Shown in pieces: positions 1 through 64,000 of a stretch of 64,000 nucleotides of DNA. Position 1 is the first letter of the stretch. Each line of letters begins with the position of its first letter. The DNA is from Pyrobaculum ferrireducens (lineage in GTDB: Archaea > Thermoproteota > Thermoprotei > Thermoproteales > Thermoproteaceae): positions 1,588,391 to 1,652,390 of the forward strand of contig NC_016645.1 in NCBI RefSeq assembly GCF_000234805.1, in the 5' to 3' direction. A program made the translations under genes and the position numbers. The notes below the pieces were generated by a model. That model was not told the origin of the DNA and did not search any database. It was given only the letters and a program-made list of their open reading frames with translations.

Positions 1-210
1 CACCACGCCGGAGGGTATCTCCAGGGTGTAGATGCCGAGGGCGGGTCTGTACTGCCTTATGAAGTAGACGTAACTACCCGCCACCGGGAGGACGGAGACG
101 ACGTTGGGGAACACCACCCTCTCCACAGCCATGTCCCTCCCGTTGGGGAGCTTCGCTGTGTAGGTCTCCACTACTATGCGCCGGCCGGAGTACGCGACGC
201 GTGCATCCAC
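1..210 (-). CDS. NUDIX hydrolase (ADP-ribose pyrophosphatase-like), partial
   Basis: The gene runs off the left edge; only the first 70 residues are present. The visible part holds the strand-rich N-terminal region of ADP-ribose pyrophosphatase-type NUDIX enzymes, including FIRQYRPALG and LEIPSG, which in this family come just before the Nudix box. The Nudix box itself lies outside the window. Start taken as GTG at 210, because an AT box (TTTAAA near 232-237) sits about 25 bases upstream, as expected for a leaderless archaeal message. The enzyme would hydrolyse nucleoside diphosphate-linked compounds in the cytoplasm; the exact substrate cannot be told. Confidence 0.75.
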   Translation of the reverse strand, partial: MDARVAYSGRRIVVETYTAKLPNGRDMAVERVVFPNVVSVLPVAGSYVYFIRQYRPALGIYTLEIPSGVV

Positions 211-302
211 GTGGCGTGGGGCGGGGACGTTTTTAAATGTTGTAAAAATATATGCTACCTCTCTTAAAATAATTTTTGTAAATAGATAAATCTCCTCCGC
301 GG

Positions 303-1121
303 GTGGGGTCCGTGATTTCGAAGAAGTTGTGGGAGGAGTTTGAAAATGTTAGGTGGGTTCTGGATGAGTTGAGGAGAGCCGCAGATGACTTCTCTTTCCT
401 CTCTAGGTTTAGGACGGGGCTGGAGTTTGTGGAGTGGTTTAAGTCGTTTATATCTCCCATTCTTCAGGTTAACTACAACACGGGGGCGTATTGGATAAGG
501 ACTACCGACTTGAGGGGCGTAGTGTTGTGGACTAGGCAGGGGGCTTGGAACGAGTGGGCCGCTAACTCAGTGCTGTCGAGGGCCTTGACGGACTACCGAG
601 ACTACATCGAGCCCGAGTTTATAGACGTCTTGGCCCACCAGGTGGCTGACGAGGCGCGGCATTTCTACATAAGAGTTAAAATTCTGGAGCTGGCTGGGGA
701 GTCGCTGGCCGGCTTCCAGCCCCTCCCCCAGTGGATGCAGCTATTCGAGTTCCCGCTGAAGTGCGCCGCCGAGAGGCTGGAGAGGCCGTACTTCCAGGTT
801 AAGTTCTCGGGGGCTTTCCAGACAGTGGAGCTGACCGCCACGGTTCAGCACAGGGGGGTTGTGGAGAACGCGCATCTCAACAAGGCGCTGTGGGAGGGCC
901 CCGCCAGGAGGGTCGCCGAGGCGCTGGTGAGGTTCTCCCGGGAGATTGAAGACGACGAGTCTTTTCACTGGTCAATTGCAGAGAGGATCTGGGCGCGGTT
1001 CCTCTCGACGCCTGAGCTGATGTCTGAAGCTCTTAAATGCGCGGTGCCCGCTCTTGAGCTTTCCACAGTGGCGAAGATAGCCCGCATAGAGGCGGCGGAG
1101 AAGGCCCGTGCCGCTGGTTGA
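303..1121 (+). CDS. Ferritin-like diiron-carboxylate protein
   Basis: A soluble, mostly helical protein of about 272 residues. Counting from the GTG at 303, two ExxH motifs are visible, E117-A-R-H120 and E219-S-F-H222. Each is preceded about 30 residues earlier by a candidate ligand, E84 and E188, giving the four-helix E...ExxH/E...ExxH plan of diiron enzymes. GTG at 312 is an alternative start. The next gene is a Rieske ferredoxin overlapping by 14 bases, a pairing also found in bacterial multicomponent diiron oxygenases, so it may receive electrons from that ferredoxin. Whether it is an oxygenase, oxidase or reductase cannot be read from the sequence. Confidence 0.7.
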   Translation: MGSVISKKLWEEFENVRWVLDELRRAADDFSFLSRFRTGLEFVEWFKSFISPILQVNYNTGAYWIRTTDLRGVVLWTRQGAWNEWAANSVLSRALTDYRDYIEPEFIDVLAHQVADEARHFYIRVKILELAGESLAGFQPLPQWMQLFEFPLKCAAERLERPYFQVKFSGAFQTVELTATVQHRGVVENAHLNKALWEGPARRVAEALVRFSREIEDDESFHWSIAERIWARFLSTPELMSEALKCAVPALELSTVAKIARIEAAEKARAAG

Positions 1122-1440
1122 GGCCGCGCGTGTTGAGGAGCTTGTGGAGGGGAGGCCTGTGGTTAGGCACGTATCTGTAGGCGGCAGGCTGGTGTCTATC
1201 ATGCTTGTGAAGCTCGGGGGGCGGGTGTACGCCGCCGAGCCGCTGTGTCCCCACGCCAGGTGGCCGCTCGACGTCTTCGGCACCTTTACAGATAGGGGAG
1301 GCGCAAAGGTTGTATGCAGGATGCACTGGGGGGTGTGGGAGCTGGATACCGGGAGGGGAAGGTTCGCCTCGAAGGAGGCGCCTCGTCTAAAGATCTACGA
1401 GGCAGAGGTTAGGGAGGGCAGGGTTTATCTACGTCTGTGA
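1108..1440 (+). CDS. Rieske [2Fe-2S] ferredoxin
   Basis: A 110-residue soluble Rieske protein. The cluster-binding motif is C47-P-H49 followed, 20 residues after the histidine, by C70-R-M-H73, the CxH...CxxH pattern of two cysteine and two histidine ligands. There is no signal peptide or membrane segment, so it is of the cytoplasmic ferredoxin type and not the bc-complex type. It starts at a GTG inside the end of the diiron gene and its stop overlaps the following ATG, so the three genes are almost certainly cotranscribed. Its likely role is electron delivery to the neighbouring diiron protein. Confidence 0.85.
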   Translation: MPLVEAARVEELVEGRPVVRHVSVGGRLVSIMLVKLGGRVYAAEPLCPHARWPLDVFGTFTDRGGAKVVCRMHWGVWELDTGRGRFASKEAPRLKIYEAEVREGRVYLRL

Positions 1441-3084
1441 TGTATCCCGAGAGGCAGTCCCGGATCCCCGGCGGAGGTTTTTGGTACCGCGACGTGGTTC
1501 ACTTCGGCGAGGAGCCTCTCTACCCGCTAGACGCCTACTTCACGGTTTCTATGATGGACCTGGCCCAGTCCTACTATTACGGCCGCTTCTTCTCCATGCC
1601 GACGTCGTCTGGAAGGGACACTGCGCTGGTGGAGGGGAGGCCGTTTAGAACCTCCTACCCCCCGCGCCCTCTCGACATATCCGAGTTTGAGAGGAGGGCT
1701 AGGCGCTACCTAGAACACTGGGACGAGATATATGAGGAGTGGAAGAGGGACGTGCTGGCGGTTGTGGAGGAGATGCGGTCGCTTGACCTCTCTCTGCCGG
1801 AGGGTGTCGACGGCGGGGGGCGGCCGCCCGCGCCTTTCAGAGTGGTGGAGGGGTGGTTTAGGCTGTACCTCCTGTGGCTGAGGCTCTGGTTTAGACACTA
1901 CGAGCTTCTAATGCTTGGCTACATGGTGTATCAGCTGTTTTATAAATTTGTAAAGACTTTCTTCCCCGATGCCCCAGACCACCACATAGCGGCCATGCTG
2001 GCCGCAGAGGAGCTGGACACCTTAAGGCCTGAGAGGGAGCTGGAGGACCTGGCTAAGCTGGCCAGGGAGCTGGGGATCGCGGACAGGATCGCCTCCTTCG
2101 CCACCGCCGGGGAGATGGAGGAGGCCTTTTCCAAGTCCGGCGATCCGAGGGAGCGTCTCTGGCTGGAGAGGTGGAACGCCGTGAAGTATCCGTGGTTCTA
2201 CGTATCCACGGGGACGGGCTTTCTGCACTGGGAGAGGCGTTGGGTAGACGACCTCGACATACCGTTTAGCTACCTCAAAAGCCTGTTGAAGGAGTCTGGA
2301 GGCGCGCCGCGGCGCGTAGATGGGTTGAAGCTGGCTGAGGGGTACAGCCAGTATCTTCCTGAGGAGCTGAGGGGAGCGTTCCGCATGTATCTAGAGGCGG
2401 CTAGGAGGGCGTATAGGTTTATTGAGGAGCACAGCTTCTACGTGGAGCACCTGGGCTTCACCGTCGGCTACATGAAGATTAGGGAGTTCGGAAGCCTCCT
2501 GGCAAGACTCGGCGTGCTGGACAGCGGCGACGACATTTGGCTACTGACGTGGGGGGAGGTCTTCGAGGCTCTTCTAGACGGCTTAACAGGCTGGTGCAAC
2601 CTCCAGGGCCCCGCGGCAAGCGGCAGATTTAGGCAGAGGGTGGCGGAGAGGAGGCGGCTCATGGAGGATATGCGGCGGACAAGGCCGCCGGACTACATAG
2701 GCGAGGCACCAGAAAAGGTGTCCGACCCCAACCTGGCGATGCTCCACGGGGTGGCGCGGCGGAGCGACGGCGTTTTGAGGGGGGTGCCCGCATCCCCCGG
2801 ACGGGCCAGGGGACCGGTGGTCGTGGTGAGGTCGCCCGCCGATCTTGAAAAGGTTAGGGACGGCGCCGTCTTGGTTGGCCTCGACGTTATCCCCCACGTG
2901 GCTCCCGGCGCTGAGGCGGTCCGCGGCTATTGTCACCGAAAGCGGCGGCTCCCTCTCCCACGCGGCTATATTGGCAAGAGAGGCCGGGAAGCCGGCGGTG
3001 GTGGGGATCCGCGGCGCCACCGAGGTTTTGAGAGACGGGGTTGAGGTGGAGGTGGACGAATACGAGGGGGTGGTTAGGCTATGA
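1440..3084 (+). pseudogene. PEP-utilising mobile-domain protein, frameshifted near the C-terminus
   Basis: A paralogue of the intact 618-residue protein at 5577-7433, sharing the helical N-terminal region (for example HWD.IYE.WK, WN.VKYPWFY, RW.DDL.IPF) and the C-terminal swivelling phosphohistidine domain. The frame opened at 1437/1440 leaves homology after VLV and ends at 3044. Skipping one G of the GG at 2877-2878 restores an alignment without gaps (TLSPTW against NTSPAW) and brings in the catalytic SHAAILARE histidine motif. The restored frame ends at 3084 in an ATGA overlap with the next gene, which supports the reading. It may be a true mutation or a sequencing error. Read as it stands, the product lacks the phosphate-carrying histidine. 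Confidence 0.75.
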
Positions 3085-3845
3085 TAGACGTCCTTGCCCG
3101 CGCAGTGAGGGAGGGCGGCAGAGTTGCGAGAGAGATGTTTCTACGCAACGAGGGGCTTGAGGCGATATTAGACAGGGGAGTCGACGTGACGAGGCGCGCC
3201 GACTTGGCGGTGCAGGAGGCGGTTCTGGAGGTGCTGAGGTCCGAGCTACCCTCCGCCTCTGTGTTGACTGAGGAGAGCGGGTGGGTTAGGTGGGGCTCTG
3301 GGGGCCCCGTGGTGGTGGTAGACCCCCTGGACGGCTCCGGCAACTACGTCCTGGGGATTCCCCACTTCGCCGTCATGGCCGCCGCGGGGGGCCCCGGCTC
3401 TGTGGAGGTGGGGGATATGACCCACGCCGCGGTTTATCTACCCATGCTAGATCTTCTCTTCGCCGCGGACCCCGCGCGTGGGGTTGAGGTAAATGGATCT
3501 AGGTGGCGCCGCGTGGGGCGGGAGGATGTGGTCTTCGTGGAGCTGGGGAGATCATTCACCCTCGAGGCCGTGGACGCGCCACGGAGGCTTGGCTACAAGG
3601 TGAGGAGCTCCGGTTGCGCTGGGTGTTCCATACTAGCCGTGGCGCTGGGGAGGGCGGTGGGCTTTATAGATGTGAGGGGGCGGCTGGGTCCGTGGGACGT
3701 GGCGGCGCCGTTGGTATTCGGCAGGTCTAACCCCAGCTTCTCCTACTGGCTGGCCGGCGGGGCTCTGGGGGAGCGGGGGAGGGTTAAGATAATCGCGGGG
3801 CTAGACGGCTTTGTGGAGAGGGTGAGACAGCTTATCCCTTTATAA
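3081..3845 (+). CDS. Inositol-monophosphatase-family phosphatase
   Basis: A 254-residue Mg-dependent phosphatase of the IMPase/FBPase superfamily. The metal-binding motifs are all present: TEESG near residue 65, DPLDGSGN near 83-90, and GPWDVAAPL near 205. Archaeal members act on inositol-1-phosphate and often also on fructose-1,6-bisphosphate; which applies here is not clear. It overlaps the restored frame of the preceding PEP-mobile gene by ATGA, so it is the last gene of the diiron-Rieske operon, and runs into the convergent HAD gene with a 14-base overlap. A phosphatase in a phosphotransfer operon may recycle or remove an activating phosphate. Confidence 0.85.
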   Translation: MIDVLARAVREGGRVAREMFLRNEGLEAILDRGVDVTRRADLAVQEAVLEVLRSELPSASVLTEESGWVRWGSGGPVVVVDPLDGSGNYVLGIPHFAVMAAAGGPGSVEVGDMTHAAVYLPMLDLLFAADPARGVEVNGSRWRRVGREDVVFVELGRSFTLEAVDAPRRLGYKVRSSGCAGCSILAVALGRAVGFIDVRGRLGPWDVAAPLVFGRSNPSFSYWLAGGALGERGRVKIIAGLDGFVERVRQLIPL

Positions 3846-4623
3846 ATTTGGCCAACTCGTCGACGTGGTTTAGCACTAGATCCACAAGCCCCCTCGGCCA
3901 GCTCTGTTTATCCCCTCTCTTCTCGAAGTTTATAAGCACAGTCTTCATGCCGAGGGACCGCGCGGGCATCATGTCTGCCTCCACGTCGTCGCCCACCATG
4001 ACGGCGTCCTGCGGCATGACTCCGAAGTGGCTCAGCACCTCGATGAAGTGTATTGGGCTGGGCTTGCCCACTACCACCGCCTCTCTCCTCGTCTGGTATT
4101 CAATAGCCGCCACGATGGCGCCGGGAGACATAATGGGCCCCTCCCCGGGCATGTAGTACCACCTCACCTTATTCACCGCAAGGAAGTACGCTCCCGCGTG
4201 CACTGCCCTAACGGCCTTCGTCACCTTGTCGAAGGTTATGCCTCTGTCGTGCCCGACCGCCACCGCCTCGGCGTCACGCCAGTCCTCCACCACCACGTGG
4301 CCGTGGGCCTCTATCTCCTCAGCCAGGCCCCGCTCCCCCAGCACCAGCACATGTGCCTTGCCGAAGATGCGCCTCAGGTGGATGGCGGCGACCCGCGCCG
4401 CGGGCCACACCTCGTCGTAGTCCACGAGGTACCCCAGAGCCCTCATCCGCTCCATATACTCCTTGGTGCTCCAGTTAGAGCCGCTGGCTATGAGGGCGAT
4501 TTTCCTCCCCATTCTTTTCAGCGCCTCCAATACGGCGTGGCCTCCCAGCACCTCAGGATCGTCGAGGATTCTCGTTATAAAAACCCCGTGTACGTCGAAG
4601 GCGAAGAGAGAGGCGTCTATCAC
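3832..4623 (-). CDS. NagD-like HAD-superfamily protein with altered motif I
   Basis: A 263-residue HAD subclass IIA protein (NagD/p-nitrophenylphosphatase type). Motif I is FAFDVHGVF, keeping the nucleophile Asp but with His in place of the second Asp of the usual DxD. Motif II is ALIASGSN, the Lys of motif III is in VVVGKPSP, and motif IV is VMVGDDVEAD. The second Asp is normally the general acid/base, so activity may be changed or lost. It is the second gene of a two-gene operon; its ATG overlaps the stop of the related upstream gene by four bases. Confidence 0.8.
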   Translation of the reverse strand: MIDASLFAFDVHGVFITRILDDPEVLGGHAVLEALKRMGRKIALIASGSNWSTKEYMERMRALGYLVDYDEVWPAARVAAIHLRRIFGKAHVLVLGERGLAEEIEAHGHVVVEDWRDAEAVAVGHDRGITFDKVTKAVRAVHAGAYFLAVNKVRWYYMPGEGPIMSPGAIVAAIEYQTRREAVVVGKPSPIHFIEVLSHFGVMPQDAVMVGDDVEADMMPARSLGMKTVLINFEKRGDKQSWPRGLVDLVLNHVDELAKFIKG

Positions 4624-5387
4624 GGCTCCAGCTCGTCTATGTTAGACAAGACCTGGTCTGGCTGGAAGCCGGACTCCCTCAGCCTTTCGGGGGTCGTGGT
4701 GCCCGTGAGGACGAGAATTGTGTGGAAGCCCATCTTCTGGGCCAGCACCAGGTCCTCCAGGTCATCGCTAATTATGGCGCTCTCCTCGGGGTAGGCCCTG
4801 GCGCGTATCAAGGCATAGGTGTACATTATGCGAGAGGGCTTCCCAGTGTTTATCGGCTTTACACCAGTGGCGTAGGAAAGAGCCATGGCGATGGGGCCTA
4901 TGGAGATCGTCGGCTTCTCCTCTGGTATAAACCTAGACATGCCAGCCGCCACCAGCTTGGCCCCCGACATGATCAACTGCATCGCCTTGTTAAGCTTCTC
5001 GAAAGTCAGCTGTCTGTCAATCCCCACCACCACTATATCAGCGCCGTCCTCCACCACCTGGTGGCCGTACTTAGCCAGCTCCTGCTTAAAGCTGTCAGAC
5101 CCAATTACGTAGAGTTTCGAAGGCCCAAACCTCTTCGCTATGTACTCCCCTGTCACCTGCGCCGACGTTATCACCTGCTCCATACCCACAGGCAGGCCGA
5201 CAGCCGCGAGGTCCTTATACACCTCTTCGGTTAACCTAGGCGCGTTGGACAGGATGAAGTAGCGCGCCCCCCTCTGCCTCATCGCCTCCATAGCCTTTAC
5301 GCCGCCTATTAGCTGGCTCTTCAAGGTCTGCGGGTTTCTCTTTAGTAAAGTACCTTGGACATCTATAAAATATACGCTTGGCTTCAT
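4620..5387 (-). CDS. NagD-like HAD-superfamily protein with altered motif I (paralogue)
   Basis: A 255-residue HAD subclass IIA protein related to the product of 3832-4623. Motif I reads YFIDVQGTL, so the second Asp of DxD is replaced by Gln; motif II is YFILSNAP, and motif IV is AIISDDLED. It leads a two-gene minus-strand operon whose TATA-like box (around 5412-5421) is enclosed by a 7-base dyad. The substrate is unknown. The shared loss of the acid/base residue in both tandem copies is unusual and suggests a conserved departure from ordinary phosphatase chemistry. Confidence 0.8.
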   Translation of the reverse strand: MKPSVYFIDVQGTLLKRNPQTLKSQLIGGVKAMEAMRQRGARYFILSNAPRLTEEVYKDLAAVGLPVGMEQVITSAQVTGEYIAKRFGPSKLYVIGSDSFKQELAKYGHQVVEDGADIVVVGIDRQLTFEKLNKAMQLIMSGAKLVAAGMSRFIPEEKPTISIGPIAMALSYATGVKPINTGKPSRIMYTYALIRARAYPEESAIISDDLEDLVLAQKMGFHTILVLTGTTTPERLRESGFQPDQVLSNIDELEP

Positions 5388-5401
5388 GAGGCTGGTAAAC
5401 T

Positions 5402-5443
5402 AGTCAGCTATACATAAATTTCTAAAATATATATCCGCTGACT
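5402..5443. promoter_or_regulatory. Dyad AGTCAGC-N28-GCTGACT around a promoter
   Basis: Perfect 7-base inverted arms lie at 5402-5408 and 5437-5443. The AT-rich stretch between them contains the likely TATA element of the minus-strand HAD operon, whose start is at 5387. This geometry would suit a dimeric repressor or activator. The plus-strand gene starting at 5577 has its own TATA-like box (CTTAAAAAT, about 5548-5556). Confidence 0.4.
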
Positions 5444-5576
5444 CCCAAAATATTTTTGTAATCTCCAAACTATATTGAACATTCAAAAATTATTTAAATC
5501 AGATATGATATAATTACATACCTTTGATAATTCTAGTTAATAAACGCTTAAAAATGATTTTAATATAGAAGTTGCC

Positions 5577-7433
5577 ATGAGCGAGAAGAGATTTCCCTAT
5601 CCCGATGAAGTAAAACTCCCCGAAGGTATTGACATAGAGACATACAAGCGTATGTATGCCTACTACCGGCTGCCGGCTACTGTTCTGTTTGGAAAAGACG
5701 CGCCCAAGGAGCTAGTCGAGTGGGAGAGGAAGATGTTTTGGTACCAGGATTCGCTTCACCACTACGACGTGATGTACCCACTAGACGACATACACCCCGC
5801 GACGTGGGAGATAGCGCTCTCCACCTATAACTCCAGGATTTTCGTCGTGCCGCCCGCCAACGGCATACCTCACAGGCTGGTCAACGGCTACCTCTTCATA
5901 TCCTTCGTGCCGGTGCTCGACGAAAAGGAGATACAGAAGCGTCTCGAGCACTTCCAGAAGAGGGCGGGCTACTACTACCAGAACTGGAACGACATTTACG
6001 AGAAGAACTGGAAGCCGGAGGCCGAGAAGATAGTCAAGGAGATGGAGTCGCTGGAGTTTAGAGATCTCCCAGAGTTTGAGGACGAGTCGGTGGTGTTTGG
6101 GAGAAAGGGGTACTCGCCCTCCGCCTACCACCTCGTTGACAACTGGCTGAGGCTGGTGATGCTTCACCAAAGGCTGTGGTGGAAACACTTCGAGATGCTG
6201 AACCTCGGCTACGCCGCCTACCTGCTCTTCTACCAATTCATGAAGCAGAAGTTCCCAGACATCCCCGACCAGCACATCGCGTTGATGGTGGCGGGCATCG
6301 ACGTTATCTTGTTTAAGCCAGATATGGAGCTTAGGCGCCTGGCTAAGCTAGCGGTGGAGCTGGGCGTGGCTGATAGAATTCTGTCCTTCGCCACGGCGGA
6401 GCAGATGGAGGCCGAGTTATCCAGAAGTAAAAACCCCAACGAGCAGAAGTGGTTTAATGAGTGGAACTCTGTGAAGTACCCATGGTTCTACTACACCACC
6501 GGCATAGGCTTCTACCACCACGAGCCTAGGTGGATCGACGACCTCAACATACCCTTCAACTTCTTAAAAGACTACATTAGTAAGGTCAAGAGGGGAGAGT
6601 CTCTTGAAACAGCTACCGAGCGTTTGAGAAAGCAGAGGGACGAAATCGCCGCTAGGTACAGAGAGTTGCTGAGCGAGGAGGATAGGAAGGTCTTCGACCA
6701 GTATCTACAGATTGCCAAAACGGTGTTTCCCTACGTAGAGGAGCACAACTTCTACGTGGAGCACTGGGGCCACACGGTGTTTTACAACAAGATCAAGGAG
6801 GTGGGCAGAATACTGGCTAAACACGGCTTCATCGAAAAGGCGGAGGATATCTTCTACATGAACTGGTGGGAGATCTACCTGGCTCTTCTAGACCTCGTGG
6901 CGAGCTGGGCAGTGGTGATGCCTCCAGTGGGTAAGTACTACTGGCCAAAGGAGATAGCTAGGAGAAAGGAAATACTGGCTAAGCTGAAGGAGTACAAGCC
7001 GCCTCCTGCCCTTGGGAGGCCTCCGGAGGTTGTGACAGAGCCCTTCACGGTGATGCTGTGGGGTGTGACTAGGGAGAGGATCGAGGACTGGCTGGGCACC
7101 GCGGCGGCTGGCAAGGTGATAAAGGGCTTCCCCGCCTCTCCCGGCGTCGTGGAGGGGAGGGCCGTGGTTGTTAAGTCTGTGGAGGAGCTGGGCAAGGTGA
7201 AGGAGGGGGACATATTGGTGTGTCCCAACACGTCGCCTGCGTGGGGGCCGGTTTTCGCAAAGGTGAAGGCCGTGGTGTCTGACATAGGCGGGTTGATGGC
7301 GCACGCCGCGATTGTCGCGAGGGAGTACGGCGTGCCCGCCGTGGTGGGGACCGGCAACGCGTCGCGGATAATTAAAGACGGGCAGAAGATTAGGGTAGAC
7401 GGCTTCAAAGGCGTGGTGGAGATACTGGAATGA
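5577..7433 (+). CDS. PEP-synthase-like catalytic subunit (phenylphosphate synthase alpha-like)
   Basis: A 618-residue protein. Residues 1 to about 500 are a helical region shared with the gene at 1440; the C-terminus is the swivelling PEP-utiliser domain with the phosphohistidine motif GGLMAHAAIVARE (H576). It overlaps by ATGA the next gene, which encodes the ATP-grasp half. A split enzyme with a roughly 70-kDa His-domain subunit and a roughly 40-kDa ATP-binding subunit is the layout of phenylphosphate synthase of Thauera aromatica, which activates phenol by phosphorylation. The assignment to that family is inference; another acceptor is possible. A TATA box lies about 25 bases before the ATG. 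Confidence 0.75.
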   Translation: MSEKRFPYPDEVKLPEGIDIETYKRMYAYYRLPATVLFGKDAPKELVEWERKMFWYQDSLHHYDVMYPLDDIHPATWEIALSTYNSRIFVVPPANGIPHRLVNGYLFISFVPVLDEKEIQKRLEHFQKRAGYYYQNWNDIYEKNWKPEAEKIVKEMESLEFRDLPEFEDESVVFGRKGYSPSAYHLVDNWLRLVMLHQRLWWKHFEMLNLGYAAYLLFYQFMKQKFPDIPDQHIALMVAGIDVILFKPDMELRRLAKLAVELGVADRILSFATAEQMEAELSRSKNPNEQKWFNEWNSVKYPWFYYTTGIGFYHHEPRWIDDLNIPFNFLKDYISKVKRGESLETATERLRKQRDEIAARYRELLSEEDRKVFDQYLQIAKTVFPYVEEHNFYVEHWGHTVFYNKIKEVGRILAKHGFIEKAEDIFYMNWWEIYLALLDLVASWAVVMPPVGKYYWPKEIARRKEILAKLKEYKPPPALGRPPEVVTEPFTVMLWGVTRERIEDWLGTAAAGKVIKGFPASPGVVEGRAVVVKSVEELGKVKEGDILVCPNTSPAWGPVFAKVKAVVSDIGGLMAHAAIVAREYGVPAVVGTGNASRIIKDGQKIRVDGFKGVVEILE

Positions 7434-8434
7434 TTATTGTACCCATCTCCTCGCTGAAGAAATCCGACATTTTACTCGCCGGGGGGAAGGGCGCTTCTCT
7501 AGGTGAGCTTGTCCAGGCCGGCGCCAGGGTGCCGCCTGGCTACGTAGTCACCAGCATAGCCTACAAGAACTTCCTAGAGTACAACGGAATTGACAAGCTC
7601 GTGGCGAGGCTGGAGAGGCGAGACGGCGACCCCTACGCCCTCGCCGCTAGGATCAGGTCTGCGATTTTGGAGGGCGAGATGCCGGGCGACTTGTCCCGCG
7701 AGCTTGATAAAGTCAGCAATGAATTTATGAGAGACTTCCTAGCCGTTAGGTCAAGCGCCACCTACGAAGACTCGCCTGAGTTCAGCTTCGCAGGAATTCA
7801 CGAGACGTATCTCGGCGTGAGGGGGGCCGACGTGGAGAGCTACGTGAGGAGGGTTTGGGCTAGCAACTTCGAGGATAGGGCCGTGGCGTATAAGCTTGAC
7901 AACAAAATCCCGCCCTCTAAGGTGCTTATGGCTGTGGTGGTGCAGAGGCTCGTGAACCCCAAGGCGGCGGGGGTCGCCTTCACCCTCGACCCCAGAAATG
8001 GCGACAGGTCGGTGGTGGTTGTGGAGTCCAGCTGGGGCCTGGGGGAGTCTGTGGTGGCTGGGGAGGTGAATCCAGATAGGTACGTGGTGAGTAAGATAAC
8101 GGAGGAGGTTTTGAAGAGGGAGATCTCCAACGGGAAAAACACCATGTACGTCTTGGAGGGGGGGAAGGTGGTTCATAAAGAGGTCCCGCCTGAGCTGGCG
8201 GCGGCCTCCTCGCTTGAGGATGGGGAGGTTGTGGAGGTGGCTAGGCAGGCGGTTATGCTTGAGAAGTACTTTGGACACCCGGTGGATGTGGAGTGGGCTA
8301 TTGAGAGGGATGTCTATATTCTCCAGAGCCGCCCCGAGACTGTGTGGAGCAGGAGGAAGACAAGCGGCGAGTGGCACAGCACGGGCGACTTGTTGAAAGA
8401 CATTGCGTATAATCTACTTTCATTTAAATTGTAA
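7430..8434 (+). CDS. PEP/pyruvate-dikinase-type ATP-grasp subunit (phenylphosphate synthase beta-like)
   Basis: A 334-residue stand-alone N-terminal domain of PEP synthase/pyruvate phosphate dikinase. Visible motifs are GGKGASLGE near residue 18, FLAVRSSATYED with the downstream SFAG near 102-120, the metal-site segment PVDVEWA near 283, and LQSRPET near 295. It has no swivelling His domain and no PEP/pyruvate-binding domain; the His domain is supplied by the preceding gene. ATP would phosphorylate the histidine of the partner, which passes the phosphate to an acceptor. The two genes overlap by ATGA and must be cotranscribed. Confidence 0.85.
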   Translation: MIIVPISSLKKSDILLAGGKGASLGELVQAGARVPPGYVVTSIAYKNFLEYNGIDKLVARLERRDGDPYALAARIRSAILEGEMPGDLSRELDKVSNEFMRDFLAVRSSATYEDSPEFSFAGIHETYLGVRGADVESYVRRVWASNFEDRAVAYKLDNKIPPSKVLMAVVVQRLVNPKAAGVAFTLDPRNGDRSVVVVESSWGLGESVVAGEVNPDRYVVSKITEEVLKREISNGKNTMYVLEGGKVVHKEVPPELAAASSLEDGEVVEVARQAVMLEKYFGHPVDVEWAIERDVYILQSRPETVWSRRKTSGEWHSTGDLLKDIAYNLLSFKL

Positions 8435-8488
8435 GCCTTCTCAAATATATAACATGTTAATTTTTAAATTCTCCCATTGGCAGTTCTT

Positions 8489-9964
8489 ATGATAAAGATT
8501 TCAAGTAGCTACGGGTTGCTGAAGCCCCTCGTCGAGGGCAAGTTTGTAGACGTGGACCACGACCGGGTTTTGCCCACGTACGACCCCGGCTTGGGGAGGC
8601 AGATTGGGGAGGTGCCTGTCATGAAAAACGTGGACGAGGCGGTGCAGTCAGCGGCTAGGGCTTTTGAGAAGTGGTCTAGGCTCCCGGTTTACGAAAGACT
8701 TCAATACTTGGTGAAGTTAAAGATTGTCTTCGAGCAAAGGCTTGAGGAGATGGCCCACCTCATTGCACAGAACGTGGGTAAGACTAAGCAGGAGGCTATG
8801 GGAGAGTTGCGGAGGGCTGTGGAGTCTATCGACATGGCCCTCGCCGCGCCGCATCTAATGGCCGAGGTGAGGAAGGTTATGAACATCGCCCAGGCGGAGC
8901 CGGAGATCGACATGGAGACTGTGAAGGAGCCGCTGGGCGTCTTCGCCGTCATCACGCCATTCAACTTCCCTGTGATGATTCCCATGTGGTTCATACCGCT
9001 GGCTGTGACGCTGGGCGACACTGTGGTCCTGAAGCCCAGCGAGCAGGACCCGGTGCCGGCGCTGTACATGGCTTCGCTGTTTGTAGAGGCGGGCTACCCG
9101 CCGGGGGTGCTCAACGTGGTGCTCGGCGACGGGTCCACGGCTGAGACCTTGATAAAGCATAGAGACGTCGTGGGGGTGGCCTTCGTGGGGTCCACCAGGG
9201 TTGGCTCGCAGGTGTACGCCCTCGCCGCGGCCCACGGCAAGAGGGCGCTGGTGGGCGCCGGGGCTAAGAACCCAGTTGTGGTTATGCCTGACGCCGATAT
9301 GAAAAACGCCGTTGAGAACATAGCCACGGGCTTCTTCGTGATGGCTGGCCAGCGCTGCCTCGCGCCGGGTAACCTAATCCTCGTGGGCGAGGCTTATGAC
9401 AAGTTTAAAAACGCGATTGTGGAGAGGGTGAAGAAGATTAGGGTTGGGTACCAGCTTCTAGACACCACAGACATGGGGCCTGTCATATCGGCCGCCTCTA
9501 AGAAGAGGATTTCTGACATGATTACAAGAGCCGCCGAGGCTGGCGCCGAGGTTCTGGTAGACGGTAGGTCTTACAGCCCGCCGAGGGAGTACGCAGAGGG
9601 CTTCTACCTGGGGCCCACGGTGCTGGACAAGGTGGCCATCGACATGGAAATCGCCCAGGAGGAGGTGTTCGGCCCGGTGTTGCCTATAATTAGAGCTGAG
9701 AGTTTTGAAGAGGCTGTGGAGATCGCAAACAAAACCCGCTACGGCAACGCCGCCTCTATCTTCACATCAAGCGGGAGGTACGCCCGGGAGTTCGCGCGGA
9801 GGGTCAACGCGGGGAATGTAGGCATCAACATGTCAATCGCCCAACCCACGCCTCACTTCCCCTTCGGCGGCAGGAAGCAGTCTTTCTTCGGCGTGTTGCA
9901 CGCACAGGTAGACGCAGTGGACTTCTTCACCGACCGCAAGGTAATTATGCAGAGATGGTGGTAG
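8489..9964 (+). CDS. mmsA: Methylmalonate-semialdehyde dehydrogenase-type aldehyde dehydrogenase
   Basis: About 491 residues of the ALDH superfamily. Family marks are TPFNFPVMIPMWFIPLAV, KPSEQDP, VGAGAKNP and the catalytic-cysteine motif GQRCLA. The C-terminal SFFGVLHA...FFTDRKV is typical of MmsA, the CoA-acylating methylmalonate/malonate-semialdehyde dehydrogenase. The general-base Glu of ordinary ALDHs is absent at the GAGAKNP position, as in MmsA. ATG 8489 is preferred over the upstream TTG at 8477 because a TATA box (TTTTTAAATT, 8461-8470) lies about 25 bases before it. The product would be an acyl-CoA formed with NAD reduction. Confidence 0.85.
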   Translation: MIKISSSYGLLKPLVEGKFVDVDHDRVLPTYDPGLGRQIGEVPVMKNVDEAVQSAARAFEKWSRLPVYERLQYLVKLKIVFEQRLEEMAHLIAQNVGKTKQEAMGELRRAVESIDMALAAPHLMAEVRKVMNIAQAEPEIDMETVKEPLGVFAVITPFNFPVMIPMWFIPLAVTLGDTVVLKPSEQDPVPALYMASLFVEAGYPPGVLNVVLGDGSTAETLIKHRDVVGVAFVGSTRVGSQVYALAAAHGKRALVGAGAKNPVVVMPDADMKNAVENIATGFFVMAGQRCLAPGNLILVGEAYDKFKNAIVERVKKIRVGYQLLDTTDMGPVISAASKKRISDMITRAAEAGAEVLVDGRSYSPPREYAEGFYLGPTVLDKVAIDMEIAQEEVFGPVLPIIRAESFEEAVEIANKTRYGNAASIFTSSGRYAREFARRVNAGNVGINMSIAQPTPHFPFGGRKQSFFGVLHAQVDAVDFFTDRKVIMQRWW

Positions 9965-10578
9965 AGGCCCTCCTCCTCGACCTAGACAAGACGCTTGTAA
10001 ACGTCGAGGACTTCACCGACTACTGCTCTGCGCTGGCGGAGCTGGACGCGGCTGGATACGCCCCACGCGTGAGAGGCCCCGAGACGTACTGGGGCAGGTG
10101 CACCAAGACCGTCATGGATGTTCTAATCTCCCTCGGCGGCGCGGAGTGGGCAAGGGCAAACGAGATAGTGCGCAGATACGAGCTGATCGGCGCGGAGCGG
10201 GCCGTGGCCATGCCCTACCTAGACCTGTTTCTAGCCGCGACGGAGCGCCTCCCAAAGGCAATCGTGACGCTTCTCGACGCCGAGGCCACCAGCCTCGTCC
10301 TCCAGAGATTCGCCATCAAGACGCAGGCGGTGGTGGCGAGGGTACCCGGCATAAGGCCGAAGCCCCACCCCGACCCGGTGATACACGCGCTGAAGCTACT
10401 AGGCGCCGAGCCCGACGGCGCGGTGATGGTTGGAGACAGCGAGTGGGACGAAAAGGCGGCCGATGCCGCGGGGGTGCGCTTCATCGCCGTGACAAACGGG
10501 CGGCAGAACCACAACTTCAAAACCCCATACATAGCCAACAACCTAAAGGAAGCCGCTAAACTAATACAAGAGCTGTAG
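9955..10578 (+). CDS. HAD-superfamily phosphatase (phosphoglycolate phosphatase-like)
   Basis: A 207-residue HAD hydrolase with motif I LLLDLDKTLV near residue 7, a helical cap between about 20 and 95, motif II IVTLLDA, the motif III Lys in IRPKPHPD, and motif IV VMVGDSEWD. Its ATG lies inside the last codons of the aldehyde dehydrogenase gene, so the two are cotranscribed. Unlike the two HAD proteins at 3832-5387 it keeps the full DxD motif. The substrate is not identifiable. Confidence 0.8.
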   Translation: MVVEALLLDLDKTLVNVEDFTDYCSALAELDAAGYAPRVRGPETYWGRCTKTVMDVLISLGGAEWARANEIVRRYELIGAERAVAMPYLDLFLAATERLPKAIVTLLDAEATSLVLQRFAIKTQAVVARVPGIRPKPHPDPVIHALKLLGAEPDGAVMVGDSEWDEKAADAAGVRFIAVTNGRQNHNFKTPYIANNLKEAAKLIQEL

Positions 10579-10596
10579 CCCTCCAATTTCACAAGC

Positions 10597-11064
10597 CTAT
10601 TTACAGACGCCGGCGTGTATCTTTTTGAGATCTTCTGAACGCGCCGCCAGATCTCTCGTCAAGACGCAGATGAGCCTAGCCGCCGTCGAGTCGTCCGGCA
10701 CGTTGGAAACCACGGCCTCGGGATCGGGGCCGTTGTATTGATACCTATGTAGCTCCAACGCTAGAAATGTGTTTTTCAACACCTCCTCGCCGAACCTCCG
10801 CGACAGCAACGCCGCGATCTCGGCCATCCTCGTAGTAGGCATCACGGCGATTACCACATCGACGTCCTCGATCTCCTCCGCCTCCTCCCCCCTACGCAAC
10901 CTCGCGACGCCGGGGAACCTAGCCTTCAGTATATCCCTCCCCTCCACCGCCAGAGCCGCCAGGTAGGCCTTCCAGCACTGAAAAGCCTTGCCAGCGGCGT
11001 CTCTCACCAAGCCCACGGAGAGAAACGCCAGCGCTAGTCTACACTCTATTTCCGCCTCCCTCAT
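10597..11064 (-). CDS. PaREP1/HEPN-like protein
   Basis: A 155-residue protein with an N-terminal helical hairpin (CRLALAFLSVGLVRDAAGKAFQCWKAYLAAL, residues about 8-38) resembling PaREP1-type proteins, a group of small helical HEPN-like proteins abundant in Pyrobaculum. The C-terminal half is not recognisable. No partner nucleotidyltransferase lies next to it. It converges on the HAD gene, whose stop is 18 bases away. HEPN proteins are often RNases of toxin-antitoxin systems, but no clear R-x4-6-H motif was found here. Confidence 0.5.
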   Translation of the reverse strand: MREAEIECRLALAFLSVGLVRDAAGKAFQCWKAYLAALAVEGRDILKARFPGVARLRRGEEAEEIEDVDVVIAVMPTTRMAEIAALLSRRFGEEVLKNTFLALELHRYQYNGPDPEAVVSNVPDDSTAARLICVLTRDLAARSEDLKKIHAGVCK

Positions 11065-11222
11065 ACGCGCCTCCTATACCGCCCAGGGTCTCTCCAAGGC
11101 TTAGCCAAAACTGGGAACTCCACAGTGCCGTTGCGGCTTCCTCTTATAACTTTAGCTGGCTCCAATCTGTGATGTGTTTAACAACAACAGACACATTTTT
11201 CAATTCCTCTCGCGGAATCACC

Positions 11223-12479
11223 ATGTATGTTGATAGGGCTAAGCGGCTGTACCTAGAGACGGGTTTTAGATTTCCCCGCGAGATTATATGGGCCATGGGT
11301 GTCGTGAAGGCGGCGTGCGCAATGGCCAACGCCCAGCTCGGCGCTCTAGACGGGGAGATCGCGAGGGCCATCGCGGCTGCCGCGCGCGAGCTGGCCGATG
11401 GGAAGATGGACGGCGAGGTTACGGTTGATGTATTCCAGACAGGCTCAGGCACGGGGTTTAACATGAACATAAACGAGGTGGTGGCCAGGAGGGCCTCGGA
11501 GATCCTAGGCATGCCTGTGCACCCAAACGACCACGTCAACAAGAGCCAGTCCTCCAACGACGTGGTGCCGACCGCGATTAGGCTCGCGGCGTTGCGGGCG
11601 GCCAGGGAGCTGTTGTTGCCGGCCCTGGACGCCGCAATATCTACGCTGGGGCTGAAGGCGGCGGAGTTTGCCAGCATCGTCAAGGCTGGCCGTACCCATC
11701 TGCGGGACGCGCTCCCGGTGACGCTGGGGCAGGAGCTGGGGGCATACGCCGCGGCCCTTAGACGCGAAAAGGAGTTCGTGGAGCTGGCACTGGCTAGGGT
11801 GGCAGAGGTCCCTCTGGGAGGGACGGCGGTCGGCACCGGGCAAGGCGCGCCGGAGGGCTTTGCCGAGTTAGCCGTGGCGCTGGCGGCCAAGGAGTCGGGT
11901 CTTCCCCTAAAGAGAGGCAACCCGTTCACTCAGATGAGGCTCCTCACCGACTTGTTGCTTATATCCTCGGCGCTACGCGCCCTCTCGGTCGACCTTTACA
12001 GGCTCATGCAGGACGTGAGGCTCATGTTCTCCGGGCCCAACACGGGCCTGGCGGAGATAGATCTGCCGAGCCAGCGGGAGCTCCCCGGTAGCTCAATGAT
12101 GCCGGGTAAGCACAACCCCGTCACCGCCGAGGCCGCCATGTTAGCCGCGGCTCAGGTGATGGGCCTCGACCACGCCAACCAGATAGCGGCGTTGCTGGGC
12201 GAGTTTGAGCTGTCCATGGGTATCCCGCTGATGGGCTACAATATCATTACACAGATCAAGCTTTTGTCCGAGGCCTTGAGGAAGGCGGCTGAGGTCGTGG
12301 TGGCCGATATTATGCCCAACGTTGAGAGAATGCGGGCATATGCCCAAGCCTCCCAAGCCAGCGTCACCGCGTTCGCTACTGTGCTGGGCTACGACAAGGC
12401 GGCGCGCTTAGCCGAGTTATTGGAGAGGGGGGTGCCGCTGGAGGAAGCTCTCAAGTCGATTAATAAATCAGGAGTGTAG
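11223..12479 (+). CDS. fumC: Class II fumarase
   Basis: About 418 residues of the fumarase/aspartase superfamily, catalysing hydration of fumarate to malate in the citric acid cycle. Diagnostic sequences are QTGSGTGFNMNINEV, HPNDHVNKSQSSNDVVPT, the TH of AGRTHLRDA, and the signature GSSMMPGKHNP. ATG 11223 gives the short N-terminus expected for archaeal fumarases. However, a TATA box near 11142-11151 would fit transcription starting at the in-frame GTG/ATG at 11169/11172, adding 17-18 residues, so the start is not settled. The 3' end overlaps the convergent GlcG-like gene by 12 bases. Confidence 0.9.
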   Translation: MYVDRAKRLYLETGFRFPREIIWAMGVVKAACAMANAQLGALDGEIARAIAAAARELADGKMDGEVTVDVFQTGSGTGFNMNINEVVARRASEILGMPVHPNDHVNKSQSSNDVVPTAIRLAALRAARELLLPALDAAISTLGLKAAEFASIVKAGRTHLRDALPVTLGQELGAYAAALRREKEFVELALARVAEVPLGGTAVGTGQGAPEGFAELAVALAAKESGLPLKRGNPFTQMRLLTDLLLISSALRALSVDLYRLMQDVRLMFSGPNTGLAEIDLPSQRELPGSSMMPGKHNPVTAEAAMLAAAQVMGLDHANQIAALLGEFELSMGIPLMGYNIITQIKLLSEALRKAAEVVVADIMPNVERMRAYAQASQASVTAFATVLGYDKAARLAELLERGVPLEEALKSINKSGV

Positions 12480-12851
12480 GGCCTCGGCGACTGCCTTAGC
12501 CACCTCTTCGTCCTGATCTCCTGTGCCTCCGCTTACCCCCACCGCGCCTCTGAAGCTATTGGAGGAGACCGGCAGGCCTCCTTTGCCGAAGATTAAGCCG
12601 GCGTGGATCGTGAGACCTATGTAGAAGGGCAGGTTCTGGGCCGCCCTCTCTGCGAGCTCTGCAGTTGACCGCCTAAACACGGCGGCTGTCCGGGCTTTGA
12701 GGTACGCTACCCACGGAGAGAATACGTATGCCCCTGGCATCTTGTAGATGGCGACCACCTCGCCGTTTTCATCCACAACCGCGATGGACACCTTTATCCC
12801 CATCTGCTCGGCCTTGGAGACGCCCCTGGCCACGGCGTCGAAAACCTTCAT
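12468..12851 (-). CDS. GlcG/HbpS-family protein
   Basis: A 127-residue protein of the GlcG/HbpS (DUF336) family. Typical features are VSIAVVDENGEVVAIYKM near residue 22, and the glycine-rich C-terminal GAVGVSGGTGDQDEEVAKA. Family members bind small ligands such as heme or corrinoids and are often found beside catabolic genes, but the biochemical role is poorly known. It is the last of three minus-strand genes (FAH-family enzyme, MDR dehydrogenase, GlcG), its start overlapping the end of the MDR gene by four bases. Confidence 0.8.
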   Translation of the reverse strand: MKVFDAVARGVSKAEQMGIKVSIAVVDENGEVVAIYKMPGAYVFSPWVAYLKARTAAVFRRSTAELAERAAQNLPFYIGLTIHAGLIFGKGGLPVSSNSFRGAVGVSGGTGDQDEEVAKAVAEALHS

Positions 12852-13843
12852 ATCGCCACCAGTACCTTGCCGACTCTGTCGCCGGACCGCAACTCCTCCA
12901 AGGCGCGCCTCGCCTCCGCCAAGCCGTACGTCTTGTATATAACCGCCTTTATCCTTCCGCTCTCTAGAAGCCTCACCACCAGCTTAAAGTCGCCGCGCCT
13001 CCCGCCGGTGGAGCCTATCACAGAGATCTGCATCCCGTAGAGCCTCCTCAGATCCAGCTTCACCTCGGCGCCTGTTAAAGCCCCAGCCGTGACGTAGCGC
13101 CCCATCCTCCCAAGTAGGGAGTAGCTCAGCTCCCAGTTGCCGGCTCCCGTTGGGTCCAGTACCACATCGAAAGGAGCCGCTTCCCTCGCCTCATCCGGCG
13201 TCACTACGTAATCTGCACCTATCGACTTCAGCACTGGGGCCGACATGTCCTTGCGCCTAGTCACCGCGTACACCTCGCCGCCGAGCAACTTGGCGAACTG
13301 GACTGCGTAAACCCCTACGTTGCCGGTGGCCCCAACCACGGCCACCCGCTCGCCGGGGGATATGCCGGCTCTATACGCCATGTTCCACGCTGTGAGGCCC
13401 CCGATGGGCAGGGTCGCCGCCTCCCTCAACTCGGCCCTGGTCTTCTCGACGTTGCGCGCAGGTACCACCGCGTACTCGGCGTAGCCGCCCTGGGTGGCGA
13501 CTCCGATCAACGCGCCGCCAGTCGACTCGCACATCTGCGTCCAGCCAGCTAGGCAGTGGCGGCAGTGCCCGCAGTACAGCCTGTTGTACACAACCACCGC
13601 GTCCCCCCGCTGTAGCCCCTCAACCCCGGGCCCCACCTCCTCCACAACCCCGGCGAATTCGCTACCGGGTATGTGGGGCATCGGCGTAGCCTTGACGGCG
13701 CCCGTCACCACGTTGTAGTCCAGCGGGTTGGCCCCCGCGTGCCTCACCTTTATCAAAACCTCGCCGGGCCCCGGCCGGGGGGCCTCCACGTCTTGTATAG
13801 ACAGGTTCTCCAGGCCTGGCGTGGAAAAGACAGCCGCCTTCAT
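12848..13843 (-). CDS. Zinc-binding MDR-family dehydrogenase/reductase
   Basis: A 331-residue medium-chain dehydrogenase/reductase. The structural zinc lobe is present (CGHCRHC...C, near residue 93), and the nucleotide-binding GATGNVGVYAVQ loop is near 168. The usual catalytic-zinc Cys near residue 38 is missing (AGANPLDYN) and the following histidine position reads PGSEFAG. It therefore looks like a zinc-structured quinone/enoyl reductase and not a classical alcohol dehydrogenase; acryloyl- or crotonyl-CoA-type reductases of crenarchaea share this pattern. It directly abuts the FAH-family gene, so a joint catabolic step is likely. Confidence 0.8.
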   Translation of the reverse strand: MKAAVFSTPGLENLSIQDVEAPRPGPGEVLIKVRHAGANPLDYNVVTGAVKATPMPHIPGSEFAGVVEEVGPGVEGLQRGDAVVVYNRLYCGHCRHCLAGWTQMCESTGGALIGVATQGGYAEYAVVPARNVEKTRAELREAATLPIGGLTAWNMAYRAGISPGERVAVVGATGNVGVYAVQFAKLLGGEVYAVTRRKDMSAPVLKSIGADYVVTPDEAREAAPFDVVLDPTGAGNWELSYSLLGRMGRYVTAGALTGAEVKLDLRRLYGMQISVIGSTGGRRGDFKLVVRLLESGRIKAVIYKTYGLAEARRALEELRSGDRVGKVLVAI

Positions 13844-14758
13844 CTACTGCTCCTCCACCACGTAGTTCCGAAGTACGCCGATCTTCTCGACCTCGGCCTC
13901 AACCACGTCGCCTCCCTTTAGGAATTTGCCCTTGGGGAATCCGACGCCGGGCGGCGTGCCTGTAAATATTAAATCGCCGGGCTTCAGCGTTATGCCTTGG
14001 GAAGCCCAGTGTATGAGCTGCTGCACGTTGAAGATCAGCTCTGAGGTGTTGCCCTCCTGCTCCAAACCGCCGTTCACCCTCAGCCTCAGCCCCAGCTTGT
14101 TGGGATCCGGCACCTCGTCCCTTGTAACTATGTACGGCCCGACGGGCGCCGCCGTGTCCATGGACTTGCCCCATATCCAGTTCTGGCCGTAGGGGTTAAG
14201 CTGCTGCGGCCAGCCCGGCGGGAACTGCCAGTCTCTGAGCGAGATGTCGTTACCCACGGCGTAGCCGAAGACGTAGTCCAGCGCCTTTTCTGGAGGTATG
14301 TACTTCCCAGCCCTGCCCATCACCACCACCAGCTCCACCTCCCAGTCCATCTTCTGCACCACCCTGTGCTTAACGATCGGCTGCTCGTGGCCCACCAGGG
14401 CGTTAGGGAATTTGGGGAAGAAGTAGGGCCTCTCCGGCGGCTTTACCCCGGCTTCCTGGCCGTGGGCTTTGTAGTTCACAGCAACCGCGAATATCTTCTC
14501 TGGGTTCGGCACGGGGGGCTCCCATGTTATTTCCTTCGCGTTGAGCTTGGCCTCGGGAGGCGCTCTGCGGGCTAGGTAGTCCACGACGTCTAGGGCGGGC
14601 TTCCCCACGGCTATGAGCTTCCTCATGTCGTATAGAAACTCCGGCGCCTCGTAGGCGTCGTACACAGCCACGTAGGCCATTGGCAGGTCAATAATTTCGC
14701 CGTTTAGGAAAAGACCCACCTTTCTTGTGTCCCCTTTTCTAAACGTCAACAACTTCAT
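13844..14758 (-). CDS. Fumarylacetoacetate hydrolase-family protein
   Basis: A 304-residue FAH-superfamily enzyme. The metal-binding acidic residues appear in MDWEVELVVVMG (near residue 141-152), the family motif GNDISLRDWQ follows near 173, and GKSMDTAAPVGP is near 197. The superfamily includes hydrolases, isomerases and decarboxylases of the meta-cleavage pathways, plus acylpyruvases and 2-keto-3-deoxy sugar acid enzymes, so the substrate is open. It heads a three-gene operon with its own promoter (AAATTTTTAG near 14783-14792, about 28 bases before the ATG). Confidence 0.85.
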   Translation of the reverse strand: MKLLTFRKGDTRKVGLFLNGEIIDLPMAYVAVYDAYEAPEFLYDMRKLIAVGKPALDVVDYLARRAPPEAKLNAKEITWEPPVPNPEKIFAVAVNYKAHGQEAGVKPPERPYFFPKFPNALVGHEQPIVKHRVVQKMDWEVELVVVMGRAGKYIPPEKALDYVFGYAVGNDISLRDWQFPPGWPQQLNPYGQNWIWGKSMDTAAPVGPYIVTRDEVPDPNKLGLRLRVNGGLEQEGNTSELIFNVQQLIHWASQGITLKPGDLIFTGTPPGVGFPKGKFLKGGDVVEAEVEKIGVLRNYVVEEQ

Positions 14759-14938
14759 GAGCGGCGGATCGAGTCGTAAGCTAAAAATTTTTCGGGAATA
14801 TATTTCTATCAGTGAATTTATAAATTCTCAAATTAGAAACAACATAGTTATTAAACGCCACGGCGAGTTGCCACGGAATAATGTTACGTTATATATAATG
14901 ATGGAAATATTTTAATAGATGTTACCGACCTATTAGTA

Positions 14939-15883
14939 ATGGCGACTTCCCGTTATCTCCGACGCGTGCAGAAGATTAAGACAGGTAGCTACATCATATC
15001 CCTACCCATGGACTGGGTTCTAAAAAATAGGCTCAAGCCCAAAGACCCGTTGCTAGTCTTCGAGGATCCCAATAACAACATTGTTGTTAAGATCCCCATG
15101 TCTAGATGCAACCTCACTCTCGACGCCGGGATCTACGAAGACCCAGAGTTGCTGGAGGAGGTTGTCAAGTATCTATACATCTTCGGAGTCGATCAGATAA
15201 CCGTCACAGGCCACAACCAGGGCGTGCTGAAGCGGCTTAGAGAGCTCAGAAAAGACTTGATTGGGTATGAAATTGACGACTTCACCAACGGCCGCGTCGT
15301 GATCTCTATCAAGGACGACATACACGCCCTCGAGGAGAGGCACTTGAAGAGGGTTTGGGAGAAGTATCTAAAGCTCCTTGGAGACATACTAGACGGCATA
15401 TGTAGCTACAGAAACGACGAGGAGCTTAGAGACAAGATTGTGGAGTCTAAGAGACTTGTGAGGCACCTCCAGAGGCTACTGTCAATAGCGCTCAAGGAGC
15501 CCGAGCGCAACAAGATACCATACCCCACCTTCGCCGCCTTTTTCGAAACCACAATTAGGCTGAGGGAGGTGGGGTACTACATCTACAGAATGGTGGACTT
15601 CCTCGCCGGAGTTAGGCAAAGGGAGGAGCTAGACGCCATGTGCAGACTCTGCAAAGAGGCGCTCAACACCTCCGACCTGAAGAGGCTGGTGGAGATCCGG
15701 GAGAGGATAAACACGCTGGAGGAGGCGTCGCTTCCAAAACTAAACGCCTACGAGGCCCACATGGCCTTCGCCATGAGACGCATCGTCTTCAACCTAGTAA
15801 GAATATCGGAGCTCATGACGGTGGCCGCCGCCGCGCAGAGGACAGTCTGCACACCTGCAAGCCGGGAAGAAGAGGAGTTCTAA
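14939..15883 (+). CDS. AbrB-PhoU-like regulatory protein
   Basis: A 314-residue protein. Residues 1 to about 50 form a SpoVT/AbrB-type swapped-hairpin DNA-binding domain (RRVQKIKTGSYIISLPMDWV); the rest is helical with PhoU-like repeats, from about 115 to 300. Archaeal fusions of this kind are thought to regulate phosphate uptake, but no phosphate transporter lies nearby, so the target is unknown. The start is supported by a TATA box (AATATTTTAATAG, about 14906-14918). It is a single-gene unit, divergent from the FAH operon across a 180-bp AT-rich region that holds both promoters. Confidence 0.8.
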   Translation: MATSRYLRRVQKIKTGSYIISLPMDWVLKNRLKPKDPLLVFEDPNNNIVVKIPMSRCNLTLDAGIYEDPELLEEVVKYLYIFGVDQITVTGHNQGVLKRLRELRKDLIGYEIDDFTNGRVVISIKDDIHALEERHLKRVWEKYLKLLGDILDGICSYRNDEELRDKIVESKRLVRHLQRLLSIALKEPERNKIPYPTFAAFFETTIRLREVGYYIYRMVDFLAGVRQREELDAMCRLCKEALNTSDLKRLVEIRERINTLEEASLPKLNAYEAHMAFAMRRIVFNLVRISELMTVAAAAQRTVCTPASREEEEF

Positions 15884-15909
15884 CGGTCCCCACACACCCC
15901 ACCCCCCGC

Positions 15910-16548
15910 CTACCTCCCGTAGATGAAAAAGTCGACAACCACATTGTTGACCATGTGGTACAGAAGGCAGGCCCATGTCGATTTTGTAACTATGTACAGC
16001 GCCGCGGCTACGAGACCCCATAGAAACATGTAGCCCGCCAGCGCCGCGCCGAATCGTAGATGCACGGCTGAGAACGCCGCCGAGGTGAGCAAGGCGGCCC
16101 ACCTATTCCCCACCGCAGGCGCCAGCCTAGAGATTGAGTAGCCTCTGAAAAAAGCCTCCTCGAAGAAAGCCGCCCCAAGGGCCCAAATCGCCACGGGCAC
16201 CGCGTTGATGCCCGCTGTGCTGTAGCCCCACCTGCCCCACTGCAGGCCCAGCGCCGAGTAAAGCAAGTTGACGGGCCACCACAGCGTAAAGACGAGTACC
16301 CAGAGCGCGATGGCGAGCGCGGCCTCTCTTGGGCCAAGCCTGCCGCTGTATATACTGCTGAAGGCGCCTCTCCACGTGCCGTAGCCCTCTCTCTTCACAA
16401 CTATGTAGAGAAGCGCCATGAAAGAGGCCAGCTGCACGGCGGTGTATATCAAAGCGTACCACGGGTTGTCCGCGGGCGGCTTCACAACTGCGTATACAGC
16501 CAAGGCGGCGAGGTAGTAGCCTCCCATCGCCAGTAGAAGGCCTATCAT
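15910..16548 (-). CDS. CPBP-family intramembrane metalloprotease
   Basis: A 212-residue polytopic membrane protein. The CPBP/ABI motifs are present in order: FFEEAFFRGYS (EExxxR) near residue 135, FSAVHLRFG (FxxxH) near 170, and YHMVNNVVVD (HxxxN/D) near 198. These form the glutamate/histidine active site of Rce1-like intramembrane proteases. Its substrate is unknown. It is followed by no cotranscribed partner; the MFS gene on the same strand starts 1.1 kb upstream and ends 28 bases before this ORF begins, so the two may form one transcript. Confidence 0.85.
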   Translation of the reverse strand: MIGLLLAMGGYYLAALAVYAVVKPPADNPWYALIYTAVQLASFMALLYIVVKREGYGTWRGAFSSIYSGRLGPREAALAIALWVLVFTLWWPVNLLYSALGLQWGRWGYSTAGINAVPVAIWALGAAFFEEAFFRGYSISRLAPAVGNRWAALLTSAAFSAVHLRFGAALAGYMFLWGLVAAALYIVTKSTWACLLYHMVNNVVVDFFIYGR

Positions 16549-16576
16549 ACAAAAATGTCGACTTATAGTTAAATAT

Positions 16577-17677
16577 CTAACGAAGCCCCACTCTAGAGAG
16601 TAGTAGGGAGGTCAGCGCGGCCGTGGCGGCCACCACCGCGGCCGAGGCTATGAAGGGGGCGGTGGCCGAGATTGTAGTGTAGAGGTAGCCGCCGATCGTC
16701 GGGCCGGCTATCCTGCCGAGGGTCCCCGCCGACTGCAATGCGCCGAGCTCCACGCCAGCCCCTCTCCTCGACGCGGCGGCGAATATGAAAGAAGACGCAA
16801 CCACGCCGCCCAGCGACACCAACGCGGCGCCTATGTAGAGAACCGCCAGCGAGCTCGAGGCGAAGCTCAGCAGAAGCAGGCCCACCGCCATGGTGGCCAT
16901 GCCCAGCGGCGCGTTTCTACCCGGGCTGGAGGACCTCTCGAGGCGTCTAACCACTGGCTGGGCCGCCCCGGCGGCTACGCCGGAGACGAAGAACAGAAGG
17001 CCTATCTGAAAGGGAGTTAGCCCCCGGGCGAAGGCTGAGAAGTAGGAGAGGAGAGCCTCGAACATAGACATGCCCAGGTTCAGCATAAGCACCGGAACCG
17101 CCAGGAGGCCCACCACAATTTCAAAACCCTGGCGCCGGGTTGGCCTGGTGTTGGGCAACCTAGCCACCGCGGTGCCTGCTAGGGCGTAAAGCACCGCCGA
17201 GGCGAGGAACGGTAGCCGGGGGTGCAACGTGCCTAACGCCCCCCCGATGGCGGGCCCCGCGACGAAGCCGACGCCGAAGGCTATGCCGAAGAGAGCCATG
17301 GCGGAGGCCCTGCGGTCACTCGGCGTAAGGTCCGCTATCCAAGCTTGGAGCGCCGCCAGGGTGCCGCCCCCCACTCCGGCCAGCGCCCTGCCGAGGGCCA
17401 GCTGGGCGAGGCTTTGGGCGGCGTAGGCGACAGCTTGGCCTGCGGCTCCGAGGGCTAGGCCAGCCGCCACCACGGGGGCCCTGCCTATCTTGTCGGAGAC
17501 GTAGCCCCATAGAGGCGCCGTAACGAACTGCATTAGGGAGAATAGGGACACCAGCAGACCCTGGGCCGCCGCGTCGCCCCCCAGCTCTCTTAGGAGGAAG
17601 GGCATCGCGGGTAGTATTATGCCGAAGCCCACCATCTGCAGAGCAACTGCGCCCAGTAGCAGAAAGCGCGTCTCCAT
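16577..17677 (-). CDS. MFS transporter
   Basis: A 366-residue transporter with about 12 hydrophobic segments in two halves. The major-facilitator loop 2-3 motif is seen as GYVSDKIGRAPVV near residue 58. It resembles drug/metabolite efflux carriers of the DHA type, but no substrate can be assigned. The gene lies immediately upstream of the CPBP protease on the same strand. Confidence 0.85.
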   Translation of the reverse strand: METRFLLLGAVALQMVGFGIILPAMPFLLRELGGDAAAQGLLVSLFSLMQFVTAPLWGYVSDKIGRAPVVAAGLALGAAGQAVAYAAQSLAQLALGRALAGVGGGTLAALQAWIADLTPSDRRASAMALFGIAFGVGFVAGPAIGGALGTLHPRLPFLASAVLYALAGTAVARLPNTRPTRRQGFEIVVGLLAVPVLMLNLGMSMFEALLSYFSAFARGLTPFQIGLLFFVSGVAAGAAQPVVRRLERSSSPGRNAPLGMATMAVGLLLLSFASSSLAVLYIGAALVSLGGVVASSFIFAAASRRGAGVELGALQSAGTLGRIAGPTIGGYLYTTISATAPFIASAAVVAATAALTSLLLSRVGLR

Positions 17678-17774
17678 GCCGGCTGATGGACATGGATTTT
17701 AAAGTGTAAAACCGGCGCGGTGGGGAGGGGGACGCCGTGCGGAAGACTTATAACCCGTGGAGGGCGGTGTTTTT

Positions 17775-18113
17775 GTGAAGGCGCTGGTGCATGTGGATAG
17801 GGAGGATTTGACCGCCATGAATATCGCTCTTTCTAATATCGAGAATCTGCTGGAGGCGGCGACGGGGGCGGAGGTTGCGGTGGTGGCGAACGGCAACGCC
17901 GTGATATTCTTCACACAACACGCGCCTAGCCACGTCAAGGAGAGGCTCACCGCGCTGGCGGCGAGAGGCGTGAAGTTCTATATATGCAACAACTCCCTCA
18001 GAGCGCACGGAATCGACCACGGGGAGTTACTACCCTTCGCCGAGGTTGTACCCGCCGGCATAGTAAAAATACTAGAGCTCCAGTCAGCGGGCTACCTCTA
18101 CGTAAAGCCCTAG
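17775..18113 (+). CDS. DsrE/DsrF-like sulfur-relay family protein
   Basis: A protein of about 112 residues with the alpha/beta DsrE fold pattern: KALVHVDRED at the N-terminus, then VAVVANGNAVIFF, FYICNNSLRAHGI with one conserved-position cysteine, and a C-terminal VPAGIVKILELQSAGY. DsrE-like proteins often carry persulfide sulfur on that cysteine. GTG 17775 is chosen over 17757 because the TATA element CTTATAACC (about 17747-17755) lies 25 bases upstream. A sulfur-handling role would fit the TusA-like gene at 23435, but this link is inference. Confidence 0.75.
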   Translation: MKALVHVDREDLTAMNIALSNIENLLEAATGAEVAVVANGNAVIFFTQHAPSHVKERLTALAARGVKFYICNNSLRAHGIDHGELLPFAEVVPAGIVKILELQSAGYLYVKP

Positions 18114-18178
18114 ATAAGCTGGGCACAGGTTCCGCGTCGCTGGGGTCAGTACATTTTTATCTACAATTCAATAACGTC

Positions 18179-18904
18179 ATGGACAGGCTGAGGGGTAGGA
18201 GGGTCTTCGTGGGGGGCGTGGGGCCTGGGCTGGGCTCGGCTGTTGTATACCTAGCTCTGTCGGAGGGTGCCGGGGTGTACGCCGCGGCGCGGAGTAGAGA
18301 CTTTCTAGAGCGGCTTAGACGCGAGTTTTCTAGATTCGGCGAGCTCCACATAGGCGCCTACGACTTGTCGAGGCCCGAGGGCGCCGAAGCCGCCGTGGCA
18401 GACGCGGCAACCAAGCTCGGGGGCCTGGACGGCGTGGTGGTGACGGCCGGGGGCTACGCCGAGACGCCGATAGAGGAGCTGGACCCCTCCGCGCTGGAGG
18501 ACCTCCTCTCCCGCAACTTGAAGGCCCATCTCTACGTGGTCAAGGCGGCTACCAAGCATCTGAAGCCGGGATCCTCCATAGTCCTAGTCACGGCGGTGGG
18601 CGGGGCATACCCCGCCTGGCTTAGGAGGAATGTGGCGTATGTCGCCTCTAAGGCGGCGTTGGCTAGAGCTGTGGAGTCCCTCGCCGCGGAGCTGATTGAC
18701 AAGGGGATTAGGGTAAACGGCGTGGCGCCCGGCGGGATGAGCAAAGACTTTACGCCCGGCGGAGCGGCGAGGCGGCCTCCCCTCGGCGCCCCCCAGGCGC
18801 CGCCAGAAGAGGTGGCCCGGGTAGTCATATGGTTGCTCGCCGACGAGTCTTACTGGGTAAATGGGGCGGTGATCCCGGCAGACGGCGGCCGGAGGCTCGC
18901 CTGA
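18179..18904 (+). CDS. Short-chain dehydrogenase/reductase
   Basis: A 241-residue SDR. The nucleotide-binding motif is GGVGPGLGSAV near residue 12, a typical TAGG segment lies near 90, and the active site has Ser near 139 and YVASK near 152. The C-terminal VNGAVIPADGG is the usual end of classical SDRs. ATG 18179 is preceded by a TATA-like CATTTTTATC about 25 bases upstream. The long open frame further upstream belongs to no protein. The substrate is unknown. Confidence 0.85.
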   Translation: MDRLRGRRVFVGGVGPGLGSAVVYLALSEGAGVYAAARSRDFLERLRREFSRFGELHIGAYDLSRPEGAEAAVADAATKLGGLDGVVVTAGGYAETPIEELDPSALEDLLSRNLKAHLYVVKAATKHLKPGSSIVLVTAVGGAYPAWLRRNVAYVASKAALARAVESLAAELIDKGIRVNGVAPGGMSKDFTPGGAARRPPLGAPQAPPEEVARVVIWLLADESYWVNGAVIPADGGRRLA

Positions 18905-18988
18905 GGCGAATCCAGCGGCGAGATCTACACAGCCCACACGGCGTGGGCAAAATAGAGGGGCCCGGGCGGTTTCCTAATTTGAAGATGT

Positions 18989-19681
18989 CTAGGCGGAGGT
19001 GCTTGGCTGCGGCTGTGGGGTTTGTGGAGCTGGGGGTGTCCACTCGGACGCTTCTTTGTATGCCAGCATCTCTATTACGTACTGCGCAATGAGGACTATA
19101 GTCCCCAATATGCCGAGGTAGGGTATAAAACTCAGCACTATTCCAATTATGAGGAGTATGTATGCCGTGTGGAATTTATTTATCGCTGTGTATCTATGCA
19201 TGTTGTTGAGGAAGAGTATGTGTGCTATGGTTAGGAATATCCCGAAGGCGGCGAGGATAATTCCCATGACGAGTGCGGGGGCTACGACAGGCCATATCCA
19301 CTCCCCGGCGACGGGCCCCCGGCTAATTGACTGTATGTTTGCCAGTACGGCCAGCGCCAATATGACTAGGGTGGCAATTCCGAGGAGGAACTCTATTATG
19401 GGCCCCCAGGCCATCCACCACGCCCAGCCTATGCCTATCCTGTGTAGCGCCAGGTATCCTCTGAAGAGGTAGAGAAAGAATATGAGTACCCAGGCTATTA
19501 TGAAAACAACCACCTCCCCCGCGAGCAACACCACGACGGATGCCAAGGCGTGAGGGGACTGCATCGACGGTAATATGGCGACGACGGCGGTGAAAATAAC
19601 GACGGGTATGGCGACAATTACCAGAATTAATGAATATAGATATCCTTTGTACAGCCGTTTATTTGCTTCTCGAAACTCCAT
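18989..19681 (-). CDS. Polytopic membrane protein of unknown function
   Basis: A 230-residue protein with five or six hydrophobic helices and a short charged N-terminus (EFREANKRLYKGY). The proline/glutamine-rich C-terminal tail (TPPAPQTPQPQP) is probably cytoplasmic and disordered. Related small multi-span proteins are common in Thermoproteales and Sulfolobales, but no function is known to me. It stands alone between oppositely oriented genes. Confidence 0.7.
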   Translation of the reverse strand: MEFREANKRLYKGYLYSLILVIVAIPVVIFTAVVAILPSMQSPHALASVVVLLAGEVVVFIIAWVLIFFLYLFRGYLALHRIGIGWAWWMAWGPIIEFLLGIATLVILALAVLANIQSISRGPVAGEWIWPVVAPALVMGIILAAFGIFLTIAHILFLNNMHRYTAINKFHTAYILLIIGIVLSFIPYLGILGTIVLIAQYVIEMLAYKEASEWTPPAPQTPQPQPSTSA

Positions 19682-19808
19682 AAAATCAAAGCCAAGCCAA
19701 TATAAATTTTTTCCACAGATTTAAACGGCACCGCGGCGACGTTTTATATCCCCCAGCGCAGAAGAGTTGTGAAGCTGTGGAGATTTATATGGGTTAATCG
19801 GTAGATAT

Positions 19809-20243
19809 ATGGATTTGTTAGAGGTGTTTAAACTGAGGACTATAGCTGTGGTGGGGGCGTCGAGGGATCCCTCTAAGTGGGCCCACGTGGTGCCTCTCTA
19901 CCTGAAGAGGGCTGGCTATAGAATAATCCCGATTAACCCATCCGCCGGAGAGATACTTGGGGAAAAGGCGTATCCCACCCTCCACGAGGTTCCTGACGAG
20001 GTTGATGTGGTTCAGGTATTTAGGCCATCTGAGGAGGTGCCCAGGATTGCGCAGGACGTTATTAGGCGCCGGAGGGAGAGGGGGGACGTCAAGGTGGTGT
20101 GGCTACAGCTGGGGATCAGGGCTCCCCCCGGCGTCCGGGAGGCGCTCGAGGCCGAGGGCATCGCCTTGTTTGAAGACATGTGTATGATGGAGACCCACGC
20201 CAGGCTGTTCGGGCTGAGGCCCCTGGCGCCCGGCGAGGTGTAG
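19809..20243 (+). CDS. CoA-binding domain protein (YccU-type)
   Basis: A 144-residue single-domain Rossmann-like protein of the CoA_binding_2 family. It shows AVVGASRDPSKWAH near residue 13, the PINPSAGEILG turn, LHEVPDEVDVVQVFRP and KVVWLQLGI. The family resembles the CoA-binding domain of succinyl-CoA synthetase alpha but lacks the catalytic histidine domain. Its role is probably CoA or nucleotide sensing. A TATA box (GATTTATATGG, near 19782) supports the ATG. Confidence 0.8.
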   Translation: MDLLEVFKLRTIAVVGASRDPSKWAHVVPLYLKRAGYRIIPINPSAGEILGEKAYPTLHEVPDEVDVVQVFRPSEEVPRIAQDVIRRRRERGDVKVVWLQLGIRAPPGVREALEAEGIALFEDMCMMETHARLFGLRPLAPGEV

Positions 20244-20271
20244 CAAACGTCCCTGGGCAATAGTTTTTTAT

Positions 20272-21066
20272 ATGGACGTAGGTTTTTATGTGTCTATTTG
20301 TGATGTTTTTAGAGTTTTGGATTTGGCGGCGAGGCGGGGTGATACTGCCGTCATCGTGAGGGTTTACGACGGCTCAAACGCGTTTGTCGACGCCGTGGTG
20401 GGCGGCGGGGCGCTCCTCGGCCTAGCCCCAGCTGAGGTTGTTGAGGCAGTGGGGGGCCTGAAACCCGGGGAGAGGGCGGAGGTGCGGGTAGGCCGTCTCT
20501 GGGTGGAGGCGGAGGGGGTACTCCTCAAGCCCTCACTCGTGGTGGTGGGTTTTGGCGAGGTGGCGCGCCGCGTCTCTGAGGTGGCTGTCGCCGCTGGCTT
20601 CAACGTGGCGGCAATCGGCCACTCGGCACACGGCGCTGTATACAGGGGAGAGCTGGCAGATCTTGAGAAGCTGGTATCGGAGGGGTCGGCCGTAGTGGTG
20701 GCTAACGAAGGTGGCCACCCCAGCGATGTAGATGCGGTGGAGGCGGCGCTTAGGAGGGGGGCCGGCTACGTGGCGCTGCTGGCCAGCCAGCGGAGGGCGG
20801 CGCTCGTCGTCAAGGAGCTTCTCAAGAGGGGCATCCCGCGGGAGGCTATAGCGGAGAGGCTGAGGTCGCCGGCTGGCCTCGACATCGGGGCGAAAACCGC
20901 CGGGGAGATAGCGGTGAGCATCGTCGCGGAGGTGGTGATGTACTACAGAGGGGGGTGCGGGAAGCCTATGAGAGAGGTGAAGAACCCGTTCGACGTCTTG
21001 GAGGAGGTCGAGGGAGTTGACCTCTCCCAGTATAAATGCCAGTGGAGACCTCCGCGTACGCTTTAG
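20272..21066 (+). CDS. XdhC/CoxF-family molybdoenzyme accessory protein
   Basis: A 264-residue protein of the XdhC/CoxI type. Residues about 10-80 match the XdhC N-terminal domain (GDTAVIVRVYDGSNAFVDAVVGGG). Residues about 85-240 are the Rossmann XdhC_C domain (LVVVGFGEVARRVSE...AGFNVAAIG), ending in SPAGLDIGAKTAGEIAVSI, a strongly conserved XdhC signature. XdhC proteins sulfurate and insert the molybdenum cofactor in xanthine dehydrogenase-like and CO dehydrogenase-like hydroxylases. No such hydroxylase is in this window. Confidence 0.8.
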   Translation: MDVGFYVSICDVFRVLDLAARRGDTAVIVRVYDGSNAFVDAVVGGGALLGLAPAEVVEAVGGLKPGERAEVRVGRLWVEAEGVLLKPSLVVVGFGEVARRVSEVAVAAGFNVAAIGHSAHGAVYRGELADLEKLVSEGSAVVVANEGGHPSDVDAVEAALRRGAGYVALLASQRRAALVVKELLKRGIPREAIAERLRSPAGLDIGAKTAGEIAVSIVAEVVMYYRGGCGKPMREVKNPFDVLEEVEGVDLSQYKCQWRPPRTL

Positions 21067-21076
21067 CGCCTCTGCG

Positions 21077-21853
21077 CTAAAGGCTTATCACCCTTTTCGT
21101 CATTGGGTGAGGGCCCCACAGCCTCTCCGCGCGGCTCCCCCTTATCAAGTAGGTCGAGGTTGTGGAGTAGACGACGCCCTCCCCGGCGCAACCCAAGCCG
21201 GTGGTGCCGAAGGTGGGCCTCGGAAGCTCGACGCCTATATTCCTCCACCTGACCCCGTCCTCGCTCTCCATCACCGGCCTGTCCTCCATCACGTGGCTGT
21301 ACAGCCTCCCTCCGCATGAGACCAAGGCGTGTGCGTAGCCCTCGCTCCCCTCGGCTAGGCGGAAGTGAGCCAGATCGCGGGTGTAGTAAATCCCCCCGGC
21401 TGTGGCAATCAGCAAGAGGCCGCCGGCCGGGAGCAGGTTGTGCTGGTCGTGTTTAAACCTCAGCGGCTTGAGTTCCTCTAGGCTGGGCCCCGCCAGCATA
21501 TGCCCGACCTCGACAGCCGCGACTAGGGCGTCCCCGAAACTCGCCACGTCGGTCACGTGCGGCGGGCCGTGGGGGAAATACCAGCCCAGCTCCTCCGCCA
21601 GCCCGCGGAGGTCAACCTCCTTGTCGGCGGCGAGGTCCCGCAACACGGGCCCCTCCAGCGAGGCGTAGAGCCGGCCCTCCAGCTGGATCAGCCGCCAGCA
21701 GGACCGCCTATCCACCTTCTCCTCGGTGGGCAGTCTGTAGACCCCCTCCCACGCGCAGACGTAGTCCTCGAACAAGTCGTTTACGTCTCTGCCGCGGCAA
21801 CAGAAGGGCTTCCCGTCGCGGTACACGCCGTCTTCCGTAGCCTCTACGATCAT
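21077..21853 (-). CDS. Putative beta-propeller (BNR-like) protein
   Basis: A 258-residue soluble protein without signal peptide. It has recurring strand patterns such as LLLIATAGGIYYTRDL, ALVSCGGRLYSHV and RPVMESEDGVRWRNIG, typical of BNR/sialidase-type propeller blades. No catalytic residues can be named. It overlaps the end of the pirin gene by four bases and is therefore cotranscribed with it. The function is unknown. Confidence 0.6.
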   Translation of the reverse strand: MIVEATEDGVYRDGKPFCCRGRDVNDLFEDYVCAWEGVYRLPTEEKVDRRSCWRLIQLEGRLYASLEGPVLRDLAADKEVDLRGLAEELGWYFPHGPPHVTDVASFGDALVAAVEVGHMLAGPSLEELKPLRFKHDQHNLLPAGGLLLIATAGGIYYTRDLAHFRLAEGSEGYAHALVSCGGRLYSHVMEDRPVMESEDGVRWRNIGVELPRPTFGTTGLGCAGEGVVYSTTSTYLIRGSRAERLWGPHPMTKRVISL

Positions 21854-22719
21854 ATATCCTCGACGTAGGCCCTCCTCTTTATGAAGGTCCCCCTCTCCAG
21901 CTCCAGGAAGGCCTCTCTAATCTCCTCCCAGGTATTCATCACAATAGGCCCCCGCCACGCGACGGGCTCGCCGATGGGGACGCCGGATAGCAACAAGAAG
22001 CGGGCGGGGCCTCTGGCCCTCAGCACGCCGCCGTCTCTGGACAACACGAGGAGTGACATGTCCTCCACGGCCCTCTCCTGTATCCTCGCAGGGCCTCCGA
22101 AGTTGTATACGAGAGTCCTCCAGCCCTCCTCCACCTCGTAGAGGAATTCGACCCCCTCGGGGATCTCAACGTCCATGTAGACCACGGGGATGGGGAGGCC
22201 CGACACGGGGCCCTCCACGACGCCAGTGCCTGGCTCCCTAACCCTCCCCGATATCAGCCTCACGACAGCTCCCTCGTCGGTTCGGACTTTGGGCACTGAG
22301 CTGTTTTTGAGGTTTTTGTAGAAGGGGTCAGACATCTTGAGCCTCCTCGGCAGGTTGACCCAGAGCTGAAAGCCGGAGACCTCGGGATCTTGTCTATAGG
22401 GCCGGGGCATCTCGGAGTGGAATATCCCAGAGCCGGCGTTCATCCACTGGAGATCCCCCGGGCCCAGCACGCCTCTGTTCCCCTCGGAGTCCTCATGGTG
22501 GACCTCGCCCTTGAGGAGGTAGGTTATGGTCTGGATACCCCGGTGGGGGTGCCATGGGAACCCCGCCAGGTATTCATGGGGGTACCGGGAGCCGAAGTGG
22601 TCAAGCAGAAGGAAGGGGTCTGTGATCTCGGCGAGGACAGGATCGCCGAAGACCCGATAGAGCTTTACGCCGGCGCCGTCCCTAGTCCAAACCCCTTTTA
22701 GGAGGAGTTCAATTTCCAC
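21850..22719 (-). CDS. Pirin-family protein
   Basis: A 289-residue two-domain cupin of the pirin family. The iron-binding and family motifs are clear: HPHRGIQTITYLLKG near residue 57, HHEDSEGN near 73 and the GSGIFHSE region near 95-100. Prokaryotic pirins show quercetinase activity or modulate enzymes, but the role in archaea is unknown. It is the first gene of a two-gene operon and its promoter region is shared with the divergently placed end of the regulator gene. Confidence 0.9.
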   Translation of the reverse strand: MEIELLLKGVWTRDGAGVKLYRVFGDPVLAEITDPFLLLDHFGSRYPHEYLAGFPWHPHRGIQTITYLLKGEVHHEDSEGNRGVLGPGDLQWMNAGSGIFHSEMPRPYRQDPEVSGFQLWVNLPRRLKMSDPFYKNLKNSSVPKVRTDEGAVVRLISGRVREPGTGVVEGPVSGLPIPVVYMDVEIPEGVEFLYEVEEGWRTLVYNFGGPARIQERAVEDMSLLVLSRDGGVLRARGPARFLLLSGVPIGEPVAWRGPIVMNTWEEIREAFLELERGTFIKRRAYVEDI

Positions 22720-22736
22720 GTTATTTATTTCGATTT

Positions 22737-23306
22737 CTATGTATATACGTATACCTTTACACGTGATTCGGAGACGGGTCGGGCTCCATGTGTCTCAACG
22801 GGGTCTCTGTCTGAGCTGTATACCACCGCCGCCACGTGCCCATCCGCGGCTAGGCGCCTAGCCTCTTCGAGAGCCGCCGGGGTGTAGGGCCTCACGTCAC
22901 AGGTGCATCGCACAATTCTGAACAGCGGCTTTCTGCCGGCGTGGCTCTGGGTGTAGAGCAGGAGGCGGGCCGACCTCAAGACCGACAGGGCTTTGAGGGA
23001 TAGATCCCCCGGCACAGCCGCGTCTATAGGGAGGTCGATGAAGTACAGACCGGGGGGCACCCTCCCAAGGCCTATATCTAGGTTCTCTAGCATTAGGCGG
23101 TACCTCACCGTCCTGGCGCCGGGGGCCGGGCGTATCTCGAGCAACCCCATGTCTTTTAACCTGCTTATAATAACGCGGAGTCTGCTCTCAGACATACCCA
23201 AGTCCTCCACCATGTCCTTTAGCGTGACGAAGTCGCTACCGTCCACCAGGTGGCGCCACGTCATATACATGAGGACCAGCTTAACAGACGAGGACAACTT
23301 CTGCAT
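22737..23306 (-). CDS. Winged-helix regulator with tetrapyrrole-methylase-like C-terminal module
   Basis: About 189 residues. Residues about 5-80 are a winged helix-turn-helix (FVTLKDMVEDLGMSESRLRV, ISRLKDMGLLEIR). Residues about 88-185 resemble a shortened tetrapyrrole (corrin/porphyrin) methylase: GLYFIDLP and DLSLKALSVLRSARLLLY match the family N-terminus, and LAADGHVAAVVYSSDRDP matches the VavlssGDP segment. The rest of the methylase fold is missing, so it may sense a ligand. ATG 23306 is preferred because TTATAAAG near 23327-23334 is about 25 bases upstream. The target genes are unknown; pirin and the TusA-like gene are nearest. Confidence 0.65.
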   Translation of the reverse strand: MQKLSSSVKLVLMYMTWRHLVDGSDFVTLKDMVEDLGMSESRLRVIISRLKDMGLLEIRPAPGARTVRYRLMLENLDIGLGRVPPGLYFIDLPIDAAVPGDLSLKALSVLRSARLLLYTQSHAGRKPLFRIVRCTCDVRPYTPAALEEARRLAADGHVAAVVYSSDRDPVETHGARPVSESRVKVYVYT

Positions 23307-23434
23307 TATATACATAAAAATTTATACTTTATAATTTTTACATAGCACCCGTCCCCGGGATAGCTCCTCCAGCGGCTAGCTACCCGCGGGGATTAGTCGG
23401 CGTAAGATTTTTTTGGTGAAAATACCAAACCTAT

Positions 23435-23683
23435 GTGATTGTTACAAGATTTGAGTTCTCGAGGGATGACTCGTGTCACAAGCTGGGGCTTAGGCACCCC
23501 GTCTACGCTGTGTTGGAGAAGCTTAGACAGCTGGGCCCGGGTGAGGGCGTGGAGGTGGTTACTGACGATTTTGACTGGGCTCTTACCATCGAGACCGTGG
23601 CCAGGGGGGCGGCTTACGAAGTGGCTAGGGAGGACGCGTCGGGGAGGGCACGTATCGTTATCTACCGCCGCGTCGCTACGTAG
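23435..23683 (+). CDS. TusA/SirA-like protein lacking the active-site cysteine
   Basis: An 82-residue protein with the TusA fold pattern: a helix VYAVLEKLRQLGPGEGVEVVTDD followed by a second helix and the terminal strand RIVIYRR. The usual CPxP persulfide-carrying cysteine is replaced by histidine in GLRHPV; the only cysteine lies seven residues earlier (DDSCHKLGLRHP). It may be a structural relative without sulfur-transfer activity, or may use the shifted cysteine. It starts with GTG, preceded by an AT-rich box about 25 bases upstream. Confidence 0.65.
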   Translation: MIVTRFEFSRDDSCHKLGLRHPVYAVLEKLRQLGPGEGVEVVTDDFDWALTIETVARGAAYEVAREDASGRARIVIYRRVAT

Positions 23684-23704
23684 CGCGCCGTCTCCGCGGC
23701 TTGT

Positions 23705-23742
23705 GTCTATTTATAGACTATTCCAGTCTTATAGGTGGAATA
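23705..23742. promoter_or_regulatory. Two inverted repeats upstream of the NrfC/NrfD operon
   Basis: A dyad GTCTAT-TT-ATAGAC covers 23705-23718, and a second one, TATTCCA-N10-TGGAATA, covers 23719-23742. They directly precede the TATA element ATTTTTATAG (about 23748-23757) of the gene starting at 23773. Position just upstream of the TATA/BRE suggests an activator or repressor site controlling the electron-transfer operon. Confidence 0.4.
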
Positions 23743-23772
23743 ACAGATTTTTATAGATAGTTGACGGTTTTC

Positions 23773-24408
23773 ATGGGTCATTACGTCTTTATTAACGACA
23801 CGGGGCGGTGTATCGGCTGTGAGGCGTGTACGGTGGCCTGCAAGGCCGAGAACTCTGTTCCTCTGGGGGTGTGGAGGCTTAGGGTGAAGTACGTGGAGAA
23901 GGGGCTGTGGCCCAACACGAAGAAGTACTTCGTCCAGCTACGGTGCAACCACTGCGAGGCGGCGCCCTGCGTAAGGGCCTGCCCAGTTGAGGCCTTGTTT
24001 AAACGGCCCGACGGGATTGTCGACCTGGACCAGACGAGGTGCATCGGCTGTAAGGCATGCATAGCGGCGTGTCCCTACGACGCGATATACATCAACCCCA
24101 TGAAGGGCGTGGCGGAGAAGTGCAACGCCTGCGCCCACCTGGTGGACGCCGGGTTCCAGCCGGCCTGCGTCCAGGTCTGCCCTACCAACGCCATAATTTT
24201 CGGAGACATATCTGACCCAAAGATCCAGGAGATTCTAAACTCCAAGCCTTGGTTTGTGAGGAAGCCGGAGACCGGGGCTAGGCCCATGCAGTTCTACCTA
24301 GCTCCAGACATGTCGGCTGTCAATCCGCTGGTGGTGGCGAGGCCGCCCATGGGCCAGTGGAACGAGATGCCCGCGCCAGGGGAGAAGCCCCAGAGCGGGA
24401 GGTGGTAG
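23773..24408 (+). CDS. Four-cluster [4Fe-4S] electron-transfer subunit (NrfC/DmsB type)
   Basis: A protein of about 211 residues with four cysteine groups: CIGCEACTVACK, CNHCEAAPCVRACP, CIGCKACIAACP and CNACAHLVDAGFQPACVQVCP, the pattern of DmsB/NrfC/TtrB iron-sulfur subunits. There is no Tat signal, so it should face the cytoplasm unless exported with a partner. ATG 23773 fits the TATA box better than the TTG at 23761. It is followed after one base by the NrfD-like membrane subunit. No catalytic molybdopterin subunit is encoded nearby. Confidence 0.9.
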   Translation: MGHYVFINDTGRCIGCEACTVACKAENSVPLGVWRLRVKYVEKGLWPNTKKYFVQLRCNHCEAAPCVRACPVEALFKRPDGIVDLDQTRCIGCKACIAACPYDAIYINPMKGVAEKCNACAHLVDAGFQPACVQVCPTNAIIFGDISDPKIQEILNSKPWFVRKPETGARPMQFYLAPDMSAVNPLVVARPPMGQWNEMPAPGEKPQSGRW

Positions 24409-24409
24409 T

Positions 24410-25300
24410 ATGGAGCAGGTATCCTGGGACGTATTCTTCCAGTACCCCTTCTGGGGGAGCCTTATTGCGATCTACGTGCCGATTAAGGCCCTGGCGGCTG
24501 GGCTGGTGTTCGCCGCGTCTTACCTCGCCTGGGGCGGGGCCCTCGGCGCCTCCTTGAGGCGGAGGGTGTTTACGGCGGTGCTGCCGCTCGTCCTTGTGTA
24601 CTTCGCGCTTGCGTATCTAGACCTAGCCACGGCTGAGTACGGTCTTGAACACGGCGACTTCGCCATGTTGACAAGAGCCTCGCAGGTGTTCTTCACGCCC
24701 CACTTCACTTCTTTCATAGCTGTGGGGGCGTGGGTAAGCGCCGTCTTTACGCTACTGGCGCTGATCTTCGGCGCCGAGGCGCTTCTGCCAGCGGGCCGAC
24801 GGCTTGAGCCTTTAAACAGCTGGCTGTTGAAAATAGCGGGCCCGCCGATCTCCCTAGTGGCGGCTCTCTACACCGCCTTCCTCTTCCTGGAGTCAACAGC
24901 TAGGGGGGCGTTTCAAGACCCGGCCCTGGTGGTGCTGTACTTCCTCTACATGGCCTCGCTGGGGCTTGTGGGCCTCTACGTCTTCGGCGGAGATAGGCAA
25001 CTTGCCAAATTCGGCGTCTACGGCATGGCGCTTACCGTCGCGGTGCTCGTGGCGGGGCTCATCGCCTACTCCATGGGGCTGTATAGAACAGACGCCGCGC
25101 TTGCCTGGTCTCTAATGACCACCGGCGCCGCGTGGCTGCTACCGGTTAAATACGACGTGCTCCCAGGATCCTTCTGGGGAGGCTTTGTCTTGATGCTACT
25201 CGCCACGGGTATCGGGACCGCGGCGTCGATGCGCAATTTTAGAGGCATGGCGGCTGCGGCGCTGGCGCTGTTTGCCGCAGAGGCTGATGAAGCGACTTGA
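24410..25300 (+). CDS. NrfD/PsrC-like quinone-reactive membrane subunit
   Basis: A 296-residue protein with about eight transmembrane helices, of the NrfD/PsrC/DmsC type that exchanges electrons between the membrane quinone pool and an iron-sulfur subunit. It directly follows the [4Fe-4S] subunit gene and overlaps the next ferredoxin gene by 14 bases, so the three are one operon. Pyrobaculum uses such modules in sulfur, thiosulfate, tetrathionate or arsenate respiration, but the substrate cannot be told here. Confidence 0.85.
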   Translation: MEQVSWDVFFQYPFWGSLIAIYVPIKALAAGLVFAASYLAWGGALGASLRRRVFTAVLPLVLVYFALAYLDLATAEYGLEHGDFAMLTRASQVFFTPHFTSFIAVGAWVSAVFTLLALIFGAEALLPAGRRLEPLNSWLLKIAGPPISLVAALYTAFLFLESTARGAFQDPALVVLYFLYMASLGLVGLYVFGGDRQLAKFGVYGMALTVAVLVAGLIAYSMGLYRTDAALAWSLMTTGAAWLLPVKYDVLPGSFWGGFVLMLLATGIGTAASMRNFRGMAAAALALFAAEADEAT

Positions 25301-25805
25301 GCTAGTGGGTGGGTACGTGGCGGGGCCTAGAGTTGTTAAGAGGGAGGGGGTGTGGCTGGTGAGGGGCGTGCCCGAGAAGCGCGAGTTGCTCCTCTGGGCG
25401 CTTAGGGAGCTCAGAGACGGCGAGGTTGCCCGCGGCCACTACGTTGGGAAGAGGATTAGGACCGACTTGTGCGAGTACCACGAGACGTGTGCGGCTCTGT
25501 GCCCAACTGGGGCTCTGCAGAGCGACGGTAAGGGGACTATCTACTTCCGCACAGACATCTGTGTGAGGTGTAAAAACTGCCTCGTGTCGTGTCTCCTCGG
25601 CGCGGTGGAGAACGCCGAGGTGGACATGGCCGACGTGCTGGAAGGCAAGGTGCACGTCTTGGCCTCGTTTAGATTGAAGAGGTGTGTGGAATGCGGGGCT
25701 TTGTTCCCCGAGAAGAACGGCGAGGCGAGATGTCCCTCGTGCAGACGCCTCTCCCAGGAGTTGAGGCAGATTTTTGGCGAGTATAGAGACGTCACACATA
25801 TATAG
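25287..25805 (+). CDS. Ferredoxin with a C-terminal zinc-ribbon/rubredoxin-like knuckle
   Basis: A protein of about 172 residues. The N-terminal 60 residues have no recognisable motif. A two-cluster ferredoxin core follows, with CEYHETCAALCP near residue 59 and CVRCKNCLVSC near 85. Near 131-151 there are two CxxC knuckles (CVECG and CPSC) that would bind zinc or iron. Start ATG 25287 is within the end of the NrfD gene. The architecture suggests a soluble electron carrier or chaperone dedicated to the NrfC/NrfD unit; I do not recognise a named family. Confidence 0.75.
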   Translation: MKRLELVGGYVAGPRVVKREGVWLVRGVPEKRELLLWALRELRDGEVARGHYVGKRIRTDLCEYHETCAALCPTGALQSDGKGTIYFRTDICVRCKNCLVSCLLGAVENAEVDMADVLEGKVHVLASFRLKRCVECGALFPEKNGEARCPSCRRLSQELRQIFGEYRDVTHI

Positions 25806-25823
25806 CGCAAACCACCTCCGTCT

Positions 25824-26153
25824 GTGGATTTGCTACAGGTCTTGTTGTTTATCCCCATGTATGTTAAACACGGGTGGACAGCTCTCAACTCGCCCAGGGG
25901 GAGGTACCCAGGCGGCCTGGCGGCTAAGGCGGCCGCCGTTTACGAGGCCCTTTTCTACATATGGGCGCTCACCCTGGGCCTCCTCGTCCCCGTCACGGCC
26001 TTGTTTGCAGTTATCCACTTCGTCGGCGTCCCTCTCTACTTTGGGGGGTACCTCTCCCGCTACTCTAGATATGGGAAGGCCTACGCGGTTTTCGAGGCGG
26101 CGGAGTTGCTGTATCTCGCGGCGCTCCTAGCCGCTGTCCTCCTCAGGCATTAA
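25824..26153 (+). CDS. Small membrane protein of the electron-transfer operon
   Basis: A 109-residue protein with three hydrophobic helices, starting at GTG 18 bases after the ferredoxin gene. The N-terminal FIPMYVKHGWTALNSPRGRYPGG segment is polar and rich in basic residues. It probably belongs to the same transcript as the NrfC/NrfD genes and may be a membrane anchor. No family is recognised. Its end overlaps the convergent gene at 26150 by four bases. Confidence 0.6.
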   Translation: MDLLQVLLFIPMYVKHGWTALNSPRGRYPGGLAAKAAAVYEALFYIWALTLGLLVPVTALFAVIHFVGVPLYFGGYLSRYSRYGKAYAVFEAAELLYLAALLAAVLLRH

Positions 26154-26539
26154 AAGGGCTTGAATACCATTAGGTAGATCATGGCTAGATACCCGGCGGA
26201 CCACAGCGGTATGAACACCCGGACGTACTTCTCGTAGCGGTCAAGGCCCCTCCCGGCCGCCCAGAGGTGGATTAGCTCCACTACGCCGATTATCATGGCT
26301 ATCCCCAGCGCCGCGTGTATCCACAGCGGCGACTTGGGGAAGCCGTATCTAACCACGGCGAGGGTGAGCCCGGTGGCGAACACAGCCAGCGCAGAGGCGA
26401 ACTGTAGATAGACAAGCCTCCTGTACCTCCCGTAGCAACCACCCCCGCAGCTCTTCAACACGTAGTAGCCCCCCATGGTCAAGCCTCCCCACCCAACTAC
26501 GCCGGTGATGTGGAGGGCCAGAAGCGCCTCGGCAAACAC
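26150..26539 (-). CDS. Four-helix membrane protein
   Basis: A 129-residue protein with four hydrophobic helices. Histidines occur inside or near the helices (LALHITGVVGWGG, LWIHAALG, ELIHLWAAG), the kind of spacing seen in small b-type heme membrane proteins of the DUF2269/CopD group. A CGGGCYGRYRR loop follows helix 1. Heme binding is inference. It stands alone on the minus strand, convergent with the electron-transfer operon. Confidence 0.6.
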   Translation of the reverse strand: MFAEALLALHITGVVGWGGLTMGGYYVLKSCGGGCYGRYRRLVYLQFASALAVFATGLTLAVVRYGFPKSPLWIHAALGIAMIIGVVELIHLWAAGRGLDRYEKYVRVFIPLWSAGYLAMIYLMVFKPF

Positions 26540-26646
26540 GTCTCGATGGCGTTTTCTCTTAATAAGTGTACCCGGGCGGCGCGGCTTGTCGAATCTCGTC
26601 TTGTCTTATGTGACTGAGTTTTTTATTACACCTCCGGTGTGGATCT

Positions 26647-27207
26647 GTGCAGATATTCCGCCCGTATGTGGACCACCGGAGGTCGGCCGCGTTTCTAGAC
26701 GACTTGAGGCTTGGTAAGCAGAGGGTCGAGGCTAAGCAGGTGATTAAGGTGATTCTGCGTAGGCTTGGGCTTATCAACGACGGGAGGAGGGGGTGGTGGA
26801 ACCACCCTATCGTCTTGATGTATTTCAACGGCGGTGAGCCGTACATCGAGGATTTGGTGAAGTACTTCGACGCCGTGGTGGGGGAGTGGGTTGCCAGGGG
26901 CCGACGGAACTCCCTCGGCCTCGGCGACCTCGCGCCGTATCTCGAAAAGGTGAGGGGGACCGGCGGCACGCCTGTCACCCACGTCCACGAGGTGGAGTAC
27001 AGGAGGGTCCTCGTGCTGAAGGATCCCTGCTTCTACCTCAAGAAGCTGTCGCCGCGGGAGCTTGAGGAGGTGCTCGAGACGGAGCCCGTGCCTATAAACG
27101 GCGTCAACACCTGGCTGTTTAAACGTTATGAGAGGTATAAAGGGTTCGTCGCGGGGCTGAGGAGAGGCGAGGTTGACTGCCACCCCCTATTTGAACACGA
27201 CCGCTAG
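26647..27207 (+). CDS. MSMEG_6728-type pyrimidine-dimer-glycosylase-like protein
   Basis: A 186-residue protein beginning QIFRPYVDHRRSAAFLDDLRLGKQRVEAKQV, the pattern of the MSMEG_6728 family often annotated as pyrimidine dimer DNA glycosylase/endonuclease V-like. WWNHPIVLMY and VVGEWVARGR follow as in that family. The C-terminal 90 residues are an addition with a KDPCFYLKKL motif. Function in this family is inferred from weak similarity to T4 endonuclease V and is not established. It starts with GTG. Confidence 0.7.
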   Translation: MQIFRPYVDHRRSAAFLDDLRLGKQRVEAKQVIKVILRRLGLINDGRRGWWNHPIVLMYFNGGEPYIEDLVKYFDAVVGEWVARGRRNSLGLGDLAPYLEKVRGTGGTPVTHVHEVEYRRVLVLKDPCFYLKKLSPRELEEVLETEPVPINGVNTWLFKRYERYKGFVAGLRRGEVDCHPLFEHDR

Positions 27208-27233
27208 ACCGCGGCCCGGCGGCGCGGAGTCTC

Positions 27234-27635
27234 TCAGCGGCGTGCCAGGACCTGGGCCGCGGTTAGACAGCGCGCGGCGGCTTGGCAGAGCTTGCCGTCC
27301 TCCGTGACGAGGGGGGCGTCGAGGGACTCGGCGAGCCAGAGGTACACAGCGTCGTAGTAGGTAAGCCCCCTTCTAGTTGCTATATCCAGCACCTCGTCTC
27401 TAAGCCCCACGCTGTGCACCGCAATGTGGGCGAGGAGTTTCGTGAAGAACTCCGCATAGGGAGCTACGTCGTCTATCACCTCTCTTTTCTTAAGCTTCCA
27501 TATGTAGTTGCCTATTTCGTAGTAGGCGAGGTCCGCCGTGTGCTGTTTCTTCAAAACCGCGGGGGCTATTCTAGGCGCGATTTCCACAATCTTGATTATT
27601 GCCGAGGCGTCAAATACGTAGCTACCTCCCTTCAC
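27234..27635 (-). CDS. vapC: VapC-type PIN-domain toxin
   Basis: A 133-residue PIN-domain RNase. The four acidic positions of the active site are visible: YVFDASA (D near residue 9), AYYEIGN (E near 40), TYYDAVYL (D near 95) and LVTEDGKL (D near 113). It overlaps the antitoxin gene by 14 bases and is translated after it, the standard vapBC arrangement. It would cleave RNA when freed from the antitoxin. Confidence 0.88.
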   Translation of the reverse strand: MKGGSYVFDASAIIKIVEIAPRIAPAVLKKQHTADLAYYEIGNYIWKLKKREVIDDVAPYAEFFTKLLAHIAVHSVGLRDEVLDIATRRGLTYYDAVYLWLAESLDAPLVTEDGKLCQAAARCLTAAQVLARR

Positions 27636-27861
27636 GATCCTCCCTTACGCTCCGCGCCGCGTAGTCCTCTCCAAGCTCCACGCTGGCTTTTCTAAGGCCC
27701 TCGGCCACCCTTACGGCGAGCTCCGACAGCTCCTTAAGCTCTCTTTTTTCAACCTCCTCTTCCAGCGCCTTTCTGAGGACTTGGGATATGTTTATGCCGT
27801 ATTTCCTCGCCTTCTCTACGACGTCGCGCCTCACTTTTGTAGACACGGTAACCCAGCCCAC
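27622..27861 (-). CDS. vapB: VapB-type antitoxin
   Basis: A 79-residue protein with an N-terminal ribbon-helix-helix-like segment (VTVSTKVRRDVVEKARKYGINISQVL) and a charged C-terminal helix that should wrap around the toxin. GTG 27861 is preferred to the TTG at 27870, because TTTTTAAATA near 27881-27892 is about 25 bases upstream. It overlaps the VapC gene and should autoregulate the operon. Confidence 0.8.
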   Translation of the reverse strand: MGWVTVSTKVRRDVVEKARKYGINISQVLRKALEEEVEKRELKELSELAVRVAEGLRKASVELGEDYAARSVREDREGR

Positions 27862-27932
27862 GTCTACCAAAGATGTAGTTATTTAAAAACCTACCGCGAG
27901 AGGAGTATTTATAGCTGGGGCGTAAACTCCGC

Positions 27933-28313
27933 GTGGTTGAGGTGTTGGTGTGGTGGGTGATCTTTACGGCGGTGCTCTGGGTGTTGCTGAGTCTGCTGGC
28001 TGGGAGGGCGGTCAACCCCCTGGGGGTTTTCCTAGGCGTCGTCCTGGCCCCAGTTGCCTTTCTAGTCGCCGCCTCCGTTGTCGGCTTCTTGGCGCTCGCT
28101 CTCGGCGTTTTTATCGTGCCTCTGCTCTTACTCGCCCCCCTCCTGGCGTTGCTCGCCGGGTTTCTAACGGCGCTTTTCGTAGTGTCAGCCCTGGCCGGCG
28201 TAGACGTGGCAAGGGCCTTCATCGCCCTCCTTCTGGCCACAGTCCTGCTCCTCGTGCTGAGCGGCTTGCTGTGGCGCTCGCCCCTTCCGCCCAAGCTCCC
28301 CATCCATTTTTGA
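27933..28313 (+). CDS. Small membrane protein
   Basis: A 126-residue, extremely hydrophobic protein with about four helices made mostly of Leu, Val and Ala; the only charged stretch is near the middle (GVDVARAF). It starts at GTG, 25 bases after the TATA-like GTATTTATAG. It is divergent from vapBC. No family or function is recognised. Confidence 0.6.
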   Translation: MVEVLVWWVIFTAVLWVLLSLLAGRAVNPLGVFLGVVLAPVAFLVAASVVGFLALALGVFIVPLLLLAPLLALLAGFLTALFVVSALAGVDVARAFIALLLATVLLLVLSGLLWRSPLPPKLPIHF

Positions 28314-28614
28314 ACCCAGCAGTCATGTCCGTCAGCTGATAGAGAAAGGGCGGGGGGATTCTCTGGGATTTGAGGCGGAGTTTGAGGTTTTTGGAGTGTA
28401 TATTAGATCAGTCGACGTATTTATTAATGACGACGAGGCTCTCTACGCGCTTAGGTGCACAGCGGTGGAGTTTGCTGAGGCGGAGGTTCAAGCGGGTTTA
28501 CTCCTCCGCCCGGGCGGATGCGGATACGGCTCCCTCCTCCCCTCGCCTCATAGCCAAGTGGCTATCGCTTATTTAACGCGCGTGTGTGCGCCTTTTAGGG
28601 CTTCGGTATAGGTG
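28314..28614 (+). other. Gene-poor stretch with a possible coding remnant
   Basis: No gene with a credible start is present. One frame (about 28344-28611) reads GFEAEFEVFGVYIRSVDVF followed by NDDEALYALRCTAVEFAEAE, which looks protein-like, but it has no ATG or GTG at a plausible distance from a promoter and its end reads poorly. A second frame across 28495-28576 contains RLIAKWLSLI, as if a frame change had occurred. This may be a decayed small gene; I cannot name it. Confidence 0.3.
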
Positions 28615-29451
28615 TTAAAAATTGCAGATATTAGCGGCTTGGCCGCGTGCGCCGGTTTTTACTGCTAACAAGCCGCCGTCAGCCCCCGCGCCCCCGTCGC
28701 CGCTCCCCGTGGTTATGAATAGGGTGTCCAATCTCGGCCCGCCGAAGGCGCATGAGGTCACGTAGGGGTAGGGCAACGGCAGTCTCTGTATATCGGCGCC
28801 GGTGATTTTGACGACGGAGGAGCCTCCGTACATGGCTACCCACAGAGAGCCCTCTGCGTCCACCGTCAGTCCGTCGGGGACGCCGGGCATGCGGCTCAGG
28901 TCTATGTAGCCCGACGGCTCGAGGCGCCCACCTTCCCACTTGTATATTCCCACTTTCCTCGTGGGGCTGTCCACGTAGTACATGAGGGATCCGTCGGGGG
29001 ACCAGTCAATGCCGTTTGAAATAGTCACCCCGCTCATCACCCTCCTCAATGTTGAGCCGGTGTATACATAGAGGGAGCCGGTGGGCTCCCTCTCGTACAT
29101 GTCCATGCTACCGAACCACAGTTCCCCCGCCGGGCTACACTTACAGTCGTTTAGCCTATTACGCCCCGGCTCCTCCACCCGCGCAACTACGCGGTGCGCG
29201 CCGCTGCGCGTATTTAGCTCCGCGATTTGGTTCTTCAAGGTGACTATTACGGTGTCTACATCTTGGGTTAGGGCTACGCAACTTACGTAGTCGTCTAGGC
29301 GGTACGTCTTTAACTGCCCCGTCTCGAAGGAGAAGAGGTGGAGGGCCCCGCCTAATATGTCTACCCAGTAGAGGGTGTGGGTTCTGTGATCCCACAGCGG
29401 GCTCTCGGCTAGCCTCCCTCTTGGCAGGCTAAGGGGTAGCCACTCCAGCAT
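28615..29451 (-). CDS. SMP-30/gluconolactonase-family protein
   Basis: A 278-residue six-bladed propeller of the SMP-30/regucalcin family. Metal-site residues are visible: Glu in RLAESPLW near residue 17, Asn in RNRLNDCK near 100, Asn in ISNGIDWS near 146, and Asp in VPDGLTVD near 198. It is the last gene of the gad-gdh operon (its ATG overlaps the gdh stop by one base). A lactonase for gluconolactone fits exactly between glucose dehydrogenase and gluconate dehydratase. Confidence 0.88.
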   Translation of the reverse strand: MLEWLPLSLPRGRLAESPLWDHRTHTLYWVDILGGALHLFSFETGQLKTYRLDDYVSCVALTQDVDTVIVTLKNQIAELNTRSGAHRVVARVEEPGRNRLNDCKCSPAGELWFGSMDMYEREPTGSLYVYTGSTLRRVMSGVTISNGIDWSPDGSLMYYVDSPTRKVGIYKWEGGRLEPSGYIDLSRMPGVPDGLTVDAEGSLWVAMYGGSSVVKITGADIQRLPLPYPYVTSCAFGGPRLDTLFITTGSGDGGAGADGGLLAVKTGARGQAANICNF

Positions 29452-30497
29452 TACTTCGGCGTCATTACCAAGACTGTTTTTATGTCGTCGTGCGTCCAGT
29501 GGTAAGCCTCTGCGTAGTTCTCGAGGGTGGCCTCCTTGGTGATCAGCCTCCTCGGCCAGTCGCCGTACCTCTCCTTGGCCTCTTTTAGATGCTGGAGGGC
29601 CATTTGGAAGTGGCGTATCCCCGCGTTTACGGAGCCGACTACCAGCTTGTTGTTAAGCACAGCGTCTGTGAGGAGGGCACCGACGTCGTTTAAAGTGCCG
29701 CCTCTTGGGTATACCCCCAGCAACACCTCGACGCCGCCTGACTCAAGCCTCTCCAAGCCCTCCAGCGCCACCTGCGGCGAGCCAGTGGCCTCAATCACTA
29801 GGTCGAACTTGCCGGAGATCTCGTCGTGAGCCGCATCGACGTACACAGCCCCAATCTGCTGAGCCAGCTTCGCCTTCAAGCTATCAGGCGGGCGCGTCGC
29901 GGTTACGGTCACCGCTAGGCCGCGGAGCCTTAGCAACATCGCCGCCAAAAGTCCGATGGGCCCCGCGCCGAGCACCAAAGCCCTCTGAGGCAGTCGGCTA
30001 AGCCTCGCCTGGTAGAGGTTCAGCCCCAGCTCCACCCCCTTCTCCACCACCGACAGCGGCTCCGTGAGCACAGCCACGTCAACCACCTCAGGCGGGACTT
30101 TCACTAGATACCTTGCATCTGAGATGGAGTACTCCGCGGCGTGGCCGTGGAGGCCCCATATGCCGTGCTCTAGGTATTTTCCAAAGGGGCAGTAGTCCAC
30201 CGGCAAGTCGCAGTTTAGGGGGCGCCTCACCGTCGGCACCACGACGTCGCCAGGCGAGACGTTGTCCACCCCGGCCCCCACGTCGGCTACCTCCGCCAGC
30301 GCCTCGTGGCCGAGAATTAAGAAGTCGCTACCCTCCGGCGCCTTGCCGTACCTCCCCTCGATAATCTCCTTATCGGTCCCGCACACCCCCACTGCAAGCG
30401 GGCGCAGGAGGGCCTCCCCGGCCTTTGGCACCGGCTTCGGCACCTCCCTCAGCCTCAGCGACTCCGGCACCCCGGGCACCGCCGTGACCGCCTTCAT
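29451..30497 (-). CDS. gdh: Glucose dehydrogenase (MDR family)
   Basis: A 348-residue zinc-dependent dehydrogenase of the archaeal glucose dehydrogenase group. Catalytic-zinc positions are AVGVCGTDKEI (C near 39) and ILGHEAL (H near 64). The acidic motif LTEPLSVVEKGVELG near 145 is characteristic of this family, and the coenzyme-binding loop is LGAGPIGLLAA. It oxidises glucose (and often galactose) to the lactone with NAD(P). It sits between the gluconate dehydratase and lactonase genes, one base after the former. Confidence 0.88.
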   Translation of the reverse strand: MKAVTAVPGVPESLRLREVPKPVPKAGEALLRPLAVGVCGTDKEIIEGRYGKAPEGSDFLILGHEALAEVADVGAGVDNVSPGDVVVPTVRRPLNCDLPVDYCPFGKYLEHGIWGLHGHAAEYSISDARYLVKVPPEVVDVAVLTEPLSVVEKGVELGLNLYQARLSRLPQRALVLGAGPIGLLAAMLLRLRGLAVTVTATRPPDSLKAKLAQQIGAVYVDAAHDEISGKFDLVIEATGSPQVALEGLERLESGGVEVLLGVYPRGGTLNDVGALLTDAVLNNKLVVGSVNAGIRHFQMALQHLKEAKERYGDWPRRLITKEATLENYAEAYHWTHDDIKTVLVMTPK

Positions 30498-30498
30498 A

Positions 30499-31671
30499 TC
30501 ACCAAGTCCCCCTCACAACCCACACAGGCTCCTCGGTCGGCTCCACCTCCCTCGGCTCCGCCTTGTACCGCTCCAGCACCTTCTCGTTGACCGTCACCCC
30601 GATGCCGGGGCCTCTCGGCACCTCCACCGCCCCCTCACTCACGTGGAAGGGATCTCCGATCAAGTCCCTCTTCCACTGGGGCCAGAAGTCGTAGAAAGAC
30701 TCCAGTCTGTAGAGAGTAGGCGTCACGGCGGAGAGCTGCACCTCAACTGCGAACTGCACGGGGCCGTAGGCGTTGTGGTAAGACACCTCCACGCTGAAGG
30801 CCTCCGCCAGGGTAGACACCTTGAGGCTCCCGGTGACTCCGCCGATGTTGCAGGCATCTGGCTGAATTACGTCTACAAGCCCCTCTCTGAGGTACTGCAA
30901 CGCCTCCTTCACCCCGATGAGCCGCTCCCCCATGGCCACTCTCAACCTGGTGAGGCTCCTGTACTTCCTATAGCCCTCGATATCTTCGTGGTGCACAGGC
31001 TCCTCCATGAAATACGGCGAGTATTTCTCCAACCTCTTGGCGATGTCCACCGCGGCGTTGGCGTCAAATCGGCCGTGGTGCTCAATTAAGATATCTACCT
31101 CGTCCCCCACGGCATCCCTCACGGCGGCCACTATGGCCTCTGCCTTCTTCAAAGCCTGCGGAGTTATAGAGATGAAGCTGTCTGTAAAGGGGTCGAATTT
31201 CAGAGCGTCGTATCCCATGGCGACTACCCTCCGGGCCTTCTCGGCGAAGCACTCCGGGTCTCTGCATCCGCCGTACCAGCCGTTGGCGTACACCCTCACC
31301 CGCCTCCTCAAGGCGCCGCCGAGCAGGTCGTGTAGGGGGGCTCCGAACTCCCTTGCCTTCAAATCCCATAGAGCCATGTCAATTGCGCTCAGCGCCGTGG
31401 CGCTCTCAAACGACCTAGAGGCGAAGAAATCCTGCCTATACCACTCCCTATGCGCCGGGAGTACGTCGTGGTAGTCCCTCCCTACGAATAATCTGGCGAC
31501 TTGTTTAACAGCGGAGTAGACTGGGAGCACTCTAAGCGTGGGAACCGCCTCTCCGTACGCCACGGCCCCGTTTTTCGTCACAACTCTTACTAGGATTGAG
31601 AAGGAGGCCCACCTGGCGTCTATATCTTGTTCGTAGAGGACAACCGGCTCGATTTCAGAAATCTCCCCCAT
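30499..31671 (-). CDS. gad: Gluconate dehydratase (enolase superfamily)
   Basis: A 390-residue enolase-superfamily member. The C-terminal barrel carries LKFDPF (KxD) near residue 173, ILIEHHGRFD near 210, FMEEPV near 236, MGERL near 262, QPDACNIGG near 285 and the general-base His in SYHNAYGP near 313. Archaeal gluconate dehydratases convert gluconate, and often galactonate, to 2-keto-3-deoxy-sugar acids. It heads the minus-strand operon and is divergent from kdgA, as expected for coordinated control of the branched Entner-Doudoroff pathway. Confidence 0.9.
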   Translation of the reverse strand: MGEISEIEPVVLYEQDIDARWASFSILVRVVTKNGAVAYGEAVPTLRVLPVYSAVKQVARLFVGRDYHDVLPAHREWYRQDFFASRSFESATALSAIDMALWDLKAREFGAPLHDLLGGALRRRVRVYANGWYGGCRDPECFAEKARRVVAMGYDALKFDPFTDSFISITPQALKKAEAIVAAVRDAVGDEVDILIEHHGRFDANAAVDIAKRLEKYSPYFMEEPVHHEDIEGYRKYRSLTRLRVAMGERLIGVKEALQYLREGLVDVIQPDACNIGGVTGSLKVSTLAEAFSVEVSYHNAYGPVQFAVEVQLSAVTPTLYRLESFYDFWPQWKRDLIGDPFHVSEGAVEVPRGPGIGVTVNEKVLERYKAEPREVEPTEEPVWVVRGTW

Positions 31672-31681
31672 AGATAATATG

Positions 31682-31697
31682 CAGTTTAACAGTTTAA
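31682..31697. promoter_or_regulatory. Tandem CAGTTTAA repeat in the shared gad/kdgA promoter
   Basis: Two head-to-tail copies of CAGTTTAA occupy 31682-31689 and 31690-31697 within the 51-bp gap between the divergent gad (start 31671) and kdgA (start 31723) genes. The AT-rich block from about 31693 to 31707 lies 25 bases from both starts, so it probably serves as TATA box for both directions. The two promoters must compete or be coordinately regulated. Confidence 0.5.
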
Positions 31698-31722
31698 ATA
31701 TTTAATAAGATCAAGTAGTCCT

Positions 31723-35344
<3,622 letters not shown>

Positions 35345-35357
35345 CGAAGGCCAGGAC

Positions 35358-35840
35358 GTGGCCATAAAGAGGGTCGTCTCTCTCCGGAACCTACCCGTCC
35401 ACTGGTACCGGGGGGTAGATATTAGGCGGATGTTTATAGAGCTTAGGGAGGGGGGCGTGGCGGCTTTGAAAAATTTATCGAGGCTGTCGATGGGTATGTT
35501 TAGGTGGTTAGAGCTGGAGGGCGAGGAGAGGCGGCACGTGGTTGAAATTTTGTGAAGAGAGCTGGAGGGCGATGCCTGTATTGCATTCGCCTTTGTCTTT
35601 GGTAGCTTTGTCGAGGGAGGGCCTTTTAGAGATGTGGACGTCGGCATCTACTTGAGGAAATCTCTCGACGTGCTTGAGGCTTATGCATACGCGGAGGAGC
35701 TCTCAGCGAGGCTCTCCAAGGCCGTCGCCCTGCCCGTCGACGTCGTTGTACTAAACTTCGCCCCCAGCTGGCTGAGGAGGAGGGCGCTGAAGGGGCTGGA
35801 GCTGTTTGTAAAAGACGAGCTTCTCTGGGCCGCCGTGTGA
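35358..35840 (+). pseudogene. MNT-type nucleotidyltransferase interrupted by an in-frame TGA
   Basis: One reading frame from GTG 35358 to 35840 is continuous except for TGA at 35553-35555. Before it the frame ends ERRHVVEIL; after it comes RELEGDACIAFAFVFGSFVEGG, then RDVDVGIYL, the minimal nucleotidyltransferase motif. The residues on both sides belong to one helix that normally precedes the GS motif. No usual start codon follows the stop before the active site. A CGA-to-TGA change would explain it. The N-terminal 65 residues are not recognised. Confidence 0.6.
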
Positions 35841-36005
35841 GCCAGCGCCGTAGACGAAGAGGAGGGCCTCCGACTCTATACGGAATAGGACAGCGTCAAC
35901 GGGCGAGTCCTCCCACAGCTCCTCCAGCTACTGGCGCTACTGCATCAGAGTTGCCGGGCAATCTCGCACCAGTTCCTACGGCGTGTTTAACTGCGCCGAT
36001 GTTGG

Positions 36006-36433
36006 CTAGTTGCCGGCTGTGTATGCGCCTACCACCTTTTTCACATCTTCTACATATTGGCGGACTTTTTCCAGCTCTACCTTGAGCTCCTCGATGTCCA
36101 CTACGCCTTCGTAAAAAGCCTCTCCATGCAGGATCTTGTATCTAGCCATGTATCTATCTCTCAAACCCAGATCTCTAACCACCGGTGCCCCTTCTACAGC
36201 TCTCTCAACATCGCCCTCCTCTCGCAGCGGCTCATCGACTCCTTCCCCGCCAGCGCCAGAATCAACGCGTTTGTAGCCTGCACAACCGCGTTCCACGCCT
36301 TCTCGGCGGCGTCTCTCATCAAGATTCTAACCCCCTTAGCCACAGCCTCGCCGAACTCCCCCTCCGCGGCCCGCGCGAAGGCCTCGGCGTCTTCAATAAA
36401 CTCCCTGACCCGATCCGCAACTCCGAACTGCAC
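36006..36433 (-). pseudogene. PaREP1-like gene broken by a one-base deletion
   Basis: The 5' part (36433 down to about 36197) encodes a PaREP1-like segment with DAAEKAWNAVVQATNALILALAG and ERRAMLREL, then meets TAG. The next frame continues the family pattern with EGAPVVRDLGLRDRYMARYKILHG and EAFYEG to 36006. Adding one G in CTG(G)TAGAAGG near 36195 would join both frames, so a single deletion is the simplest explanation. PaREP1 proteins are HEPN-like and repeated in Pyrobaculum genomes. It lies next to a broken nucleotidyltransferase gene, so this may be the relic of a toxin-antitoxin locus. Confidence 0.6.
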
Positions 36434-36646
36434 GCCACACCCCCCACTTCAGGTATAAAATCTTAACACCTAGGCCCCAGCCTCTTTTAGATGCGGCGCC
36501 TCGGACCTGCCCGGCAGTTCACCGCCATCCGCCGAAGGTAAGGCCTCTTAGCCGTAGCTTCACACAGGGGGTGATGTTTTTAAGCATCTCTCAGATGTGT
36601 GTCATGTCTAATCTCGCCGTAGGTATATTGGTGACGCGGTGGGGTT

Positions 36647-37054
36647 ATGAGGGAGGAGGCTCTTGTCTGGTTTAGAGAGGCCGTTAGGGACTGCCTAACG
36701 GCGAAGATGTTGCTTGAGGCTGGTGTTTTCCACTCAAGCGCCTTTTTCTCCCACCAGGCGGCGGGAAAGGCTTTGAAGTCTCTTTTCTTCGTGCTGGCTA
36801 GGAAAGAGCCGCCTAAGCGGCACAACCTCCTAGAGCTGTACAGAGAGCTTTGGCGGTACGGAGTGGAGCTCTCCCCCCAGCTAGTGGAGGGCCTCGCCGT
36901 GGTGACTAAGTACTACGCCACCTCCCGCTACCCAGACGCCGCAGGCGGTCCTCCCTCTGAGCTCTTCACGAAGAGAGAGGCTGAATACGCCCTTGAGGTT
37001 GCGAGAGAGTTGATAAAGCTGGCGTCTCTGACTTATGGAGAAGAGGGTTGTTGA
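36647..37054 (+). CDS. HEPN-domain protein
   Basis: A 135-residue helical protein of the HEPN family, with AVRDCLTAKMLLEAGVFHSSAFFSHQAAGKALKSL in the first half, RHNLLELYREL in the middle, and YYATSRYPDAAGG typical of HEPN proteins paired with nucleotidyltransferases. It overlaps the MNT gene by 20 bases. HEPN-MNT pairs act as toxin-antitoxin systems in which the nucleotidyltransferase modifies and inactivates the HEPN RNase. Confidence 0.85.
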   Translation: MREEALVWFREAVRDCLTAKMLLEAGVFHSSAFFSHQAAGKALKSLFFVLARKEPPKRHNLLELYRELWRYGVELSPQLVEGLAVVTKYYATSRYPDAAGGPPSELFTKREAEYALEVARELIKLASLTYGEEGC

Positions 37055-37355
37055 CGCGGTCCAGAGGTTTGTTGAGGAGCTGAGGAGGGAGGGCATCGAG
37101 GTTGAGGCAGTCTACCTCTTCGGCTCCTGGGCGCGGGGGGACTGGCTTGTCGACAGCGACGTGGATTTGGTAATTGTGTCACCCCACTTCAGAGGCGTGC
37201 CCTGGCTCAAGAGGCTGGAGATGCTGGCTAGGATAGAGGCGCGGCTCGACCTTCCGTTGAGCCTAGACGTGTTACCCTACACGCCGGAGGAGTTGGAAAA
37301 AGCCAAATCCGCCGTCTTAAGAGACGCCTCGCGTTACTGGAGGCGTGTAGTATAG
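37035..37355 (+). CDS. MNT-type nucleotidyltransferase (antitoxin)
   Basis: A 106-residue minimal nucleotidyltransferase. The active site is complete: LFGSWARGDWLVDSDVDLVIV (GSW plus DxD near residues 30-45), and a third acidic position in LSLDVLPYT near 80. It overlaps the upstream HEPN gene. Unlike the interrupted homologue at 35358 it is intact. Expected role: AMPylation or neutralisation of the HEPN partner. Confidence 0.87.
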   Translation: MEKRVVDAVQRFVEELRREGIEVEAVYLFGSWARGDWLVDSDVDLVIVSPHFRGVPWLKRLEMLARIEARLDLPLSLDVLPYTPEELEKAKSAVLRDASRYWRRVV

Positions 37356-37460
37356 CTAAAAACGCCGCGCCGGAGGCCACAGAGTGGACCTCGGCGGCGC
37401 TCGGCGAGGTGAGAAAGGCGCAACGCGGCGGCGCCGAGCAGGCTCGGGGCGCGCGGCGCA

Positions 37461-39260
37461 CTAGCCTAGGACCGCCTCTCCTATCTTTTCGAAGCGGTAG
37501 TTGAGCCTCCACACCATTCTCCAGCCTACGAGGTACACGCCGTCCTCGGTGAAGAAGGCTCTTTCTGCTGGGAGGTCCAGATCTGCCTTAACTGCGAGCC
37601 CCCTTCCCACCTCGATGAAGAGGGTTCTAAGCCTCCCGTGATGGCCGACGTATGGTATGAAGGCTAGCCTCGTGGAGGGGTCGTAGGCAAAGGCGTGGTG
37701 GTCTTGGAAAACGGGCGTGTACGCATTGGCTATTGTGAGGTTTGACGTCTCGCGGGGCGCCGCCGGGTTGGACACGTCGAATTGGGCGATTTTGACGCCG
37801 CGCTCGTGGAGGCCCACCCCTAGCAACAGCCCCTCCCCCACTGGGTGGAGGTATTCCGAGAAGCCCGGGGTCTTGAGGTAGCCGAGCACCCTCGGCCTCG
37901 CCGGGTCGGCCAAGTCGACGGCGTAGAGGGGGTCCACCTGTCTAAAGGTTACTAGGTACATCACGTTCCCCACCAGCCTCGCCGCGTATATCCTCTCCCC
38001 CGGCGCCAGGCCCTCCACAGAGCCCACAAGCCTCCCCCCACTGTCGAAGACATAGACGGCGTTCACCGGCTCGCCCTCCGTGATGTAGAGGCGGAGCTCG
38101 GGGGGACATCTGACGATCACCCTCGCCGGCGTCTGGGTAATGTCTATGATAGGGCACCCCGCCGCCCGCCACACATACCCCACGTGGAAGCGGATGGGAG
38201 ACGCCGTGGTGGCCACGACGAAGCCGCCGTCGACCTCCTCTACTGCAAACTGGTCCAGCACCTTCCCAGGCGCCTCGGCCACCGCCTTGAGCCTCAAGTA
38301 CGGCCCCTCGCCCTCAAATACGTAGATCCTAGTGGCCGTGGTGATATTCGCCCTATTCAAGATGTGGACGACGTCTGTGCTGTTCTTCAGCAAGTCTAGT
38401 ACAGAGAGGTATAGGACGAGTGGGTTCGTTCTGTCGAGCCTCTTCTTGACGTCGTCTGGCAGGAGGCTCCACGTGGCGTTGACCACCTTGGCCAGGTAGT
38501 CCGGCAGGGCGAGGGGGGTGATTACGTATAGGCGGTTGTCTCTCATGTAGACCCTGGGCGTGGAGCCGGCGACGTAGACGGAAGCGTTGAATTGGAGACT
38601 TCTCAAATCCACCCCGGCGACTATCAGCACCGCGGGCGGAGCCCCGAGGGCTAGCACGGGGGCCTCCTCGACAACGCGGCCGTTGATCTCCACCCTGGCG
38701 GGGGACTGGGCGACTATGTACACCGCGCCGTCGCTCATCCTCGCGGCCACCGGCCAGCCCGACAGGTTGTACACAGCGAGGCGGGAGCCGCTCCCAAGAT
38801 CGTACACGTAGAGGGCTGTGTAGCCCCTCGTCTCTCCATACACCAGCGCCCTCCCGCCCCAGACAAATACGTGGCACCCGAGGCCGGGGCACTCCAGAGT
38901 CTTCACCACACGGGGCGTCTTGTCCACCACGTAGAGCCTCCACCCCGCCGCCACGTATAGATACTCCCCGTCGAACTTCACATAGTCCTCCTCGTCGACA
39001 CCCCACACCTGGACGTTGGCCGCCGACGCCGATTTGAACACGCCAGCCGCCGCAGGCGCGGCGGTTGTTAGATAAGCTGCGCGTAGATCAGCCATTATAA
39101 AGTCGCCTTGTTGCAACAGCTCCAGAGCGGCGAGTTTAACAACTGGTAGCCTCGGCGAGGCAGTTGTCTCCGCCGCACCCCCCTCGACATGCATCTTAAC
39201 CGCGAGAAGGAGTGCCAGCGCCAGTATAGTCAGCGCCAGGGCCGCAAGCTGGCGAAGCAC
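37461..39260 (-). CDS. Membrane-anchored/secreted beta-propeller protein
   Basis: A 599-residue protein with an N-terminal hydrophobic segment (LAALALTILALALLLAV) acting as signal or anchor, followed by a large extracellular beta-propeller of the Beta_propel (PF09826-like) type. Blade-like repeats include GEYLYVAAGWRLYVVD, NRLYVITPLAL and EGLLLGVGLHERGVKIAQFDV. The function is unknown; it may be a surface scaffold. Starts at GTG 39260, with GATATAAGC near 39280-39288 as TATA element and a palindrome just upstream. Confidence 0.75.
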   Translation of the reverse strand: MLRQLAALALTILALALLLAVKMHVEGGAAETTASPRLPVVKLAALELLQQGDFIMADLRAAYLTTAAPAAAGVFKSASAANVQVWGVDEEDYVKFDGEYLYVAAGWRLYVVDKTPRVVKTLECPGLGCHVFVWGGRALVYGETRGYTALYVYDLGSGSRLAVYNLSGWPVAARMSDGAVYIVAQSPARVEINGRVVEEAPVLALGAPPAVLIVAGVDLRSLQFNASVYVAGSTPRVYMRDNRLYVITPLALPDYLAKVVNATWSLLPDDVKKRLDRTNPLVLYLSVLDLLKNSTDVVHILNRANITTATRIYVFEGEGPYLRLKAVAEAPGKVLDQFAVEEVDGGFVVATTASPIRFHVGYVWRAAGCPIIDITQTPARVIVRCPPELRLYITEGEPVNAVYVFDSGGRLVGSVEGLAPGERIYAARLVGNVMYLVTFRQVDPLYAVDLADPARPRVLGYLKTPGFSEYLHPVGEGLLLGVGLHERGVKIAQFDVSNPAAPRETSNLTIANAYTPVFQDHHAFAYDPSTRLAFIPYVGHHGRLRTLFIEVGRGLAVKADLDLPAERAFFTEDGVYLVGWRMVWRLNYRFEKIGEAVLG

Positions 39261-39291
39261 GGAAATACACCCCTCTCAGCTTATATCCCTA

Positions 39292-39308
39292 ATGTACTGG
39301 GAGTACAT
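39292..39308. promoter_or_regulatory. 17-bp palindrome ATGTACT-GGG-AGTACAT
   Basis: Perfect 7-base arms with a 3-base spacer lie directly upstream of the TATA element (about 39280-39288) of the minus-strand beta-propeller gene. The position next to the BRE/TATA suggests an operator or activator site for that gene. Confidence 0.4.
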
Positions 39309-39480
39309 CCCGAGCGGCTGGGCGTTAAACAATTTGCACAAAGCTTGGAAAACATAGTGAAGTCTTTTACCCAGCTATAGTGCTGACCTCTCTGAGGATA
39401 ATATATTCTCTTATTTTGTCTACAATAGAGTTTATGAATATTTATGTAGCATATTTAAAAAGTTGTTTGTTGTGTTTCAT

Positions 39481-40530
39481 ATGGTGTTTGCAAAAAACCC
39501 GATAGATCGCCTCCGTGAACGCGGTTTTGATGTCGGCGACGTGGGGGATGCCCTGCGTCTTGCTATTATAGCTGAGCTTGACGCCATCAGCCTGTATCTA
39601 CAGCTCGCTAGATATGCAGAAGACGAGAGGGTGCGCAGAGTTTTTCAAGACGTGGCAAACGAGGAGAGGACGCACTTCGGCGAATTCCTCGCCCTCCTCA
39701 AGGAGTATGACCCCCAGCTAGCCGGGGAGCTGGAGGCGGGGGCGAAGGAGGTGCGGGAGCTGGCTGGCGTGGGGGCTGGCGAGGGTAGAGATCCGCCTAG
39801 CAACGGCGGATGGATCAGCCAGCTGGCTAAACAGGTGGCCGACGCCGCCGCCGCGGCGAGGCGGTTTAGGAAAGTGGTCGCTACCTACAAGGTGGGACGC
39901 GGCGCCGATGCTGTGGCCTTTGAAGTGCTGACGAGGGAGGGCAAAGCCGAGAGGAGGATCACGCCATTGAGGGAGCTGAAAATTAGGTTCACCGTGTCGC
40001 AACAACAAGTCGACCTCGCGCTGTCCAGGGGGGCACCTGTGGAATCTGTCGAGGCTGATAAGGCCGCCGTCAAGCTGGCGTATGAAGAAGACGCCGCGGT
40101 GCTCGGCGATCTTCTTAAAAGCGGAGATGTTGTAGAGATTTCCAGCTGGGACAGGCCGGGGTCTGCTGTGCAGGAGGTGGCTAAGGCCGTGGCTGAGTTG
40201 TACAGGAGATACGTCCCCGAGCCCTATGTCCTGTTCGTAAGCCCTGGGAGGTTCGCAAAGCTGGTAGCTGTAGAGGAGAAGACGGGGGTTATGGAGCTCA
40301 CACGGGTAAAGACCTTGGTGAGGGACGTGGTGGCGTTGCCACAGCTCGGCGACAACGATGCTCTGCTCATTTCTATCCACCCCTCCGTGGCCGACATAGC
40401 CGTGGGCGTTGACGCCGAGGTCATATACCTAGGCCCGGAGGAGGGGGGACACGGCTTTCTACTACGCGAGACATTCGCCGTGAGGGTGAAGAACCCCGCC
40501 GGCGTTTTGGCGCTACGGGTAGGTGGGTAG
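39481..40530 (+). CDS. Encapsulin with fused ferritin-like cargo domain
   Basis: A 349-residue fusion. Residues about 20-92 are a ferritin-like helical pair with E32 and the ExxH motif E62-R-T-H65. A Gly/Pro-rich linker (about 96-110) leads to an HK97-fold encapsulin shell domain (about 111-349) ending FLLRETFAVRVKNPAGVLALRV. The same order is known from the virus-like particle protein of Pyrococcus furiosus. The product should assemble into a nanocompartment with iron-oxidising domains inside. ATG 39481 is preferred to TTG 39463, because CATATTTAAAAAG lies 25 bases upstream. It stands alone. Confidence 0.85.
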   Translation: MVFAKNPIDRLRERGFDVGDVGDALRLAIIAELDAISLYLQLARYAEDERVRRVFQDVANEERTHFGEFLALLKEYDPQLAGELEAGAKEVRELAGVGAGEGRDPPSNGGWISQLAKQVADAAAAARRFRKVVATYKVGRGADAVAFEVLTREGKAERRITPLRELKIRFTVSQQQVDLALSRGAPVESVEADKAAVKLAYEEDAAVLGDLLKSGDVVEISSWDRPGSAVQEVAKAVAELYRRYVPEPYVLFVSPGRFAKLVAVEEKTGVMELTRVKTLVRDVVALPQLGDNDALLISIHPSVADIAVGVDAEVIYLGPEEGGHGFLLRETFAVRVKNPAGVLALRVGG

Positions 40531-40537
40531 TTTTTTT
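40531..40537 (+). terminator. Poly-T terminator after the encapsulin gene
   Basis: Seven T residues follow directly on the TAG stop of the encapsulin gene, the typical archaeal termination signal. The promoter of the next gene begins within the following 10 bases. Confidence 0.5.
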
Positions 40538-40550
40538 CTCTAAACTTTAT

Positions 40551-40573
40551 AGGTATGTAGTTACTACATACCT
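40551..40573. promoter_or_regulatory. 23-bp perfect palindrome at the ATPase start (operator)
   Basis: The half-site AGGTATGTAGT is repeated as its exact inverse after a single T. The palindrome fills the space between the TATA-like TAAACTTTAT (40541-40550) and the ATG at 40574, so a bound dimer would cover the transcription start. This is the best operator candidate in the window and probably belongs to local control of the ATPase gene. Confidence 0.6.
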
Positions 40574-41656
40574 ATGTTGTTTAGAGACAGGCCTGCGGAG
40601 CGGCTGGAGGAGCTTTTCGACAGAGAGTGGGAGGTGAGGCGGCTGGTGGAGGCGGTGGGCGGCAGGGCTCTTACCCTGGTGTTGGGGATGAGGCGGGTGG
40701 GGAAGACTTCGGTGGTTAAGGCGGCGACTTACGGCCGCCTGCGGGTGTACATAGACGCGAGGGTGTTCGAGGAGAGGCCCTACATATCCTACGACGACTT
40801 TCTAAACGCGCTGAGGGACGAGCTTAGGCGGCTCCTGCCTCTACACAAGAGACTCGCTGAGCTCGTGGCGAGGGTCAGGGGCGTGTCCGTGGCTGGCGTC
40901 GACGTCAGGTTTGAAGTGGGGCGGAACGCGCCGCGGCTCGCCGAGTTGCTGGAGGCTTTTGACCAGTGGGCTGGGGAGAGGGGGGAGAGGCTGATCTTCA
41001 TAATCGACGAGGCGCAGGAGCTGGTTAAGCTCAGGGGCAGGAACCTGCTCCCGGCGCTTGGCTACGCCTACGACCACCTCCGCAACGTTGCGATGGTGTT
41101 CACAGGCTCCAAAGCCGGGCTGTTGCTGAGGTTTCTCAGGCTGGAGGACCCCCACAGCCCCCTCTTCGGGAGGTACGCCGAGAGGATTGACATCGGCCCC
41201 TTTCCGCCGGAGCTCTCGGCGAGGTTTCTAGAAGAGGGGTTTAGACAGGCGGGGGCGGAGATCGGGAGGGACCTCGTCGAGAGGGCAGTGGAGCTCCTCG
41301 ACGGGGTGGTGGGCTGGCTGGCGTACTTCGGCCTAAGGGCCTTGAAAAGCCCCGGGACGGCGCTTGACGAGACTGTGGAGTACGCCAAGAGGCTGGCGGC
41401 ATCGGAGTTCTGCCACTTCGTCCAGTACACAGGATCGCGGAGGTACATCCACGTGGCTAAGATCTGCAGACAAGGCGCCAGGTGGTCCGACGTGAAGCGC
41501 TACCTCACCGCCGCGGAGGGCCGGGAGGTCTCAGACCCCGAGGTAACCAAGTTGCTCACCAACCTGGTGAACTACGGCTTCTTGGAGAAAAGAGGCGATT
41601 TATACATAGTGGCGGACCCCGCCCTCAGGCTGGCCCTGGGGGACCTGCGTTGCTAG
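40574..41656 (+). CDS. Archaeal-type ATPase (AAA/STAND-like)
   Basis: A 360-residue ATPase of the archaeal ATPase family (PF01637-like). Walker A is GMRRVGKTS near residue 38, Walker B is LIFIIDEAQEL near 139, and sensor-like VFTGSKAGLL is near 177. The C-terminal 90 residues form a winged-helix-like region (TKLLTNLVNYGFLEKRGDLY). Proteins of this family are numerous in Thermoproteales and often mobile; their role is not known. It is preceded by a perfect palindrome abutting the ATG, and ends in a 4-base convergent overlap with the stomatin gene. Confidence 0.82.
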   Translation: MLFRDRPAERLEELFDREWEVRRLVEAVGGRALTLVLGMRRVGKTSVVKAATYGRLRVYIDARVFEERPYISYDDFLNALRDELRRLLPLHKRLAELVARVRGVSVAGVDVRFEVGRNAPRLAELLEAFDQWAGERGERLIFIIDEAQELVKLRGRNLLPALGYAYDHLRNVAMVFTGSKAGLLLRFLRLEDPHSPLFGRYAERIDIGPFPPELSARFLEEGFRQAGAEIGRDLVERAVELLDGVVGWLAYFGLRALKSPGTALDETVEYAKRLAASEFCHFVQYTGSRRYIHVAKICRQGARWSDVKRYLTAAEGREVSDPEVTKLLTNLVNYGFLEKRGDLYIVADPALRLALGDLRC

Positions 41657-42519
41657 CGCTCCCCCTTTAAGATGTGCTGGAGGTGGCTAAGCAACTCCAT
41701 GGGCACCACGATCTTCGTCGACGGGGAGGAGGCCATGTTCTTAAGCGCCTCTAGGTACTGGAGCAACAGGGCGTTCGGCCCCAGCTTAGAGGCGGCTTCG
41801 TTAAGTAGCTCAAGCGCCTTCGCCTGGCCCTCTGCTCTGAGGATAGCCGCCTGGCGCTCCCCCTCCGCCTGGAGGATGGCGGACTGCTTCTGACCCTCCG
41901 CCCTTAGAATAGCCGCCTGCTTCTCGCCGTCTGCCTGGGCGATCATAGCCCTCCTCTCCCTCTCCGCGGCTATCTGCTTCACCATCGCCGACTGCACCGT
42001 CGACGGCGGGATGATCTCCCTAATCTCCACCGCAGTCACCTTCACCCCCCACCTCGCCGTGACCTCGTCCAGCTTCGCCCTGAGCACGGAGTTGATGTAC
42101 TCCCTCTTGGCGAGGACCTCGTCCAGCTCTATGTCGCCCACCACGGCTCTAAGCGTCGTCGTGGCTATCCCCACGGCCGCCTGCTTAAAATTCTGCACCT
42201 GTGTGATAACCTTCTCCGGGTCCACCACCTTTAGGTATATGAGGAGGTCGATGTCCACCGGCGCGTTGTCCTTAGTGATGCACGTCTGCTTCGTCACGTC
42301 GATGACCTGCTCCCTGAGGTCCACGGGGTAGGCCTGGTCGACGACGGGGATGAGGAACACCAGCCCGGGCCCCCTCAGCCCGACGAGGCGCCCGAGGCGG
42401 AAGACCACCAGCCTCATAAACTCCGGCACCACGCGTATGGAGGTGGCGACGACGGCGATCACGACGACGGCAATCAACAGAGCCGCGATGCCCCAGACAA
42501 TCTCCGCCTGCAGTAGCAT
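41653..42519 (-). CDS. Stomatin/prohibitin-family (SPFH) protein
   Basis: A 288-residue protein with one N-terminal membrane helix (residues about 7-27), an SPFH domain (about 28-185: FRLGRLVGLRGPGLVFLIPVVD and the later REIIPPSTVQSAM) and a coiled-coil tail with repeated units of the form EGQKQSAILQA and EGERQAAILRA. It follows the NfeD gene on the same strand after six bases. Stomatin-NfeD pairs are conserved; the protease of the NfeD partner is known to cut the stomatin C-terminus in Pyrococcus. Confidence 0.9.
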   Translation of the reverse strand: MLLQAEIVWGIAALLIAVVVIAVVATSIRVVPEFMRLVVFRLGRLVGLRGPGLVFLIPVVDQAYPVDLREQVIDVTKQTCITKDNAPVDIDLLIYLKVVDPEKVITQVQNFKQAAVGIATTTLRAVVGDIELDEVLAKREYINSVLRAKLDEVTARWGVKVTAVEIREIIPPSTVQSAMVKQIAAERERRAMIAQADGEKQAAILRAEGQKQSAILQAEGERQAAILRAEGQAKALELLNEAASKLGPNALLLQYLEALKNMASSPSTKIVVPMELLSHLQHILKGER

Positions 42520-42525
42520 ATTGAG

Positions 42526-43701
42526 CTATTTCACCACTTTTTTAACTTTGAGGGTGAGGCCCTCCACCTCCACCACAACCACCTCCGCCCCCCTCTCCAC
42601 GGCCTCGTCAGACACCGCCGTCCACTCCTCCCCGGCCACGTACACAACCCCCGGCTGCCCCGGCCCTATCTCCGTCTTGGCCACCCCCCTCGCCCCCATC
42701 AGCTGGCTACGGTAGTCCAGAGGCCGCCTCTTCAAAGCCTGCCTCACCTTGTACCCCACGTACGCCACAGCCACAGCCCCAACCGCCGCTAGGCCCGCCG
42801 AGGCGTATGAAGCCCCCTGGGACTGGTAGTAGGGCTGGCCGCTCCCCGCGAAGTACAGCGAAAGGGCAAAGAGGGCCAGGCCCGAGGCGGCCAGGGCCCC
42901 GTGGCCGGCCACCATCTCCCCCACGATAAGCGCCGCGCCGGCCATGGCGAGGAGAAGGGAGAGGAGGTCGGCCCCCAGCTGGCCCACGAGGTAGAGGGCA
43001 AGGGCGAGAAGAACGCCGCCCACGACGCCCACCCCCTGGAACCCCGCGGCCACCAGCTCGTAGCCGATGAGCACGACACCCAGCAGGATCATAAGCGAGA
43101 TGAGGGCCGGGTCCGACAGGGCGTTGAGCAACCTCGCCAGCGGGTCCCGCCTGTACACAGCCGCGAAGCTCCAGCCCTCTGGAGGCGGAGGCTCGGCGAT
43201 GCCGAGCTTCACGGCCTCCGCGCCGGTGAGCACCCTGTTCTGCCTAACAAAAGACTCGGCGACGTCGACGCGGGAGTCGTTCCACTTGGCGGAGGCCAGG
43301 GACCTCATCCTAGCCGCGGCGTAGTTCACCACCTTTGGGTCCGGGGGCCTGGGCTCCGCCGCGCCTATCTCGGCCGTCGGCGCCATGTAGATGCGCCTCG
43401 CCGCCATGGCTATGAAGGCGCCCGCCGACACCGCCTTGGCCCCCTCCGGCACGTAGGCGTACACCGGCACCCCGGCGTTTAGAAACATCTCCACGATCTG
43501 GTCCATGGGGCCGAGGAACCCCCCGTAGGTGTCCAGCACCACCACGAGAGGCACCCCCAGCCTCTCCGCCTCAGCCAGCGCAGACCTAGCCAGCGACGCC
43601 GCCGTGCCGTCCACAGTCCCGTCGAGGTAGAGGGCCACCGCCGCCCCCCCGGCCGCCGCGTGCGCCGCGAGGAGGAGAAGCAACCCCAGCCACCTGCCCA
43701 C
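42526..43701 (-). CDS. NfeD-type membrane serine protease
   Basis: About 391 residues: a signal peptide (GRWLGLLLLLAAHAAAGG), a ClpP-like protease domain with the nucleophile Ser in KAVSAGAFIAMAA near residue 96 and a candidate Lys in DPKVVNYAAARM, four or five membrane helices (about 210-325), and a C-terminal OB-fold NfeD domain. It is cotranscribed with the stomatin gene. GTG 43701 is chosen because the TATA box TTTTTAAAA near 43721-43729 is 25 bases upstream and the signal peptide then starts properly. Confidence 0.87.
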   Translation of the reverse strand: MGRWLGLLLLLAAHAAAGGAAVALYLDGTVDGTAASLARSALAEAERLGVPLVVVLDTYGGFLGPMDQIVEMFLNAGVPVYAYVPEGAKAVSAGAFIAMAARRIYMAPTAEIGAAEPRPPDPKVVNYAAARMRSLASAKWNDSRVDVAESFVRQNRVLTGAEAVKLGIAEPPPPEGWSFAAVYRRDPLARLLNALSDPALISLMILLGVVLIGYELVAAGFQGVGVVGGVLLALALYLVGQLGADLLSLLLAMAGAALIVGEMVAGHGALAASGLALFALSLYFAGSGQPYYQSQGASYASAGLAAVGAVAVAYVGYKVRQALKRRPLDYRSQLMGARGVAKTEIGPGQPGVVYVAGEEWTAVSDEAVERGAEVVVVEVEGLTLKVKKVVK

Positions 43702-44191
43702 GCCCCCATCAACAAACAGTTTTAAAAATTGAGGCGCCCAGCACCCCGTGGCCAAGGAGGCGAAGCAGGCCATCAGGGAGAGGATATGGAGGCTAATGGA
43801 GGAGAGAGGCGTCGCCGCCTTCCCCCGCCCCGTCTACGGCAGAATCCCCAACTTCAAAGGCGCGGAAAGGGCCTGCCAGAACCTAGCCCACCTAGACATA
43901 TTCGCCAAGGCCGCCGTGGTTAAGATAAACCCCGACGCCCCCCAGAGGCCCTGCCGCGAGGCGGCGATGCACGCCGGCAAGAAGGTGGTGATGCCCACAC
44001 CCCGCATCCGCGAGGGCCTCCTCCTCCTAGACCCAGCCCAGATCCCCAAAGCCGCGTACAGAGAGGCATCCACCATCGCCGGCGCCTTTAAATGGGGCAG
44101 GCCCGTCAAGCCCTGGGACCTCCCACCGGTGGACCTCGTGGTGATAGGCTCAGTAGCCGTAAACCCCAGAGACGGGAGGAGGCTCGGAACC

Positions 44192-45989
44192 TTTGCATAT
44201 AATCTCGCCGGACCCAGAAGTGGACCAATAGCCTAAGGCCTCCACTTTACTCCAAGCGTACAGGTTCCCAATTACATGACTCTGACAAAGCGCTCTGTTA
44301 GTAAGGATTTTGGTTTGTATTTCTTCGCCTAAAGATCTAAGTAGGTAATAATCGCCGATGGAAAGATTTCCGTCTTCTAAAACGACTATTCATAAATTTA
44401 AAAATATTACATTGTATATGGGCAATTTAGGTATAGATGGCCTATGGCATAAGGGCGCGATCAATTGTGCTGAAGAGTGGAGAAGCTACCTTAGTGAATC
44501 CTGCGATGATCTCATTACAAAGCTAAGGCAAGCCCTAATGCAGGTTCCTAGAGTTATCAGCCGGGGAAAAAGAATCTTGTTTGATTATGGCGATGTAAAG
44601 ATATCTACAGATGGAAAGGTCACTATACTAAAAGTAAAAGGTCAGAATGAGTTAGCAACAAAGCTTAAGAAATTAAAAGGTACTGCAAATATCTCCTCGG
44701 ATTTCAAATATTCATACCTGCTTGGATGGCTTGCTTCAGATGCCTATATTGAGGATATTTATGTCAAAGTCGGCACTACGCAATCTTGGCAATTATCAAA
44801 ATTAACTAAATTATTCAATCTAGTAAATATTAGAATAAAAGGCTTTAGCCTCACTAAAAAGGGACTGAAACCAATTGTAGAGATATACTGGCGCCTTGAC
44901 ACAAGCTGGTGGAGTGCCACAGTACGGGAAGCGGTATCAGCTCTAAATTCAAATCCACTAATACAAAGGGCTATTAGTGCTATAAACAGCAGGATAGATG
45001 TGAACAACTTTCTCTCTGATTGGAATAGAAGAGCTAGAAGATATGTTTCAGCCTCACTACTTAACAAAAGCGAAAGAGATTTCGGCGCCTTCATGTTGGG
45101 ATTAATAGAAGGCGACGGCCACGTAAATGAAAAATACAGTTACGTCTCTATTACCATTGGCGATGAAAAATTAGCAATAATACTAGTAGCGCTTATGTGG
45201 AAATTCGGGTTCACCCCAAGAATATATAGACGTAGAAGATACTACTTGCTTAATATCTATAAACGACAACTTCGCAAACTCGTGACAATCATACCCCCAG
45301 AATTGCTTACAGATTCACCTAAAGCTGAAAAATTAGTAAAAATCGGAAGCTTTAAATGGAGCTTCTCTGTGAGAAAAACCAGCACTTCAATAAACGTGAT
45401 TACATCGCCTAAAAACCAATTCCAAACTTATCTAACTATTGAAAAGCTAAAAGAAATAGGCCTAACAGAAAAAATACACTTTACATTTGCAGTGCCATCC
45501 CCCCACAAGAGCGGACGTGTTACTATAAAACACGAAGGATTAAGATACCTAGCATATCTAGCATACCGAAAAAATAACAAAAAAGCACAGAACTTATTAA
45601 TATATTTAAAAGAACAAGCACATAAAACTTCTGCTTACCACGCCATAAACAAAATAATTGAAGAGGGACAGCGGTATTCATCAAGAGACCTACCCGAGGA
45701 CATTACAGCCGAAGCGCTGATAGATGGGAATAAGTTGCGCATCAATATAAAGCCTCATAACCTCACCATCACGTTCAGAATAGAGAGAAAAAACACTATC
45801 GTTGGAGAGGCGCCAGCCAGAAAGGCAGTGGAAGAGAGGAAACACATCTTAGAAAAGCTACTAGGTAGAGACGTACCAATTAAGCAACATTCCTTTAAGC
45901 TAAGCGGCGGTGATTTCCGGAGGCTACTTGAATACAAACAACTCTTCGACACAATGTATAAGTGGTACATAAACACCCCTTTTTTCCAC
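44192..45989 (+). mobile_element. AT-rich intervening element with LAGLIDADG-like ORF (limits approximate)
   Basis: A block of about 1.8 kb inside the cyclo-ligase-family gene differs sharply in base composition from its GC-rich surroundings and carries one long open frame in the same direction as the host gene. Edges are placed by where host homology stops and resumes, within about 6 bases. No terminal inverted repeats or clear target duplication are seen, and I could not draw a convincing bulge-helix-bulge splice structure by eye. It is not an intein because host frame and insert frame are separated by stop codons. Confidence 0.6.
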
Positions 45990-45995
45990 ACATGA
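44358..45995 (+). CDS. LAGLIDADG-like homing endonuclease/PaREP2b-type protein
   Basis: A 545-residue basic protein. Two LAGLIDADG-like helices are visible, LLGWLASDAYIE near residue 122 and MLGLIEGDGHVN near 251, each with the acidic residue that binds metal. The C-terminal 180 residues (LRYLAYLAYRKNNKKAQNLL, HILEKLLGRDVPI) recall the PaREP2b-type family of Pyrobaculum; that second link is from memory and less sure. Codon use is AT-rich, unlike neighbours. It would promote homing of the element into empty copies of the host gene. Confidence 0.65.
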   Translation: MERFPSSKTTIHKFKNITLYMGNLGIDGLWHKGAINCAEEWRSYLSESCDDLITKLRQALMQVPRVISRGKRILFDYGDVKISTDGKVTILKVKGQNELATKLKKLKGTANISSDFKYSYLLGWLASDAYIEDIYVKVGTTQSWQLSKLTKLFNLVNIRIKGFSLTKKGLKPIVEIYWRLDTSWWSATVREAVSALNSNPLIQRAISAINSRIDVNNFLSDWNRRARRYVSASLLNKSERDFGAFMLGLIEGDGHVNEKYSYVSITIGDEKLAIILVALMWKFGFTPRIYRRRRYYLLNIYKRQLRKLVTIIPPELLTDSPKAEKLVKIGSFKWSFSVRKTSTSINVITSPKNQFQTYLTIEKLKEIGLTEKIHFTFAVPSPHKSGRVTIKHEGLRYLAYLAYRKNNKKAQNLLIYLKEQAHKTSAYHAINKIIEEGQRYSSRDLPEDITAEALIDGNKLRINIKPHNLTITFRIERKNTIVGEAPARKAVEERKHILEKLLGRDVPIKQHSFKLSGGDFRRLLEYKQLFDTMYKWYINTPFFHT

Positions 45996-46377
45996 ACACG
46001 GCTACGCCGAGCTCGAGTGGGGCATCCTCTCAGTCCTGGGGAAGGTAGGCGAGGACACGCCGGTGGCCACCACGGTACACGACGTGCAACTCGTTGACGA
46101 CGAAATCCCCCACGAGTCCTTCGACCTTCCGGTAGACGTCGTGGCTACCCCAACCCGCGTTATACACACCAAGAGAGTAGACAAGAAGCCCCACGGAATC
46201 CTCTGGCAGTACGTCACAGACAAGATGCTCACAGAAATCCCACTGCTCGCCGAGCTAAAAGAAAAACTCGCAACAAGCCGCACATCCTGAGGCCGCCTCT
46301 ACGCACGCCACAGCGCCAGACATCACGCCGCGCCCGCAGAGCCACACAAAAATATATTTAGCAACTCAGACAGAGAC

Positions 46378-46839
46378 GTGGCCGTCACCATATCTCCCCC
46401 CGTGGCCGAGGTGCTGAAAAAAGCGGCAGGAGACAAAGACCTGGAGGAGTTTCTACTCACACTAGTGGCAGAGCGGCTCGACCCACCTGAGCGCATCGAG
46501 GCTTACCTCAAGCTTCATGAGAAGTTTTTGAGGGAGGCTGAGGAGCTGTATCAAAAGGGCGACTTGCTTCATGCTGGGGAGAAGTACTGGGGAGCCGTCG
46601 CCGCCCTCCTAAACGCAATAGCGGAGAAGCGGGGCTGGGAACACTACAGCCACCGGGACTACGCAGTCGCCATAAACCGGCTATACAGAGAGACAAGGAA
46701 TAGGGAGTTGGTAGTGGGCTTCAGCCTGGCGGAGAGGCTCCACGCAAACTACTACCACAACTTCATGCAAAAAGAAGAATTTGAGCTACACAGAGAAGCC
46801 GTGTTGAGGCTTGTGGAGAAGCTGAAGAAATTCTTATAA
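46378..46839 (+). CDS. PaREP1-family HEPN-like protein
   Basis: A 153-residue helical protein with the PaREP1 pattern: EAYLKLHEKFLREAEELYQKGDLLHAGEKYWGAVAALLNAIAEKRGW near the middle, and AERLHANYYHNFM near the end. It is intact, unlike the broken relative at 36006. The first 35 residues look like a short antitoxin-like or dimerisation segment (PPVAEVLKKAAGDKDLEEFLLTLVAERLD). A TATA box (AAAATATATTTAG, 46349-46361) supports GTG 46378. Its function is unknown. Confidence 0.8.
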   Translation: MAVTISPPVAEVLKKAAGDKDLEEFLLTLVAERLDPPERIEAYLKLHEKFLREAEELYQKGDLLHAGEKYWGAVAALLNAIAEKRGWEHYSHRDYAVAINRLYRETRNRELVVGFSLAERLHANYYHNFMQKEEFELHREAVLRLVEKLKKFL

Positions 46840-46896
46840 AACGCCGCCGAGATCGACGGCGCGGTTAATTTTAAATATGGATACAAGAGATACCAC

Positions 46897-47538
46897 ATGT
46901 ATATAGACTTGACGATGGAGCTGGGCCCCGACACGCCTGTCTTCCCCGGCTACCCCAAGCCTGCTTTCATCCAGTGGTCCAAGATAGACCTCCACGGCTA
47001 CTACTCCCGCGTGATGTACACGCCAGAGCACTCAGCCACACACGTCGACTCCCCCGCCCACTTCGTGCCGGGGGCGAGGACTGTGGACCAGATACCCCCC
47101 GAGAAGTTCATCGGCACCTTCGTCGCACTCGACTTCTCCGACCTGCCCCCCAGAGGCCAGATAACGCTGAGGGCATTCGAGGCCAGGCTCCCCCGGGGCG
47201 CCGACCTCGGCCCCGGCGCCGTGGTCCTCCTCCGGACGGGATACGACGCCTACGCCGGGACAGACCGCTGGCTGGAGCACCCCGACATCTCGCCAGAGCT
47301 GGCTGAGCACCTAGCCAAGCTGGGCATAAACGCCGTGGGCACCGACGCCCCCTCCCCCGACCACGCCCCCTTCGAAATACACAAAATACTCCTCGCGAGG
47401 GAGGTTTTGATATACGAAAACCTCACAAACCTCGCCGCCGTCGTCGGCAAGAGAGGCCGCTTCTACGGCCTACCCCTCAAGCTGGCGCAGGGAAGCGGAG
47501 CCCCCGTGAGGGCAATCGCGGAGATAACGCCGGCTTAA
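46897..47538 (+). CDS. Cyclase/kynurenine formamidase-family metal hydrolase
   Basis: A 213-residue protein of the cyclase (PF04199) family. The metal motif HSATHVDSPAHF (HxxxHxDxPxH pattern) is near residue 47, and DAPSPDH with a following acidic residue is near 149. Members include kynurenine formamidase and isatin hydrolase; some act on other cyclic amides or esters. TATA box TTTTAAATA near 46868-46876 supports the ATG. It is a single gene and its substrate is open. Confidence 0.85.
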   Translation: MYIDLTMELGPDTPVFPGYPKPAFIQWSKIDLHGYYSRVMYTPEHSATHVDSPAHFVPGARTVDQIPPEKFIGTFVALDFSDLPPRGQITLRAFEARLPRGADLGPGAVVLLRTGYDAYAGTDRWLEHPDISPELAEHLAKLGINAVGTDAPSPDHAPFEIHKILLAREVLIYENLTNLAAVVGKRGRFYGLPLKLAQGSGAPVRAIAEITPA

Positions 47539-48105
47539 CCCGGGCGATTTAGAGGCCGCCCGCCTCTGCGGCCTGCGCGAGGACTCCAGCCGCGGTCAGC
47601 GGCGGCCGCCGCCTCCCCGTCTGCGCACTTACAGCCGCCAGGAGGCTCGCCGCGCGTCGCTCGCCCCGGGATTACCTATACATCGACGCCGCGCTCAGAG
47701 GCGCCGAGGAGGAAGAGATGTTGATCCAGAGACAGACCTCCAGCCCTTCTACTCGACACATCGCCAGCCCCCTCACAATTGCTAACCCACACTAGACAGG
47801 GCGTTTGGCCCCCTGGAATGGCTGCCGTACATCTCGCTAGCCGCCGCGCTACCCGCCATAATGCCCATCCCCCTGACGCGTTGCTCCACCACAAGGCAAC
47901 GGCCGCATTATGTCAAACCTCGCCGCACTGACGCTCACTGCCGCAGTCTACACACCGACACCGCTAGTAAGAGAAGCCGCGGTAGCTTCAATGATACAAA
48001 CACGGCGAGCTATTCGATGTCAAGGGCCCTCACATAATCGCCTACATACTGAGTTGCCTCCCAATCCAACAGTACTTAAAAAGTTAGCTTATGAGCGCAT
48101 CTTTG
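47539..48105. other. Gene-free stretch, probably decayed sequence
   Basis: No convincing gene is present on either strand. Short open frames exist but none has family motifs with a promoter and start. A minus-strand frame ending near 47548 reads PPLTAAGVLAQAAEAGGL, which recalls the C-terminus of PIN-domain toxins, and a plus frame near 47810 reads PLEWLPYISLAAALPA like a lone membrane helix. Both are weak. At 48070-48080 a TATA-like ACTTAAAAAG serves the following glycosyltransferase gene. Confidence 0.4.
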
Positions 48106-49032
48106 ATGATAATATCTACGGCGATTGTGACGTACAGACGTAGCTGGGCGCTCAAATATTCCCTAAATTCGCTCTCTATCCAAACAAGACAACCCGACGA
48201 AGTTATCATCATATTGAAGCCAAGTGGAGATGGTAGCGAGGAGGTGGTGAACGAATTTCGCGGTAAGTTGCCGATCAATCTTATCGTGCAAGAGAGTGGC
48301 GGCTTCGTAGATGCTGTTGACATGGCTATAAGGAATTCTAGGAGTGACGTGATTTTGTTTTTGGACGACGACGCGGTAGCGGAGGAGAGATGGGTAGAAA
48401 AGTATGAACATCTTTTTCGAGATCTGAAAAATGCCGGCGGGATCTCTGGTCTAACGTATCGCGCATATCTTTGTGGCGCGGAGCTTGTGAAGACGTCTGA
48501 ACCCTTTTATCAAAATGAGCCAACAGCTGAAATTTTCTACAGAAAACCTCTAGAAGAATATATAGATTATTGTGGATGGATCTCGATATCTGGGTTTATG
48601 GGGTTGAAGAGATGTACCGGAGTAGTGGTGAAATCTACGTCGCTGGACGGCGTCAACATGGGCTTGAGGATCGATGCCGTTAGGGGCTGTCCTCTATCCC
48701 AACTATATAGAAGGAGCAAGAAAGGCATATGGAACGAGAAAATACTGGCATATTGTGCAAAGAAGAGGGGCTACGACACGTACATAGTCTCTGAGGTATC
48801 GACCGCGCCTGTCGCGTGGCATATCGTCCACGAGAATTCGTTGACGAGAGGCAGAGGTTTCTGGCATGAGTTTTGGCTACACTACGATAGAGTGGCTAAC
48901 TTCTGGCGGCTTAAACGCCTCGGCGCGCGGGTCTCTTACGTCGCATATCTAATAGCCTTATTAGTAGCCTTAAGGAGGAGGAACCTGCCGCGTATCTTAG
49001 CGACTGTATACGGTCTGTCGGTAAGGATCTAG
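48106..49032 (+). CDS. GT2-family glycosyltransferase
   Basis: A 308-residue GT-A glycosyltransferase. It begins ISTAIVTYRRSWALKYSLNSL and has the nucleotide-sugar motif VILFLDDDAV near residue 86, with the usual C-terminal acceptor region. A hydrophobic stretch near the end (YVAYLIALLVAL) may bind the membrane. ATG 48106 is preferred to ATG 48091 because the TATA box lies about 25 bases before 48106. First gene of a run of four overlapping glycosyltransferase genes. Confidence 0.85.
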   Translation: MIISTAIVTYRRSWALKYSLNSLSIQTRQPDEVIIILKPSGDGSEEVVNEFRGKLPINLIVQESGGFVDAVDMAIRNSRSDVILFLDDDAVAEERWVEKYEHLFRDLKNAGGISGLTYRAYLCGAELVKTSEPFYQNEPTAEIFYRKPLEEYIDYCGWISISGFMGLKRCTGVVVKSTSLDGVNMGLRIDAVRGCPLSQLYRRSKKGIWNEKILAYCAKKRGYDTYIVSEVSTAPVAWHIVHENSLTRGRGFWHEFWLHYDRVANFWRLKRLGARVSYVAYLIALLVALRRRNLPRILATVYGLSVRI

Positions 49033-49983
49033 ATGATCGCTTCGATAGCTGTATTAGGCAAGAACAGCAGATGGATCCTTAGATACAGCCTCAAGTCTAT
49101 AAGGCGGGCGGTCGAGCAGGTAGATGGCGAGAAAGTAGAGATATTATACATCGACGGCGGATCTACCGACGGATCGCCGCAGTTGGTGAGGGAGTTGATG
49201 CCCGAAGCTCGGGTAATAGATGCCGCAGATACCAACATACCCGAGGCGAGGAACATTGCTGTGAGAGAGGCCGCTGGCGATTATGTCATCTTTTGGGACA
49301 GCGACGTCATCGCCCCTCCCTGCGCGTTAAGGGCGTTGCTGAGCCTGAAGGCGCCCATAGCGGCTCTCGCAAGGCGCGACGTGACGGTGTCCAGCGAGGC
49401 CGATATAGAGAAAGCGATAGCGGCCCTTCCAGACTGCAGAACAGAGCCTGCGAACCTCGCCGACTTCGCGGTCTTCAGCGTTAACCTATTCCGCAGAGAC
49501 GTATTTCGCGAGGTGGGCCCCTTTGACGAGAGGATGACGCAGGCGGAAGACAGAGAGTTCGGCCTCAGAGCAACCTGCAGAGGGTACAGGACCTTGATAA
49601 TCCCGACGCCTGCCTACGACATCAACAGGCCTAGGCTGAGCGAGGTGCCCGTAGGCACCCCCCTAAGACAGTATTTAAGGGGGATACACAAGAAAGCACT
49701 GGTGTATGCCTACACTGCGACGCCACGCCAGAAGATCAACACAGTGCTGTTCGCGGCGGTCCACCTAGCCGCCGTGTTGGGCTCGATCGCCACCCCCTTC
49801 GCCGCCCTAGCCGAGTTGGCGCCGTTGCTCTTCCAAGTCAGGAAGTACGGAGCAAGTAAGGGGTTGGAGATGTACGTGAAGGCGCTAGCCCTATACACCA
49901 GCATGGCGGCAGTATACCCGCTCAGGCTGGCCGACATATGCAGATGGCTCAAGCCTCCCAAGGCCCCATGTACGCGGTGGTAG
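49033..49983 (+). CDS. GT2-family glycosyltransferase with membrane C-terminus
   Basis: A 316-residue GT-A enzyme. It shows ILYIDGGSTDGSPQLV near residue 36, the metal motif VIFWDSDVIAPP near 88, and QAEDREFGLRA near 173, the family's catalytic acidic region. Two hydrophobic segments follow near 240-270 and 285-305. It starts immediately after the stop of the preceding gene and overlaps the next by 16 bases, so it is cotranscribed with them. Confidence 0.87.
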   Translation: MIASIAVLGKNSRWILRYSLKSIRRAVEQVDGEKVEILYIDGGSTDGSPQLVRELMPEARVIDAADTNIPEARNIAVREAAGDYVIFWDSDVIAPPCALRALLSLKAPIAALARRDVTVSSEADIEKAIAALPDCRTEPANLADFAVFSVNLFRRDVFREVGPFDERMTQAEDREFGLRATCRGYRTLIIPTPAYDINRPRLSEVPVGTPLRQYLRGIHKKALVYAYTATPRQKINTVLFAAVHLAAVLGSIATPFAALAELAPLLFQVRKYGASKGLEMYVKALALYTSMAAVYPLRLADICRWLKPPKAPCTRW

Positions 49984-51155
49984 GCCACCACTTCTGGGAC
50001 AGACCCGGCGGAGGGGAGCTGGTAATGGCGTCGATCGCGGCGGGGCTAGAGGGCGACGGGTACACGCCCATACTCACCTCGTTGACTAAATTCGACAAGG
50101 GGAAGTACGTCGAGTGGTTCGGCATAGATCTGAGGAGGTATCCCGACGTCTCTCTTAACCTCAAGATGAAGGCGCTGGGCCTATACATGCGGCTCTTGGT
50201 GTGGATACCCATAAAGAAAGCCATAGAGAAGTACCGACCGGCGTTCGCCGTAATAGATATGCCGACCTATAAACCAATAGAGAGAAAAATTGCCATATTT
50301 GAATATATACACTTCCCTCTAGATCTAACCTTTAACCCGAGGTATCGGGATCTAGGCTTCTACTATACGCAAGATCCCTATACGGCGGAGAGATACGGCA
50401 GGTTTCCAATGAGTATATATGCAAAGGTATTCGAGAAACTATATAGAATATATGCCAGGGAAAATCCCTTCCGCTCAGCGCAGAAGGTGTTAACCAACTC
50501 GCGATGGACGGCCGACTTGGTGAGGAGAGCCTTCGGCGAAGAGCCGACGGTATTAAACCCGCCTCTCTCACCTACTATTAAGTTAGAAGAGAACCCTCCA
50601 GGTTATGAGGAAAGAGAACGTGCAGTAGCTATGTTGGGCCGCTACTCTCAAGAGAAGAGGTACCACTGGGTGGTAGAGAAGATAGCGCCGAGGCTGGCAA
50701 GGGAGGCGCCGGACGCCAAGGTAGTAATAATGGGCGACGCCTCGACGCCCACCAGCAGACGGTACTACGAGCAGCTCCTCTCACTGATAAGAAAAATGGA
50801 CTTGAATAACGTCGTGTTGCTGAGAAGCCCATCCAGGCGGACGATAGAACAGACCCTCGCGAGATCCGTGGCCTTCCTGCACGCAACGATAAACGAGCAC
50901 TGGGGCATAGCGGTGGCCGAGGCGATGGCCTACGGAACCCCCCCGATAGTCCATAGGTCAGGCGGGGCCTGGACAGATCTCGCGCAAGAAGGCAAATCGG
51001 GTCTAGGCTACGTCGGCGAGGATGAAGCAGTCGACGAGATAGCGGAGTTGCTGAGCAATCGCAAGAAGTGGACATACTATTCGCAGAAAGCCCTAGAAAG
51101 AGCCAGAGACTTGACCTTCCAAAACTTCGTCAAGAGGGTGCAGGAGATATGGTGA
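49968..51155 (+). CDS. GT4-family glycosyltransferase
   Basis: A 395-residue GT-B enzyme: N-terminal GHHFWDRPGGGELVMASIAAGL binds the acceptor; the C-terminal domain has AMLGRYSQEKRYHWVVE near 222 and FLHATINEHWGIAVAEAMAYG near 303, the GT4 ExxxxxxxE donor site with E.WGI..AEAM. ATG 49968 is chosen over 49938/49944 because GT4 proteins begin directly with this strand and glycine loop. The stop overlaps the next start (ATGGTGA). Confidence 0.87.
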   Translation: MYAVVGHHFWDRPGGGELVMASIAAGLEGDGYTPILTSLTKFDKGKYVEWFGIDLRRYPDVSLNLKMKALGLYMRLLVWIPIKKAIEKYRPAFAVIDMPTYKPIERKIAIFEYIHFPLDLTFNPRYRDLGFYYTQDPYTAERYGRFPMSIYAKVFEKLYRIYARENPFRSAQKVLTNSRWTADLVRRAFGEEPTVLNPPLSPTIKLEENPPGYEERERAVAMLGRYSQEKRYHWVVEKIAPRLAREAPDAKVVIMGDASTPTSRRYYEQLLSLIRKMDLNNVVLLRSPSRRTIEQTLARSVAFLHATINEHWGIAVAEAMAYGTPPIVHRSGGAWTDLAQEGKSGLGYVGEDEAVDEIAELLSNRKKWTYYSQKALERARDLTFQNFVKRVQEIW

Positions 51156-52288
51156 CCTACCTCACAGGCTTCAACCCATACATATACCCCAGGCCATTCC
51201 TCTTCAAACGCTGTTGCGGCGCGAAGATATACCGACTAAGGACGTTCCTAGGACACTACAGAAACCCCCAGAGGCAGTTCCAGCCTCCGGCCACGCCCAC
51301 CGCCAGCAAGACCGGCAGAAGATATAGAGGCGATCCCTTAAAAAGGGTATATCCATGTCAAAGGATAGACGGGACGACGCTCCTCGACGCCCTCGCCTAC
51401 GAATACCTATACTACCCATACGTGAAAGAGCTGGCCAACGACGTGGTCATCACTCTAAACACAAGCGGCGTTCTTGCCGCTCGTTGGGCTGGCCGTCGTG
51501 TTGTGGTTGATTTGATGGATTTGTGGCACTGCGATAGGGAGGACGTGGCGTTTAACGCTGTGGATTTCGCCGCGTTCCGCCGCGCCGACTGCGTGATAGC
51601 GTGGTCTAGGGCAATACAGACTCTGCTTAAGAGCTACGGCCTTAAATGCGTCGAGTACCTCCCATTCGGGATAGACCTAGAGGTGTTCGACCCACTCAAG
51701 GCACCCAAAAACCTCATCTACGAAAAATACCCACAACTAGAAGGAAAAACAATAATTGGATACAGCGGCGGGATGTGGTACGTCGGAGGTATAGAGCGAA
51801 TAGGTGTGGAAAAGATACTAAAGGCTTTTAAAGCTATAGAGAAGGACGAAAAGGATATAGTCCTCGTGATGCAGACACACCCATCTATTCAAAGAATAGC
51901 AAAGGAGCTTAATATCAAAAACTTCATATATATTCCAATGACAAAATTCAATGATATATATCGGTTATCATTATTGAGAAATATAGATATTAAAATTATT
52001 ACATCAACGAAATTTTTACCAGTATATTTGGCCGAACGAAGCTCCATGTTTCAGTTTATGGCTAACGGCGGCGCTATTTTAGCTGAGGACACACCTGGCG
52101 TTAGAGCTGTACTAAAACATGAGTATAATGCATATATAGTGAGATTAAATGATATTGAAGATATGTCAAATAAATTAAAAATTTTGATAAAAAAGATAAC
52201 ATCAGAGAAAACATCGGCAAGAATGCAAGAAATGATATCGAGAATAAATATAGTTGGAGAATATTATAAAGATATGCAAATGAAATAA
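51149..52288 (+). CDS. GT4-like glycosyltransferase, mosaic (copy A of the 305-bp block)
   Basis: A 379-residue GT-B protein, paralogue of the one at 59948-61159. Residues 107-207 (DLMDLWHCDRED, YLPFGIDLEVFDP, GKTIIGYSGG) are identical to the paralogue at the DNA level, while both flanks have diverged. The part after 51771 is clearly AT-rich, unlike the first half. Donor-site region FNDIYRLSLLR...YLAERSSMFQFMANGG is near 270-312. ATG 51149 overlaps the previous stop. The gene looks assembled from two sources. Confidence 0.8.
   Translation: MVTYLTGFNPYIYPRPFLFKRCCGAKIYRLRTFLGHYRNPQRQFQPPATPTASKTGRRYRGDPLKRVYPCQRIDGTTLLDALAYEYLYYPYVKELANDVVITLNTSGVLAARWAGRRVVVDLMDLWHCDREDVAFNAVDFAAFRRADCVIAWSRAIQTLLKSYGLKCVEYLPFGIDLEVFDPLKAPKNLIYEKYPQLEGKTIIGYSGGMWYVGGIERIGVEKILKAFKAIEKDEKDIVLVMQTHPSIQRIAKELNIKNFIYIPMTKFNDIYRLSLLRNIDIKIITSTKFLPVYLAERSSMFQFMANGGAILAEDTPGVRAVLKHEYNAYIVRLNDIEDMSNKLKILIKKITSEKTSARMQEMISRINIVGEYYKDMQMK
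51467..51771 (+). repeat. 305-bp perfect inverted repeat, copy A
   Basis: This block is identical base for base to the reverse complement of 60486-60790. It lies in frame in the centre of a GT4 gene in both places. Sequence identity stops abruptly at both ends although the two proteins remain homologous, at far lower similarity, beyond them. Confidence 0.95.
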
Positions 52289-52329
52289 TTACTAAGGTTC
52301 ATAATACCTCACTTTAAGTATTTTATATC

Positions 52330-52887
52330 TTAAATCGGGTATTCGAAGTTGTTTTCCGCCTCAGCTAGGGGTGGGCAGGAGCGGTCTTTCTGGCTTAGTA
52401 TTGCCTTTTCGGGGGCGGGCCACCTTATCCCCAGCGCCGGGTCGTCCCACTTGGCGCACCTATCCCGCTGGGGGTCGAACTCCTTAGTCACTAGGTAGAG
52501 GAAGAGAGTCTCCTCGAGGGCTTGGAACCCGTGGGCAAAGCCGGGCGGGATCCAAAGCGCTCTGCCCGGCGCCAGCTCCACAGCGACGTGCTTCCCAAAC
52601 CAGGGAGAGCCCCTCCGGATGTCCACAGCCACGTCGTAGACGCGGCCCCTCACCACGGTGACCAGCTTACCCTGCTCAGAAGGCTTAAGCTGGTAGTGGA
52701 GACCCCTAACCACGTAGGGCCTTGAATATGATAGATTCACTTGGACAAAGTCGTAGGGGAGGCCCGCCGCGAGATATTCGCCGCGCTTCCACAGCTCCGC
52801 GAAGAACCCCCGCTCGTCCTCGAAAATCTTGTACTCGAAGAGGATCAAGTCCGGTATCTCCAGCCTCCTAGCCCCGGCCATCGGCAT
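52330..52887 (-). CDS. rmlC: dTDP-4-dehydrorhamnose 3,5-epimerase
   Basis: A 185-residue cupin of the RmlC family: FEDERGFFAELWKR near residue 22, QVNLSYSRPYVVRGLHYQ near 48 with the catalytic His in GLHYQ, VRGRVYDVAVDIRRGSP near 79, and IPPGFAHGFQALEE near 112. It epimerises positions 3 and 5 of the dTDP-4-keto sugar in dTDP-rhamnose synthesis. Last gene of the minus-strand rml operon; its start overlaps the rmlD end by 20 bases. Confidence 0.92.
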   Translation of the reverse strand: MPMAGARRLEIPDLILFEYKIFEDERGFFAELWKRGEYLAAGLPYDFVQVNLSYSRPYVVRGLHYQLKPSEQGKLVTVVRGRVYDVAVDIRRGSPWFGKHVAVELAPGRALWIPPGFAHGFQALEETLFLYLVTKEFDPQRDRCAKWDDPALGIRWPAPEKAILSQKDRSCPPLAEAENNFEYPI

Positions 52888-53746
52888 GCCGCCCCTCCTC
52901 CCACTCCTTTTTAAATATTGAGAGGGCGTACCTAATATCGTTTACAGGCACGCCGAGTGTAGAAACGGCTAGGGAGCTGTCTAGGCTGGAGTCTCTCGGC
53001 CGAGGCGCCTTGAAGGAGAGATCGGCCGCCTTAATCGGCTTGACAAGCTCCTTGGAGAAGCCGAAGGCCTCGGCAATTGCCAAGGCGAACTCGTACCGGC
53101 TAAGCCTAGGGCCGGCCGCGTGGAGGATTCCCGATATGCTCTTTTCCAGCACCTTCGCAACAACCTCGGCAATTAGGGTATTTAGAGTCGGAGAGCCCCA
53201 CTGGTCGACCACAGCCCTCACCTCTTCGCCCCGGGACAGCTTCTCCACCACCGTCCTGCCGAAGTTCTGCCTGCCGGGGCCAAAGCCGTATATCCAAGCC
53301 ACCCTCACCACGGCGCCTCCAGCCGCCAGCGCCGCCTCCTCCCCGAGGAGCTTGGTGAGGCCGTAGTAGTTCACTGGCCGCGGCGGATCCTCCTCTCTAT
53401 ACGACCCGCGGTCGCCGGGAAAGACGTAGTCTGTCGAGAGGTAGACAAGCGCCGCGCCTCTCTTCGAGCACCACCTGGCGATCTCCCTAGTCGTAACTGC
53501 GTTTACCCTATAGCAGAGGGCCGGCTCCACCTCGCACCTATCCACGTCGCCCAGCGCCGCCGCGTGGACAACGGCGTCCGGCGAGAAGCGCTCCAAAACC
53601 CCCACGGGGTCTTTTGCAAGATCCCACTGCACAGCCCCCTCCACCGGGTGCTGGTTGTAGATCCCGAGGACCTCCCACCCCTCCCGCCTGAGCCTCTCCA
53701 GTATTTTAAAGCCCGGCGAGGAGCTGGCGCCGGTAACCAGGATCAT
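52868..53746 (-). CDS. rmlD: dTDP-4-dehydrorhamnose reductase
   Basis: A 292-residue extended SDR of the RmlD type. It begins ILVTGASSSPGF, a variant of the glycine-rich loop, and contains DAVVHAAALGDVDRCE near 55, LSTDYVFPGDRG near 94 and the active-site YYGLTK near 120, with WIYGFG and QWGSPT as in RmlD. It makes dTDP-L-rhamnose by reducing the 4-keto group. ATG 53746 overlaps the epimerase stop (ATGA), which is better than the upstream GTG at 53770. Confidence 0.88.
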   Translation of the reverse strand: MILVTGASSSPGFKILERLRREGWEVLGIYNQHPVEGAVQWDLAKDPVGVLERFSPDAVVHAAALGDVDRCEVEPALCYRVNAVTTREIARWCSKRGAALVYLSTDYVFPGDRGSYREEDPPRPVNYYGLTKLLGEEAALAAGGAVVRVAWIYGFGPGRQNFGRTVVEKLSRGEEVRAVVDQWGSPTLNTLIAEVVAKVLEKSISGILHAAGPRLSRYEFALAIAEAFGFSKELVKPIKAADLSFKAPRPRDSSLDSSLAVSTLGVPVNDIRYALSIFKKEWEEGRHADGRG

Positions 53747-54711
53747 CTCCCCAAGACCTTCTTGTACCACTTAACAGTCCACCAGCGCTCCTCCGGCTTT
53801 AGGTGGCCTAGGAGGAGCTCGTGGTAGACCTGCCTAACCCCCTCCGGCACTCTGTAGAGCGGCTCCCAGCCAAGCGACTTGATCTTGGCGAAGGACACGG
53901 CGTAGCTCCTCCTATCCACCTCACCTCTGAAGACCACCTCGCCCCCAGCCACCTCCCGAACAGCCTTGGCTATGTCGACTATGCGGAAGTTCTGGTCGTC
54001 AGAGCCGACGTTGAATACCTGCCCCGAAACCGCGTCGGGAGGCTGCTCCAGCACGAAGGCCACGGACCTCGCCACGTCTACCACGTGGACGAGAGGCCTC
54101 ATCTGCATGCCGTCTCCCTCCACGTAGATCTTGCCCTCTGTGTAGGCGGTCAGCGTCATGGCGTTGACCACAAGGTCGAAGCGCATGCGCCTAGAGGGGC
54201 CGTAGACAGTGGCGAAGCGCAGAGCCACAGGGGCGAACTCTCTAGAGGCCAGGGGGAGCACCTCTCTCTCGGCCAGTAGATTTGCCTTGGCGTATGTGGT
54301 GAGGGGGTTCGGCTCGGTGTTTTCGTCGGCCACGCCGGCCTGCCTCCCGTAGACGCTACAGCTGGAGGCTAAGACGAAGCGAGAGACGCCGTGTTTCTTG
54401 GCAAGTGCCGCGTCTCTAGCCCGCGCCTTGTAGTTTATGGAGAGGGTCAGCTCGGGGTCGAGCTCCCCCGCCGGGTCGTTAGATATGGCGGCTAGATCCA
54501 CGACGGCGTCCACCCCCTGGAAGACGGAGCCGTCCACCTCCCTTACGTCCTTCTTCACAAGCTCGAAGCCGGGGTGCCCCGCGAGATGGCTGATTACGTC
54601 TTCGCCGAAGATCAGCCAATCTACGCAACGCACTTTATACCCCCTAGATAGTAGTAGCGGCGTCAGTGTGGTGCCGATGTAGCCCCCGCAACCAGTCACC
54701 AACACCCGCAT
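53743..54711 (-). CDS. NAD-dependent sugar epimerase/dehydratase with altered active site
   Basis: A 322-residue extended SDR. NAD-binding TGCGGYIGTTL is near residue 6, VDLAAISNDPAG near 71, SSCSVYG near 114 and YGPSRRMRFDLV near 170. The active-site motif reads YAKAN, so the expected Lys of YxxxK is Asn. It sits between rmlA and rmlD where dTDP-glucose 4,6-dehydratase (RmlB) is expected, but lacks clear RmlB signatures. It may make another dTDP-sugar or have shifted chemistry. Confidence 0.75.
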   Translation of the reverse strand: MRVLVTGCGGYIGTTLTPLLLSRGYKVRCVDWLIFGEDVISHLAGHPGFELVKKDVREVDGSVFQGVDAVVDLAAISNDPAGELDPELTLSINYKARARDAALAKKHGVSRFVLASSCSVYGRQAGVADENTEPNPLTTYAKANLLAEREVLPLASREFAPVALRFATVYGPSRRMRFDLVVNAMTLTAYTEGKIYVEGDGMQMRPLVHVVDVARSVAFVLEQPPDAVSGQVFNVGSDDQNFRIVDIAKAVREVAGGEVVFRGEVDRRSYAVSFAKIKSLGWEPLYRVPEGVRQVYHELLLGHLKPEERWWTVKWYKKVLGR

Positions 54712-54732
54712 AACGCAGGCGACAGCCCTCTT

Positions 54733-55806
54733 TTAAAGCTCTACCACCGAGTAGTCCGAGATGTGGAGCCTCACGTAGCGTCTCGCGTTTGAGGCCACCC
54801 GGGCGTAGCGCCCCACCAGCGACTCCTCCAGCCGCTCAACCCCCTCCACCACGGCGCCCTCCATCAAGACGCTGTACTCCACAGCGCTGTTCCTAACCAC
54901 GGCGCCGTCCCCCACGCTTGTGTACGGCCCGATGAAGGAGCCCTCGATAACGGCGCCCCTCCCGACGACGGCGGGGCCCCGGACCACGCTGTTCCTAACG
55001 ACGGCCCCCTCCTCAACGACGACCCGCCCCTCGATTTTACTGTCCTCGACCCGGCCCCTGACCTCCCTCCTGGCGTACTCGTCCAGTAGGAGGGCGTTTG
55101 CGGCGAGGACGTCGTCTTTCTTACCCACGTCAAGCCACCAGCCGTCGTGCACTGCGTACTCCACCCGACGGCCGTCCTTAAGCATCAGGTCCAGGACGTC
55201 TGTGATCTCGTACTCGCCGCGCCAAGACGGCTTGAGCCGCTTGATGTAGTCGAAGATCGCCGGCGTAAAGAAATATACGCCGACGAGGGCGTATCTAGAC
55301 GGCGGCTGCCTGGGCTTCTCAACAAAGCCCGACAGCCTCCCCCCGTCGAACACCGCCACGCCGAAGCGCGTCGGATCCTCCACCTCCTTAAGCAAAACCA
55401 TCGCGTCTGCCTTAGCGTCGAGGAAGCGCTTGGCGTACTGCGCTACCCCGCCTTGGAGGAGGTTGTCGCCCAAATATACAAGGAATGGGCCGTCTACAAA
55501 GCCTTCAGCCAGCGACACGGCGTGGGCAAGGCCGAGAGGCCTCTCCTGCACTAGATACTCCACCGACACGCCGAAGCGGGAGCCATCCCCCACATACTCC
55601 ACAATCTGCTCCCGGTTGTGGGAACCCACCACGATGAAGACCTCCCTAACGCCGACCTCGGCGATTTGCGAAAGAACCCAACCAAGCACCGGCCTATTCG
55701 CAAGAGGCACGAGGTGCTTGGTAAAAGAAAGCGACGTCGGCCTAAGGCGAGTGGCGTAGCCACCTGCTAGGACTATTGCGTACACCTGATAATGGCGTTT
55801 CGGCAT
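54733..55806 (-). CDS. rmlA: Glucose-1-phosphate thymidylyltransferase (long form)
   Basis: A 357-residue nucleotidyltransferase. The N-terminal catalytic domain has IVLAGGYATRLRPTSLSFTKHLVPLANRP near residue 11, YLGDNLLQGG near 110 and GFVEKPRQPPS near 157; GEYEITDVLDLML is near 199. The C-terminal 110 residues form a left-handed beta-helix (VVRNSVVRGPAVVGRGAVIEG), as in archaeal long RmlA proteins. It activates glucose-1-phosphate as dTDP-glucose, the first step of rhamnose synthesis. Confidence 0.9.
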   Translation of the reverse strand: MPKRHYQVYAIVLAGGYATRLRPTSLSFTKHLVPLANRPVLGWVLSQIAEVGVREVFIVVGSHNREQIVEYVGDGSRFGVSVEYLVQERPLGLAHAVSLAEGFVDGPFLVYLGDNLLQGGVAQYAKRFLDAKADAMVLLKEVEDPTRFGVAVFDGGRLSGFVEKPRQPPSRYALVGVYFFTPAIFDYIKRLKPSWRGEYEITDVLDLMLKDGRRVEYAVHDGWWLDVGKKDDVLAANALLLDEYARREVRGRVEDSKIEGRVVVEEGAVVRNSVVRGPAVVGRGAVIEGSFIGPYTSVGDGAVVRNSAVEYSVLMEGAVVEGVERLEESLVGRYARVASNARRYVRLHISDYSVVEL

Positions 55807-55810
55807 GTTT

Positions 55811-57094
55811 TCACTTTAACGCCTTTGCTTTCTCGTATATCTTATCCGTATTCCAGTACTGCCAATTGCCCCAGCGGCCGAACGTAGCTATCCCTATATT
55901 CGCTAGGTATTGTTCAATCGTCGCGACATCCCTGCCGTGAGAGAGGGTGTAGATGGGGTAGCCGTACCTATGGAACCAAGCCTCTACAACCTCCACTGCT
56001 CCCTCCTCAACTACGCCGAGATCGGAAAGGCCCCTTAAGACGTCTGCCTTAACCCCCTCCAGATCCACCGATGTGTTGGGAGGCACAGTAACCTCTGCTA
56101 TCAGAGCCGAACGGCCAGGCGGGACATCCTCCCCGTAGTTCGAGATCCAGGCATAGCGGTGGAAGACGTGGCGCCTATCCGGCACATACACCCAGTGGTG
56201 GGGAGGAGCCGCCTGCCTAAGCCCGATCCCCACCACGACGACCGAGTTGTAGTCCAGCCTAGACGCAGCCTCCAACACCTCAGAGGGAGGCTCCGGCACA
56301 AGCATGTGGACAAAGTCCCTCAGAGGGAGCGTATTGACGATCCTATCCGCCCTAAGCCACCCGTTCACGACAAACTCAGACCCAGCCCTCCTCACCTCCC
56401 TAACCTCCTCCTTCACGAACCTCACGCCCAGAGAAGCCGCCTTCTCGTACGTGGCACGCCACTGGCTGTATATCCCGCCCCTCTTCGGGTAGTAGAAAGT
56501 AGACTGCTCGGCGTAACCCACAGTGGGGAGCCCCGCCACGGCCTTAACGATGTCCTCAAGCGAAGGCAGTGGGAGGCGGCCAGGTATGTAGACCCAATCG
56601 GCCGACATCTCGTCGAGAGGCCTCTTCCATATCTTCTCATTGTAGGGAATCAGGTAATCCCTAGCAACCTCTTCCCCGAACGTGCCGAGGATCCACTGGA
56701 GGAAATTCGCCGGCCTCTCGCCCCTGTTGTTCATGAAGGCCCTTATGAGGGAGATGCCGTACCTCGCCCTACTCTCAGGCGGCAGTACGTACATCCCGTT
56801 CTCAAAGGGATAAGGCACAAAGAAGCCGTCCAGGAGGACGTAGGCAGACCTACTGCGGAAAACCCATTCACCCCCCATGGAGATAATAGTCTCAACAACC
56901 TCACGCCTCGTGCTAAAAACCACATGGCTACCACCCGCATCGAAAAGATAGGGACCTAGCCTAGCCGATGTAAGAAGGCCGCCGTCGAAAGCCCTGTCAA
57001 CGCAGATAACATCGGCGGCAGGGTAGAGAGATCTCAGACGAATAGAAGAAACAAGACCCGACCACCCACAACCTAGTATAGCGATTCGCGTCAT
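55811..57094 (-). CDS. FAD-dependent UDP-galactopyranose mutase-like protein
   Basis: A 427-residue flavoprotein with dinucleotide-binding ILGCGWSGLVSSIRL at the N-terminus, PYPFENGMYVLPPE near residue 94 and YLIPYNEKIWKRPLDEMSADWVYIPGRLPLP near 147, segments found in mutase/protoporphyrinogen-oxidase-like proteins of polysaccharide loci. It may ring-contract a nucleotide-activated hexose. A truncated paralogue lies at 59041-59616. Its start overlaps the end of the upstream glycosyltransferase by four bases. Confidence 0.8.
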   Translation of the reverse strand: MTRIAILGCGWSGLVSSIRLRSLYPAADVICVDRAFDGGLLTSARLGPYLFDAGGSHVVFSTRREVVETIISMGGEWVFRSRSAYVLLDGFFVPYPFENGMYVLPPESRARYGISLIRAFMNNRGERPANFLQWILGTFGEEVARDYLIPYNEKIWKRPLDEMSADWVYIPGRLPLPSLEDIVKAVAGLPTVGYAEQSTFYYPKRGGIYSQWRATYEKAASLGVRFVKEEVREVRRAGSEFVVNGWLRADRIVNTLPLRDFVHMLVPEPPSEVLEAASRLDYNSVVVVGIGLRQAAPPHHWVYVPDRRHVFHRYAWISNYGEDVPPGRSALIAEVTVPPNTSVDLEGVKADVLRGLSDLGVVEEGAVEVVEAWFHRYGYPIYTLSHGRDVATIEQYLANIGIATFGRWGNWQYWNTDKIYEKAKALK

Positions 57095-58191
57095 ACCCCC
57101 AATCTTTTTACCAGCATACCCACGTCCTTTATGAATAGTTCCGGCTCCTCAACAATATAGCGACGGAAGTCCTCGAACACCTTTATATGGGCATCATAAT
57201 TCTCAACGAAGTCAATTACTCTGTCGACTAGCTCCTTGTAGCTAACTTTATTGCAGATATCATAACAATCTATCTTATACTTGTGCGGAACCGGATAGTC
57301 CTCATAATAATACAGCCCCCCGTGGTTATTCACTAGAGGCACATTCCACATGGCAACAGCCTCGCGGGGCGGTCTATCTCTGCCCGGATGCCAACCTATA
57401 TCAATGAATACCTTAGTCCTCGACAATATATCCACCATCTTTTCCTTACCTACGTTAAACAGCTCATACACCTTGAATCTGTCTCTCAGTAGCTTAGCCA
57501 ACTTATATCCTACGGTGTTTGACTTCCGCCTATTCCATGCCACCGCATTTTCCTTCTTAGCTGGCAAATTAGCATCCAACGCAGATTTAATGAATTCTTC
57601 TTCCAAAGGCTCATGTAATAATATAATATTCTCCCAGGGAACTCCGTATCTTCTTAGAAACTCTACAACATATCTTGACTGAGCCAAATAAAGATCAACA
57701 TCACCAGGCAATTTGACTAATCTATTCTCTACTAAATTTTTAACTATTGATGAAACTATTTCAGGATAATGATAACGTAAAATTGATCGATCTTTCAGTA
57801 ATTCAAGCATATCCCGCCACAGTAGTCGCGCCTTACGGCTGTACAACTGCAGTCGCCCTTTCCAGTTCTTAAGATAAGAGCCGGCTAGAACGTAGTGATC
57901 AACTGATAAAAAATAAACAACCTTTCTCGCATTATTAAATTGATTCAAGATAGATGGCACAGACTCCGGGACTACAATAATATTAGTTTTATCATCATTT
58001 ACATTATTGTGCAAAGTCCACTTACATTTGTATCTTTTATAATTTGGATGAACCGGATCACCATCCGTAATGCCATAAAAAGCGATCCATGCATCTACAT
58101 GATAATATTCATTAAGTACACGACATAGATCAAAAAGCGCCGTTGGACCTCCGGTGTACACATTCGCCGGCGCGTATATGTAGATGCACAT
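57091..58191 (-). CDS. GT-B-type glycosyltransferase
   Basis: A 366-residue protein starting IYIYAPANVYTGGPTALFDLCRVL, the N-terminal glycine-rich loop of GT4-like enzymes. The C-terminal domain shows KVFIDIGWHPGRDRPPREAVAMWNVPLVNNHGG near 262, corresponding to the donor-binding region. Codon use is more AT-rich than that of the rml genes. It heads the minus-strand operon with TATA-like CTTATAAAG near 58212-58220, about 25 bases before the ATG. Confidence 0.78.
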   Translation of the reverse strand: MCIYIYAPANVYTGGPTALFDLCRVLNEYYHVDAWIAFYGITDGDPVHPNYKRYKCKWTLHNNVNDDKTNIIVVPESVPSILNQFNNARKVVYFLSVDHYVLAGSYLKNWKGRLQLYSRKARLLWRDMLELLKDRSILRYHYPEIVSSIVKNLVENRLVKLPGDVDLYLAQSRYVVEFLRRYGVPWENIILLHEPLEEEFIKSALDANLPAKKENAVAWNRRKSNTVGYKLAKLLRDRFKVYELFNVGKEKMVDILSRTKVFIDIGWHPGRDRPPREAVAMWNVPLVNNHGGLYYYEDYPVPHKYKIDCYDICNKVSYKELVDRVIDFVENYDAHIKVFEDFRRYIVEEPELFIKDVGMLVKRLGV

Positions 58192-58309
58192 TTTATTTCC
58201 ATAATAAATTCTTTATAAGCTTTTCTGATTCAATTCTAATCCAATTACTGAAAATATGATAGTTCCCCAATAAAATATTAAAATTATTAATAATAGATTA
58301 TGATTTAAT

Positions 58310-59035
58310 TTAATTCTCTATAATATTCTTTAATATAGAGCGCATCTTAGCCAGGTATCCCCTTTTCAGAGATCGAAGATGATTCGTCAAAGGCCCGCTG
58401 TAGTAAATCTCAACGAAGCCGTCGGCGTCTGCAACAGCGGCATTTACGGGAAGTACCTTATGCCCTTTTTCTGCGTTTAACTCGATATTTTTAAGCATAG
58501 CTTCGAAATTCGCCGGGACAGGCTCCACAGCCACGACAGCCGCTCCCCTCTTAGCATAATACAAAGCCATATCGCCAACATAGGCGCCGATGTCGAAGAC
58601 AAGCCACCCGCTTAGATCGAAGCCCAGGAAGTGGATATCGTAGAGCCAAGTCTCGGCAATGGTGAATTGGTCAATGTACTTTAGCTTAACACCGTCAGGC
58701 ATTATGAATAGGATGTCGCCATCACCATCAATAAAAACCCTAACAACACCATAAAGATAAGCCACGACCCCACCACCTACACAATCAACGCGCGTTATCA
58801 AACCAATGCGATAAGCATAAACGAGCCATGAATATGCCGATGGGTTGAGCCTAGCCTTAACTCCGCACCGAAAGACGACATCCCAATCCATCTTAACAAC
58901 GACACGAAATCGAAGGAGCCTACCGAGGAGCGAGAGTAGCGGTAAAAGCGATGGGTAGTAGGTAAGCACAAGGTAAGGCCTAACCCACACCAACAGCCTC
59001 GCCAGCTTAAGGCCATGGTAAAGGGAGGACGCCAA
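58310..59035 (-). CDS. FkbM-like methyltransferase, probably truncated
   Basis: About 241 residues. SAM-binding motif I is LVFDIGAYVGDMALYYAKRGA near 150, followed by VVAVEPVPANFEAMLKNIELNAEKG and NAAVADADGFVEIYY, matching FkbM-family methyltransferases. The protein stops just after this; the KIDVEGAE-type end of the family is absent and the sequence turns AT-rich. The start is uncertain: TTG 59035 is the first usual start after the overlapping FAD-gene remnant, and the frame stays open upstream. It may be a gene fragment. Confidence 0.6.
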   Translation of the reverse strand: MASSLYHGLKLARLLVWVRPYLVLTYYPSLLPLLSLLGRLLRFRVVVKMDWDVVFRCGVKARLNPSAYSWLVYAYRIGLITRVDCVGGGVVAYLYGVVRVFIDGDGDILFIMPDGVKLKYIDQFTIAETWLYDIHFLGFDLSGWLVFDIGAYVGDMALYYAKRGAAVVAVEPVPANFEAMLKNIELNAEKGHKVLPVNAAVADADGFVEIYYSGPLTNHLRSLKRGYLAKMRSILKNIIEN

Positions 59036-59040
59036 ACCGC

Positions 59041-59616
59041 TCAGTACGTTGTAGACATAAAGCGGTATTGAACCACGCCTGGCAGAGGAAGTCTGCCGGG
59101 AGTGTACACCCAGTCTGCGGATATCTGGTCTACAGGTCTTTTCCAGATCTTCTCGTTGTAGGGGATTAGGTAGTCCTCGGCTACTTCCCTCCCGAAGGTA
59201 TTTACTATCCAATCCCTTAGGCTTGCCGGCTTCCTCTCGCCATGTCTTGCGTTTTCAAGTAATGCTAATATTATGGAGTGGCCGTAGCGGGCTCTCTGTT
59301 CGGGGGGCAGGACATATATCCCGTTTTCGAAGGGATACGGCAGCAGGTAGCCGTTTAGCGAGATGTATGCCTTCCCAGCCTTCCGAGTCCGCTCGCCGAC
59401 CAATGAAAGTATGCCGTTGAGGACGGCGGGATCTTTGCTAAAGACGACGTGCGAGCCGCCTATGTCGAAGAGATAGCCCTTAATAGAGATGCTCCTCAAG
59501 AGACCTCCGGGCTCTACGTCTATACATACCACATCTGCCGCGGGGTGTAGACCTTTTGTCCTCAATGATGCCAGAACTCCAGCCCAGCCGCATCCAAGAA
59601 CAGCTACGCGAGACAT
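59041..59616 (-). pseudogene. Truncated FAD-dependent mutase-like paralogue
   Basis: A 191-residue N-terminal fragment related to the 427-residue protein at 55811. It has VLGCGWAGVLASLR, PYPFENGIYVLPPE and YLIPYNEKIWKRPVDQISADWVYTPGRLPLPG, then loses homology exactly where the paralogue continues, and ends VVQYRFMSTTY. The loss coincides with the start of the FkbM-like frame, so a recombination joint lies near 59070-59080. The fragment has the FAD-binding part only and is unlikely to be a working enzyme. Confidence 0.75.
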
Positions 59617-59947
59617 AATACCGCAACATATTATACTTTATTAAAACACATTCCCATCTCCATAACGCTCCCATTCTCCCAGAATTATAAGATCGTGATG
59701 TACTCCATTATGTTTCTGCTAAGACCGTGGGGGCTTCATATTTCATCAGCGTCTAGGGTTACGCAAGTCATAGTTTCTCCAGAATTTGGGTACCTTGAGA
59801 TCTATCTGACCCGTCGCTATCCATTTAGCGAAGTAGTAATGATACCTTGCAGTTGTTTAGAAATCTTGTATATAGATCTAAGTATTAATTCACATTATTT
59901 GCAATTTAATTTATATATTTATTTAGTAATATTAGTAATACTGAGCT
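59617..59947. other. AT-rich intergenic stretch
   Basis: No supported gene. A plus-strand open frame (59695-59979) encodes an Ile/Leu/Tyr-rich peptide typical of random AT-rich sequence and runs into the GT4 gene on the other strand. The region holds the 3' end flank of the GT4 gene and the promoter of the FAD-gene remnant. Confidence 0.5.
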
Positions 59948-61159
59948 TTAAGTATATCTATTTAATTTTTCAAATATAATTCTTATTTTAATTTTCAAAA
60001 CATCCCAACTATATTTGGTCTCTAGATCTTTCCTAACATTAGCACCCAACTCATATCTGAGCGACTCGTCCTTGATAAGTCTCTCTATTTGAGTTGCTAA
60101 GTTCACCACGTCATTAAACTTAGAAAGTAGGGCATTTTCGCCATACCTCAACACGCCTAACGAGCCGGGCGTCGCCTCGGCAACTATCGCGTTTCCAGCC
60201 GCCATGTAGTTGAACAAAGTGGACCTCTCCGACAGATAGACGGTGGGATACCTACTCGCCGTGAGAACCAGGACATCGCTGGCTCTCAACATCGAGAGCC
60301 TTAAGGGATCGTTGAAAGACGTCGGTTGGACAAGCACGTAGTTCCTTACGCCTACTTTCTCTATCAAGGACTTGATAAGCTTATTCTGTCCCCAGGTCTG
60401 TATTGCCAGTACGACATCTCTGTGTCTCTTCTCAATCAGTTTGAACGCGGTTATCAGCTTGTAGGTCCCGTGGTACCAGTGCCCGCCGCCGCTGTATCCA
60501 ATTATTGTTTTTCCTTCTAGTTGTGGGTATTTTTCGTAGATGAGGTTTTTGGGTGCCTTGAGTGGGTCGAACACCTCTAGGTCTATCCCGAATGGGAGGT
60601 ACTCGACGCATTTAAGGCCGTAGCTCTTAAGCAGAGTCTGTATTGCCCTAGACCACGCTATCACGCAGTCGGCGCGGCGGAACGCGGCGAAATCCACAGC
60701 GTTAAACGCCACGTCCTCCCTATCGCAGTGCCACAAATCCATCAAATCAACCACAACACGACGGCCAGCCCAACGAGCGGCAAGAACGCCTACTAGGTTC
60801 TTTATTATAATTGTTGAATATGGTATTTTGTCTATATAGGGCAGAATCGATAATTCCTTAGCGATAGCCGAAAGATTATAGGTCTTGTCTTGTCTATAAC
60901 AGCTACTTATGAATCTCGAGGGATCTAGGCGTATCGCCTTAAGGCCTATATCGCGTATCCTAGTCCTAGTCGCCTCGTCGAGAACTGTTGCGTCTCGGGT
61001 TGCTAAGCCGCTGGTTCTGTACTTGTTTGGATTCAGTAAATGCCCGAACACAGTTCTTATGAGGTACACCGGAATACCCAGAGCCCTGGCGAAGAATATA
61101 GGCCGCGCGAATATTTTTACGTCGAAGGGGGTCAAATAGGCGGCGTCGGGAGGATCCAC
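59948..61159 (-). CDS. GT4-like glycosyltransferase (copy B of the 305-bp block)
   Basis: A 403-residue GT-B protein paralogous to that at 51149-52288. N-terminal IPVYLIRTVFGHLLNPNKY aligns with the other copy at moderate similarity; residues about 124-225 are identical to it; the C-terminal domain (SFNDPLRLSMLRASDVLVL, YLSERSTLFNYMAAGNAIVAEATPG) again aligns at moderate similarity. Starts with GTG; ATTATTAAAAAAC near 61176-61188 is the TATA element 25 bases upstream. Likely adds a sugar to a surface glycan. Confidence 0.85.
   Translation of the reverse strand: MDPPDAAYLTPFDVKIFARPIFFARALGIPVYLIRTVFGHLLNPNKYRTSGLATRDATVLDEATRTRIRDIGLKAIRLDPSRFISSCYRQDKTYNLSAIAKELSILPYIDKIPYSTIIIKNLVGVLAARWAGRRVVVDLMDLWHCDREDVAFNAVDFAAFRRADCVIAWSRAIQTLLKSYGLKCVEYLPFGIDLEVFDPLKAPKNLIYEKYPQLEGKTIIGYSGGGHWYHGTYKLITAFKLIEKRHRDVVLAIQTWGQNKLIKSLIEKVGVRNYVLVQPTSFNDPLRLSMLRASDVLVLTASRYPTVYLSERSTLFNYMAAGNAIVAEATPGSLGVLRYGENALLSKFNDVVNLATQIERLIKDESLRYELGANVRKDLETKYSWDVLKIKIRIIFEKLNRYT
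60486..60790 (-). repeat. 305-bp perfect inverted repeat, copy B
   Basis: The reverse complement is identical to 51467-51771 at every position that I compared, line by line. Together the copies enclose 8.7 kb (51772-60485) containing the rml genes, both FAD genes, a glycosyltransferase and the FkbM-like gene. Confidence 0.95.
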
Positions 61160-61280
61160 AGCCTTAGTCAGCCGGGTTTTTTAATAATTGTCGGTTCTTA
61201 TCACGCGGGCGCGGCATCTCGCCGCGCTTTCTACCAACCTGCTAGGCATAGGACTTAAATAATGGCATCTATCTGCTTCC

Positions 61281-62150
61281 GTGTTTCCCCTATGTGAGGC
61301 GGTCGAGATCACGCCGGTTCTTAGGGGCATTGCTCCCTACGCCGCGTGGGGATCTGCGGTCAAGTACGGGGACTGGATATATATGTACGTCTCGCGGTGC
61401 GAGGGCTCTCGGTCGTGTTCCGTCGTCGCGTACAGGTCAAGGGACTACGCAAGCTTTTCCGAGGTCGGCGTGGTGTTGGAGGACGGCTTGACTGCGGCGC
61501 CGTTCTTCTGGGGGGACAGATACTATCTCGTCTACGTTGACAGGAAGAGAGGGAATAGGGTCAGGCTTGCGTCGTCTAGGGAGCCCGATTCCGGCTTTTC
61601 CGACTTGGCGATCCTGGCGACCCCGTCGTCATTCAACGCCGCCGAGGTCGACCTCGGTTGCAACGTCTACGTGCGCGGCAACGCCGTAGACGTCTTGGTG
61701 AGCAATATACTGCCCTACCCGCGCGGCCTCTGGGTCCTCCGCTTCACGCCCGGCGGAGGCTTTATAGGCGCTTGGAGGCTGGTGGCGGGCGCAGGTACGC
61801 CGGGGCCTTGGCACAGCTTGCATAACGCGTCTGCGTATAGGGTCGGCGACTACTACCTCCTGCTTTCGGCCTCGAACGACTACTCGGAGAAGCCCCATAG
61901 GGGGTACATCGTCGGCTTCGTGATGGATAGGCTCTACGACGTCGAGGGCGCCGGGAAGTTCGTGCTGCTCGACGCCTCGGCGGAGTCCCATAGGTTCGTC
62001 GGGAGGCGCGCCGTCCTGGGCGCCGACACGCCATCCCTATTGATGGATGGGGGCGGCGCCTACCTCTACCTCAGCGTCGTCGACAGAGAGGCCGGGGGGC
62101 CGTGGGATATATATTTAATCAAGTACAGGCAGTGCGCCTATGCCTACTAG
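61281..62150 (+). CDS. GH43/GH32-like five-bladed propeller protein
   Basis: A 289-residue soluble protein with repeats typical of five-bladed propeller glycosidases: WGSAVKYGDWIYMYVSR, AAPFFWGDRYYLVYVDRKRGNRVRLASS, FNAAEVDLGCNVY, GPWHSLHNASAYRVGDYYLLLSA and DTPSLLMDGGGAYLYLSV. Catalytic acids cannot be fixed by eye. It starts at GTG about 25 bases after CTTAAATAA and overlaps the ATP-grasp gene by 11 bases. It may modify or bind the glycan made by the surrounding genes. Confidence 0.6.
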   Translation: MFPLCEAVEITPVLRGIAPYAAWGSAVKYGDWIYMYVSRCEGSRSCSVVAYRSRDYASFSEVGVVLEDGLTAAPFFWGDRYYLVYVDRKRGNRVRLASSREPDSGFSDLAILATPSSFNAAEVDLGCNVYVRGNAVDVLVSNILPYPRGLWVLRFTPGGGFIGAWRLVAGAGTPGPWHSLHNASAYRVGDYYLLLSASNDYSEKPHRGYIVGFVMDRLYDVEGAGKFVLLDASAESHRFVGRRAVLGADTPSLLMDGGGAYLYLSVVDREAGGPWDIYLIKYRQCAYAY

Positions 62151-63234
62151 GATTTTGGTGACGGGCATCGGCGGGATGGGCGGCTTCAACTTCGTCTCGG
62201 CCTTGAGGTATGCAGAGAGGGAGCTCGGCGGCCTCTATATCGTAGGGACCGACCACAGCCCCTACCACATAATGTTCGCCGACGTGGACGTGAGGGTGAG
62301 GTCGCCGAGGCACGACGATCCCGAGTTCCTCAAGCTCCTCGTGGAGCTGGCGAGGAGGTACTCGATAGAGTTCCTCCACCCGCACCCGAGCGTGGAGGCC
62401 AAGGTGGTCTCCGAGAATAGGGATGTCTTCCTCAAGATGGGGGTGAAGGTATATCTGCCCGATATCCGGGCCATATATCCCTCTAAGGACTTGATAGCCG
62501 AGCGGTTGCGCGCGGCGGACGTGCCGGTGCCCGAGACGGTGGTGGTCCGCGACGAGGAGGACGTGTATAGGGCCTTCGACGCCTTGGGGGGCCCTCTCTG
62601 GATAAGGGCTAAGGAGGGCGCCGGGGGCAGGCTGAGCCTGAAGGTCAACAGCCCCGAGGAGGCTTTGTACTGGATAAGGCTCAACGCCGTGCAGGGGAGG
62701 GCCAAGCCGGGCGATTTCTTGCTCCAGCGGTATCTGCCGGGGAGGGACGTGGCATACGACTCCCTCTGGTACGAGGGGAGGCTCGTCATGGCCTACGCGA
62801 GGGAGCGCCTGGAGTACCCGCTCCGCCATATATCGCTTTCCGGGATCACCGGCACCCCGTCGGTGGCCAGGTCTATCCGCGAGCCTGAGGTGGACGACGT
62901 GGGGAGGCGCGCCGTCCTAGCCCTGGACCCGAGGCCTCACGGCTTCTACTCGGTTGATCTGAAGCAGGGGGCTGATGGGAGGTTCTACGTGACTGAGGTG
63001 GACGGCAAGTGGCACACCACGGCGCCGTTGTGGGGGGAGGCCTTCGCCAGAGCGTATGGGGACCAGTGCATGAACCTCGCCTTTGTCTACCTCGAGCTCG
63101 GCCTCGGGAGGCCGGCGAGGTGCGGGGAGGGGCGCGTCGACGCCTTCCCCGAGGGTCACTACCTCATTAGGCAGATGGACATGGGGGTCCTCCTCTATAG
63201 GGAGAGCGATGGCCGCGTCTGGAGGATCAGATAG
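62140..63234 (+). CDS. ATP-grasp protein of a surface-glycan locus
   Basis: A 364-residue ATP-grasp enzyme of the carbamoyl-phosphate-synthase-like type. Residues 1-110 form a Rossmann-like preATP-grasp domain (ILVTGIGGMGGFNFVSALRYAE); the ATP-grasp core follows (PSKDLIAERLRAADVPVPET, GPLWIRAKEGAGGRLSLKV, LQRYLPGRDVAYDSLWYEG) and ends with FYSVDLKQGADGRFYVTEVDGK, the metal-binding acidic segment. It should ligate a carboxylate to an amine or another nucleophile. It overlaps a HAD gene. Confidence 0.82.
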   Translation: MPTRILVTGIGGMGGFNFVSALRYAERELGGLYIVGTDHSPYHIMFADVDVRVRSPRHDDPEFLKLLVELARRYSIEFLHPHPSVEAKVVSENRDVFLKMGVKVYLPDIRAIYPSKDLIAERLRAADVPVPETVVVRDEEDVYRAFDALGGPLWIRAKEGAGGRLSLKVNSPEEALYWIRLNAVQGRAKPGDFLLQRYLPGRDVAYDSLWYEGRLVMAYARERLEYPLRHISLSGITGTPSVARSIREPEVDDVGRRAVLALDPRPHGFYSVDLKQGADGRFYVTEVDGKWHTTAPLWGEAFARAYGDQCMNLAFVYLELGLGRPARCGEGRVDAFPEGHYLIRQMDMGVLLYRESDGRVWRIR

Positions 63235-63760
63235 GGTGGTCGTCCTCGACTTCGACGGAGTGATAGCGAGGCTGGACGTAGACTGGGCGTCTCTGAGGCG
63301 CGCCGTCAGGGACAGGCTCGGCCTTGACGTGCGTAGCATAAACGAGGCGTTTAGAGAGCTCTGCGGCACCCCGTTCTTCTTCGCCCTACACGAGTTCGTG
63401 GAGGCTTATGAGGTCGAGTCGGCGGCTAGGGCAGGCGTGTTCCCCGACGTGGCGCATTTCCTGGAGAAGTGGAGCGGAGTTGCGGCGATAGCCAGCATGC
63501 AGTCGGAGCGCGCGATACGTCTGGCGCTGTCCCTATCCGGCCTAGACGAGGCCTTCTCCGAAATAGCGGCCAGGCCCCGCTTCTGCTCCAAGGAGGCCGA
63601 GCTGAGGCACTTCGCCGAGAAGTACGGCGCCGATAAGATAATCTTCGTCGACGACAGATACGACAACGTGGAGGTTTGCAGAAAGATCGGGATAGCCGGT
63701 TGCGTGCGGCTCGACAGGAGACGCGGCGATACCCTCAGCGCATTGCTCCACAACCTCTAA
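63209..63760 (+). CDS. HAD-superfamily hydrolase
   Basis: A 183-residue HAD protein. Motif I is VVVLDFDGVIARLD near residue 10 (complete DxD), a short helical cap follows, motif II is AIASMQSE, the Lys of motif III is in FCSKEAEL, and motif IV is IIFVDDRYDN near 150. ATG 63209 lies within the end of the ATP-grasp gene (26-base overlap), so the pair is translated from one message. ATP-grasp plus HAD pairs recur in polysaccharide loci, but their reaction is not known to me. Confidence 0.82.
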   Translation: MAASGGSDRVVVLDFDGVIARLDVDWASLRRAVRDRLGLDVRSINEAFRELCGTPFFFALHEFVEAYEVESAARAGVFPDVAHFLEKWSGVAAIASMQSERAIRLALSLSGLDEAFSEIAARPRFCSKEAELRHFAEKYGADKIIFVDDRYDNVEVCRKIGIAGCVRLDRRRGDTLSALLHNL

Positions 63761-63999
63761 CGCGCGCCGACCCTCCTCCAACATCTGTCCGAGATCGCGA
63801 GCCGCCGTGTGCTAGTGCCGCATCGCCGCGGCGTAAAGCCCGAGCCGTCTTCGATCGCCAGAGAGCCAACAACAGGCGTTGTCTGCAACAACACAGCCCA
63901 CGGTAGGTGTTCGCCTATCCCCAGCGGGATGTACGGATGTTCATGCGGTATGTATACAAAGCCACAGCCCTCGCCTACAAGCCTGGTGGCTAGCTTCTC
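63757..63999 (-). CDS. Possible C-terminal part of an unknown gene at the window edge
   Basis: An open frame of 80 residues enters from the right edge and ends at TAG overlapping the HAD stop by four bases. It contains GEGCGFVYIPHEHPYIPLG and PWAVLLQTTPVVGSLAIEDGSG, loosely like the donor-site end of a GT4 enzyme, but no firm motif is present. The last 15 residues are Arg-rich and look non-coding, so this may be a chance frame. Confidence 0.3.
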   Translation of the reverse strand, partial: EKLATRLVGEGCGFVYIPHEHPYIPLGIGEHLPWAVLLQTTPVVGSLAIEDGSGFTPRRCGTSTRRLAISDRCWRRVGAR

Positions 64000-64000
64000 T

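Follow-up and report, generated by a model that had tools for sequence, protein, structure and literature searches.

Our results show that the 5-formyltetrahydrofolate (5-FTHF) cyclo-ligase-family gene (PF01812; Pfam) of a Pyrobaculum genome is split by an AT-rich insert, and that the insert encodes what is, judged by its sequence and predicted fold, a two-motif LAGLIDADG protein. We give a slightly better than even chance to the reading of the insert as a selfish homing-endonuclease gene of the LAGLIDADG type that was captured at a break, probably disables its host gene and encodes a compact relative of the PaREP2b proteins. After a limited literature search, we know of no other archaeal homing-endonuclease gene that interrupts a protein gene without being part of an intron or intein. 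The locus is perhaps a rare archaeal case of this kind.

The window, that is, the whole stretch of DNA that we analysed, is 64,000 nucleotides long and corresponds to positions 1588391-1652390 of a single-contig genome of 2.47 Mb. The features of the locus, in window coordinates, are the following.

43748..44187, + strand: 5' host piece (exon 1), residues 1-147, with a GTG start (PF01812 at 3.2e-19, ORF 43748-44236, orthologue alignment)
44188..45996, + strand: AT-rich insert, about 1.81 kb long, in place of about 7 host bases (the KS codons) (empty-site comparison, same edges in the sister species G003)
44358..45995, + strand: 545-aa LAGLIDADG / PaREP2b-like ORF (ORF list, Pfam, predicted model, Foldseek, hhalign)
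44715..44756, + strand: first LAGLIDADG-type motif, YLLGWLASDAYIED, residues 120-133, with the conserved Asp128 (11-protein alignment, predicted helix 114-128 followed by two strands)
45087..45293, + strand: second LAGLIDADG module (LAGLIDADG_3, residues 244-312), with the invariant Gly252-Asp253-Gly254 (Pfam 5.6e-9, alignment, model)
45360..45980, + strand: C-terminal region, residues ~335-541, with PaREP2b-type homology (blast and hhalign)
45997..46290, + strand: 3' host piece (exon 2), from HGYAELEWG to the stop codon, without an in-frame start before the conserved part

Elsewhere in the window, 39463-40530 encodes a fusion of a ferritin-like/rubrerythrin domain with a shell protein of the encapsulin type (Linocin_M18 4.3e-29, Rubrerythrin 3.3e-8).

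The preliminary description of this DNA had proposed a cyclo-ligase-family gene split by an AT-rich element of about 1.8 kb, and this holds. Both halves of the gene match PF01812 (3.2e-19 and, for the C-terminal half, 9.5e-4), and the GC content is 38.8% in the insert compared with 65% and 58% in the exons. A second intact copy, the existence of which had been raised earlier, was sought throughout the 2.47-Mb genome; the search returned only these two pieces and no intact copy. The gene is present in 35 of the 36 good-quality genomes of relatives that were searched, and all 25 aligned orthologues are intact.

The insertion point lies inside the active-site loop. Insert-free relatives read RRLG-K-S-HGYAE(I/L)EWG, for example CTCGG-CAAATCC-CACGGC in nucleotides. 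In the window CTCGG ends at 44187, where the insert begins, and CACGGC picks up at 45997; the seven bases between the two are absent. Because a few A residues beside the edges could be ancestral, we put the host loss at 4-7 bases. The edges had previously been placed at 44192 and 45989, with host homology stopping at RRLG and resuming at EHGYAELEWG. Homology does stop at RRLG, but the E of EHGY does not belong to the host gene. It resumes at HGYAELEWG, and the empty-site comparison moves the edges to about 44188 and 45996. The Lys of the loop LGKSHGY is invariant in all 25 orthologues. Across these orthologues 70 columns are invariant, and the carriers of the insert differ at two of them (L74M and the lost Lys), a number that falls inside the range of other members (0-3).

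The same insert is found at the same codon and with the same edges in a sister species (G003, locus L045). There two single-nucleotide changes in homopolymer runs interrupt the endonuclease ORF: an A is lost at the position equivalent to 45328 (A5 to A4), and a C is gained at the one equivalent to 45975 (C4 to C5). Both changes are either real or assembly errors. A 55-bp patch (44209-44264) holds 16 of the 41 base differences between the two inserts, some of them through small indels; it contains no conserved hairpin, since the stem that the window allele could form is disrupted in G003.

A member of another genus within the order also has a broken cyclo-ligase gene (L071, G041:C1:193500-203500, positions 840-8929). 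This gene lacks its middle, and about the first 25 codons are separated by 7.8 kb from the part after EWG. A PaREP2b-like ORF of 451 aa with two motifs (6835-8190) lies directly upstream of the 3' part. This break is about 8 codons away from the insertion site in the window, in a genome that is incomplete.

The 545-residue LAGLIDADG-like frame proposed earlier was borne out. The ORF matches LAGLIDADG_3 at 5.6e-9 (36.6 bits; Pfam cut-off 22.5). It is no chance frame, because the second species has the same insert at the same position and dN/dS between the two carriers is 0.25 (P = 0.0014 vs neutrality). An AlphaFold model predicts a double module, alpha-beta-beta-alpha-beta-beta-alpha, at residues 114-198 and 239-311. 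The mean pLDDT of this model is 65; values lie at about 70-87 for the second module and for the C-terminal part, and the first 110 residues are unreliable. When the model was compared with the PDB, Foldseek returned 36 matches at E <= 0.001, including PI-PfuI, I-Tsp061I, I-DmoI and WhiA. Every one of the 36 is a LAGLIDADG enzyme, an intein that contains a LAGLIDADG domain, a maturase of this family, or WhiA, a protein that shares the fold. Fully conserved in an 11-member alignment are Asp128, Gly252-Asp253-Gly254 and Gly268, the first four of which are motif positions; Asp128 and Asp253 thus join Pfam, the model and Foldseek in pointing to the LAGLIDADG motif and fold. A comparison by hhalign with the endonucleases of three 16S introns gave uninformative probabilities of 3-10%; hence the LAGLIDADG assignment rests on Pfam and fold. 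Relatives of the ORF were absent from the genome_contigs, phage and plasmid collections. The only match among the viral_contigs, of 34 residues (L057), was taken as chance; it lies in no open frame of at least 60 aa.

The C-terminal part of the ORF had been likened to PaREP2b-type proteins. The kinship extends well past this part: a profile built from eight PaREP2b-type proteins proved homologous to residues 117-541 (421 aligned columns in hhalign, 99.5%, E 3.5e-23), and in the alignment the ORF and these proteins have both motif aspartates in common. Multi-copy proteins in the same genome and in relatives match both halves of the ORF, and several of them are PaRep2b by Pfam. The ORF therefore belongs to the PaREP2b family by homology to its proteins. 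Since its direct match to PaRep2b (PF07775) is weak and under the cut-off (0.012, 14.6 bits), we regard it as a relative and not as a core member. One protein (L066) passes both PaRep2b (3.8e-20) and LAGLIDADG_3 (4.9e-7, above the cut-off), and the five best PDB matches of its confident model (pLDDT 83) are LAGLIDADG proteins, at modest E values of 0.016-0.046. The best P. aerophilum-type members (G006) retain an aspartate at each of the two motif positions (ALPTDAV and VLYDGTV). Six genomes have 35, 28, 18, 17, 13 and 13 PaREP2b matches, and the majority of genomes in the order lack any. Given the homology over residues 117-541, the PaREP2b family appears to be LAGLIDADG-derived, and its sequences suggest descent from two-motif LAGLIDADG proteins to which a C-terminal region was added. 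A second compact relative, a two-motif ORF of 444 aa, occurs in the same genome as the insert (L072, G000:C1:1461000-1470500, 4828-6162); the listed ORFs that flank it are not obviously one split gene.

Hitherto, PaREP2b has been described only as a putative transposon that is numerous in Pyrobaculum (PMC3558965). On this basis one could take the insert for a common transposon-like or decaying copy of PaREP2b that lacks any homing function and happened to land in this gene. This is highly improbable in our view. First, the ends of the insert have no other copy in the genome. Second, the insert is filled by its ORF, which evolves under purifying selection and has retained the motif residues.

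The preliminary description had proposed a mobile intron, to be recognised by a bulge-helix-bulge (BHB) motif at its junctions. We scanned for an outer helix, a 4-bp central helix with two 3-nt bulges, and an inner helix. As positive controls we used the three introns in the 16S rRNA gene of this genome, with edges taken from comparison with an intron-free relative (L092, G000:C1:126900-131200; introns at 693-1410, 1775-2559 and 2869-3469). Each of these introns carries a LAGLIDADG_3 protein and has clear BHB junctions, all of which ranked first in the scan (scores 32, 30 and 34). At the edges of the insert the best strict score was 16, below the median of 20 for random box pairs. With bulges relaxed to 2-4 nt, the best score was 24 and out of frame, against a background with a median of 20 and a 90% point of 28. 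Mobile introns normally leave their exons intact. We listed all in-frame, stop-free joins, of which the short ones place GH, GEH, GKH, GTH, GNEH, GTEH or GHEH before GYAELEW; no in-frame join restores GKSH, so the Lys-Ser codons are not recovered. A BHB-spliced intron is thus unsupported, given the negative scan despite a control from the same genome and the lost codons. A group I or II intron was dismissed (Rfam returned neither type up to E = 5), as was an intein, the frame of the ORF being different from that of exon 1 and the three forward frames of the locus containing 17-59 stops. None of the structural tests that we applied supports an intron.

One could nevertheless argue for a genuine pre-mRNA intron that houses a homing-endonuclease gene and is excised by the splicing endonuclease through a strongly relaxed motif, or by other means, so that NE, TE, HE or a single K takes the place of KS. 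Crenarchaeal splicing endonucleases do tolerate relaxed motifs, and introns are known in cbf5 (PMC2738675). The host gene is single-copy and kept in nearly all relatives, exon 1 is under purifying selection in the two carriers, in-frame joins are available, and LAGLIDADG genes sit in rRNA introns of the same genome. Still, with a working positive control neither a strict nor an in-frame relaxed BHB was found at the edges, and the Lys-Ser codons are lost from exons that a mobile intron would normally spare. We consider such an intron unlikely, though worth taking seriously. Somewhat less likely again is its fullest version, in which the element would be the first pre-mRNA intron from archaea to encode its own homing endonuclease, would be excised non-canonically, leave an altered active-site loop and be carried by the PaREP2b family. 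If this were true, PaREP2b would be a family of mobile-intron proteins.

If it is not spliced, the frame of exon 1 enters the insert and reaches a stop at 44234-44236, about 15 codons in, and for this reason the host enzyme is most likely lost. The earlier claim that the unspliced gene would be dead is therefore likely to be right, but two facts temper it: exon 1 is under purifying selection, and split genes can work (PMC2988022). Between the two carriers exon 1 differs by eight synonymous and three non-synonymous changes (dN/dS 0.11, P = 0.001), compared with a dN/dS of 0.04-0.07 for three neighbouring genes. For a dead gene such a value is unexpected, provided that the insert is older than the separation of the two carriers. 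In that case exon 1 was selected with the insert present, which argues for splicing or for a gene in pieces. Both host pieces are also free of frameshifts and stops in both species, which speaks against a dead gene. On the other side stands the dS of the insert ORF, which at 0.034 is half that of the neighbouring genes (0.067; p = 0.03). Hence, the insert may have been transferred from one species to the other at a later time, and most of the selection on exon 1 may be older than the insert. Such a transfer would fit the halved dS and counts for a selfish gene. We set the dN/dS of exon 2 aside because its 3' part sits in a diverged tract. From 46100 to 46840 the divergence from G003 rises from about 2% to 5-20% and then drops; this tract, probably a recombined one, covers the end of the host gene and the PaREP1 gene that follows (46378-46839, dS 0.47).

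Alternatively, the gene could function in pieces, with two separately translated polypeptides assembling into the enzyme. Homing-endonuclease genes can indeed split host genes whose pieces still function, as documented for phage insertions such as Aeh1 nrdA/mobE (PMC2988022). Here the 5' piece has its own translation signals, including a stop, and is under selection, and the 3' piece of G003 has an in-frame GTG before HGY, created by one extra C. The 3' piece in the window, by contrast, has no in-frame start before HGYAELEWG (the first is a GTG at 46063), and the break falls within the active-site loop, where the invariant Lys is lost. Taken together, this makes a working gene in pieces improbable.

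Hence we return to the selfish homing-endonuclease gene. From the sequence and the predicted structure we infer that the LAGLIDADG protein is an active homing endonuclease, which would cut the conserved RRLG-KS-HGY sequence. Its gene would have been captured at the break, with the loss of the central 4-7 nt. LAGLIDADG enzymes leave a 4-nt 3' overhang, and the putative loss of this overhang would be compatible with the missing bases. Against capture at a break, the missing bases could instead reflect later divergence of the edges. The insertion would destroy the target site, and the element would then have been inherited by, or have spread into, two sister species. We infer that the insert is not spliced out, in which case the enzyme is most likely gone. 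The insert protein can be seen as a missing link, as it keeps a LAGLIDADG score while most of its length can be aligned with PaREP2b. PaREP2b, a large Pyrobaculum repeat family, thereby gains a testable biochemical identity, namely that of a homing endonuclease or a descendant of one.

How does the insert compare with known systems? It shares a two-motif fold, an ORF that fills the insert and a conserved site with the endonucleases of archaeal 16S/23S rRNA introns (I-DmoI, I-Tsp061I and the 16S introns described here, which come from the same genus). These introns have clear BHB junctions, whereas the insert lies in a protein gene, has no BHB that we could find, has cost its host codons and encodes a PaREP2b-type C-terminal region. 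The cbf5 pre-mRNA introns also interrupt a crenarchaeal protein gene, but they are only 16-44 bp long, have a BHB-like structure, lack an ORF and have not been found in Pyrobaculum cbf5 (PMC2738675), in contrast to an ORF-bearing insert of about 1.81 kb. At such a length they are too short to house an endonuclease gene. Closer in arrangement are the phage genes mobE in nrdA of Aeh1 and mobA in gene 60 of T4, each of which interrupts a protein gene in a functionally critical region and belongs to neither an intron nor an intein (PMC2988022). The phage enzymes are of the HNH family and the nrdA pieces are functional, whereas the insert is archaeal, encodes a LAGLIDADG protein and is followed in the window by a 3' piece without a start. 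With the PaREP2b repeat family (PF07775), finally, the insert ORF shares homology over residues 117-541 and the motif aspartates. PaREP2b-type proteins are longer (open frames of about 950-1350 aa), multi-copy and weakened in their motifs, whereas the insert ORF is compact and single-copy and passes the LAGLIDADG_3 cut-off.
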